This document shows positions 1-40,001 of a stretch of 40,001 bases of DNA, in pieces. Each line of letters opens with the position of its first letter. Positions within the stretch are counted from its first letter, which is position 1. The stretch comes from Polyangiaceae bacterium (lineage in GTDB: Bacteria; Myxococcota_A; Polyangia; Polyangiales; Polyangiaceae), in contig JADLFU010000132.1 of the NCBI GenBank assembly GCA_020849655.1, forward strand, positions 1-40,001. Reading direction: 5' to 3'. A program made the translations under genes and the position numbers. The notes under the pieces are model-generated. The model searched no databases and was not told where the DNA came from. It saw only the letters and a program-made list of their open reading frames with translations.

Positions 1-2336
1 CCCACGCTCGCCGACGGCCCGCCGACGCGATCCACGAGGGGGCCAGGTGAGAACAGCCCGCTCGCGTCGACCGTGATCGAGTCGCCGCCCGCCTTGCGCG
101 TGAGCGCGACGATCGCCGCCGCGGCGCCCGCCTTGCGCCCGAACACGAGCGTGTCCTCCGAGGCCGACAGCGACACGTACGCGCCGCGCCGGAGCGCGAC
201 CAGCTCGCGCCGCGCGCGGCCGAGCTTGCGCGTGACGGCGAGCGTCGTGTGCTCGTCCGGCGAGAGCGACGCCTCCGCCCGCATGAAGCCGCGGTTGTTG
301 GGATCGACGCCGCCCCAGTCGCCGTGCTCGTCGCCGTAGTAGAGCAGCGGCGCGCCCGGCAGCCCGAGCAGCCACCCGAGCGCGAGCCGCGCGCGCGTGT
401 ACGCCGTCCCGGGCGCTGGCGGCCCCGCCCAGTCGCTCCACTGGTTGCCCGCCTTCTGGCTGCTCGCCGGGTCGGCGAGCGTGACGAAGCGCGCGGTGTC
501 GTGGCTGCCGATGTACGGGGTCATGATCGCGCCCGCGGGCCACCTCGAGAGGCCGTGCTTCACCCAGTAGTCGGCGTGCAGCATGCCCTTCTCCTGGTAG
601 GCGAACGTCCGGTACGAGACGCCGTGGTAGAGGACGAAATCGAACTGACCGTCGAGCCCCTGCGGCCCGATGTAGCGCGAGATCGTGCCGTAGTTGTCGT
701 CGTTGCACGGGTCGGGGCAGTCGCTCCAGCCCATCGCCGTCTCGCCCATCATGAACACCTTCGCGCCGCCGCCCTCGAACGCCTCTCGCACCTCCGCCGC
801 GAGGTTGCGCGTCGCGATCTCCTCGACGTGCTTGACGGCGTCGACGCGCAGGCCGTCGAGGTCGAACCTGTCGAGCATGTACACGGCGTCGGCCACGAGC
901 TGCGCGTTCGCCTCGGGCACGGTGTGATCGACGTCCGGCAGGTAGGGCGCGAACATGCAGTCGAGCGCGCGCTCGGTCCAGTCGCAGCCCGGCGTGCCGC
1001 ACACGCACCCGGTGCGAAACCAGCCCGGGTGCGCCTGCCGGTACTCGTGCGCCTCGTGGACGTGGTTGACGACGAAGTCCATCAGCACGCGGATGCCGCG
1101 GGCGTGCGCCGCCTTCGTGAGCGCGAGCAGCGCCGCGTCGCCGCCGATGCGCGGATCGACGGCGCGCGCCTTCACGGGCCAGTACCCGTGGTAGCCGGTC
1201 ACCTGGTGCACGCCGTCGGAGGCGGGGTACGCGCCCTTCGGGTTCTCGTTGAACGGCGTGAGCCAGAGCGCGCGCACGCCGAGCGCGTCGAGCGTGCCGT
1301 CCTCGATCGCCTGCGTCACGCCCGCGAGATCGCCGCCCTGAAAATCTCCCCGCGGGTCCGCGCCCGGCGTGGTCGGTGCGTCGTTCGACGGATCGCCGTC
1401 GCGGTACCGATCGGTCATCACCATGTAGATGAGCGCGTCGCGCCAGTCGAACGCCTCGTCCTCGACCCAGAAGGGCAACCACGTGAGCTCGCCCGCGCGC
1501 CCGCTCTTCGTCCTCGGGGCCAGCGAGAGCCTGTATTTGCCGGGGGAGAGGCCCTTGATCGCGACCGCGACGTCACCCGACGGCGCGACCGTGACGGCGG
1601 CGGGATCGAGGGGCACAGCGAGGCCGTCGCGCGTCAGCGTGGCCTGGAGCCCGGCGCCGTCCGCGCCGGACGCGTCCGCCGCGTCGACGTACGTGAGCGC
1701 GGCCGTGAAGCCCGTCGCGCTCGCCTCCGCGCTCGCCGGCCGGAGCGCGGGCTTCTTGCAATCGCGGACCTTGATCGCGGAGTTCTCGACGCCGCCGACG
1801 TACTTGCGGCGCCCCTCCGCGGGATCGAGCTGCCACGCCCCATCGACGACGAGCTTGTACGCGTGCAGCCCCGGCGGGAGCGACATCGTCGCCTCCTGGG
1901 CTCCTCCCGCGGGCGAGAGCGTCGTCGCGCTCGCGAGGTCGAACCCGCTCCACTCGCCGGCGACCTTGACGACGCCCGTGCCCTGGTACCGAAAGGTCAC
2001 GGGGCACATGGTGACACCGCCGCCTCCCGCGCCCGCGCCCGCGCTCGCGCCTCCCGCGCCCGCGCTCGCGCCTCCTGCGCCCGCGCCTCCTGCGCCCGCG
2101 CTCGCGCCTCCTGCCCCGGCCGCGCTCGTGCCGGCCGCGTGCGCTCCGCCCGCGCCCCCGGCTGATCCTGCCGCGCCCGCTCCCCCGGGCACGCCGCCGC
2201 TCGCGCCGCGGCCGGCCTGCCCCACCTGGTTCGAGCCCTGAGATTTCCCGCCAGGCGGGGCGTCCTCGTCCCCCGAGGCGCAGCTGGCGACGACCGCGAC
2301 GAGGGACAGCGAGACGGCGGCGAGCGCGCGGCGCAT
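1..2336 (-). CDS. Secreted lipoprotein alpha-amylase, GH13 family (partial, 3' end off window)
   Basis: Reading continues to the left edge without a stop, giving about 778 visible residues. The ATG at 2336 starts a lipoprotein signal (MRRALAAVSLSLVAVVASC, lipobox ending in Cys19). A Gly/Ala-rich spacer follows to about residue 107, then a short beta-sandwich resembling the CBM48/AMPK glycogen-binding fold (about 107-165), then the GH13 barrel from about residue 290. The conserved GH13 regions are visible: DFVVNH (region I), GLRVDAVKH with nucleophile Asp499, MMGE with acid/base Glu532 and GSHD with Asp613. The catalytic triad is intact, so an active enzyme that cleaves or rearranges alpha-1,4-glucans at the cell surface is likely. 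Whether it is an amylase, a neopullulanase or a cyclomaltodextrinase cannot be decided. It is divergent from ileS. Confidence 0.88.
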   Translation of the reverse strand, partial: MRRALAAVSLSLVAVVASCASGDEDAPPGGKSQGSNQVGQAGRGASGGVPGGAGAAGSAGGAGGAHAAGTSAAGAGGASAGAGGAGAGGASAGAGGASAGAGAGGGGVTMCPVTFRYQGTGVVKVAGEWSGFDLASATTLSPAGGAQEATMSLPPGLHAYKLVVDGAWQLDPAEGRRKYVGGVENSAIKVRDCKKPALRPASAEASATGFTAALTYVDAADASGADGAGLQATLTRDGLAVPLDPAAVTVAPSGDVAVAIKGLSPGKYRLSLAPRTKSGRAGELTWLPFWVEDEAFDWRDALIYMVMTDRYRDGDPSNDAPTTPGADPRGDFQGGDLAGVTQAIEDGTLDALGVRALWLTPFNENPKGAYPASDGVHQVTGYHGYWPVKARAVDPRIGGDAALLALTKAAHARGIRVLMDFVVNHVHEAHEYRQAHPGWFRTGCVCGTPGCDWTERALDCMFAPYLPDVDHTVPEANAQLVADAVYMLDRFDLDGLRVDAVKHVEEIATRNLAAEVREAFEGGGAKVFMMGETAMGWSDCPDPCNDDNYGTISRYIGPQGLDGQFDFVLYHGVSYRTFAYQEKGMLHADYWVKHGLSRWPAGAIMTPYIGSHDTARFVTLADPASSQKAGNQWSDWAGPPAPGTAYTRARLALGWLLGLPGAPLLYYGDEHGDWGGVDPNNRGFMRAEASLSPDEHTTLAVTRKLGRARRELVALRRGAYVSLSASEDTLVFGRKAGAAAAIVALTRKAGGDSITVDASGLFSPGPLVDRVGGPSASV

Positions 2337-2428
2337 CGCGCGAACGTAGCACCTGGCGGCGAGCGCTCGGAGCCCCGCGCGCGCGGCTCGCGGGAGCGGT
2401 CGAATCGTTGTAATGCCACGCGCCCGCG

Positions 2429-5400
2429 ATGTCCGAGCAGAGCTTCCCCGAGGTGCGCGCCGAGATCGACTTCCCCACCGACGAAGAGCGGACGCTCGCG
2501 TTCTGGAGGTCGCGCGGCATCTTCGAGAAGACCCTCGCGTCGCGCGCGGGCTCGGCGAAGGGGCCGTTCGTCTTCTACGAGGGGCCGCCGACGGCGAACG
2601 GCCTGCCGCACAACGGGCACGTGCTCACGCGCGTGATGAAGGATCTCTTCCCCCGGTACCGCACGATGCGCGGCTACCACGTCCCGCGGAAGGCCGGCTG
2701 GGACACCCACGGCCTGCCCGTCGAGGTCGAGGTCGAGAAGGAGCTGCGCATCCACGGCAAGGCGGCGATCGAGCAGTACGGCGTCGAGCCGTTCACCGCG
2801 AAGTGCATCGAGAGCGTGTTTCGCTACACCTCCGAGTGGGAGCGCCACACCGAGCGCATCGGGTTCTGGGTCGACCTCGAGGACGCGTACGTCACCTACC
2901 ACCGCGGGTACGTCGAGAGCGTCTGGTGGGCGCTCGCGGATCTCTTCCGGAAGGGCCTGCTCTACCGGGGCCACACGGTCGTCTGGTGGTGGGCGCAGGG
3001 CGGCACCGCGCTCTCGAGCGCCGAGGTCGGCCTCGGGTACAGGACGGTCGACGATCCGTCGGCGTACGTCGCCTTTCCGCTCGCCGACGGCTCGGGCTAC
3101 TCGCTGCTCGCGTGGACGACGACCCCGTGGACGCTCCCGTCGAACGTGTACGCCGCGGTGAACCCCGCGTTCGACTACGTCTTCGCGAGGATCGGCGATC
3201 GCAAGCTCATCGGCGCGCCGGGGCTGCTCCTCGGCGTCGCGAAGAAGCTGAAGGCGAAGCTCGAGATCGATCGAACGGTGAAGGGCGCCGAGCTCGTCGG
3301 CCTCCGCTACACGCCGCCGTTCGACGTCTTCTCGCGGGCGCCCGCGGAGGACGCGTACTGGACGGTGCTCGCTGCGGATTTCGTCACGCTCGACAGCGGC
3401 ACGGGCGTCGTCCACATCGCCCCCGCCTTCGGCGCCGACGACTTCGAGGCGCACAAGCGGCGCTTCCGCGACGCGGGCCAGGATCCTCCCGCGCCCCCGT
3501 GCGCGGTCGCGCCCGACGGCACGTTCACCGCAGATCTGCCAGCGTACGCCGGGCGCTGGGTGAAGTCGTGCGACGACGAGATCTGCCAGGAGCTGAAGGC
3601 GCGGGGCCTCCTCTTGCTGAAGGAGCAGGTCCGCCACGACTACCCGTTCTGCTGGCGGAGCGACGACGACGCGCTCATCCAGTACGCGCGCCCGGCCTGG
3701 TACATCCGCACGACCGCCGAGAAGACGCGCGCGCTCGCCAACAACCAGGCGATCGACTGGCACCCGGAGCACATCAGGGAGGGCAGGTTCGGCGATTTCT
3801 TGCGCAACAACGTCGACTGGGCGCTGTCGCGCGAGCGCTACTGGGGCACCCCGCTGCCAGTGTGGATCAACGACGACCTGCCGGAGGACCACCCGAGGCG
3901 CGCCGTCGTCATCGACGGCCTCTCGAGCCTCCGCGACAAGCCGCGCAACAACCTCGCCGAGGTCGAGCGGGAGCTCGCCGAGAAGATCGACGATCCGGCC
4001 GCGCGCACGCACCTCCTGGTCCACAAGCCGTGGATCGACCGCGTCACCTTCGAGGAGGAGGGCGTGGCGGGCACGTACCGCCGCGTGCCCGAGGTCATCG
4101 ACTGCTGGTTCGACTCGGGCTGCATGCCGTTCGCGCAGTGGGGGTTCCCGCACCGCGAGGGCAGCCTGGAGCGCCTCCGCGAGGCCTTCCCGGCCGACTT
4201 CATCAGCGAGGCGATCGACCAGACGCGCGGCTGGTTCTACTCGCTCTTGATGGTCTCGACGCTCGTGTTCGACGACGACAAGCGGCGCGCGCTCGGTCTG
4301 CGCGCCGGCGGCGACGTGTTCGCCCACCCCTACAAGACTTGCATCCTGCTGGGGCACGTCTGCGACAAGGAGGGCAAGAAGGAGTCGAAGTCGAAGGGGA
4401 ACTACACGCCGCCCGAGGTCATCCTCGATCGGGTGCAGATGGACTTCGCGGTGCTGTCGGGCGAGCCGGTCGCGGGGGCGAAGGCGGAGGCGGGCACGGC
4501 GTTCATCGCGCGCGAGGACCTCGAGGGGCTCGATCTCGACGACGGCGCGACGGTGACAGTGTCGTCGCCGGCGACCCCCGAGCGGTCACTGTCACTGTCG
4601 CTCCGCGCGCTGCCGAAGCTCCGGCGCCGCGTGGTGCTGCTGGCCGACGCGGACCGCGCGGCGCTCGGCGTCGTCGCCAACGACAAGGGCACCGACGTGC
4701 GCCCGGTGGAGGTGCCCAGCGTCCCGGCCGACCAGCGCGTCACCATCCTCGATCCGGCGACGCCCGCGCCCGGCGCCGACGCGTTCCGCTGGTTCTTCTA
4801 CGCCGGCAGCCCGCCGTGGACGAACACGCGCCACAGCCTCGGGAACGTCCGCGCGCTGCAGAAGGACTTCCAGATCAAGCTCCGCAACGTCCTCACATTC
4901 TTCACCATCTACGCGAACATCGACGGGTGGCGACCCGACGCGCCCGCGCCCGCGCCGGCCGCGCGCCCGCTGCTGTGCCGGTGGATCCTCTCGGAGCTCG
5001 AGCTGACGAAGGAGGCGGTGACGGCGCACCTCGACGCGTTCGAGGCGTACGAGGCCGCGGGGCGCCTGACGGCGTTCGTCGAGTCCCTGTCGAACTGGTA
5101 CGTGCGCCGGAGCCGCGAGCGCTTCTGGGCCGCCGGCGCGGGCGACGCGATGGGCGACGACAAGCGCGCCGCGTACGCGACCCTGCACCGCTGCCTGACC
5201 GAGCTCGCGAAGCTGTCGGCGCCGTTCGTCCCGTTCTTCGCGGAGGAGCTCTACCAGTCGCTGGTCGTCGCGCCGGGCGTCGCGGGCGCGAGGGAGAGCG
5301 TGCACCTCGAGGACTACCCGGAGGCGGACGCGTCGCTCATCGACCGCGAGCTGTCCGAGGAGACCGAGATCGTGCGCGAGATCGTGTCGCTCGGCCTCCA

Positions 5401-6094
5401 GGTGCGCACGAACGCGAGGCTGAAGGTGCGCCAGCCGCTCGAGAGGGTCGAGCTCGTCCTGTCGCGCGCCGATCTGTGCGACCGAGTGCAGGCGTACGCG
5501 TCGCTCATCACCGAGGAGCTGAACACCCACGAGCTGTCGGTGCTGCGGCCGGGCGAGGAGGGCGCGCGCGTCTCGTACAAACTGAAGCCCAATTTCCGCG
5601 CGCTCGGCCCGAAGGTCGGCAAGAAGGTGCAGCGCGTGAAGCAGGCGCTCGAGTCGGTCGACGCGGGCGCGGTGCGCGCGTCGCTCGCGCTCTCGGGCGC
5701 GGCCGCGCTCGACGTCGACGGCGAGACGATCACGCTCGGCCCCGAAGAGATCGACGTGTCGGTCGAGGCGGCGCCCGGCTACGCGGCGGCGGGCGGCAAG
5801 GCCGGCGTGGTCGTGCTCGAGACGACGCTCACCCCCGCCTTGCTCGACGAGGGCCTCGCGCGCGAGATCCAGAGCCGCCTGTCGGCCGCGCGCAAGGAGC
5901 AGGGGCTCTCGTTCACCGACCGCGTCCTCGTGCGGATCGGCGGCTCGGCGCGCGTGAGGGCGGTGGTCGATCGGCACGCGGCGTCGCTGCAAGAGGCCGT
6001 CCTCGCGACGGCGCTGACCACCTGTGACGACGTCGTCGGCGCGAGCTTCGAGATCGACGGCGAGGCGGTCGTGCTCGACGTGAAGCGGGCGTGA
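2429..6094 (+). CDS. ileS: Isoleucyl-tRNA synthetase (IleRS2-like) with large insertion after the KMSKS loop
   Basis: Charges tRNA-Ile with isoleucine in the cytoplasm. The class I HIGH motif is HNGH at residues 61-64 in the context GLPHNGH, followed by GWDTHGLPVE (90-99). This context is closer to the eukaryote-like IleRS2 group than to E. coli IleRS. The KMSKS loop is divergent (ESKSKGN, about 652-658). In ordinary IleRS a Gly-Ala-Asp segment follows within about 20 residues. Here GADAFRW starts only at residue 782, so roughly 100 extra residues (about 670-775) are inserted. The anticodon-binding domain follows. At 1221 aa it is longer than typical bacterial IleRS. It is first in an operon whose TGA overlaps the GTG of hemW. 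Confidence 0.95.
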   Translation: MSEQSFPEVRAEIDFPTDEERTLAFWRSRGIFEKTLASRAGSAKGPFVFYEGPPTANGLPHNGHVLTRVMKDLFPRYRTMRGYHVPRKAGWDTHGLPVEVEVEKELRIHGKAAIEQYGVEPFTAKCIESVFRYTSEWERHTERIGFWVDLEDAYVTYHRGYVESVWWALADLFRKGLLYRGHTVVWWWAQGGTALSSAEVGLGYRTVDDPSAYVAFPLADGSGYSLLAWTTTPWTLPSNVYAAVNPAFDYVFARIGDRKLIGAPGLLLGVAKKLKAKLEIDRTVKGAELVGLRYTPPFDVFSRAPAEDAYWTVLAADFVTLDSGTGVVHIAPAFGADDFEAHKRRFRDAGQDPPAPPCAVAPDGTFTADLPAYAGRWVKSCDDEICQELKARGLLLLKEQVRHDYPFCWRSDDDALIQYARPAWYIRTTAEKTRALANNQAIDWHPEHIREGRFGDFLRNNVDWALSRERYWGTPLPVWINDDLPEDHPRRAVVIDGLSSLRDKPRNNLAEVERELAEKIDDPAARTHLLVHKPWIDRVTFEEEGVAGTYRRVPEVIDCWFDSGCMPFAQWGFPHREGSLERLREAFPADFISEAIDQTRGWFYSLLMVSTLVFDDDKRRALGLRAGGDVFAHPYKTCILLGHVCDKEGKKESKSKGNYTPPEVILDRVQMDFAVLSGEPVAGAKAEAGTAFIAREDLEGLDLDDGATVTVSSPATPERSLSLSLRALPKLRRRVVLLADADRAALGVVANDKGTDVRPVEVPSVPADQRVTILDPATPAPGADAFRWFFYAGSPPWTNTRHSLGNVRALQKDFQIKLRNVLTFFTIYANIDGWRPDAPAPAPAARPLLCRWILSELELTKEAVTAHLDAFEAYEAAGRLTAFVESLSNWYVRRSRERFWAAGAGDAMGDDKRAAYATLHRCLTELAKLSAPFVPFFAEELYQSLVVAPGVAGARESVHLEDYPEADASLIDRELSEETEIVREIVSLGLQVRTNARLKVRQPLERVELVLSRADLCDRVQAYASLITEELNTHELSVLRPGEEGARVSYKLKPNFRALGPKVGKKVQRVKQALESVDAGAVRASLALSGAAALDVDGETITLGPEEIDVSVEAAPGYAAAGGKAGVVVLETTLTPALLDEGLAREIQSRLSAARKEQGLSFTDRVLVRIGGSARVRAVVDRHAASLQEAVLATALTTCDDVVGASFEIDGEAVVLDVKRA

Positions 6095-7257
6095 CCGCGG
6101 CCCCGCTCCTCGTCTACGTCCACTTCCCGTGGTGCCTCGAGAAGTGCCCGTACTGCGACTTCGTGTCGTACGCCCGGCCGCGCGACGAGATCGATCACGA
6201 GGGGTACGCCGACGCCGTGATCGCGGAGCTCGCCGCGCGCGCGCCCGCGCTCGCGGGGGAGCACGCGCTGCACAGCGTCTTCCTCGGAGGCGGCACGCCG
6301 TCTCTGTGGGAGCCCGAGCAGGTCGCGCGGGTGCTCGCGGCCATCCGCTCGCGCTTCTCGGGCGACGACGTCGAGGTGACGGCCGAGTGCAACCCGTCGT
6401 CGCTCGACGAGCCCCGCGCCCGCGCGCTGCTCGACGCGGGCGTGAACCGCCTGTCGGTGGGCGTGCAGGCCCTCGACGACGCGAGGCTGAGCTTCCTCGG
6501 GCGGCTGCACGACGCGAACGGCGCGCGCACGGCGCTGCTGTCCGCGCGGCGCGCGGGGGCGGCGAGGCTGAGCGGAGACCTTATCTTCGGCGTGCACGAC
6601 GAGCCGCCCGAGGTCGCGCGGGACGAGGCCGTCGCGCTCGCCGAGCTCGGCCTGACGCACCTCTCGGCGTACGCGCTGACGATCGAGCCGGGGACGCGCT
6701 TCGGCGAGCAGGCGCGGCGAGGCAGGCTGCCGCTGGCCGACGACGGCCGCGTCGCCGAGTCGTTCCTCGAGATCGATCGCGCGCTCACCGCACGCGGGTT
6801 CGAGCACTACGAGACGTCGAACTACGCGACGCCCGGCGAGGCGTCGCGGCACAACCTGGGCTACTGGCGCGGGCACGCGTACCTCGGGCTCGGGTGCGCG
6901 GCCGTCGGCGCGGTGTCCACGCAGGGAGGCTTCGTGCGCTACAAGAACCCCATTTCGCCCGACAAATATCGCGATTTTGCGCGTCGCCGTGCGCCCGACG
7001 CCGAGCTCGCGGCGCGCGAGCCGCTCGACGGAGAGACCCGCCTGCGCGAGCGCATCATGCTCGGGCTGCGGCTCGCCGAGGGGCTCGACCTCGCGGCCGC
7101 GGGTGAGGCGCTCGGCGTCGTCGGGTGGACGAGCGAGCGCCTCCGCGTGGCCGACAAGCTCGTCGCGCGAGGCCGGCTCGAGCGCGACGGAGCGACCGTG
7201 CGCGTCCCCCGATCGTCGTGGCTCTTCGCCGACGGCGTCGCCGCCGAGCTGTTCTGA
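6091..7257 (+). CDS. hemW: Radical SAM haem chaperone HemW
   Basis: 388 aa protein of the HemN/HemW radical SAM family. The [4Fe-4S] motif CLEKCPYCDF (Cys15, Cys19, Cys22) is followed by Asp-Phe rather than a fourth Cys. The motif HNLGYW at 254-259 matches the HNxxYW haem-binding signature of HemW. These two features favour haem chaperone over true oxygen-independent coproporphyrinogen oxidase. The family is proposed to deliver haem to respiratory enzymes, which suits a window rich in cytochromes. The GTG start at 6091 overlaps the ileS stop (GTGA), which implies translational coupling. The C-terminal HemN domain is present and the length is normal. Confidence 0.93.
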   Translation: MTAAPLLVYVHFPWCLEKCPYCDFVSYARPRDEIDHEGYADAVIAELAARAPALAGEHALHSVFLGGGTPSLWEPEQVARVLAAIRSRFSGDDVEVTAECNPSSLDEPRARALLDAGVNRLSVGVQALDDARLSFLGRLHDANGARTALLSARRAGAARLSGDLIFGVHDEPPEVARDEAVALAELGLTHLSAYALTIEPGTRFGEQARRGRLPLADDGRVAESFLEIDRALTARGFEHYETSNYATPGEASRHNLGYWRGHAYLGLGCAAVGAVSTQGGFVRYKNPISPDKYRDFARRRAPDAELAAREPLDGETRLRERIMLGLRLAEGLDLAAAGEALGVVGWTSERLRVADKLVARGRLERDGATVRVPRSSWLFADGVAAELF

Positions 7258-7259
7258 TC

Positions 7260-8390
7260 ATGCGACCCCAGACCCCTGGCTACTCCTTCCGTGTCACGGC
7301 CCAGCGCGGGCACGCGCGCGCGGGCGTCCTGTCGACGCCGCACGGCGACGTGCCGACTCCGACGTTCATGCCCGTCGGCACGCAGGGCAGCGTCAAGGCG
7401 CTCGGCCCCACCGAGGTCGCGGCGACGGGCGCGCGCGTCGTGCTCGGCAACACGTACCACCTGTGGCTGCGCCCGGGCCCCGAGCTCGTCGCGGCGCACG
7501 GCTCGCTGCACGGGTTCGCGAGGTGGCCGCACGCGATGCTCACCGACTCGGGGGGGTTCCAGGCGTTCTCGCTCTCCGACAGGAGGAAGACGACCGAGGA
7601 GGGCTTCGCGTTCTCGTCGCACCTCGACGGAAAGAAGATGTTCCTCTCGCCGGAGGAGGCGATGCGCGTGCAGGGCCTGCTCGGCGCCGACATCGCGATG
7701 CAGCTCGACATCTGCCCGCCGGGCCAGGCGCCCCGCGACGAGATCGCCGCCGCGATCGATCGGACCACGCGCTGGGCGAGGCGCTGCCTCGCGAGCAAGC
7801 GCGCCGACCAGGCGCTCTTCGGGATCATCCAGGGCGGCACCCACGAAGATCTGCGCGTCGCGCACGCCGCCGAGCTCGCGGAGCTGCCGTTCGACGGCCT
7901 GGCGCTCGGGGGGTTCTCGGTGGGCGAGCCGATCGAGCAGATGTGGCGCACGGTCTCGGCCGTCGCGCACCAGGTCGACCCCGAGCGACCGCGCTACCTG
8001 ATGGGCGTCGGCACCCCGCGCGACCTCGTGGCGTCGATCCTCGCGGGCGTCGACATGTTCGACTGCGTGCTGCCGACGCGCAACGCGCGCAACGGCCAGG
8101 CGCTCACGAGGTCGGGCCGCGTGGTGCTGAAGCAGGCGCGCTACCGCGACGATCAGCGGCCCCTCGACGAGGCCTGCCCGTGCGACTGTTGCCGCGGCGG
8201 CTTCAGCCGCGCGTACCTGCGTCACCTCTACGTCGCGAAGGAGATCCTCGTGCTCCGCCTCGTCTCGCACCACAACCTCACCTTGTACGGCCAGCTCGTC
8301 GCCGACGCGCGGGCGTCGATCGCCGCGGGCGATCTCGCGGGCTTCCAGGCGCGCTGGGCCCGCGCGGGCGCCGACGGAGACCCGGCGTGA
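7260..8390 (+). CDS. tgt: Queuine tRNA-guanine transglycosylase
   Basis: Exchanges guanine-34 for preQ1 in GUN-anticodon tRNAs (queuosine pathway). The 376 aa length is normal. Visible are DSGGFQ with catalytic-base Asp96, the substrate loop QLDICPPG, the nucleophile region DCVLPTRNARNG around Asp268, and the zinc site CPCDCC (Cys-x-Cys-x2-Cys) with a His 26 residues later in RLVSHHN, the canonical spacing. I chose the ATG at 7260, two bases after the hemW stop. A longer in-frame start inside hemW exists but would add residues foreign to the family. The TGA overlaps the GTG of the next gene. Confidence 0.96.
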   Translation: MRPQTPGYSFRVTAQRGHARAGVLSTPHGDVPTPTFMPVGTQGSVKALGPTEVAATGARVVLGNTYHLWLRPGPELVAAHGSLHGFARWPHAMLTDSGGFQAFSLSDRRKTTEEGFAFSSHLDGKKMFLSPEEAMRVQGLLGADIAMQLDICPPGQAPRDEIAAAIDRTTRWARRCLASKRADQALFGIIQGGTHEDLRVAHAAELAELPFDGLALGGFSVGEPIEQMWRTVSAVAHQVDPERPRYLMGVGTPRDLVASILAGVDMFDCVLPTRNARNGQALTRSGRVVLKQARYRDDQRPLDEACPCDCCRGGFSRAYLRHLYVAKEILVLRLVSHHNLTLYGQLVADARASIAAGDLAGFQARWARAGADGDPA

Positions 8391-8749
8391 CAGGCGTCCA
8401 CCACCTCGCCCTGCGCGCCGAGAGCGTCCTTGCGCTCGCGGCGTTCTACGTCGCCGTCTTCCGGCTCGACGAGCTCGATCGCCAGACGGACGAGCTCGGA
8501 GTGAAATCGATCTGGCTCGGCCTCGGGGAGGCCATCCTGATGATCGAGCGGCGCGGCCCCGGCGAGCCCGCGCCCGATCCGACCTCGCGCGAGGTGCAGA
8601 TCTTCTCCGGCACGAAGCAGGACCGCCTCGACGTCGAGCAGCGCCTCGCCGACGCCGGGTTCTCGCCCGCGTTTCGCTCGCCCTACACGACCTACCTCCG
8701 CGACCCCGAGGGGCGACTCACCGGCATCTCGCACTACCCGGAGCGTTGA
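8387..8749 (+). CDS. VOC-superfamily (glyoxalase-like) small protein
   Basis: 120 aa protein with the beta-alpha-beta-beta-beta repeat pattern of the vicinal-oxygen-chelate fold. It opens with GVHHLALRAESVLALAAFY and closes with TYLRDPEGRLTGISHYPE, like many glyoxalase/dioxygenase-type proteins. Candidate metal ligands are His in HHLAL and Glu in DPEG, but the substrate cannot be inferred. The GTG start overlaps the tgt stop (GTGA), making it the last gene of the ileS operon. No clear terminator is visible in the 48 bases after it. Confidence 0.8.
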   Translation: MTGVHHLALRAESVLALAAFYVAVFRLDELDRQTDELGVKSIWLGLGEAILMIERRGPGEPAPDPTSREVQIFSGTKQDRLDVEQRLADAGFSPAFRSPYTTYLRDPEGRLTGISHYPER

Positions 8750-8797
8750 CGGGCCGCGGGCAGAGCTCGAGACGACGCCGCGTACGCTCCGTCGATC

Positions 8798-9622
8798 ATG
8801 TCTCGCCCGCTCCTCCTCGCGCTCTCGCTGTGCACGTCGGTCGGCTGCCTGGGGTACCGCTCCCAGGAGCCCCCGCGCGCGGCGCACCGTCAACAGGCGG
8901 CGGCCGGCGCGGGGCAGCCCTCGACCGCCGCGCCGAGCGCGCCGGCCCCGTCGACTGCGGCGCCGAGCCCCGCGGCGGCGATGCTCGGCGCGGCCTGGAC
9001 GATGTTCGGTATGTTGCTGCCGGGCGCGCCTGCGCCTGCGCCTCCCTCGCCCGCGCCACCCGCTCCGCAGCCGTCGCCGGGCACCCCCGCGCCTCAGCTG
9101 TCGTGGCCGTTCCCGCTCCCGCTGCCGGTGATGACGGGCGCTCCGCCCGTCCCGAGCGCGCCCGGCCCTCTGCCCACGCCGAGCGGGGGAGACGCGCCGG
9201 CCGCTGGGACGGGGTTCGAGGACGAGGTGCTCGCGCTCACGAACCGGCGTCGCGCGGCTGGCGCGACCTGCGGCGCGGAGGCGTACCCACCCGCGCCGCC
9301 GCTCACCGAGGACGTGCGGCTGCGCCAGGCCGCGCGGGCTCACGCCGCGGACATGGGCGCGAGAGACTACTTCGATCACCAGACCCCCGAGGGACGCACC
9401 GCGGTCGACCGGGCGCGCGCGGCCGGGTACCCGTCGGCGTTCGTCGGAGAGAACATCGCCGCCGGGTACAGCACGCCGGAGGCGGTCGTCGCCGGCTGGA
9501 TGAAGAGCCCCGGCCACTGCACCAACATCATGGACCCCCGCTACACGCGGCTGGGCGTCGGGTACGCCTCCAGGCCCGCATCATCGATGCGCGACTACTG
9601 GGTCCAGGACTTCGGCCACTGA
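8798..9622 (+). CDS. CAP/SCP-domain lipoprotein
   Basis: 274 aa exported lipoprotein with lipobox TSVGC (Cys17), a Pro/Ala-rich low-complexity spacer to about residue 140, and a C-terminal CAP (cysteine-rich secretory protein/SCP) domain. Family signatures visible are ALTNRRRAAG, the central ARAHAADMGARDYFDHQTPEG and VGENIAAGYSTPEAVVAGWMKS, then PGHCTNIM and the terminal DYWVQDFG. The CAP putative active-site residues (two His, two Glu) appear preserved. Bacterial members are cell-surface proteins of mostly unknown role. It lies upstream of the nos operon on the same strand but is separated from it by a 318-base regulatory region. Confidence 0.88.
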   Translation: MSRPLLLALSLCTSVGCLGYRSQEPPRAAHRQQAAAGAGQPSTAAPSAPAPSTAAPSPAAAMLGAAWTMFGMLLPGAPAPAPPSPAPPAPQPSPGTPAPQLSWPFPLPLPVMTGAPPVPSAPGPLPTPSGGDAPAAGTGFEDEVLALTNRRRAAGATCGAEAYPPAPPLTEDVRLRQAARAHAADMGARDYFDHQTPEGRTAVDRARAAGYPSAFVGENIAAGYSTPEAVVAGWMKSPGHCTNIMDPRYTRLGVGYASRPASSMRDYWVQDFGH

Positions 9623-9750
9623 GCCTCGGCGTCGGGCGCACGCCTTGCGCGCCCCGGCGAGCGCGGTGCGTCACGCGGCCGCCCGGCGTGAGAGATCTGC
9701 GAGACGGCGCGCAGGAGCGTCGCGCGGGGTGACGTCGATCAGGTGGACCA

Positions 9751-9768
9751 ATATGACGTCCGTCATAT
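9751..9768. promoter_or_regulatory. Palindromic activator/operator site upstream of nosZ
   Basis: ATATGACGTCCGTCATAT is a perfect 8-base inverted repeat around TC. Its core TGAC-N4-GTCA has the spacing of CRP/FNR-family sites (FixK/NnrR consensus TTGAC-N4-GTCAA). Its centre is about 143 bases before the start site predicted from the sigma-54 element, a usual distance for an enhancer-binding protein. Which regulator family binds is unresolved. Confidence 0.65.
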
Positions 9769-9848
9769 GGCGACGCCGCGAGGGGGCCCGTCCGGGCCTG
9801 GAACCCGGCGCGCGAGCGCCGACGGACGCCCCCCTGTGCGCCCTCGAC

Positions 9849-9864
9849 CTGCCGTCCGTCATGT
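9849..9864. promoter_or_regulatory. Second, half-degenerate copy of the nosZ upstream palindrome
   Basis: CTGCCGTCCGTCATGT shares the ten bases CGTCCGTCAT with the palindrome at 9751-9768 but has a weakened left half. The centre-to-centre distance is 96 bases, and it lies about 47 bases before the predicted transcription start. Confidence 0.4.
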
Positions 9865-9875
9865 GCCGACAGGCG

Positions 9876-9893
9876 TTGGCCCGACTCCTGCTT
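9876..9893 (+). promoter_or_regulatory. Predicted sigma-54 promoter of the nos operon
   Basis: TTGGCCCGACTCCTGCTT fits the -24/-12 consensus TTGGCACG-N4-TTGCT, with the invariant GG (9878-9879) and GC (9890-9891) exactly ten bases apart. Transcription would start near 9903, leaving a leader of about 38 bases before the nosZ ATG at 9941. GG-N10-GC alone is common in GC-rich DNA. The extended match and the upstream palindrome are what support the call. Confidence 0.55.
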
Positions 9894-9940
9894 GGGGCCC
9901 GCGAGAACCCGCCGCGACCGCGCGGGCCCAAGGACAACTC

Positions 9941-11926
9941 ATGCGCGCTCACACCATCGTCATTTCCACTCTGTTCGCAGTTGGCATCGCCGCGAGCGTC
10001 TTCGTCGGGTGCGAGAACAAGCACGAGGCGAAGGAGCAGAAGGCCAAGTCCCAGACGCTCGGCGCGTCCCAGGGCATCCAGGATCTGATGAAGGCCCGCG
10101 GCCTGTCGGAGGCCGACGTCGAGGCGGCGCTGAAGACCTATGTGCCGACTGGCAAGCTGGACGAGTACTACATCTTCGCGTCGGGCGGCCAGTCAGGCAA
10201 CGTCAACGTCATCGGCGTGCCGTCGATGCGCATGCTGAAGGTCATCGGCGTGTTCACGCCCGAGTCGTGGCAGGGCTGGGGGTTCGGCGGTGACAGCGAC
10301 AAGATCCTCGACGGCGGCAACCAGGGGACGCGCAAGATCCGCTGGGCGGACATGCACCACCCCAACCTCTCGGAGGCGAAGGGCGAGTACGACGGCAAGT
10401 ACCTCTTCGTCAACGACAAGGCCAACGCCCGCGTCGCGGTGGTCGATCTCTCCGACTTTCAGACCAAGCAGATCGTGGCCAACCCGCTCGCCGCCAGCGA
10501 TCACGGCGGCGCCTTCGTGACGCCCAACACCGAGTACGTGATCGAGACGAGCCAGTACCCGGCGCCGCTCGGCCGCGGCTACGCCCCGCTCGCAGAGTAC
10601 AAGGACAAGTACCGCGGCGTCGCCGTGTTCTGGAAGTTCGACCACGAGAAGGGCCGCATCGACCCGGCGAAGAGCTGGGCGATGGAGCTGCCGCCGTACA
10701 CCCAGGACCTCGCGGACGCCGGGAAGCTGGACTCGGACGGTTGGATGTACATCAACTCGTTCAACACCGAGCTCGCGGTGGGCGGAACGCTGGACGGCAA
10801 GCCTCCCATCGAGTCGGGCGCCAGCCAGAACGACATGGACTACCTCCACGTCATCAACTGGAAGAAGGCCGAGGAGCTCGTCAACGCCGGCAAGACCAAG
10901 ACCATCGCAGGCATGAGGGTGCTGATGATGGAGACGAGCGGCCCCGAGGGGGTGCTCACCCTGGTCGGCGAGCCGAAGAGCCCGCACGGCTGCGACGTGA
11001 CGCCGGACGGCAAGCACATCGTCGTCGGCGGCAAGCTCGACACCCACGCCACCATCTACGACGCCGCGAAGATCAAGGCGCTCGTCGAGCAGAAGAAGTT
11101 CGAGGGCAGGGATCCGTACGGCCTCGGCATCATGGCCTTCAAGGAGACGATCGCCGGGCAGGTCGAGATCGGCCTCGGGCCGCTCCACACGGTGTTCGAC
11201 GACAAGGGCAACGCGTACACGTCAGTGTTCATCGAGAGCACGGTCGCCAAGTGGTCGTACAAGGACTACAAGAAGCCCGTCGAGAAGCTGAAGGTGCACT
11301 ACAACATCGGCCACATCCTCTCGGCCGAGGGCGACACTGTCAGCCCCGACGGCAAGTACGTCGTCGCGATGAACAAGATGTCGATGGATCGGTTCCTCCC
11401 CGTGGGCCCGCTGTACCCGCAGAACTTCCAGCTCATCGACCTGTCGGGCGAGAAGATGCGTATGTTGATCGACATGCCGATGCCGAACTCGGAGCCCCAC
11501 TACTCGCAGATGATCAAGGCCGACAAGGTGAAGCCGCTCAAGACTTACAAACCCGGCACGAACGCGCACGGCGAGATCGACCCTGCGAAGGTGGAGGGCG
11601 GCAAGGAGCGCATCGTCCGCAACGGCCACAAGGTCGACGTGTACATGACCGCCATCCGCAGCCACTTCACGCCCGATCAGATCGAGGTCGAGGAGGGCGA
11701 CGAGGTGACGCTCCACATCACCAACCTGGAGACGGCGGAGGACCAGACCCACGGCTTCACGCTCGACATGCACAACATCAACGTGAGCCTCGAGCCCGGC
11801 AAGCACGAGAACATCTCGTTCAAGGCCGACGTGCCGGGCACCTTCCCGTTCTACTGCACGGAGTTCTGCTCGGCCCTCCACCTCGAGATGGCGGGCTACT
11901 TCCTCGTCAAGCCGAAGAAGCACTTA
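9941..11926 (+). CDS. nosZ: Nitrous oxide reductase, clade II, ending at an apparent UUA stop
   Basis: Reduces N2O to N2 in the periplasm, the last step of denitrification. It has a Sec/lipoprotein-type signal (lipobox VFVGC, Cys24) instead of a Tat signal, a seven-bladed propeller with CuZ ligands such as DMHH (137-140), and a cupredoxin domain with the CuA motif CTEFCSALHLEM (Cys639, Cys643, His647, Met650). The Sec-type signal and the gene context indicate clade II. The domain ends at KPKKH (residue 661), and the next in-frame codon is TTA (11924-11926), followed directly by the SD of the next gene (GGAG at 11927). Under the standard code the frame runs on to 12691 as 255 codons of out-of-frame nonsense over the neighbour. 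I therefore end it at TTA. SD AAGGA precedes the ATG. Confidence 0.93.
11924..11926 (+). other. TTA codon at the expected stop of nosZ
   Basis: The only in-frame TTA in nosZ. It lies 11 codons after the last CuA ligand and 10 bases before the next start codon, and GGAG, the next gene's Shine-Dalgarno, follows without a gap. See the finding on UUA termination. Confidence 0.8.
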
Positions 11927-11936
11927 GGAGCCGCCC

Positions 11937-12698
11937 ATGTCCAGCGCACCCGAGGTCACAGGAGAGGAGCTCACCGAGGGGGGGGAGGCGCCGGAGCGGG
12001 CGAGGCCGCGTCGAGTTCGGTTGCCGCTCGCCGCGGCGCCGGTCAAGGCCGAGGCCGCGCCGTGGAACTGGGCGCGCTGGCCCACCGTGCTGCTCGCGGT
12101 CGCCTCCGTGGCGCTGTTCGGCGCCTCGTTCTTCCAGAGCTGGTGGAAGTTCTGGCTGTACGCCCCACAGTACCCGAAGGGCCTCCGCCTCGAGATCGCG
12201 CTCACGGGCATGGGCGGCGACGTCCACGAGATCGATCTGCTGAACCACTACATCGGCATGAAGCACCTCGCCGAGGCCGCGGCGCTCGAGCGACAGCTGG
12301 CAGGCTGGGGCGTGGCGGCCGTGGCGGTGGTCACGCTGGCGCTCCTCGCCGGCGCAGGGAAGAAGCTCAACAAGCTCGTCGCCATCCCGGCGATCGCGTT
12401 CCCCATCGGGTTCCTCGCGGACAGCTTCTACTGGCTCTACTCCTACGGTCACAACCTCGATCCGCGCGCGCCCATCCGCCTCGCCGCGTTCACGCCGGAG
12501 ATGTACGGCAACGGCCAGATCGGTCAGTTCGAGACGTTCGCGCGGCCGGCGATGGGGTTCTGGCTGGCGATGGCGGGCGTGGCGTGCGCGCTCGTGGCGT
12601 CGTTCCTCCGGTCGCGGGTGTGCACGCACTGCACCGCGGCCGGCACGTGCGGCGCCGTGTGTCCTCGCGCGATGGTCTTGCCGGAGCGTGAGGGATGA
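11937..12698 (+). CDS. Nos-cluster integral membrane protein with C-terminal four-Cys motif
   Basis: 253 aa. Four hydrophobic segments are visible at about 47-66, 123-140, 147-166 and 205-223. Between the first and second lies YPKGLRLEIALTGMGGDV with LNHYIGM at 102-108, a pattern I recall from conserved membrane proteins in clade II nos clusters, where the slot next to nosZ is often called nosB. After the last helix the tail has Cys229, Cys232, Cys238 and Cys242 (C-x2-C-x5-C-x3-C), a possible metal site. The function is unknown, perhaps in copper or electron delivery. SD GGAG at 11927 directly follows the nosZ TTA. Its stop overlaps the nosD ATG (ATGA). Standard-code gene callers might drop it because the read-through nosZ frame covers it. 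Confidence 0.8.
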   Translation: MSSAPEVTGEELTEGGEAPERARPRRVRLPLAAAPVKAEAAPWNWARWPTVLLAVASVALFGASFFQSWWKFWLYAPQYPKGLRLEIALTGMGGDVHEIDLLNHYIGMKHLAEAAALERQLAGWGVAAVAVVTLALLAGAGKKLNKLVAIPAIAFPIGFLADSFYWLYSYGHNLDPRAPIRLAAFTPEMYGNGQIGQFETFARPAMGFWLAMAGVACALVASFLRSRVCTHCTAAGTCGAVCPRAMVLPEREG

Positions 12699-14011
12699 CC
12701 CGCTCGTCGGGCGCGCGCATGGCGGCGCTCTCTCTCTTCGCGCTCGCCCTCGGCGCGGCGCCCGCGCAGGGAGACACGCGCGCCACGGTCGCGCCTGGCC
12801 CGCGGGCCGGGCAGGTGCCGGCGGGCGCCGTCGTCGCGCGCTCGTTCGAGGAGCTGCAGGCGCTCGTCTCGGATCCGGCCGGTCCGGCGACGATCTCCGT
12901 GTCGGGGACGCTGCGCGGAGACCTCGTCGTGCGGCGCCCGGTGGCGATCGTGGGGCAGCCCGGCGCGGCGCTCGAGGGCACGGGCACGGGCACGGTGCTC
13001 CGCATCGACGCGAAGGACGTCCGCGTCGAGGATCTCGTCGTGCGGCGCTCGGGCCACCGCCACACCACGGAGGACGCGGGCGTCCACGCGACGGGCGAGC
13101 GCGTGCACCTGCGGCGCCTGCGGGTGGAGGAGACGCTGTTCGGCATCTCGCTCGCGGCCTGCAAGTCATGCGGGATCGAGGGCGCCCACGTGGTCGGCTA
13201 CGCGGACGACACCGAGCTGCGCGGCGACGGGGTGAAGCTCTGGGAGTCCGACGACTCGGTCGTGCGCGACTCGCTCCTCGAGCGCTCTCGAGATCTCGTG
13301 GTCTGGTACACGAAGCGCGCGCTCCTCGTGGGCAACACGGTCCGCCACAGCCGCTACGGCTCCCACTTCATGTACGCCCACGACGCGGTCGTGCGCGACA
13401 GCCGCATGGAGAGCAACGTCGTCGGCGTGTTCGTCATGTACAGCATGCGCGTGAAGATCGAGCACAACGTGCTCGCGGGGGCGCGCGGGGCCGCCGGCAT
13501 CGGCCTCGGGTTCAAGGACAGCGACGCCGTCGAGGTCAAGGGCAACTGGCTGGTCGCCAACACCGCCGGCGCCTACTTCGACAACACCCCCCGCGTGACG
13601 AACCAGCCCGTCCACTTCGACGACAACGTCGTCGCGCTGAACGAGGTGGGCCTCCGCTTGCATGGCTACGAGGACGGGCTGCACGTGCGACGAAATGACT
13701 TTCGAGAGAACGCCGTCCTGGTCGAGGTCGACGGCGGCGGTGACGCGCACAAGGTCGGCGTCCGCGGGAACCACTACTCCGACTACGAGGGCTACGATCT
13801 CGATCGCGACGGGGTGGGCGACGTGGCCTACGAGATGAAGACGCTCTCCCGTGACTTGACGGACGCCCGCCCGGCGCTGAAGTACTTCCAGGGGACGGCC
13901 GCGATGGGCGTCATCGACGCCGTCGCGCACGCGGTGCCGGTCTTCGCCGCGCGGCGGCTCTGGGTCGATCCGGCGCCGGCCTTCGGGCGGCTCCACCAGG
14001 AGGCTCCATGA
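12695..14011 (+). CDS. nosD: NosD, periplasmic copper-site maturation protein
   Basis: 438 aa with a Sec signal (about residues 1-26) and a right-handed parallel beta-helix of the NosD/CASH type. Typical rungs are visible, such as DGVKLWESDDSVVRDS, RHSRYGSHFMYAHDAVV and GIGLGFKDSDAVEVKGN. NosD acts with the NosFY ABC transporter to assemble the CuZ tetranuclear sulfide-bridged copper cluster of NosZ. Start and stop both overlap neighbours by ATGA, so the operon is translationally coupled. The length is normal. Confidence 0.93.
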   Translation: MTRSSGARMAALSLFALALGAAPAQGDTRATVAPGPRAGQVPAGAVVARSFEELQALVSDPAGPATISVSGTLRGDLVVRRPVAIVGQPGAALEGTGTGTVLRIDAKDVRVEDLVVRRSGHRHTTEDAGVHATGERVHLRRLRVEETLFGISLAACKSCGIEGAHVVGYADDTELRGDGVKLWESDDSVVRDSLLERSRDLVVWYTKRALLVGNTVRHSRYGSHFMYAHDAVVRDSRMESNVVGVFVMYSMRVKIEHNVLAGARGAAGIGLGFKDSDAVEVKGNWLVANTAGAYFDNTPRVTNQPVHFDDNVVALNEVGLRLHGYEDGLHVRRNDFRENAVLVEVDGGGDAHKVGVRGNHYSDYEGYDLDRDGVGDVAYEMKTLSRDLTDARPALKYFQGTAAMGVIDAVAHAVPVFAARRLWVDPAPAFGRLHQEAP

Positions 14012-14922
14012 TCACGGTCGCGCAGGTCGAGAAGCGCTTCGGGCGGGTGGTGGCGCTCGACGGCGTCTCTCTCTCCATCGACAAGGGAGAGCGCGTCGCG
14101 TTCGTCGGGACGAACGGCTCGGGCAAGACGACGCTGCTCCGCGCCATCCTCGGCCTCTTGCGCGTCGACGGGAAGATCACCGTCTGCGGCAGCGACGTCG
14201 GTCGCGAGCCCGAGATCGCGCTCCGCAGCGTCGCGTACATCCCCCAGATCGCGCCGCCGATCGAGGCGCCGGTCGGCGAGGTCGTCCGGGCCTCGGCCGC
14301 GCTCCGCGGGGTCGAGCCCTCGGCGATCGAGGCGCGGGCGCGCCGCCTCGGCCTCGATCTCGGCGCCTGCGCGCGCACGAGGTTCCGCGATCTGTCGGGC
14401 GGGATGAAGCAGAAGCTGCTCGGCGCGCTCGCGCTCGCGGCCGAGACGCCGATCCTCGTGTGCGACGAGCCCACCGCGAACCTCGACGGCGACGCGCGCG
14501 CCGCGTTCTTCGAGCAGCTGGCGGAGCGGCCGGCGTCGAGCGTCGTCATCCTCTGCTCGCATCGCCTCGAGGAGGTCCGGCAGATCGTGGGGCGCGTCGT
14601 CGAGCTGGCGGACGGGCGGATCGTCCGCGACGCGTCGCTGTCGGAGCTGCTGCGAGAGCTCCGATCGTTCCGCGTCGAGGTCGCGCTGACGGAGGCGGGC
14701 GCCGCCCTCGAGCCGACGCTCCTCGCGCTCGGGTTCTCGCGGTCGGGCCTCGCTCGGTTCGCGCTGCAGGTGGCGCAGGCCGAGAAGATCGAGCTGGTCA
14801 CGCGGCTGCTGCGCGACCACGGCGACGGCCTCGCGGATCTCTCGGTCGTCCCGATGGACGATCTCTCCTCCGTCCCCGGCAACGTGTCACCGCTCCGTCC
14901 GAAGCTCGAGGTGGTGGCGTGA
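14008..14922 (+). CDS. nosF: NosF, ABC transporter ATPase
   Basis: 304 aa ATPase. Walker A is GTNGSGKT (34-41), the signature is LSGGMKQK, and Walker B is ILVCDEP with Asp153 and Glu154. An accessory C-terminal region of about 90 residues follows, as in other NosF proteins. It pairs with NosY and NosD to energise NosZ copper-cluster assembly, probably by moving a sulfur species or a conformational signal across the membrane. Its ATG overlaps the nosD stop, and its TGA overlaps the GTG of nosL. Confidence 0.93.
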   Translation: MITVAQVEKRFGRVVALDGVSLSIDKGERVAFVGTNGSGKTTLLRAILGLLRVDGKITVCGSDVGREPEIALRSVAYIPQIAPPIEAPVGEVVRASAALRGVEPSAIEARARRLGLDLGACARTRFRDLSGGMKQKLLGALALAAETPILVCDEPTANLDGDARAAFFEQLAERPASSVVILCSHRLEEVRQIVGRVVELADGRIVRDASLSELLRELRSFRVEVALTEAGAALEPTLLALGFSRSGLARFALQVAQAEKIELVTRLLRDHGDGLADLSVVPMDDLSSVPGNVSPLRPKLEVVA

Positions 14923-15323
14923 CCCGGCGCGCGCTCGCGGCGGTCCTCGGCGTCGCGCTCCTCGCGCTCTCTTGCGCGCGCTCGGACGCCCCTGCCGACC
15001 CGGTCTGGGGCAAGGAGCCGTGCGCCCACTGCGCGATGCTCGTCAGCGACAAGGCGCACGCAGCCCAGGCGCTCCACGACGGCGACCGCAGGTACTTCGA
15101 CGACATCGGCTGCATGATCCTGTGGCTCGAGAAGAACAAGGCCAACGGTGACCGCGCCTGGGTCCGCGACGCCGACGCGGGCGGCTGGGTCGACGCGCGC
15201 TCGTCCCGCTACGCCGACGGCGCGAAGACGCCGATGGACTTCGGGCTCCAGGCGAAGCGGGGCGGACCGCTCGGCTGGGACGAGGCGCGCACCCGCGCGC
15301 TCGCCAAGGAGAGGAATCCATGA
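14919..15323 (+). CDS. nosL: NosL, copper-chaperone lipoprotein
   Basis: 134 aa lipoprotein with lipobox Cys19 (ALLALSC). The Cu(I)-binding motif CAHCAM places Cys35, Cys38 and Met40 just after the anchor, and YFDDIGCMILWL matches the NosL core fold. NosL hands copper to the NosDFY machinery at the outer face of a membrane. I chose the GTG at 14919, overlapping the nosF stop, because it gives an immediate signal peptide. A longer in-frame open frame begins inside nosF but lacks one. Its stop overlaps the nosY ATG. Confidence 0.92.
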   Translation: MTRRALAAVLGVALLALSCARSDAPADPVWGKEPCAHCAMLVSDKAHAAQALHDGDRRYFDDIGCMILWLEKNKANGDRAWVRDADAGGWVDARSSRYADGAKTPMDFGLQAKRGGPLGWDEARTRALAKERNP

Positions 15324-16174
15324 GCACCACGCAAATCATCAGCCCCGCGCGCGTCATGCTGCGCCTGGAGCTCGCGGACGCGCTGCGCTCCCGCTGGGCC
15401 CTCTTCACCGGGGGCGTGTACGCGGTCGTGTTCGGGTTGTTCATATGGCTTGGGTTGCGGGAGAGCACTGTGCTCGGCTTCACCGGGCTGTCGCGGGTCA
15501 TCCTCAACGTCTCCAACGCGGTCGTCCTCGCGGTGCCGCTCGTGGCGCTGGTCGCGACCAGCCAGACGGTCGTGCGGGCGCGGCACAGCGGGTTCTTCGA
15601 GCTGATGCTGACCCAGCCGGTGCGCCGCTCCGACTGGTTCTACGGCGCCGTCCTCTCCAGGCTGGTGGTCGTCATCGGTCCGCTCGTCGCGCTCCTGCTC
15701 CTGGCGTGGACCGCGGGGCTCGCGGCGGGCAGGGGAGACGCGGCGCTCGTCAGCGTGCTGTTGCGCAGCCTCGCGGTGACAGTGTCGCTCGCGTGGGCCT
15801 TCCTCGGCGTCGGCTTCTACATCTCGACCGTCGCGCGCACGGCCGAGCGCGCGACGGTGCTCGCGCTGCTCGCCTGGCTGACGGCGAGCGCGCTGCACGA
15901 CTTTGCGCTCATCGGTGTGCTGTTGAAGTGGAAGCTCCCGCCGATGACGGTGTTTGGGCTCGCCGCCGCCAACCCCGTCGAGGCGGCGCGCATCGCCATC
16001 CTCGGCGCCATCGATCCAGAGCTCTCGGTGCTCGGCCCCGTGGGGTTCTGGCTCGCGAACACCCTCGGGCCGCGGGGCGCTGTCGCGGTGGGCGTCCTCT
16101 GGCCGCTCGCGCTCGGCACGCTCGCGCTGCACCGCGCCGAGCGCCGCCTCTCGGGCTCGGACCTCGTGGGCTGA
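15320..16174 (+). CDS. nosY: NosY, ABC-2 type permease
   Basis: 284 aa hydrophobic protein with about six transmembrane helices, for example residues 31-48 and 60-80 and the Leu/Ala-rich segments after VVVIGPLVALLLLAW. It is a typical ABC-2 permease and the membrane partner of NosF. The motif LTQPVRRSDWFYG in the second cytoplasmic loop is characteristic of these permeases. Its ATG overlaps the nosL stop. The sequence near 15774-15787 carries one copy of a short motif that also occurs elsewhere in the window (see findings). Confidence 0.92.
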   Translation: MSTTQIISPARVMLRLELADALRSRWALFTGGVYAVVFGLFIWLGLRESTVLGFTGLSRVILNVSNAVVLAVPLVALVATSQTVVRARHSGFFELMLTQPVRRSDWFYGAVLSRLVVVIGPLVALLLLAWTAGLAAGRGDAALVSVLLRSLAVTVSLAWAFLGVGFYISTVARTAERATVLALLAWLTASALHDFALIGVLLKWKLPPMTVFGLAAANPVEAARIAILGAIDPELSVLGPVGFWLANTLGPRGAVAVGVLWPLALGTLALHRAERRLSGSDLVG

Positions 16175-16217
16175 CATCAGCCCTCACCTCAACCAGTATC
16201 GAAAGGAGTCGAACATC

Positions 16218-16619
16218 ATGAAGAAGCACCTCTTGGGCGCGGCGTGGCTCGTCGCGGCCGTCGCGGTCATCGGCTGCAGCAAGGACTCGGCCTCGGGCAG
16301 CACCGGGTCCGCGCCTGCGGCGGCCACGAAGGTCGATCTCACCGCCGCGAAGGCAGAGTACCAGACTCGCTGCGCCTCGTGCCACGGCGCCTCCGGTCAC
16401 GGCGACGGCGCGGCGGCCGCGGCGCTGAACCCGAAGCCGCGCAACTATGGTGACAAGGCGTGGCAGTCGTCGGTGACCGACGAGCAGATCAGGAAGACCA
16501 TCCTCATGGGCGGCGCCGCCGTCGGCAAGAGCCCCATCATGCCGGCCGCGCCCGATCTCGACTCGAAGCCCGAGATCGTCGAGGGCCTGGTGCAGGTCGT
16601 CCGCGGGTTCGGCAAGTAG
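16218..16619 (+). CDS. Monohaem cytochrome c lipoprotein of the nos operon
   Basis: 133 aa. Lipobox VIGC (Cys20), then the haem motif CASCH (Cys52, Cys55, His56) and a probable axial Met108 in SPIMPAAP, giving a class I cytochrome c. It resembles the NosC-type cytochromes of clade II clusters and is the best candidate in the window for the direct electron donor to NosZ, which would be tethered to the same membrane. A strong SD (AAAGGAG, 16202-16208) precedes the ATG, and a 43-base gap separates it from nosY. It ends in TAG and is followed by a hairpin. Confidence 0.88.
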   Translation: MKKHLLGAAWLVAAVAVIGCSKDSASGSTGSAPAAATKVDLTAAKAEYQTRCASCHGASGHGDGAAAAALNPKPRNYGDKAWQSSVTDEQIRKTILMGGAAVGKSPIMPAAPDLDSKPEIVEGLVQVVRGFGK

Positions 16620-16633
16620 CCTGTCGTCGGCGG

Positions 16634-16656
16634 GGGCGGCCAGCGGTCGGCCGCCC
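16634..16656. terminator. Hairpin between convergent nos operon and envelope gene
   Basis: GGGCGGCC (16634-16641) pairs perfectly with GGCCGCCC (16649-16656) around a seven-base loop, 14 bases after the cytochrome stop. It lies between convergent genes, so it could stop transcription from both sides. No T-tract follows, so Rho-independent function is uncertain. Confidence 0.5.
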
Positions 16657-16663
16657 GTGTCGT

Positions 16664-17192
16664 TCACTGTCGAGCGAGCGCGACCGTGACGAGCGTGGTC
16701 GCGGTCGATCGGTAGCCGTCCCTCGGCTCGTCCCACATCGGCGCGTAGGGGCTCAGCTCGAGGAACAGGTGAGGCCGGACGCCGAGGGCGATCCCGATCG
16801 CTCCCTGCGCGACGCCGTCGCCAGTGATGGATGTGGCCCGCGACGGCCTCTGCTCTCCCTGCTCTGCAGGCCGGGGCGCGGTCTGCTCGGACTGTGAGAC
16901 GATGTGATGATTGATGAGTGACACACCCGCGTAGGGTGTGAGCCAGGTGGTGAGGTCGTAGCTGACGACGCCGCCCGCCAGCAGGGTGGGGCCCTTGCCA
17001 GGTTGAGCCAAGTACCCGGCGCCGCCGCGCGCTGCCACCGCCAGCCGATGCGATCCTGTCGTCAGCGATCGGGTTGGGGTCTCCTCGCTGGGCGGACTTG
17101 TCGAACACGCCCTCCTCGACACCCAGGAAATCGAACGGCATCGCGCAGCCAGCGACGACCCATGCCAGGAAACAAGCGAAGCCTTGACGCAT
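16664..17192 (-). pseudogene. Secreted envelope (beta-barrel-like) protein, apparent +1 frameshift
   Basis: The 5' part, from ATG 17192, encodes a lipoprotein signal (MRQGFACFLAWVVAGC) and the start of a mature protein up to about SAQRGDPNP. In that frame the sequence turns Arg-rich and unlike a protein. The next frame instead continues sensibly as RLAVAARGGAGYLAQPGKG to the end at 16664, with alternating beta-strand patterns such as HLFLELSPYAP and a final strand LVTVALA, like an outer-membrane barrel. Removing one base from the four-base G run at 17076-17079 would join the two parts into one protein of about 175 aa. This may be a real mutation or a homopolymer sequencing error. The function is unknown. 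Confidence 0.6.
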
Positions 17193-17280
17193 GAGCGAGG
17201 CCCTGCGCGGGCCCACCTGTCGGCGCCGCCTCGACAGTGTAGCGCGCGGTCAACGTCGCCGCCGCTCGTGGCTCGCTAGC

Positions 17281-17928
17281 TCACGGCCCGCCGGCGCCGC
17301 CCGACGGCGGGTAGGTCGCCAGCACCACGATCGAGTACTTCGTGTGCTGGTGCGGCACCTGCGCCCAGTCGGGCGTCGGCAGGCCGCGCGTCACGCAGCT
17401 GACGACCTCGCGCGCGGCGCGCTTCTTCACGCTGCCGCTCTTGCCGGCCCACACCTTCGTCTTCTTCGTCTTGAAGTCGACGTCGAGCACGAAGTTGATC
17501 GTCCCGCCGGAGGGCAGCATCGGCGCGCACGAGACGTTGTCGCGGATGGACTTCGTCAGCGCCTCCTCGAAGAACGGCTGGCGATCGCACTGCTCGGGCG
17601 GCGTCTTGCCGCCGCTCTTCTGGCACCGCGAGATGCGCGGCTCGCCGAGCGAGAGGCCGCGCGTCTCGGGCGGCAGCGGCACGGGGGCCGTCGCGGCGGG
17701 CGCCGTCGCCGACAGCATCGGTGAGAGCCCCGACTGGCCCGTGGCGTCCGGCCGCCTGTCCGCGTCCGTCGCGCGCGGGCGGCGCCACACGTACAGCGGG
17801 ACCGCGATCATCACGAGCCCCGCGACCACCGCCACCGTCATCTGCACCCGGAGCGTCCGCGAGCTCTTGCCGGTGCCGAGCCTGCGACCGAGCGCGGGCT
17901 GGGAGGGCGGCGGGAGGGACGTCGGCAT
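17281..17928 (-). CDS. Single-pass membrane protein with TonB/AgmX-like C-terminal domain
   Basis: 215 aa. A cytoplasmic N-terminus rich in Pro, Ser and basic residues precedes one transmembrane helix (about 29-48). A periplasmic Pro/Ala-rich linker follows, then a C-terminal domain from about residue 115 containing FFEEALTKSIRDNV, INFVLDVDFKTKKTKV and VVSCVTRGLPTP. The order (helix, variable beta-hairpin, conserved Cys, final strand) resembles the TonB-like or AgmX/PglI C-terminal domains common in myxobacteria. That assignment is by pattern only. It starts seven bases after the kinase stop, so the two are probably co-transcribed and possibly functionally linked. Confidence 0.7.
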   Translation of the reverse strand: MPTSLPPPSQPALGRRLGTGKSSRTLRVQMTVAVVAGLVMIAVPLYVWRRPRATDADRRPDATGQSGLSPMLSATAPAATAPVPLPPETRGLSLGEPRISRCQKSGGKTPPEQCDRQPFFEEALTKSIRDNVSCAPMLPSGGTINFVLDVDFKTKKTKVWAGKSGSVKKRAAREVVSCVTRGLPTPDWAQVPHQHTKYSIVVLATYPPSGGAGGP

Positions 17929-17935
17929 CCGGTGT

Positions 17936-19621
17936 CTATCCCTCGAGCAACGTCCTGCCGCTGCGGCCCGGCTCGGCCTTGACGAGCGTCGCGCCCAGCT
18001 GGAGCGACTCGGGCATCATCCCCTGCGACTGCGCGACGATCTGCTCGACCACGTGCCGGGCCTCGTCGACGCTCGGCCCCACCATCGCCACCGCGAACTT
18101 CAGCGGGCCCGTGCGCCCCGCGACGAGCGGCGTGATCGACAGGAGTAGCATCTCCGTCAGCTCGGTCACCCGCTGGGCCGCGCGCCGGAGCGCGAGCATC
18201 TCGAGGATGGTCGGCCGGTCGCTCACGAGGCGGTTCGGCCCGCGCAGCTCGTAGCGGGCGAGGGTGAGCGTCGCCTCGCTCCACTCCGCGAACTGGCTCT
18301 CCTCGTCGAGGTAGCGCTGCATGTGCTCGACCGCGAGCAGCCCCGTCAGGCCGTCGCGCCGCACGAGGTACGCCTTCGCGCGGCGGTGCGGCGGCGAGTC
18401 AGGACCGAAACTAACAAGCTTCACTCGGATCTCGCCGAGCTGCACCTCGCCGCCGTGCAGCAGGGTCGCCTGCTGCTTCCGCTCGTAGGTGTGATCGACG
18501 TAGGTGCCGTTCGTGCTGCCCTGATCCTCGACGGACCACGTGCCCTGCTGCCACCGCAGGACCGCGTGCCCGCCGGACACCGTCGCCTCCGGCACGACGA
18601 GATCGCGGTCGGCCTTGCGACCGGCCGTCAGGATGGGCTTGTCGAGCGAGAGCAGCGTGCCGACGGCCTCGGTCGCGTTGGTCGCGTAGGTGACGAGCAG
18701 CGACTGCGCGCCCGGCACGAACTGCCCGCTCTGCGCGCGTCCGAGCGGCGGCCCCGGATCGAGGCGCTCGCGCGGCACCTGGATCGGGCTCGACGTCATC
18801 TGCGTTGGGTTGAAGAAGCGCATGTGCCGCGCCGCCGGGCGCAGCTGCTGATCGTCGGCGAGGCAGCGGTGCACCTGCTTGATCTCGTCCATCGACAGCC
18901 CGCTCGGCACGTCGAACATGATCTGCTGACGCATCGGCCGCGCGCGGGGCTTCGACCCGGGCTCGGGGACGCGGCAGGTCCACATCTCCCACAGCGTCAG
19001 GCCGCACGCGTACACGTCGTCCTCGGACGACGCGCCGCCCGAGCGCAGGCGCTCCGGGCTCATGTAGTTCGGGGTGCCGCCGTCGGGGGGCGCGCCGGGG
19101 CGACGCGCCGAGAGCCGTGCGCGCTCCTGCGCGAAGCCGAAGTCGAGGACGATCGCGCGGTCGTCGGTGACCATCACGTTGCCGGGCTTCAGGTCGCCGT
19201 GCACGAGGCCCTGGGCGTGGATGGCGGCGAGGCCGGCGCAGATCTCGCTCGCGATCTTGCGGAACTCGTCGGCCGTGTAGCCGCCGTGCGCCTTGCGGCG
19301 GCGGATGTGCGAGTGGAGCGTCTGACCCGCGATGTGCTCCATCACGAGGATGGGGCCCCACGGCGACGGCGCGAGATCGTGGACGCGGCAGACGTTCGGG
19401 TGGCTGACGCTGCGGGCGTGCAGCAGCTCCTGCCGGAGCGCCTCGTCGTCGCCCGGCATGCGGGACTCCTCGCGCACGACCTTCAGCGCGACCGGCTGCT
19501 GCGTGCTGCGGTCGTAGGCGAGGAACACCTCGCCCATCCCGCCCTTGCCGAGGCTCTGGCGGATCTCGTACCGGTCGTTGACCAGCGTGCCGTGGGCGAT
19601 GGGGGGGGGCTTCTGAGCCAT
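17936..19621 (-). CDS. Ser/Thr protein kinase - FHA - degenerate GGDEF fusion
   Basis: 561 aa, starting at ATG 19621 (MAQKPPPIAHGTLVNDRYEI). The kinase domain covers about residues 18-270: P-loop GKGGMG (25-30), Lys47, catalytic loop HGDLKPGN (141-148; Gly replaces the usual Arg, a non-RD kinase), DFG 160-162 and SPE 188-190. An FHA domain (about 325-405) has the phosphothreonine-binding signature GR, SGGHA and DQGSTNGTYV. The C-terminal region (about 420-550) starts with RRDGLTGLL and aligns by pattern with diguanylate cyclases, but the GG(D/E)EF position reads GPLKF (505-509), so cyclase activity is very unlikely. No transmembrane segment is seen, so it is probably cytosolic signalling. It ends in TAG. 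Confidence 0.9.
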   Translation of the reverse strand: MAQKPPPIAHGTLVNDRYEIRQSLGKGGMGEVFLAYDRSTQQPVALKVVREESRMPGDDEALRQELLHARSVSHPNVCRVHDLAPSPWGPILVMEHIAGQTLHSHIRRRKAHGGYTADEFRKIASEICAGLAAIHAQGLVHGDLKPGNVMVTDDRAIVLDFGFAQERARLSARRPGAPPDGGTPNYMSPERLRSGGASSEDDVYACGLTLWEMWTCRVPEPGSKPRARPMRQQIMFDVPSGLSMDEIKQVHRCLADDQQLRPAARHMRFFNPTQMTSSPIQVPRERLDPGPPLGRAQSGQFVPGAQSLLVTYATNATEAVGTLLSLDKPILTAGRKADRDLVVPEATVSGGHAVLRWQQGTWSVEDQGSTNGTYVDHTYERKQQATLLHGGEVQLGEIRVKLVSFGPDSPPHRRAKAYLVRRDGLTGLLAVEHMQRYLDEESQFAEWSEATLTLARYELRGPNRLVSDRPTILEMLALRRAAQRVTELTEMLLLSITPLVAGRTGPLKFAVAMVGPSVDEARHVVEQIVAQSQGMMPESLQLGATLVKAEPGRSGRTLLEG

Positions 19622-19689
19622 GGGACCGGGCGTGGGAGGCTCGTTCAATTTGCTCGGTGGCGCAAGCGCGGGCAGCGACGCGACCGCAG

Positions 19690-19728
19690 AAAACGCGATC
19701 GCCCCGCGACCTCTCGGCCACGGGGCGA
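19690..19728 (-). terminator. Intrinsic terminator of rpmI-rplT
   Basis: On the minus strand TCGCCCCG (19728-19721) pairs perfectly with CGGGGCGA (19706-19699). The loop can extend the stem through GGCC-GAGA-GGTC. A TTTT run (19693-19690) follows shortly after. The hairpin begins 18 bases after the TTA that ends L20, where a terminator is expected. Under the standard code it would lie inside the coding region. Confidence 0.8.
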
Positions 19729-19746
19729 CGTGGGTGCAGCGGGCGG

Positions 19747-19749
19747 TAA
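19747..19749 (-). other. TTA codon at the expected stop of rplT
   Basis: Codon 116 of rplT and the only in-frame TTA in that gene. The intrinsic terminator stem starts 18 bases further on, and the peptide beyond this codon has no resemblance to L20. See the finding on UUA termination. Confidence 0.8.
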
Positions 19750-20094
19750 GCCCTTGGCGACGCGCACGACCTCGGCGAACGCCGGCGGATCGCTGACCGC
19801 CAGCTCCGACAGGATCTTGCGATCGAGGATGACGTTGGCCTTCTTCAGGCCGGGGATGAGCCGCGAGTACGTCGTGCCGGCGGTGCGGGCGGCGGCGTTG
19901 ATGCGGGTGATCCACAGGCGGCGGAAGTCGCGGCGGCGCAGGCGACGACCGATGTACGCGTACTGCCAGGCGTTGCGCACGGCCTCGACCGCGTCACCGA
20001 AGATGCGGCTGCGAGCGCTGTAGAAGCCCTCGGCGTGCTTGAGGATACGGTTGCGACGGCGGCGGGCCTTGAAACCACGTTTTGCGCGGGGCAT
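19747..20094 (-). CDS. rplT: 50S ribosomal protein L20, ending at an apparent UUA stop
   Basis: 115 aa counted to the TTA. The highly conserved N-terminal RNA-binding helix (MPRAKRGFKARRRRNRILKH) and the globular domain (WITRINAAARTAGTTYSRLI, GLKKANVILDRKILSELAV) are complete. L20 binds 23S rRNA early in large-subunit assembly and often represses its own operon. The family normally ends just after the VAKG-like tail, and here GGC is followed by TTA (19749-19747). Reading TTA as Leu would add 34 further Arg/Pro-rich residues through the terminator hairpin to a TGA at 19645. SD CAGGAG lies at 20106-20101. Confidence 0.95.
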
Positions 20095-20106
20095 CTGTGT
20101 CTCCTG

Positions 20107-20109
20107 TAA
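20107..20109 (-). other. TTA codon at the expected stop of rpmI
   Basis: Codon 66 of rpmI and the only in-frame TTA in that gene. It abuts CAGGAG, the Shine-Dalgarno of rplT. See the finding on UUA termination. Confidence 0.8.
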
Positions 20110-20304
20110 ACCGTAGGGGAGCATCAGCTTGATGCGCTTCTCGAACGACGCGGCGACCGTGTCGTTCTTGCGGAGCCGGCGGAGGCGCTTGCGCGACTTC
20201 TCCTGCATCCCGTGGTTGCCGCCGCCCTTGGAGCGACGAACCTTGCCCGAACCCGTCAACCGGAACCGCTTCTTCGCGGCGCGGTTGCTCTTCATCTTCG
20301 GCAT
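20107..20304 (-). CDS. rpmI: 50S ribosomal protein L35, ending at an apparent UUA stop
   Basis: 65 aa counted to the TTA, the same length as E. coli L35. It opens with MPKMKSNRAAKKRFRLTGSG and ends with IKLMLPYG, both family-typical. The next codon in frame is TTA (20109-20107), then CAGGAG (SD of rplT), then the L20 ATG twelve bases later. With the standard code L35 would be fused in frame to L20, a fusion I know of nowhere else. L35 is a small basic rRNA-binding protein of the large subunit. The usual infC partner is not upstream. A cytochrome gene is, and rpmI has its own promoter. Confidence 0.95.
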
Positions 20305-20342
20305 GTGAGGAACCTCGAGTGAGCCGCTCCCTTACGCGGGCC

Positions 20343-20366
20343 GCCTGGCTCACCATTGAGTCAGGC
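20343..20366 (-). promoter_or_regulatory. Leader hairpin in the rpmI-rplT transcript
   Basis: GCCTGGCTC (20343-20351) and GAGTCAGGC (20358-20366) form a nine-pair stem, with one G-T pair in RNA, around a six-base loop, between the promoter and the rpmI start. Leaders of this operon often carry L20-responsive structures. That role here is only a guess. Confidence 0.35.
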
Positions 20367-20397
20367 CGTTTCGCCCGGGGGAAGCGGAAGGGCGCGG

Positions 20398-20426
20398 CTT
20401 ATGACCGACCGCGCCCCGCTTGTCAA
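20398..20426 (-). promoter_or_regulatory. Sigma-70-type promoter for rpmI-rplT
   Basis: On the minus strand a perfect -35 TTGACA (20426-20421) is followed after 17 bases by CATAAG (20403-20398) as the -10. This predicts a start near 20391 and a leader of about 87 bases. It explains how rpmI is expressed without infC upstream. Confidence 0.65.
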
Positions 20427-20430
20427 GCGT

Positions 20431-21687
20431 TCAGGGCGCGACGCAGCCGTTCGGCACCGCGTTGTCCGCGGGCGCGAGCGAGAGGATGTAGTGCGCGATG
20501 TCGGTCGCGTCGCCCTCGGTGAGCCCGGCGAACCCGGCCTTGCCCGCGGGCATCGGCGGGCAGATGTTGCCGCCGGTCTTGTCCTTGCCCTCCTTCAGCG
20601 CCTTGACGACGTCGGCGACCGTCCACCCCGCGAGGCCCGTCGCGTGCGGCGTGAGGTTGGCCGAGTAGATCGTGGCGGGGAACGGCGGCGACGGCAGCCC
20701 GAGCTGGTACGAGACGCCGCCCTGGAACGCCTTCGACACGTCGATCTCGGGCCCGGCGCCCGGCGCGTTGTGCTTCGTGTGGCACTCGAGGCACGCGCCC
20801 GCCTCGGCCGCGAGGTAGCGCCCGCGCGTCGCCGCCGGCACGTCGGCGTAGGTGCTCGGAGGCGTCGGCAGCGTCGACGGAGCGATCGAGGGCGCCGGCG
20901 CCGGGATGTTGTCCCAGGGCGGCTCGTGCGCGGGCAGCGTGTTGTCGACGCCGGGCACCGTGCGCAGGTAGGCCACGATGGCGTCGGCGTCCTCGGGCTT
21001 CATGTTGTGGAACTGGTAGTAGGGCATCACGGCCGACAGCGCCTTGCCGTCGGGCCGCACGCCGTTCAGCATCATGTCCTTGACCTGCTGGTCCGTGCGG
21101 GTCGAGAGGCCGGTCGCGTGGTTCGTGAGGTTGCGGGTCGAGAGGCACCCGAAGCCCGCCTTCGTCGGGTCGGCGTCGATGAAGCACGGGACTCCTGACA
21201 GCCACTTGCTCATGTCCGGGGCGCCCGTCTTGTCGCGCGGCGTGTGGCAGTCGCCGCACGCGAGCACGGCCTTCACGAGGTACTCTCCGCGCGCCACCTG
21301 CGGGCTCGCGCCCCCGCCGCCCGCAGCGCCTGCGGCGCCCGCGGAAGATCCGCCCGCGCCCGCCGAGGAGCCGCCCGCGCCCGCCGAGGAGCCACCCGCG
21401 CCCGCCGAGGAGCCACCCGCGCCCGCCGCCGCGCCGCCCGCTCCTGCGGCCGTGCCGCCCGCGCCCGCGGCCTTGCCGCCTGCGCCCGCGACGCTCCCGC
21501 CGGTGCCCGCCGTCGCCTTGCCCGCGGCGCCCGCCGAGGCGCCAGCGCTTCCGCCGGACGTCGACCCGCCGCTGCTCGTCCCGGCCGCCCCCGCGGCGAG
21601 GTCCTCATCGTCGTCGGAGCACCCCGCCACCGCCGCCGCACACACCATCGGGATCGCCCACAGGTACATCCATCGAGTCGTGTTCAT
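20431..21687 (-). CDS. Dihaem cytochrome c lipoprotein with Gly/Ala-rich spacer
   Basis: 418 aa. Lipobox VAGC (Cys23), then a Gly/Ala/Ser spacer (about 30-128) with four tandem GAGGSSA units. Two cytochrome c domains follow, with haem motifs CGDCH (144-148) and CLECH (about 288). Met-containing segments AVMPYYQFH and CPPMPAGKAGF are probable axial ligand regions. The repeated NLTNHATGL and NLTPHATGL segments mark the two domains as duplicates. They resemble the cytochrome subunits that serve periplasmic alcohol/aldehyde dehydrogenases, but no dehydrogenase is adjacent. It lies downstream of another dihaem cytochrome and has a strong SD (GGAGGAG). An FNR-like box sits just upstream. Confidence 0.85.
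   Translation of the reverse strand: MNTTRWMYLWAIPMVCAAAVAGCSDDDEDLAAGAAGTSSGGSTSGGSAGASAGAAGKATAGTGGSVAGAGGKAAGAGGTAAGAGGAAAGAGGSSAGAGGSSAGAGGSSAGAGGSSAGAAGAAGGGGASPQVARGEYLVKAVLACGDCHTPRDKTGAPDMSKWLSGVPCFIDADPTKAGFGCLSTRNLTNHATGLSTRTDQQVKDMMLNGVRPDGKALSAVMPYYQFHNMKPEDADAIVAYLRTVPGVDNTLPAHEPPWDNIPAPAPSIAPSTLPTPPSTYADVPAATRGRYLAAEAGACLECHTKHNAPGAGPEIDVSKAFQGGVSYQLGLPSPPFPATIYSANLTPHATGLAGWTVADVVKALKEGKDKTGGNICPPMPAGKAGFAGLTEGDATDIAHYILSLAPADNAVPNGCVAP
21344..21427. repeat. Four 21-base tandem repeats coding for GAGGSSA
   Basis: Four near-identical 21-base units, each of the form GAGGAGCC-rCCCGCGCCCGCC on the plus strand, encode the spacer of the dihaem cytochrome in frame. Units two to four differ at one position and the first is more diverged. 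The number of units is likely to vary between strains by slippage. Confidence 0.85.
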
Positions 21688-21701
21688 CCGCTCCTCCTCT
21701 C

Positions 21702-21715
21702 TTGACCGAGGTCAA
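21702..21715. promoter_or_regulatory. FNR/FixK-like palindrome upstream of dihaem cytochrome
   Basis: TTGACCGAGGTCAA matches the FixK/NnrR-type consensus TTGAC-N4-GTCAA exactly in both half-sites. It lies 15-28 bases before the cytochrome ATG (21687), just upstream of its SD. This is close for a classical activator site, so repression or a longer transcript cannot be excluded. Confidence 0.55.
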
Positions 21716-21749
21716 ACCTTACCAATCCCGTGACGAGCGGTGAAGGGAG

Positions 21750-22778
21750 TCATGGCGCGAGCGACTCGACCCAGGCGCGCACGGCGGCGACGCCGCGCTC
21801 GTCGACCACCTCGGTGCCGAGCGGCGGCATCTGGAAGGCGTCGCCCCGGTGCTCCATCCGCACGACCACCGCGCTCGCGTCAGGATCGCCCGGCGCGACG
21901 CGGAGCGCGGGCTTGCCCTCTCCCTTGAACGACAGCGTCGGCACGCCGACGAGCGTCGACCACGCGCGCGTCTCCGCGACGCTCGCCTCGTCGCTGCCGA
22001 GCCGGAGCACCATGTTGGTGTCGGGCCACGCGACGCCGCGATCGTTGTGGCAGTGCCCGCAGCTCGCGTGCAGCGCGCCGAGCGCTGCGACCGCCCGCGG
22101 ATCACCCGCGAGCGACGCCGGCGCGGGCAGCGGGGGGCTCGCCAGCGGCGCGATGAGCGCGTGGTCGATCTGCAGCCGCGAGAACCCGAGCACGCGCCCC
22201 GGCTCGCCCGCGTGACACGACCAGCACTGCTTCTGCGCAGGCACGTCGTGCGTGGTGCCGCCCACGTCGGGCGCGCCGTCCGGGGCGAGCACGGCGTCGC
22301 TGCCGTCGGCGAGCCAGACGAACGAGCCCATCCAGACGTCCTCGCTGCCGGGCCCGAAGCGCTCGATGAGCCGCGTCTCGAGCGCCCGGCCGTCGCGCGA
22401 GAATTCCTTCCACAGCTGCGCGCCGATCGGGAAGACGAGCCTGTCGGGATCGGTCGCGTCGATCGTCGCCCCGGCGGGCAGGCGGAGCCACCGGCGCTTC
22501 TGTGCGCCGTCGGACCAGAGCGCGAAGCGCGGCGCGTACGGGAGCGCGTCGCCCGAGACCATCCTCCTCGCCACGTCCGAGAAGAGGCCGGTCTCCGAGA
22601 GCCGTGTCCGCGCCCTCGGATCGGCGATCGACGGCGCGACGACCGGCGGCGTCGCGCCCGTGGCCGAGGGGGGCGCCGCGGACGCGAGCCCTGGAGCGGG
22701 CGTGGACCGCGCCGACTCGTCGCTCCCGCACGCGACCGCCAGCAAGGCGGCGCAGCCCATCGCCCGCGCGCGCCTCAC
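21750..22778 (-). CDS. Dihaem c-type cytochrome lipoprotein (SO2930-like family)
   Basis: 342 aa. Lipobox AVAC (Cys17), haem motifs CWSCH (185-189) and CGHCH (240-244). The N-terminal segments LSETGLFSD, ALWSDGAQKRRWLRLPAG, FPIGAQLWKEF and ETRLIERF are hallmarks I recall from the SO2930-type family. Its biochemical role is not established; export and electron transfer are implied. GTG at 22778 overlaps the ROK kinase stop (GTGA), hence coupling. ATG at 22760 is an alternative start that would shorten the signal. Confidence 0.82.
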   Translation of the reverse strand: MRRARAMGCAALLAVACGSDESARSTPAPGLASAAPPSATGATPPVVAPSIADPRARTRLSETGLFSDVARRMVSGDALPYAPRFALWSDGAQKRRWLRLPAGATIDATDPDRLVFPIGAQLWKEFSRDGRALETRLIERFGPGSEDVWMGSFVWLADGSDAVLAPDGAPDVGGTTHDVPAQKQCWSCHAGEPGRVLGFSRLQIDHALIAPLASPPLPAPASLAGDPRAVAALGALHASCGHCHNDRGVAWPDTNMVLRLGSDEASVAETRAWSTLVGVPTLSFKGEGKPALRVAPGDPDASAVVVRMEHRGDAFQMPPLGTEVVDERGVAAVRAWVESLAP

Positions 22779-23692
22779 GCGACCAGCAGCCCCGCGCCGA
22801 TGACCCCGGCCGAGTCGCCGAGGTGCGCGCGTACGATGGGCGTCGTCAGCTCGTCGTTGAAGACGTTCGCCGCCACGCTCCCGCGGCCCTCGTCGTACAG
22901 GAGATCGACGTTCGAAACGCCGCCGCCGAGCACGACGATGTCAGGATCGAGGATGCTGATCACGTTGCCGAGCGCGCGGCCGAAGGCGTCGATCATCTCG
23001 TCGGTGCCGGCGCGCGCGTGCTCGTCCTCGCCCCGGCGCGCGACGATGTCGCGCAGCGGCCGGCGCTCTCCCGAGCGCTGCGCGTACGCGCGCTCGACGT
23101 CGGGCCCGGCGAGGTAGCGCTCGACGCAGCCCTGCCTGCCGCAGTAGCAGGGCCTGCCTCCTCGCTCGAGCACGTGGTGCCCCCACTCGCCGCCGATCCC
23201 CTGCGGCCCGTCCCACACCTCGCCGCGCATCACGATGCCGCCGCCGACGCCGGTGCCCAGGATGACGCCGAAGACGACGCCGCGCGCGTGCTCGCGGGCC
23301 GCGCCGAACCTCGCCTCCGCGAGCGCGAAGCAGTTCGCGTCGTTCGCGAAGCGCACCGGCACCCCGAGCGCGTGCGACAGATCGTCGCGGAAGGGCCGCC
23401 CGTTCAAGCAGGTGGTGTTGGAATTCTTCACCGCGCCCGTGCGCCGCGTGACGCCCCCGGGCATGCCGACGCCGACGGGCGGCAGCGCGCCGAGCCCCGC
23501 CGTCGTCGAGAGCTCGAGCGCGAGCGCGGCGACCCTCCCGAGGATGGCGTCGTAGCCGTCGTCTCTGCGGGTCGCGACCCGCTTGCGCGCGAGCTCGACG
23601 GGCACGTCGTCCGCCACGCTGAACACCGCGCCCTCGATCTTCGTCCCGCCGAGATCGATCCCGAGGACGGTGCGGCCGCCGGAGGCGCTCAA
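22775..23692 (-). CDS. ROK-family sugar kinase (glucokinase/N-acetylhexosamine kinase-like)
   Basis: 305 aa. Phosphate-binding GIDLGGTKIEG opens the N-terminal domain. The catalytic region is NDANCFALAEA, followed by GTGVGGGIV. The ROK zinc/sugar motif is complete (HHV then CYCGRQGCVE), so it is a kinase rather than a NagC-type repressor, and no helix-turn-helix precedes it. Probable role: ATP-dependent phosphorylation of glucose or a related hexose in the cytoplasm. The specificity is not readable. The likely start is TTG at 23692, overlapping the stop of the upstream gene (TTGA). Longer open sequence upstream is an Arg-rich shadow. Confidence 0.88.
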   Translation of the reverse strand: MSASGGRTVLGIDLGGTKIEGAVFSVADDVPVELARKRVATRRDDGYDAILGRVAALALELSTTAGLGALPPVGVGMPGGVTRRTGAVKNSNTTCLNGRPFRDDLSHALGVPVRFANDANCFALAEARFGAAREHARGVVFGVILGTGVGGGIVMRGEVWDGPQGIGGEWGHHVLERGGRPCYCGRQGCVERYLAGPDVERAYAQRSGERRPLRDIVARRGEDEHARAGTDEMIDAFGRALGNVISILDPDIVVLGGGVSNVDLLYDEGRGSVAANVFNDELTTPIVRAHLGDSAGVIGAGLLVA

Positions 23693-25335
23693 GGCAGCGC
23701 GAGGGTCGTGCGGAGGCCGTAGTGATCGGAGAGCGGCACCTGCACCGTCTGACCGACGGGATCCTTCGCGGCGACCGAGAACGCCGTGTAGACGCGCGAG
23801 GTCGCGCTGACGTTCGCGACGGGGATGCCCTTCAGGAAGACGAAGTCGATCCACTCGGGGGTGTACGGCGCCTTGTCGGCCGCGGGGATGAGCGGGTTCT
23901 CCGCGCAGAAGGTGCAAGCGGGCGTGTAGCCCGACGCGGTCGCGATCGCGAAGGCGTCTGTCAGGATCTTCAGGTTGGCGGCGCCGTCGCCCTTCGTGAT
24001 CACGGCGCCCGAGCCGTCCTTGAACTCGGGGCTCGCGTTGAAGTCACCGAGGATGATCGCTGGCTCGGCGCCGGACGTCGCGTTGACCCACTCGACCGTG
24101 CGCTTCACGTGCAGCGCGTGCTCGTTCTCCCAGGCGTTCGCGCTCGCGCCGCCCGCGCCGTGCTGCGAGGTGTACGGGTACAGGAAGCTCGCCGCGTAGA
24201 TCGGGTTGACGTGGTTGCAGTAGACGTCGACGTCGCCCTTCGTCGGGTGGGTGAGCGTCGCCTTCAGGATCACGCGGCGGAACCACGCCGCCGGCAGCAC
24301 GTAGGTCTGCTTGTCCTTCAGCGGGTAGCGCGACAGGAGCAGCGGGCTCGACTGGCCCTGGTACGCGACGCCGTCGCGCACCTGCGTCGTGCAGATGTTC
24401 CTGATGTCGCTGATCTTCTCCGACGCGAGCTGCGGGGCGAAGCACCCGTAGCAGCGCTTGTCGTCCGCGCTCCCGACCAGCAGCCCGGCCGCCGCGCCGA
24501 CGCACTTGGTCTTCACGCAGTCGAGGCTGGTGACGTAGCCGCTCGAGTCTCCCGTGGTCGAGCAGCTCGTCGACGCGCAGGTGATCGCGGCGTCGAGCTT
24601 CGTCGTCGACGCGGCGCACGGCGCGGTCGTCGGCGGGGTGGGGGAGGCGCCGGTGAGATCGCGGTCGTCGGTGTACGGGGTCGTGTTGTCCGTCGCCGCG
24701 AAATACGAGTAGGGCAGCGTGGCCTTCGCGGCGGCGATATAGCCGTCCTTGTCGACCTGCTGCCAGGCCTCCTGCAGGCAGATGACGTCCGCCGGCGACG
24801 CGGCGATCGCGTCGTAGCTCGGCTGCCTGCGATCGGTGAGGTGCTCGACGCCGATCCCGGCGAGCGCCACGTTGAACGTCTCGAGCACGATCGAGCCCGG
24901 CGGCGCCCCCGCCGATCCGCTCGCGCCGCCGGCGCCCGCTGCTCCTCCCGCGCCGGCGCCCGCTGCTCCTGCGGTTCCCGCCGCGCCTCCCGCCCCCGCC
25001 GCGGCGCTCCCCGAGGCGCCCGCCACGCCGGCCGCGCCGCCGCCTGCCCCGGCTGCTCCGCCGGTGGAGCTGCCCGCGGCGCCCCCGCTCGCGCCTGCCG
25101 CGCCGCCGCCCGCAGCGCCAGACACACCCGCCGCGCCCGCCGTCGCCGCGCCTGCTGCGCCCGCCGTCGCCGCGCCTGCTGCGCCCGCCGTCGCCGCTCC
25201 CGCCGCTCCCGCCCGCGGGAGGATGGCGTCGGGGCCAGCGATCCGACCTCCGTTGCCCGGCGGCAACACCTCGCGGTCGTCAGCGCAAGCGAACAGGCCG
25301 AGGGCCAGCAACGTGAGGCGGAGCGATGCGCGCAT
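23689..25335 (-). CDS. Exported endonuclease/exonuclease/phosphatase-family lipoprotein
   Basis: About 548 aa. Lipobox FAC (Cys17) is followed by an unusually long Gly/Ala spacer (about 42-145) and then an EEP-fold hydrolase. Catalytic motifs in order: FNVALAG (Asn155), CLQEAWQ (Glu189), YCNHVNP, ILGDFNASPE and terminal SDHYGL. EEP proteins are Mg-dependent phosphodiesterases such as DNases, sphingomyelinases and inositol phosphatases; the substrate is unknown. A Cys-rich insertion of about 70 residues (roughly 228-300) separates the first half of the fold from the second. ATG 25335 was chosen; GTG 25341 is possible. Its stop overlaps the ROK start. Confidence 0.85.
   Translation of the reverse strand: MRASLRLTLLALGLFACADDREVLPPGNGGRIAGPDAILPRAGAAGAATAGAAGAATAGAAGAATAGAAGVSGAAGGGAAGASGGAAGSSTGGAAGAGGGAAGVAGASGSAAAGAGGAAGTAGAAGAGAGGAAGAGGASGSAGAPPGSIVLETFNVALAGIGVEHLTDRRQPSYDAIAASPADVICLQEAWQQVDKDGYIAAAKATLPYSYFAATDNTTPYTDDRDLTGASPTPPTTAPCAASTTKLDAAITCASTSCSTTGDSSGYVTSLDCVKTKCVGAAAGLLVGSADDKRCYGCFAPQLASEKISDIRNICTTQVRDGVAYQGQSSPLLLSRYPLKDKQTYVLPAAWFRRVILKATLTHPTKGDVDVYCNHVNPIYAASFLYPYTSQHGAGGASANAWENEHALHVKRTVEWVNATSGAEPAIILGDFNASPEFKDGSGAVITKGDGAANLKILTDAFAIATASGYTPACTFCAENPLIPAADKAPYTPEWIDFVFLKGIPVANVSATSRVYTAFSVAAKDPVGQTVQVPLSDHYGLRTTLALP
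25141..25212. repeat. 24-base tandem repeats coding for a Gly/Ala spacer
   Basis: About three units of CGTCGCCGCGCCTGCTGCGC-CCGC lie in tandem, the last diverged. They encode GAAGAATA in the spacer of the exported EEP hydrolase on the minus strand. Confidence 0.75.
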
Positions 25336-25383
25336 CCGCACACTCTACCTCAGGAGCCCGCGCGAAGACGAGCGCTCGGGGGC

Positions 25384-25575
25384 TCACTCCGCCGGCGGCG
25401 GGGCGCTCCGGCCTCGGACGTCGTGCGACAGCTGAGAGAGCAGCTCGCTCGCCACCGAGACGACCTCCTTGTCGCCGAGCCCGGCCGCGCGCAGCTCGCG
25501 GTACAGGGTCTTCGCGAGGATTCGCACGGCGCGCGAGTCGGTCGGGGCGGCGCCGGAGTCGAACGGGAGGGCCAT
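25384..25575 (-). CDS. Small conserved-looking acidic/helical protein
   Basis: 63 aa from ATG 25575. After a short N-terminus (MALPFDSGAAPTDS) it is predicted helical: RAVRILAKTLYRELRAAG, then GDKEVVSVASELLSQLSHDV. I recall similar short helical proteins in myxobacteria but know no function. There is no signal peptide or Cys. A GTG at 25605 would add ten residues. The codon pattern (GC-rich third positions) supports coding. Confidence 0.6.
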   Translation of the reverse strand: MALPFDSGAAPTDSRAVRILAKTLYRELRAAGLGDKEVVSVASELLSQLSHDVRGRSAPPPAE

Positions 25576-25701
25576 CGCCGCGCCCTCTAGCAGGAACCGA
25601 ACCACGCGTCCTACGCTGAAAATCCTGGGACTCTCGGCCCTGCGCGTAGCCGCGTTCGCGGCGGACCGTGTAGAGCGCGCCGCGGGTGGGGCGCGCGCGG
25701 G

Positions 25702-26478
25702 TCACTTGTCGGCGCGCTTCACGGTGACCCGCTTGATCTTCGGCGGGCTGGCAGGCCGCTCGCCCTTCACCTCGACCGCCGCGAGCCTGTGCACGAGCTC
25801 GATCGGCCCGCACTCGCCGAAGATCGTGTACTTGCCGTCGAGGTGCGGCGCGGGGCCGTCGGTGATGAAGAACTGCGCGCCGTTCGTGTTGGGGCCGCGG
25901 TTCGCCATGCAGAGCAGGCCCGCTCGGTCGTGGTTGGCGTCGTCCCAGATCTCGTCGGGGACGTTGTAGCCGGGCTCGCCCGCGCCGGTGCCGGCCGCGT
26001 CCCCGCCCTGGATCATGAAGCCCTTGATGACGCGATGAAAGATGGTGCCGTCGTACGCGGGCCGCTTCACCCACGCGCCGTCGGGGGACTTCCACGGCCT
26101 GACGCCGCGCGCGAGGCCGACGAAGTTCGCCACTGTCACCGGGGACTTCGCGTCGAGGAGCGAGCACGTGAGCGCGCCGAGATCGGTCTCGATGGTGGCC
26201 GTGAGCGCGCCCTTGCCCGCGAGCCCCTTCGTCGCGTCGGCGAGCGAGAACTCGCCCTTCAGCGGATCGTCGGGCGACGGCGTGACCTTCGCGGTCGGCT
26301 TCGCGGTCACCTTGCGGGCGCGCCCCGTGGCCGCCGGGAGCGTCGCGCTCGCCGTCGTGGTCGCGGCCGCCGCGTGGGTGGGGCGCGCCTCTGGGGTGCG
26401 ATCGGGCTCGGGGACGACCTCGCTCTTGCACGAGAGCTGGGCGAGCGTGAGCGGCACGAGGAGGAGCAGGCGTCGCAT
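25702..26478 (-). CDS. Cyclophilin-type peptidyl-prolyl isomerase lipoprotein
   Basis: 258 aa. Lipobox AQLSC (Cys17), a Thr/Ala/Pro-rich linker to about residue 70, then a cyclophilin domain. Signatures: VANFVGLARG, TIFHRVIKGFMIQGGD, GLLCMANRGPNTNGAQFFI and LDGKYTIFGE. Catalytic Arg (FHRV) and the Phe/Gln pocket are present, so an active cis-trans prolyl isomerase in the periplasm or outer membrane is likely. ATG 26478 gives the lipoprotein signal directly. A farther upstream frame is not needed. Confidence 0.92.
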   Translation of the reverse strand: MRRLLLLVPLTLAQLSCKSEVVPEPDRTPEARPTHAAAATTTASATLPAATGRARKVTAKPTAKVTPSPDDPLKGEFSLADATKGLAGKGALTATIETDLGALTCSLLDAKSPVTVANFVGLARGVRPWKSPDGAWVKRPAYDGTIFHRVIKGFMIQGGDAAGTGAGEPGYNVPDEIWDDANHDRAGLLCMANRGPNTNGAQFFITDGPAPHLDGKYTIFGECGPIELVHRLAAVEVKGERPASPPKIKRVTVKRADK

Positions 26479-26516
26479 CGTCGGGGGCGGGTTGTGTACG
26501 ACGGCGCGCGGTCGAG

Positions 26517-27101
26517 TCAAGGCGAAGCTGGCCGCTCGATCTGGAGGGTCTGGCCCGCGCGGACGCCGTGGCGGCGAGCGAAGCCGGCGTTCAGCTCGAG
26601 CACGTAGCGCGAGCGACACGGCACGCTGCGCATGTCGTCGTTCATCGTCGGCACCTCCTCGAGCATCCCCACGATGTAGCCGTCCTCGGCCACGAACAGC
26701 ATGTCGAGCGGCAGGCAGGTGTTGTGCATCCAGAAGCCGTGCGCGCGGTCCTCGTCGAACACGAAGAGCATCCCGCGGGCCTCCGGCAGCTCGCGTCGGT
26801 ACATCAGGCCGCGCTCGCGGTGGGCGTCGGTCGCCATCAGCTCGACGTCGACGGCGGGCGCGCCCGGCGCGTCGGGGAAGCGCACCTTGCCCATCGGGGT
26901 CTCTGGCGGCGACGAGGGATCCTTCGGGCAGCGAGGATCGGGGCCGCGCGGCGCGGGGGGCGGCGCGACGTCGGGCGACCTGTGGAGACAGCGCGCGGGC
27001 TTCAGCGGGCGCGACGCGCTCGTGGCCGGCGGCGGCTCGGCGGGCGCCTTGTCGCAGGCGGCGACGAGCAGCAAGAGGGCGAGCGACGACCGCGCGGTCA
27101 C
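26517..27101 (-). CDS. DUF192 family lipoprotein
   Basis: 194 aa. Lipobox VAAC (Cys16) and a Pro-rich linker to about residue 60. The DUF192 domain follows: VELMATDAHRERGLMYR, GMLFVFDEDRAHGFWMHNTCLPLDMLFV and VLELNAGFARRHGV. The family has a small beta-barrel-like fold of unknown function and is often exported. The GTG at 27101 overlaps the stop of the upstream gene (GTGA). Confidence 0.88.
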   Translation of the reverse strand: MTARSSLALLLLVAACDKAPAEPPPATSASRPLKPARCLHRSPDVAPPPAPRGPDPRCPKDPSSPPETPMGKVRFPDAPGAPAVDVELMATDAHRERGLMYRRELPEARGMLFVFDEDRAHGFWMHNTCLPLDMLFVAEDGYIVGMLEEVPTMNDDMRSVPCRSRYVLELNAGFARRHGVRAGQTLQIERPASP

Positions 27102-27397
27102 GCGAGCACCTGCGCCGTGACGTCGCGACCGCCCGAGAGGTTCGTGAAGAGCGCCATCGGCGTGTAGATGAACCCCCAGGGGATCCCCCACCAGCCGAAC
27201 GCGAGCGACAGCAGCGTGTAGGGCAGCGACAGCCCGAGGGTGCTCTGGCCGGGGCGCACGAGGTGCGGCGCGCTCGACCGCTTGAACGTCACCACCACGA
27301 GCGAGACGCAGTACTCGAAGACCACGATCTTCGCCCCGCGCGCGAGCTCCGCCGACAGCTGCCCAGGGCCCAGCGCCTCGGCGCCCTTGATGATCAT
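27098..27397 (-). CDS. Small membrane protein
   Basis: 99 aa with two probable membrane segments, about 21-37 (GAKIVVFEYCVSLVVVTFK) and 55-85 (including YTLLSLAFGWWGIPWGFIYT). I do not recognise a named family. The arrangement resembles small conserved membrane proteins next to larger transport or stress genes. ATG at 27397 was chosen. It is divergent from the Cys-rich lipoprotein at 27446, and 48 bases lie between them. It is coupled to the DUF192 gene by GTGA. Confidence 0.7.
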   Translation of the reverse strand: MIIKGAEALGPGQLSAELARGAKIVVFEYCVSLVVVTFKRSSAPHLVRPGQSTLGLSLPYTLLSLAFGWWGIPWGFIYTPMALFTNLSGGRDVTAQVLA

Positions 27398-27445
27398 CGC
27401 GTGACCATAGGCGAACCGGCGGCGCTTCGCGTACCATCCTCGCTC

Positions 27446-28072
27446 GTGACCACCGCGCGCGACGGCGATCGAGCGGAGAGCGGGCGCGCGGCCGCGCAGG
27501 AGCGGTGGACGCGGAGCGCCTGGGCCACCGCGATCTGCCTCGCCGCCTCCGGCCTGCTCGCGGCGTGGGGGTGCGGCGGCGCGGTCGTGGAGGACACGCC
27601 GGTCCCTGGCGTCGACGGCGGCGCTGACGCTCGCGCCGACGCGAGAGCCGACGCCAAGCAGCCGTCTCCCGCCGACGCCGCACCGGACGGCGCGAAGCCC
27701 GACGCAGGCAAGGACGCGCTCCCCGAGTACGTCGATCCCGGCTGCGCCGACGTCCCGCCGCCGATCGAGCAGTTCGAGTGCGATCCGTACGCGGCCGTCA
27801 ACCCGTGCGGCGAAGGTGAGGGTTGTTATCCTTTCGTCGACACGCCGACCTCGCCCTGCACGCCCGAGACCTACGGGGCCCTCTGTCACTCCGCGGGCGA
27901 GGGGGGCCAGGGCGATCCCTGCACCGACGGCTGCCAGGGGGGCCACGTCTGCGTCATCACGGGGCAGGGCACCCAGTGCGTGCAGCTGTGCGATCTCTCC
28001 TCGCCGAACCCCTGCCCCGACGGCCTCGTGTGCGGCGCGGTCGACGTGCCCGGGATCGGCGGATGCATCTGA
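27446..28072 (+). CDS. Cys-rich secreted lipoprotein
   Basis: 208 aa. The N-terminus is unusually long and hydrophilic (about 25 residues) before a hydrophobic stretch and the lipobox-like AAWGC (Cys43). An Asp/Ala/Lys-rich spacer (DARADARADAKQP and following, about 55-85) leads to a C-terminal domain with about fourteen Cys residues, including PNPCPDGLVCG near the end. Such domains are common on myxobacterial surface proteins; no function is known. The start GTG 27446 is uncertain. It overlaps the next gene by ten bases. Confidence 0.7.
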   Translation: MTTARDGDRAESGRAAAQERWTRSAWATAICLAASGLLAAWGCGGAVVEDTPVPGVDGGADARADARADAKQPSPADAAPDGAKPDAGKDALPEYVDPGCADVPPPIEQFECDPYAAVNPCGEGEGCYPFVDTPTSPCTPETYGALCHSAGEGGQGDPCTDGCQGGHVCVITGQGTQCVQLCDLSSPNPCPDGLVCGAVDVPGIGGCI

Positions 28073-29640
28073 CGCGGAGGGGCGCGGCGGTCGCGCTCGC
28101 GCTCGCCCTCGTCGCGTGCGGCGCGCGCTCGGGGCTCCACGAGGGGGGCGATCCGCCGGAGCTGCTGTCCCGCGACGGCGTGCGCGGTCGGAGCGAGTGC
28201 GTGACCGATCGCGACTGCGACGCCGATGCCTGCCACGGCGTGCGGTGCGACCTCGGGGTGTGCCTGCCGCCGCGGCCGGTCGTGTGCGACGACCACGATC
28301 CGTGCACCGCGGACGCGTGCGACCCTGCGACGGGCGCCTGCCGCGCGACCAGGCTCGCGCTCGATCTCGACCGCGACGGGGTTCCGGGGCCCATCGCCGG
28401 CAAGAAGCCGGGGGAGCCGGGGTCGTGCGGAGACGACTGCGACGACGCGTCGGCCAGGGCGTTCCCGGGCAACGTGGAGCTATGCGACGGCGTCGACAAC
28501 GACTGCAACGGCGTGGTCGACGACGAGGCGCGCTTCGTGCCCGCGCCGGGCGAGGCGCCGCGGCTCGTCTCCGATCCGTCGCTCGCGCTCGCGTCGGCCG
28601 GCGGCCTCGCGTTTGGCGACACGAGCACCGGGTACATCAGCGCCTACTCGGCGCAGCTCGCGCTCGGTGACACGAAGCTCGTCGTGCGGGAGCTCTCGGC
28701 GACCGGGGGCGCGGACGGGCCGCCCGTCGCCATCAACGAGACCGCCGGCGACGCGTTCGGCGGGCCGGTCGTGTGGACCGGCGACCGCTACGGCGTCGCG
28801 TGGTCCGACCGCCGTGACGGCAACTACGAGATCTACTTCAACACGCTCGCGCCGGACGGGCACAAGACGGGCCCCGACGTGCGCGTCACCTCGGCGCCCG
28901 ACTTCAGCCTGTCCCCTACGCTCGTGTGGAACGGCTCGACGTTCCACCTCGTCTGGCAAGATCGTCGCTCGGGATCGTTCGAGCTGTACGGGCGCCAGCT
29001 CTCGCTCGACGGGGCGCTGCTCGGCGACGAGGTCGTGCTTCCGTCGGCCGGGGGCGCGGAGTCTCCCTGGCTCGCGGGCTCGTCGTCCGGCCTCGCGCTG
29101 ATCGACCGCATCGGCGACTCGCAGGACTCCGCGATCGAGCTGCGGCGCCTCGGCGCGGGGTTCGTGCAGGAGGGCCCCACGCTGCTGCTCGCCGATCACG
29201 GCCGCTTCGAGGCCCCGTACGTCGTGAAGAACGGCGAGCGCTACGTCGCGCTGTGGGTGCAGAAGGATCCGCACCGCGTGTTCGGCGCGGTCCTCGGCCC
29301 GTCGGGCGCGCTCGAGGTGCCAGCGACCGAGCTCTCTCCCCCTGGGACGCAGAGCCGCGGGCCGATCGCGCTGCCGCTCGGCGACCGCCTGGTGCTGCTG
29401 TACTCGCGGCAGAGCGCGGACGGCTACGAGCTGTACTCGCAGCCTCTCACCGGCGCGCTCGTGGCCGACGGCGCCGAGGCCCAGCTGACGTCGTCTCCGG
29501 GCGACGACTTCGCCGCGGCGATGACGTTCGGGGCAGCGGGCGACGTCGGGGTGCTGTTCAACGGGCGCCTGCCGGACGCAGGCGGCGGGCTGAAGTCCGC
29601 CGTGTATTTCTCGCGTCTCGTCTGCGCCGCCGGCAAGTGA
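28063..29640 (+). CDS. MopE-like Cys-rich lipoprotein with beta-propeller-like body
   Basis: 525 aa. Lipobox LVAC (Cys19). A Cys-rich N-terminal region (about 45-160) ends with the motif ELCDGVDNDCNGVVDDE, the hallmark of the putative metal-binding repeat first described in the copper protein MopE. The rest is built of repeated strands such as WTGDRYGVAWSDRRDG, WNGSTFHLVWQDRRSG and ERYVALWVQKD, which suggest a beta-propeller. An exported surface protein is likely. Binding partners are unknown. It is probably co-transcribed with the preceding lipoprotein. Confidence 0.82.
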   Translation: MHLTRRGAAVALALALVACGARSGLHEGGDPPELLSRDGVRGRSECVTDRDCDADACHGVRCDLGVCLPPRPVVCDDHDPCTADACDPATGACRATRLALDLDRDGVPGPIAGKKPGEPGSCGDDCDDASARAFPGNVELCDGVDNDCNGVVDDEARFVPAPGEAPRLVSDPSLALASAGGLAFGDTSTGYISAYSAQLALGDTKLVVRELSATGGADGPPVAINETAGDAFGGPVVWTGDRYGVAWSDRRDGNYEIYFNTLAPDGHKTGPDVRVTSAPDFSLSPTLVWNGSTFHLVWQDRRSGSFELYGRQLSLDGALLGDEVVLPSAGGAESPWLAGSSSGLALIDRIGDSQDSAIELRRLGAGFVQEGPTLLLADHGRFEAPYVVKNGERYVALWVQKDPHRVFGAVLGPSGALEVPATELSPPGTQSRGPIALPLGDRLVLLYSRQSADGYELYSQPLTGALVADGAEAQLTSSPGDDFAAAMTFGAAGDVGVLFNGRLPDAGGGLKSAVYFSRLVCAAGK

Positions 29641-29728
29641 GCTGCGCAATCCGCGCGCGCCGTTCTGCAATCAGGCGGAAAGATCAAGCAAATTCGACGA
29701 TGGCACGCTCCTCGCTTCTGCCGGCGTC

Positions 29729-30142
29729 ATGGATATCCAGGTGACGTTCCCGGGGGGCAAGCATGTGGACGCGACGTTCGGTGGGTTCACCGTGCGGACC
29801 GATCAGTCCGTCGCCCACGGCGGCGACGGGAGCGCGCCCGAGCCGTTCGATCTGTTCCTCGCCTCGCTCGCGACGTGCGCGGGGGCGTACGCCCTCGGCT
29901 TCTGTCAGGCGCGCGGGCTCTCGACCGACGGGCTCTCGATCGTCCAGCGCGACGCGCGCGACGCGGACGGCAAGATCGTGTCGATCGAGGTCGAGCTCAC
30001 GCTGCCGCCCGGGTTCCCCGAGAAGTACCGCGCGGCGATCCAGCGCACCGTCGAGGGCTGCAAGGTCAAGAAGACGGTGCAGGCGCCGCCGGAGCTGCGC
30101 GTGACGGTCGTCGCGGAGGCTGCGTCGGCCGAGCTCTCCTGA
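29729..30142 (+). CDS. OsmC/Ohr-family thiol peroxidase-like protein
   Basis: 137 aa OsmC-like fold. Two conserved Cys expected for the family are present: Cys50 in LASLATCAGAYA and Cys111 in VEGCKVKKT. An additional Cys59 lies nearby. OsmC and Ohr proteins reduce organic hydroperoxides in the cytoplasm. The pattern is closer to the general OsmC/YhfA group than to Ohr. An AT-richer patch (29680-29700) upstream may be its promoter, but no clear -35/-10 can be named. It ends eight bases before the convergent PspA gene. Confidence 0.87.
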   Translation: MDIQVTFPGGKHVDATFGGFTVRTDQSVAHGGDGSAPEPFDLFLASLATCAGAYALGFCQARGLSTDGLSIVQRDARDADGKIVSIEVELTLPPGFPEKYRAAIQRTVEGCKVKKTVQAPPELRVTVVAEAASAELS

Positions 30143-30150
30143 CGCTCAGC

Positions 30151-30846
30151 TCAGGGCTTCAAGCGCACGCGCTGGCGGAGGGCCGCGAGCTCGTCGTCGA
30201 CGTCGCGGTCGAGCCTCCTGGCCTCGAGCTCACGGAACGCGCGCTCGGTGGCGGCGGGATCGCGCTCGCCGGTCAGCGAGGCGTCCACCTCGCGGGTGGC
30301 CTCGGCGGCGCCCGCGTCTCGCTCGATCTCGCGCTCGAGCCGCTCGAACTCCGCGACGGCGCTCTTGCCGCCCACGGCGCCCAGACCCGCCGCGCCGCCG
30401 CCCGCCGCCGCCTGCGCGACCCTCGCGGCGAGCACGCCCTTCTGCGCGTCGACCTCGCGGCGCCTCGCTTCCATCTTCTGGAGATCGGAGCGCAGCTCGG
30501 CTGACACGGCGCGCGCCTCGGAGAGCAGCGCCTCGGCCTTGTCGCGCTCCGCGACGAGCGCGCGGCGCTTCGAGAGCGCCTCGCGGGCGAGGGCCTCGTC
30601 GTCGGCCTTCATCGCGAGCTCGGCGCGCTTCGTCCAGACCTCGGCCTCGGCGTCGAGCTCGGCCACGCGCCGCTCGGCCTGCTTCTCCGACGCCAGGCTG
30701 TCGACCAGCTCGCGCTTGCCCCGGAGGATGTGCTCGCCCATCTCCGCCACCGCCAGCTCGAGCGTCTTGTGCGGGTCTTCCGCGCGGTCGAGCAGCGAGC
30801 TCAGGTTGGCGGAGACGAGGTTGCTCATCCGGTCGAAGAGGCCCAT
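30151..30846 (-). CDS. PspA/IM30 (ESCRT-III-like) family protein
   Basis: 231 aa, starting with MGLFDRMSNLVSANLSSLLD, the amphipathic membrane-binding helix of the family. The rest is a long coiled coil rich in Ala, Glu, Arg and Lys (about 25-150), then an Ala/Gly hinge (AAAGGGAAGLGAVGG) and a C-terminal helix pair. PspA/Vipp1 proteins polymerise on the inner face of the membrane and protect it under stress. No pspF or pspBC genes are visible nearby. It is divergent from the TPR gene at 30936. Confidence 0.9.
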   Translation of the reverse strand: MGLFDRMSNLVSANLSSLLDRAEDPHKTLELAVAEMGEHILRGKRELVDSLASEKQAERRVAELDAEAEVWTKRAELAMKADDEALAREALSKRRALVAERDKAEALLSEARAVSAELRSDLQKMEARRREVDAQKGVLAARVAQAAAGGGAAGLGAVGGKSAVAEFERLEREIERDAGAAEATREVDASLTGERDPAATERAFRELEARRLDRDVDDELAALRQRVRLKP

Positions 30847-30935
30847 GCGCGGATCAAAGCACATCACGGCGACGGCGCGCGCGCTGGGGGACAAAACGTG
30901 ACGCGACGGCGGGGCTCCCCTACGCTGCCGTCGCT

Positions 30936-32051
30936 TTGGCGGCCAGGACCCTCCACTTCTCGCTCGACGCGGTGCGCACCGACGGCTGGTTCGAGCGCAT
31001 CGGCGAGGACATCGGCAGCTTCGCGGCGCTCTGCGACATCGTCGGCGAGCGCTTCGTCGCGTTCTCGCTGATCACGGGCGCGCGCATCACGGCGCTCTCG
31101 GTCGACCGCCGCAACCTCGAGGCCTCGCTGGTCGACTTCGTGGTGGGCGGCGACGGCGGCGACGGCGACGTCGAGCCGCAGCGCCTCACGCTCGGGGAGT
31201 TCCGGCGCCGCCTCGTGATGGCGCTGCTCGCGGAGGACGAGGCCGCGCCCGCGCCGACGCGCGAGTCGGACGCGGAGGCGCTGCAGCTGCACATCGGCGT
31301 GCGCTTCCTCCTGCTCGCGCCGATCTACGGGTACGAGCTCCGCTCGCTCGACGTCGAGGGTCAGGCGTCGCTGCTGACGGCCACGCGCGACGGCGAGGAG
31401 GAGCAGCACGTGCTCGAGTCGTTCCGCAGCAGGCTCCGCGCCCACGTGCGCGAGGAGCTCGACCGCGCGGCCAGCGGCGCGAACCGCGGCGTCATCGATC
31501 TCTCCCGCGTCGCGGAGGCAGAGGCGGCGGCGGAGCGCGGCGATCACGCGAGGGTGCGGCAGGTGCTGGGCGCCTGGCCGGCGCCCCTCGCCATCTACCT
31601 GCGCACACCCGACGGACAGATGCTCGCGCCCGAGGCGCGGGCGACGATCGCGCGCGGCCTCGCGCTGCTCGCGTCGTCGTGCGGCAAGCTCGGCGATCCC
31701 GAGTCGGGTGACGAGATCTTCCGCCTCGCCGTGCAGTACGCGCAGGACGGCGCGATGGCCGCCGAGGTGTTCCGCAGGCTGGGCGAGTCGCTGCTCAGCC
31801 AGGCGCGGCCGGGCGAGGCGGTCGCGGCCCTCCGTCGCGCCATCAACCTTGGCGCGAAGGGCGATCGAGTGTGGCCGGAGCTCGCGCGCGCGTTCGTCGA
31901 GCGGGGCAGGTACGTCGCGGCGCTCGCGTGCGTGAAGGAGGCCCGCGCCGCCGGCGCTCCCGCCGCGGCGCTCGCCGAGCCGATCCGCGCGGTAGAGGCG
32001 GCGCTCGGGCCGCTCGTCGCGAACTTCGAGGCGCACGTCGCCGCCCGATGA
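30936..32051 (+). CDS. TPR-containing protein of unknown function
   Basis: 371 aa with no signal peptide. The N-terminal half (about 1-150) opens RTLHFSLDAVRTDGWFERIG and matches nothing I recognise. The C-terminal half is helical with tetratricopeptide-like units such as AAEVFRRLGESLLSQARPGEA and VWPELARAFVERGRYVAALA. TTG 30936 is the likely start because reading from it keeps the conserved-looking opening. No SD is obvious. Its TGA overlaps the HIT gene ATG (ATGA), so it is probably functionally coupled. Confidence 0.7.
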   Translation: MAARTLHFSLDAVRTDGWFERIGEDIGSFAALCDIVGERFVAFSLITGARITALSVDRRNLEASLVDFVVGGDGGDGDVEPQRLTLGEFRRRLVMALLAEDEAAPAPTRESDAEALQLHIGVRFLLLAPIYGYELRSLDVEGQASLLTATRDGEEEQHVLESFRSRLRAHVREELDRAASGANRGVIDLSRVAEAEAAAERGDHARVRQVLGAWPAPLAIYLRTPDGQMLAPEARATIARGLALLASSCGKLGDPESGDEIFRLAVQYAQDGAMAAEVFRRLGESLLSQARPGEAVAALRRAINLGAKGDRVWPELARAFVERGRYVAALACVKEARAAGAPAAALAEPIRAVEAALGPLVANFEAHVAAR

Positions 32052-32575
32052 GCGCGCCCAAGCCGCCGATGTGGGCGCCGTGGAGGATGGAGTACATCCT
32101 CGGCCCGAAGGACAAGTCCCGCTGCATCTTCTGCGTCTACGGGGCCGAGCAGCCGGATCAGTTTCGTGAGGATCTGGTCGTGTTCGCGAACGCCCACGCG
32201 TACGTCGTGCTGAACCGCTACCCCTTCGCCGCGGGGCACGTGATGGTGGTGCCGCGCGCGCACGTGTCGGAGCCGTGGGGCCTCGAGCCCGCCGCCCACG
32301 ACGCCCTCTTCCGGCTGGTGTCCGACGTCGCGGTCAGGCTGAAGGACGCCGTCAACGCGGGCGGCGTGAACGTCGGGATCAACGTCGGGGAGGCGGCCGG
32401 CGCCGGGATCGCCGAGCACCTGCACGTGCACATCGTCCCTCGGTGGCCCTCCGACACCAACTTCATGCCGGTCATCGCCGACGTGCGCGTGATGCCGCAG
32501 ATGCTCGACTCCACGTGGAAGCACGTCGCGGCGGCGCTCGCGGATCTCCCGGGCCAGCACCCGCCGCTCCCCTGA
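32048..32575 (+). CDS. HIT-family nucleotide hydrolase/phosphorylase
   Basis: 175 aa. The N-terminal CIFC (Cys26, Cys29) is a probable zinc site, and the HIT triad HLHVH (His124, His126, His128) in AEHLHVHIVPRW is complete. The N-terminal MWAPWRMEYI matches bacterial Ap4A-phosphorylase-like HIT proteins, which split dinucleoside polyphosphates. ATG 32048 overlaps the TPR gene stop. Confidence 0.9.
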   Translation: MSAPKPPMWAPWRMEYILGPKDKSRCIFCVYGAEQPDQFREDLVVFANAHAYVVLNRYPFAAGHVMVVPRAHVSEPWGLEPAAHDALFRLVSDVAVRLKDAVNAGGVNVGINVGEAAGAGIAEHLHVHIVPRWPSDTNFMPVIADVRVMPQMLDSTWKHVAAALADLPGQHPPLP

Positions 32576-32621
32576 CGCTCGAAATGCGGGCGTGGGCGCC
32601 GCGGCGTGCGATGGTCGGCGC

Positions 32622-34442
32622 GTGGAGCCGACGTCGACGCGCTTGCCTCCTCGCGAGCTCGGCGCGGCGCCCCGCGCGCCGCACGACTTCCCGTGGCTCC
32701 CGCCGCGAGGTCCCCGCCGGGGCGTGCGCTGGTATGGGGTGCTGTCGTTCTGGGGGCATTTGCAGCACTTCCTCGCGAGCGCGATCGCGACGAACGACAT
32801 CGACGCGCGCGACTGGATGACGCCGGACGAGCCGGAGGAGCTCGCGCGACGCGTGCTCGAGCGGCTCGGGGGCGAGCCGGGCGCGGGCACCGTCGCCGAC
32901 GGGCTGGGCCGTGATCTGTGGATCGATTTCCTCGCGGACACCGGCGACGATCCCGCCGTCGCGGAGGCGGTCGGCGCGATGCTCTGCCGCGAGTACGTCG
33001 CCCACGATCCCGCCGACCCGTCGCGCTCGATCACGCTGCCTCGGGGGGACGTGCTCTTGCTCGGGGGCGACATGGCGTACCCGGTCGCGACGACGGACGA
33101 GATCCATGATCGCTTCGTCGTCCCGCTGAACCGCTCCCTCGTCGGCGCGGCGGACGGCGCGCCGCGGGTCGTGCTCGGCGTGCCGGGGAACCACGACTGG
33201 TACGACGGCCTCGATGGATTTGCCCGGCTCGTGCGGCGCCGCGCGGCGGAGCTGCGCCCCGACGAGGAGGTGGCGAGCGTCGTCCCCGGCGCGCCGACCG
33301 GGCGGCGCGTCCGGCGCGTGGCGTCGTGGGCCGAGCGCTTCGTGCAGGGCGCGACGATCTCCCAGCGCAAGGCGCTCGTGCTCGAGGGCTACACGCCGGT
33401 GCAGGGGGCGAGCTACCTCGCGCTGCCGCTCGCGCCTGGGCTCACGCTGCTCGGCGTGGATCGGCAGCTGCGGAGCGTCGATTTTCGTCAGCGGAGGTTC
33501 TTCCAGCGCGTCCTCGACGCGCGCCCGGACGACCGGCTCGTCGTCTTGTTGCCCGACCCAGTCTACGCGTTCCTCGAGCCCAGCTCCACCGGCGTCGCGA
33601 TGGTCGAGGCGCTCGCCCTCGATCTGTCGGCGCGCCCGCACCTCGTCGTGTCGGGCGATCTGCACCACTACGAGCGCCTCGAGGTGGGCCCGACGACGCA
33701 CGTCATCGCGGGCGGCGGCGGCGCGTTCTTGCACGGCGCGCGGCTCTCGCGCGACGGCGTCGCGGTGCGCCCGTCGATGGAGTGGCCCGACGAGGCGCAG
33801 ACGCGCGCGCTGCTCTGGCGGGTGCCGCTGCACGTCGCCCTGGGGCGCGCGGGGCTGATCCCGCACCTCGTGATGACGCTGTTCTTCGCGCCGACGCTGG
33901 GGATCGGCCTCACGTTCTGGGGCACGCGGGGCAGCGTCGAGGGCGCGTCGGCGGTGGCGGCAGGGATCGCGGGCGTCGTGTGCGCGCTGATCGGCGGGTG
34001 GCGCCGGGGCAGGTTCGCGCGGATCGCTGCGCTCGCGCTCGCGACCGGCGTCGTCGTGGGCCTCGTCCCCACGGCGACCGCGCGCGCGGCGGCGTGGCTG
34101 CTGGAGCTGGCGGGGCTGACGCTGGGGCCGGGCGCGATGGCCGCGGTCGTGCTCCTGCTCGCGGCGTTCGTCGGCTCGCTCGCGTTCGGGGCGTACCTGG
34201 CTGCGCTCGCGGCGACCGGGCTCGAGAACACGCAGGCGCTGACCGCGCTCGGTCACCGCGGCTACAAGCACTTCGTGCGCCTCCGCGTGCAGGCCGACGG
34301 CGCGGCCGTCGACGCGTGGGTGATCGGCGCCGCGGACCCGCTCGACCGGTCCGCGCAGCCCGCGCTCGTCGACGCCTTCCGGTGGCGCGCGCGCGCCGCG
34401 GAGGACGGCGTGAGCGCTCAGTCGGCGAGCGAGAGGCGCTGA
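32622..34442 (+). CDS. Metallophosphoesterase with C-terminal membrane domain
   Basis: 606 aa from GTG 32622 (GTG 32592 would add ten). A calcineurin-like phosphoesterase domain covers about residues 100-370, with LLLGGDMAYP (Asp150), GVPGNHDW (Asn190, His191, Asp192) and VVSGDLHHYE (Asp346, His348, His349). The usual first D-x-H motif is not obvious; FLADTGDD may fill that place. About four hydrophobic helices (about 405-540) follow, then a soluble tail. The catalytic part probably faces the cytoplasm; there is no signal peptide. Its 3' end overlaps the convergent lipoprotein gene by 25 bases. The substrate is unknown. Confidence 0.82.
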   Translation: MEPTSTRLPPRELGAAPRAPHDFPWLPPRGPRRGVRWYGVLSFWGHLQHFLASAIATNDIDARDWMTPDEPEELARRVLERLGGEPGAGTVADGLGRDLWIDFLADTGDDPAVAEAVGAMLCREYVAHDPADPSRSITLPRGDVLLLGGDMAYPVATTDEIHDRFVVPLNRSLVGAADGAPRVVLGVPGNHDWYDGLDGFARLVRRRAAELRPDEEVASVVPGAPTGRRVRRVASWAERFVQGATISQRKALVLEGYTPVQGASYLALPLAPGLTLLGVDRQLRSVDFRQRRFFQRVLDARPDDRLVVLLPDPVYAFLEPSSTGVAMVEALALDLSARPHLVVSGDLHHYERLEVGPTTHVIAGGGGAFLHGARLSRDGVAVRPSMEWPDEAQTRALLWRVPLHVALGRAGLIPHLVMTLFFAPTLGIGLTFWGTRGSVEGASAVAAGIAGVVCALIGGWRRGRFARIAALALATGVVVGLVPTATARAAAWLLELAGLTLGPGAMAAVVLLLAAFVGSLAFGAYLAALAATGLENTQALTALGHRGYKHFVRLRVQADGAAVDAWVIGAADPLDRSAQPALVDAFRWRARAAEDGVSAQSASERR

Positions 34443-35398
34443 AAATCCACGCGCGCGGTCGGAGGCGTCGAGATCGCGCTGGCGATGATCACCGCGGCGG
34501 CGTCGTCGGCGGATGCGGCCATCGCGCGTGGCAGGGCGCCGAGCGATCGATCGATCACGCGCGCCCCGGACGACTCGAACACCGCGACGCGGCGGCAGGT
34601 CGCGTCGAGCACCGCGATCCGCGCGCCGAGATCGACCACCGCGTCCGCCCCGCAGAGCGATGTGAGCTTCACGTCCGGGAGGGTGGCGCCCGTCGCCACG
34701 TCGACCCGCGCCACGAACACGGAGCCCGACGTCGGCGCGAACGCAGCCCACACCGTCCCGGGCACGGCGCTCGCGCCCAGCGTGACGGCGCGCGCAGCGC
34801 CGAGCAGGGGGACGTCCTCGCGCTCGCACACCTCCTTGGGAACCCCCGAGCCCGGCTTCGCCGTGACGCGTGAGAGCCGCGCGAGGGAGGCGCCGTCCGC
34901 CGTGAGCCCGACCGCCCGGGCGCCCTCGCGCGCGAGCGACACCAGCCCGCCGCCCGGGCACGTCGCGGCGCCCGCGCGGACGCCGCTCGCGCCCGCGACG
35001 AACGCGACCCCGTCGACGGTGGCGAGCGCCCGGATCGTGCCGACGCCCGGTGAGGCGGTCGCGCTCGCGCTCTCGGGACACGCCGCGCCGTCGAGCGCGC
35101 GCACCTCGGCGCCCACGGCGAGCGCGTAGCCCTCGAGCGCACGATCGAGCGCGGTCGCGGCGTCGACCGACGCGACCGGCAGCGACAGCGAGCACGCCGG
35201 CGCGCCGCCCGCCCCGGCCGCACCCGCCGCACCAGCGCCGCCCGCCCCGGCTCCACCGCCTGGCACGAACGTCGGCGGTACCTGGAACGCGCCGGAGCCC
35301 GCCACGCCCAGGAAGATCGGCTCGGGCGAGTCCTCCGCGCACCCCGCGAGCGCGGGCGAGCAGAGCAGCGAGAGCGCGACGACGCGGGCGGCCAGCAT
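34418..35398 (-). CDS. Secreted lipoprotein with Gly/Ala spacer, possible propeller
   Basis: 326 aa. Lipobox LAGC (Cys20), a short Gly/Ala-rich spacer (about 46-68) and a body of repeated beta-strand units, for example IRALATVDGVAFVAGASG, TVWAAFAPTSGSVFVARV and RIAVLDATCRRVAVFESSG. This spacing suggests a beta-propeller or WD-like fold. Several Cys may form disulfides. I recognise no named family. It is convergent with and overlaps the 3' end of the phosphoesterase gene. Confidence 0.72.
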   Translation of the reverse strand: MLAARVVALSLLCSPALAGCAEDSPEPIFLGVAGSGAFQVPPTFVPGGGAGAGGAGAAGAAGAGGAPACSLSLPVASVDAATALDRALEGYALAVGAEVRALDGAACPESASATASPGVGTIRALATVDGVAFVAGASGVRAGAATCPGGGLVSLAREGARAVGLTADGASLARLSRVTAKPGSGVPKEVCEREDVPLLGAARAVTLGASAVPGTVWAAFAPTSGSVFVARVDVATGATLPDVKLTSLCGADAVVDLGARIAVLDATCRRVAVFESSGARVIDRSLGALPRAMAASADDAAAVIIASAISTPPTARVDFQRLSLAD

Positions 35399-35550
35399 GC
35401 GGCGCCGCCTCTAACCCGTGCGTCGCGCGGGGTCCAATCACGTGCGGTCGCGGCGGAACTTTCGCGCGGGGTCGCGCGCGATGTAGGCGGATCTCCCTCC
35501 AAAGTGCGGTGACTGGCCAGAATGCGCTTGTTCGCCGCGCGGCAGCGCGG

Positions 35551-36366
35551 ATGATCCGCGGCGTGCGGAAGCTCGTCGTCGCCGTCCTCGCCTGCGCGCT
35601 CGGGCTCGGCTCGGCGAGCGCGCTGGCCCGCGAGCCGCGCGAGCTTGTCGAGGATCTGCGGCACGGGGATGACTTCCGGCTGCGGACGAGCGCCGCCTTG
35701 TCGCTCGGCAAGTCCGGGTCACACGACGCGCGCGCGGCGCTCGAGCGGGCGCTCGCGGACGACTCGCACCCGATGGTGCGCACGGCCGCCGCGGCGGCGC
35801 TCGGCGCGCTCGGTGATGCGGCCGCGCTCCCGGCGCTCGAGCGCGCGGCGTCCGGTGACGCCGTGGCCTCCGTGAAGGGCGCGGCGGCCAAGGCGGCGCA
35901 GCAGCTGAAGAAGAAGCGCGCCCGGCCGGCGGCCGCGAAGGTGCTGCTGAAGCTCGGCAAGATGGAGAACAAGAGCGGCGTGCGCGGCGACGCGCTCGCG
36001 CGGGTGCTCTCGGGCGCGACCCGCGAGCGCGCCAACACGCTCCCCGGCGTCGAGGTGATCGGCGACGACTCGGACGTGAAGGCCGTCGCCCGCGCGCGCA
36101 AGCTCCCGGTGCTCGTCGTCGACGGCCTCGTGAAGAGCGTCGCGCAGTCCTCGGGCGCGTCGGGCGTCGTGATGAGCGCGAAGGTCGAGTTCGTCTTGAA
36201 GAAGGAGAGCGCGCTCCGCGCCAGCATGACCGGCTCCGCGCAGGCGCTCGGCGACGGCGATCCGAGCGACGCGCGGCGGCTCGAGAACCTCCAGGAGGCC
36301 GCCATCGCGGGCGCCGTAGAGAGCGCCCTGAAGAGCCCCGACGCGCTCGTGCTCGCCGCGAAGTGA
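35551..36366 (+). CDS. Exported HEAT-repeat protein
   Basis: 271 aa. A Sec signal (about residues 1-26, ending SASALA) is followed by two to three HEAT/PBS-lyase-like repeats (about 27-120), recognisable in LRTSAALSLGKSGSHDARAA and VRTAAAAALGALGDAAALPA, and a basic linker KKKRARP. The C-terminal half (about 130-271) has alternating beta-strands (LPVLVVDGLVK, VVMSAKVEFVLKK) and is unassigned. A periplasmic scaffold role is possible. ATG 35551 gives the signal peptide; longer upstream open frame is not coding-like. Confidence 0.75.
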   Translation: MIRGVRKLVVAVLACALGLGSASALAREPRELVEDLRHGDDFRLRTSAALSLGKSGSHDARAALERALADDSHPMVRTAAAAALGALGDAAALPALERAASGDAVASVKGAAAKAAQQLKKKRARPAAAKVLLKLGKMENKSGVRGDALARVLSGATRERANTLPGVEVIGDDSDVKAVARARKLPVLVVDGLVKSVAQSSGASGVVMSAKVEFVLKKESALRASMTGSAQALGDGDPSDARRLENLQEAAIAGAVESALKSPDALVLAAK

Positions 36367-36433
36367 CCGAAGTTCGCCGCGGCGCGTGATCGCGCTTCCC
36401 ACCTCGTGGTCGTGGTGTAGGCTCCGCCGCGCG

Positions 36434-36456
36434 CCAGGCCCTGTTCACCGGCCTGG
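36434..36456 (+). promoter_or_regulatory. Hairpin in the gltA leader
   Basis: CCAGGCC (36434-36440) pairs perfectly with GGCCTGG (36450-36456) around nine bases, ending nine bases before the gltA Shine-Dalgarno AAGGAG (36466-36471). It could end transcription from the HEAT gene or affect gltA translation. There is no T-tract. Confidence 0.35.
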
Positions 36457-36477
36457 AGGCGCCCCAAGGAGAACCGC

Positions 36478-37767
36478 ATGAGCGAGACGGCGAAGTTGGT
36501 GTACGGCGACAAGAGCCTCGAGATGAAGGTGACGCGAGGCTCGGAGGACGAGCTGGGCGTGGAGATCGGCGCGCTGAGGGCGAAGACCGGCCTCATCACG
36601 CTCGATCCCGGCTTCATGAACACCGGCTCGTGCCAGAGCGCGGTGACCTTCATCGACGGCGACAAGGGCATCCTGCGCTACCGCGGCTACTCGATCGAGG
36701 AGCTGGCCGAGAAGTCGTCGTTCCTCGAGGTCAGCCACCTGCTCTTGGAGGGCGAGCTGCCGACGAAGGCCCAGCTCGACACGTTCACGTCGCGTGTGAA
36801 GCTGCACACGATGCTCCACGAGGACGTGAAGCGCTTCTACAAGGGCTTCCCGAAGGACGCGCACCCGATGGCGGTGCTCTCAGCGGTCTGCGGCGCGCTC
36901 TCGACGTTCTACCAGGACTCGCTCGACATCGACGATCCGGCCCAGGTCGACATCTCGACGGTGCGCCTCATCGCGAAGTTCCCGACGATGGCGGCGTGCT
37001 CGTACAAGCACTCGATCGGGCAGCCTTTCCTCTACCCGGTCAACGCGCACGACTACACGTCGAACTTCCTGCACATGATGTTCGCGACGCCGTGCGAGGG
37101 CTACGAGGTCTCGCCGGTCGTCTCGAAGGCGCTCGATCTGCTGCTGATCCTCCACGCCGATCACGAGCAGAACTGCTCGACGAGCACCGTCCGCCTCGTC
37201 GGCTCGTCGCAGGCGAACCTCTTCGCGTCGATCTCGGCCGGCGTGAACGCGCTCTGGGGCCCGCTGCACGGCGGCGCGAACCAGGCCGTGATCGAGATGC
37301 TCGACCAGATCGAGAGCGAGGGCCTCGACGGCAGGAAGTACCTCGAGCGCTGCAAGGACCGCAACGACACGACCCGCCTGATGGGCTTCGGTCACCGCGT
37401 CTACAAGAACTTCGATCCCCGCGCGAAGATCATCAAGAAGGCGTGCGGCGAGGTGCTCGGGCAGCTGAAGAAGCAGTCGCGCCTGCTCGACATCGCGGCG
37501 GAGCTCGAGGAGGTCGCGCTGAAGGACGACTACTTCGTCTCGCGCAAGCTCTACCCGAACGTCGATTTCTACTCGGGCATCATCTACAAGGCCATCGGCA
37601 TCCCGGTGAACATGTTCACCGTGCTGTTCGCGATGGGCCGCTTGCCCGGCTGGATCGCGCACTGGAAGGAGATGCACAAGGATCCCGCGACGAAGATCGG
37701 CCGCCCGCGCCAGGTCTACACCGGCGCGACGGAGCGCAAGTACACGCCCATCGCCGAGCGCAAGTAG
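36478..37767 (+). CDS. gltA: Citrate synthase (type II)
   Basis: 429 aa, first step of the TCA cycle. It has the N-terminal beta domain of hexameric Gram-negative enzymes ([21 protein letters not shown]) and the complete catalytic triad: His264 in GPLHGGANQ, His306 in GFGHRVYK and Asp363 in NVDFYSG. These positions almost coincide with E. coli GltA. A strong SD (AAGGAG) precedes the ATG. It ends in TAG and is followed by a perfect inverted repeat. Confidence 0.97.
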
Positions 37768-37784
37768 CCGCGCGCCCGCGCGCT

Positions 37785-37820
37785 CGAGACCTCCGGCGCC
37801 CCGCGCGCACGGAGGTCTCG
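37785..37820. terminator. Bidirectional-type hairpin between gltA and msrC
   Basis: CGAGACCTCCG (37785-37795) and CGGAGGTCTCG (37810-37820) form a perfect 11-pair stem with a 14-base loop between two convergent stops. There is no T-tract on either side. Confidence 0.65.
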
Positions 37821-37833
37821 CCGCGTCAGGGGC

Positions 37834-38349
37834 TCAACGCCGTGCGTCCGCGAAGGCCCGCGCGAGCAGCGCCGAGAGGCGCGCGCCCTCCTCCTCGGAG
37901 AACGCGTCCTGCTCGTGAGAGTCGAGATCGAGCACCGCCTCCACGCGCCCGTCCAGCGTCACGGGCACGACCAGCTCGGAGCGGGCCGCGCCGTCGCAGG
38001 CGATGTGGTCGGCGACCTCGCGGACGTCGGCCACGTAGACCACCCGCGCCTCGCGCGCCGCGAGGCCGCACACGCCTCGGTCGAGCGAGATGCGCAGGCA
38101 CCCGAGCGGGCCCTGGTACGGCCCCACGGCGAGCTCGCGCTCCGCGACGCGCCGGTAGAACCCGCACCAGCTCGCCTGCAGCATCGTCTCCCAGAGCAGA
38201 CACGCGAGCGTCGCCTGCAGCGTGATGAGATCCGTCTCGCCGGCGACCGCCGCGAGGAGCTGCGGGGTGGCGTCCTCGAGCCTCGCGAGGCGCGCCGGGA
38301 GCGGAAGGCGCGCGCGCGGCGCCGGCGGGAGGAGCAGCCCTTCGGACAT
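37834..38349 (-). CDS. msrC: Free methionine-R-sulfoxide reductase (GAF domain)
   Basis: 171 aa single GAF domain that reduces free L-methionine-R-sulfoxide in the cytoplasm. The three family Cys are at 84, 94 and 118 (PLGCLRISLDRGVC, HIACDG), the same numbering as in the E. coli enzyme. Supporting motifs are ASWCGFYRRV, AVGPYQG and VLDLDSHEQDAFSEEE. ATG 38349 gives the expected length. It is convergent with gltA and divergent from the nucleotidase gene (74 bases apart). Confidence 0.92.
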   Translation of the reverse strand: MSEGLLLPPAPRARLPLPARLARLEDATPQLLAAVAGETDLITLQATLACLLWETMLQASWCGFYRRVAERELAVGPYQGPLGCLRISLDRGVCGLAAREARVVYVADVREVADHIACDGAARSELVVPVTLDGRVEAVLDLDSHEQDAFSEEEGARLSALLARAFADARR

Positions 38350-38423
38350 GCGCGGCACCTTCGCACGCGGCGGCGTCACGCGCGCTGTCAATCGCGGGAC
38401 GAGTTGTACTAGCGTGCGCCATC

Positions 38424-40001
38424 TTGTCGCTCCGTCGCGCCCTCGCCGCGTCCGCGCTCCTCGGGGTCGCGGCGCTCTCGTCCGGCTGTCCCCCCGCCCA
38501 GAAGAGCGTGCAGCTGAGCGGGCAGGTGAGCCTGACGCTCATCCACACGTCGGACATCCACTCGCGCCTCTTCCCGTACGATTTCCAGATCGGCACGATC
38601 GACGCGCAGCTCGGCCTGGGCCCCGCGGACACCGTGCAGCGCATCGGCGGCGCCGCGAAGATCAGCCACATCGTCGGCCGCGAGCGCGCCCGCAGCGAGC
38701 GCGTGCTGCACCTCGACGGCGGCGACTGCTTCCAGGGCGCGCCGGTGTTCAACTTCTTCGCCGGAGAGGCCGAGGTGAAGGCGCTCTCGATGATGGGCAC
38801 CGACGCGATGATCCCGGCGAACCACGAGTTCGACCGCGGCCCCATCAACCTCGTGACGCAGCTCGAGCGGTGGGCGACGTTCCCCATCCTCGCGGCGAAT
38901 TACAAGCTCGGCGACATCCGCGACCCGAAGGATCCCGGCCTTGGGCGCGTGTTCACGCCGTGGACGGCCTTCAACCTCGGCGGCCTGCGGGTCGGCGTCG
39001 TCGGGCTCGGCAACCTCTCGACCGTCTCGTCGCTGTTCGAGCAGCCCAACAGCCTCGGCATCACGCCGCTCGAGACCGTCGAGGTCGCGCAGTTCTACGT
39101 CGACCTCATCCGCCCGTACGTCGACGTCGTGGTGCTCGTCACGCACCTCGGGCTCGAGACCGACCAGCACATGATCGCCTCGACGAGCGGCATCGACGTC
39201 GTGCTCGGCGGCCACAACCACATCGTGCTGCAGCCGCCGAAGGCCATCGACGACTGCCAGGGGCTCGAGCCGGACACGGGCCGGCACTTCATCTCGGTGC
39301 TCTCCGGCGACCCACAGGCGGCGGGCGCGACGCCCGCGCGCGTGAAGCGCTACTGCCACCCGCGGCGCGTGATCCTCGCGCACTCGGGCGCGTTCGCGAG
39401 GTACGTCGGGCGCCTCGATCTGGTGCTCTCCAACACGGCCGGTGAGCTGCCCGAGGGGTACGATCCGGTCGACGGCTTCGAGGTGCTGCAGAGCGACTAC
39501 AAGCTCCTCCCGGTCACCGAGGACGTCCCCGAGGATCCGCAGATCGTCGAGCTGCTCGAGCCGTACAAGATCGGCCTCGGCGCGCTCGCGGATCTCGATC
39601 TGCTCGTCGGGTACGCGCCGGCGGCCGTCACGCGCACCGCGCCGAGCGGCGGCGACTCCCCGCTCGGCAACATGGTCGCGACGGCGGCGTGGCTCCGGCA
39701 GGGCGTGCAGACGGACTTCGCGATGACGAACACGACGGGCATCCGCGCCGCCATCCCGCCCGGGCCGATCACGCTGGAGACGATGTACAACGTGTTCCCG
39801 TTCGACAACTCGATCTCGAAGATGCAGCTCTCGGGCGTCGAGCTGCAGCAGCTCTTCGACTTCGTGGCGCGCCGCAGCTCCGGCCGCGGCTGCGTCTCGC
39901 AGGTGCAGATCGCCGGCGCCCGCGTGGTGGTGGACTGCAACGCCGAGGTCACCAACGAGGACGGCTCCACCTCGCGCGGCAAGGCCAGCGCGATCTTCAT
40001 C
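38424..40001 (+). CDS. 5'-nucleotidase/2',3'-cyclic phosphodiesterase-like lipoprotein (partial, 3' end off window)
   Basis: 526 codons visible, open to the right edge. TTG 38424 starts a lipoprotein signal with lipobox LSSGC. The N-terminal calcineurin-like domain has HTSDIHSR (Asp44, His46), HLDGGDCF (Asp101), ANHEFD (Asn133, His134; Ala replaces the usual Gly of GNHEFD), VTHLG and LGGHNH, so the dimetal site is complete. The C-terminal 5'-nucleotidase domain begins near residue 390 (SPLGNMVATAAWL, AMTNTTGIRAAIPPGPIT). UshA-like enzymes salvage nucleotides at the cell surface. There is no competing ATG or GTG in frame nearby. Confidence 0.88.
   Translation, partial: MSLRRALAASALLGVAALSSGCPPAQKSVQLSGQVSLTLIHTSDIHSRLFPYDFQIGTIDAQLGLGPADTVQRIGGAAKISHIVGRERARSERVLHLDGGDCFQGAPVFNFFAGEAEVKALSMMGTDAMIPANHEFDRGPINLVTQLERWATFPILAANYKLGDIRDPKDPGLGRVFTPWTAFNLGGLRVGVVGLGNLSTVSSLFEQPNSLGITPLETVEVAQFYVDLIRPYVDVVVLVTHLGLETDQHMIASTSGIDVVLGGHNHIVLQPPKAIDDCQGLEPDTGRHFISVLSGDPQAAGATPARVKRYCHPRRVILAHSGAFARYVGRLDLVLSNTAGELPEGYDPVDGFEVLQSDYKLLPVTEDVPEDPQIVELLEPYKIGLGALADLDLLVGYAPAAVTRTAPSGGDSPLGNMVATAAWLRQGVQTDFAMTNTTGIRAAIPPGPITLETMYNVFPFDNSISKMQLSGVELQQLFDFVARRSSGRGCVSQVQIAGARVVVDCNAEVTNEDGSTSRGKASAIFI

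Follow-up and report, generated by a model that had tools for sequence, protein, structure and literature searches.

A predicted sigma-54 promoter overlaid with CRP/FNR-type operators upstream of nosZ in a member of the Polyangiaceae

Introduction

Which regulatory system turns on the nos operon of this uncultured Polyangiaceae bacterium? NosZ is the main known enzyme removing the greenhouse gas N2O, and little is known about the regulation of clade II nos operons except in a few species. The first-pass annotation had proposed a sigma-54 promoter with an upstream palindrome; a search of the open literature, with most subscription journals outside its range, found no published sigma-54-dependent nos operon. 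Judging from the sequence comparisons described here, the promoter carries elements of both the usual FNR-type wiring and the unusual sigma-54 wiring. We consider it rather probable that the sigma-54 nos promoter was inherited and that CRP/FNR-family operators came to overlay it in a lineage without the two-component system that is linked to nosZ in some of its relatives.

The nos operon and its promoter region

The window, i.e., the whole 40,001-nucleotide stretch analyzed here, represents contig C132 of a 6.56-Mb genome that is 97% complete. Its NosZ scores 838 bits against the NCBIfam model TIGR04246 (Sec-dependent, clade II; cut-off 625) and has its relatives in Polyangiaceae and other Myxococcota. 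The start codon is the ATG at 9941, preceded by an AAGGA sequence (Table 1). The natural C terminus of NosZ, near 11936, has no stop codon, and the frame remains open to 12691, for about 250 further residues; this extension (11937 to 12691) crosses the next ORF in a different frame. An extended frame of 919 aa is also found in another species of the genus (L100), and the nearer relatives stop at 661 to 669 aa.

The putative sigma-54 element, TTGGCCCGACTCCTGCTT, has GG at 9878-9879 and GC at 9890-9891 with ten bases between them, which agrees with the GG-N10-GC spacing and most of the consensus that the first-pass annotation had read here. It differs from the consensus TTGGCACG-N4-TTGCTT at two positions, and its -12 part reads CTGC instead of TTGC. 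Candidate sites were scored against this consensus with GG and GC fixed (maximum, 28). A score at least as high as that of the window element is reached in 6 of 20,000 dinucleotide shuffles of the 110 bp before nosZ and in none of 2,000 shuffles over 350 bp. The element lies 65 bp from the nosZ ATG. Another sigma-54-like match, ATGGCACGCTCCTCGCTT, with a score of 25, is seen at window position 29700, 29 bp before the ORF at 29729-30142. The genome encodes rpoN and approximately 36 convincing enhancer-binding proteins; the first-pass annotation had noted that myxobacteria have many. No sigma-54 regulator gene was found inside the window.

Both palindromes lie where that annotation had placed them. 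The upstream one (operator 1), ATATGACG-TC-CGTCATAT, is centered at 9759.5, 143.5 bp before the inferred start at 9903; described earlier as a perfect 18-base palindrome, it strictly consists of two perfect 8-bp arms flanking a nonpalindromic TC. The weaker copy (operator 2) is centered at 9855.5, 47.5 bp before the same start. Palindromes of the 8+2+8 form are as frequent in the window, at 72% GC, as in its shuffles (4 observed versus 4.5 expected), and those with at least five A/T per arm do not occur in 20 shuffles.

Table 1. Features of the nos promoter region and nos operon in the window
Feature	Position	Strand	Basis or remark
Possible degenerate operator, TGACGTCGATCA	9730-9741		Third, poorer copy with one mismatch; may be chance
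Palindrome TGAC-N4-GTCA, predicted CRP/FNR (HcpR-like) operator 1	9751-9768		Published HcpR motif TTGACnnnnGTCAA (PMC1274295)
Weaker predicted operator 2, TGCCGTCCGTCA	9850-9861		One mismatch to TGAC-N4-GTCA
Sigma-54-type promoter element (-24/-12), inferred start near 9903	9876-9893	+	GG-N10-GC, score 24/28
AAGGA ribosome-binding sequence	9930-9934	+	Sequence
nosZ, Sec-dependent clade II nitrous-oxide reductase	9941-11936	+	TIGR04246
Second ORF of the nos operon, membrane protein without known family	11937-12698	+	Overlapped by the extended nosZ frame
nosD	12695-14011	+	PF05048 (NosD)
nosF-like ABC ATPase	14008-14922	+	PF00005
nosY-like ABC permease	15320-16174	+	PF12679

Sigma-54 elements and linked two-component systems in relatives

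The comparison set consisted of 32 nonidentical nosZ upstream regions from Polyangiales, in which a score of at least 22 defined a strong sigma-54 site. Such sites are found at the consensus spacer in 15 of the 32 regions (shuffle expectation, 0.63 +/- 0.76) and in 0 to 2 regions at seven other spacers; these regions are partly nonindependent, as L076/L094 and L062/L063 form close pairs, and the spacer control has the same dependence. In most regions that have one, the element is located 48 to 80 bp before the nosZ ATG. Sigma-54-like elements that would leave an inferred leader of only 3 to 4 bases are seen at nosZ of L087 and L082 and at L024 near 6670-6653. In the NosZ tree, the window falls with L100, L096, L091, and L084, which are mostly of the sigma-54 type; the larger group is moderately supported. 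In the nosZ promoter of L100, neither a good sigma-54 site nor a clear operator was found. That neither element is clearly conserved in this other species of the genus is the main weakness of the interpretation offered here.

An NtrC-family response regulator is encoded 1.2 to 3.0 kb upstream of nosZ in L091, L085, L099, and L097, with a histidine kinase gene between it and nosZ and both genes pointing away from nosZ. These regulators combine a receiver with a sigma-54 AAA+ domain, and two of the three proteins scanned also have a Fis-type helix-turn-helix. In the kinase of L071/L085, HisKA and HATPase domains were recognized, and PAS was matched weakly. A more distant regulator/kinase pair (41%) is located 4 to 6 kb away in L090, and a nos-linked response regulator in L084 (8320-9147; the same as in L074) consists of a receiver and a C-terminal part without the AAA+ domain. 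The nosZ promoters of these relatives have the repeat CTCTC-N6-GAGAG, which is found, over all regions, at 9 sites in 6 nosZ promoters and at 0 to 3 sites with other spacers, a count that serves as a check and not as an independent discovery, the repeat having first been spotted by eye in the same sequences. This repeat, rather than TGAC-N4-GTCA, is the likely enhancer in the relatives. The window nosZ promoter has no CTCTC-N6-GAGAG. Among the enhancer-binding protein loci compared elsewhere in the window genome, none is an ortholog of the linked response regulator (best identity, 43%), and this possibility was rejected.

The footprint in the relatives, its spacer specificity, and the linked NtrC-type regulators and kinases back the sigma-54 promoter proposed in the first-pass annotation. 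They support sigma-54 control of nos that would reach beyond the window genome.

Two types of nosZ promoters

The same kind of palindrome is also found before nosZ in relatives, 65 to 110 bp upstream of the ATG. Among the 32 regions, the interval from 150 to 50 bp before nosZ contains TGAC-N4-GTCA exactly in 7 regions and with at most one mismatch in 11; control spacers give no exact match and 0 to 2 within one mismatch. The sigma-54 element and the operator are seldom seen together. In 37 regions, both are found in 2, the sigma-54 element only in 16, the operator only in 11, and neither in 8 (Fisher P = 0.005, uncorrected for kinship, with lists compiled by us in which L051 and L054, whose sigma-54 matches are at unlikely positions, were entered as operator only). 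In 6 of the 11 operator-only promoters, a -10-like hexamer NANNNT is found exactly 30 bases from the operator center. This spacing is the one expected of a class II CRP/FNR activator working with a sigma-70 promoter. Each of the other offsets, of 41 in total, yields the hexamer in no more than one of the 11. The resulting P of about 1e-4 counts a sister pair once and is corrected for offsets, and the offset was noticed and then tested on the same sequences.

These operator-only promoters bring up the strongest alternative, that the window promoter is an ordinary CRP/FNR-activated sigma-70 promoter, in which operator 2 would serve as the class II site, the sigma-54 match being an unused relic of the ancestral promoter. 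In its favor are the CRP/FNR type of the operator, the 11 relatives with FNR-only nosZ promoters of class II architecture, and the missing linked two-component system. However, neither the window nor L092 has a -10 hexamer 30 to 35 bases after the operator center, where the window reads CTCCTG; the sigma-54 element, with its score of 24, is among the best of the nosZ promoter set and not decayed; and the distance from the operator to the inferred sigma-54 start, 47.5 bp in the window and 48.5 bp in L092, is equal within 1 bp. We regard this alternative as rather unlikely.

The palindrome as a probable CRP/FNR-family operator

The extended palindrome TATGAC-N4-GTCATA has only 2 sites in the 6.56-Mb genome (control, 0). 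ATGACG-N2-CGTCAT likewise has exactly 2, in the window nos promoter and before an operon for type II DMSO-reductase-family subunits (the C28 operon), which is preceded by the exact site and two one-mismatch copies. The shorter pattern WTGAC-N4-GTCAW is found at 15 sites versus 2 for the reversed control pattern, and some of the 15 may have arisen by chance, several being inside or beside genes without a respiratory link. Other sites precede coxBA (COX2 with cytochrome c, followed by COX1), a COX15/CtaA gene, and, in the window itself, the cytochrome c gene at 20431-21687 (minus strand); the last of these sites, the CRP/FNR-type TTGACCGAGGTCAA at 21702-21715, is about 15 bp upstream of its gene. 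A reading of the C28 operon as nar was rejected: it belongs to the type II DMSO-reductase family but scores far below the narG and other cut-offs. At L024, around 6790-6730 on the minus strand, a further palindrome, TGTGAA-N9-TTCACA (with GAATGTGCATTC inside), lies in the interval that separates the triple operator from the type II DMSO-reductase-family operon.

TGAC-N4-GTCA is also found at the start of 2 of the 4 CRP/FNR genes in the genome. The proteins of L142 and L143 have CRP/FNR domains by Pfam, and their recognition helices, read by eye, are V-E-T-T-I-R and P-E-T-L-S-R, respectively, i.e., E181/R185 with a non-Arg residue at 180. NCBIfam gives only weak, below-cut-off matches, and we call the regulator HcpR-like. 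From the sites at respiratory and CRP/FNR genes and the resemblance to the published HcpR motif, we conclude that the nos palindrome is a predicted CRP/FNR-family operator. A NorR site (GT-N7-AC) was rejected, the half-sites being in the opposite orientation.

The first-pass annotation had implied that the palindromes are enhancers for a sigma-54 activator. In favor of this, their positions relative to a sigma-54 promoter are -143 and -47, and the C28 operon, with its three copies, has a sigma-54 match of its own, if a modest one (25 of 2,000 shuffles). However, this palindrome is also found before coxBA, ctaA, and the cytochrome c gene, where no convincing sigma-54 site was found, as well as before CRP/FNR genes and sigma-70-like nosZ promoters, and the relatives with a linked sigma-54 regulator have a different repeat. 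The sigma-54 promoter of that proposal is retained; the enhancer role appears improbable, as the palindrome behaves like a CRP/FNR-family operator both here and in the relatives. That both matches arose by chance in a GC-rich promoter would fit the promoter of L100, which keeps neither clearly, and the abundance of 8+2+8 palindromes as such, but is highly implausible given the spacer-specific enrichment of both motifs over genomes and the respiratory genes downstream of operator sites.

Proposed regulation

In the preferred reading, an inherited sigma-54 promoter with CRP/FNR-family operators on top of it, the nos operon would be transcribed from the element before nosZ, which this Polyangiaceae clade probably inherited from its ancestor. 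In the relatives, this promoter is probably driven by the linked NtrC-family response regulator acting on CTCTC-N6-GAGAG. In the window genome, where that regulator pair is absent and the two predicted HcpR-like operators are present, a CRP/FNR-family respiratory regulator would couple nos to anoxia or nitrogen oxides. The sequence elements and their conservation, the linked system of the relatives, and the spread of the operator in the genome are the observations on which this builds; operator occupancy, the direction of regulation, the signal, and the activator are what we infer. The regulator could modulate the sigma-54 complex, with any of the approximately 36 other enhancer-binding proteins as its partner, or it could act via a weak overlapping sigma-70 start. 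CRP represses at some sigma-54 promoters, and repression of the sigma-54 complex by the CRP/FNR protein would be a third option. Activation of sigma-54 polymerase by a CRP/FNR protein alone is not known. A more specific scenario, in which the clade II N2O reductase of Polyangiaceae is under sigma-54 and a dedicated NtrC-family two-component system and was captured, in the lineage of the window, by an FNR/HcpR-type regulator that contacts the sigma-54 complex directly from the operator at about -48, is less likely than not.

If a sigma-54 promoter with a linked kinase and response regulator does control nos, some soil and wastewater bacteria would turn on N2O reduction by a dedicated signal, separately from the other steps of denitrification. 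Close relatives with different promoter types also offer a natural series in which to follow the rewiring of a respiratory operon.

Comparison with known systems

In Paracoccus, the NtrC-family two-component system NtrYX affects N2O reduction, and the nosZ transcript is unchanged in the mutant; the parts of that report available to us describe neither a linked system nor a sigma-54 nos promoter (PMC9409073). CRP/FNR-type control of nos has been reported in Bradyrhizobium (PMC6710368) and, according to the accessible part of the source, proposed for Nitrosophilus (PMC11539149). The nos promoters controlled by NnrR, FixK2, DNR, and other CRP/FNR proteins share with the window and the FNR-only relatives a CRP/FNR-type operator near the promoter, but the window has a predicted sigma-54 element in place of the -10 hexamer.

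NorR is a one-component NO sensor that binds GT-(N7)-AC. The NorR/NO reductase system resembles the one described here in placing a nitrogen-oxide reductase operon under sigma-54 and an NtrC-family activator, whereas the relatives have a response regulator with a receiver domain, a kinase, a likely site of the form CTCTC-N6-GAGAG, and nosZ as the target.

The closest parallel to the operator itself is in the regulons of HcpR, a CRP/FNR-family protein of deltaproteobacteria, including Geobacter, which has the operator TTGACnnnnGTCAA (Rodionov 2005, PMC1274295). Members of the HcpR family have Pro or Ser in place of R180, and their targets include the nar operon (PMC1274295). Here, the operator is ATGACnnnnGTCAT, and the protein of L143 has Pro at position 180, as judged by eye. 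The differences are that the first operator base is A and not T, that nos, coxBA, and ctaA are the apparent targets, and that the operators seem to be overlaid on a sigma-54 promoter.
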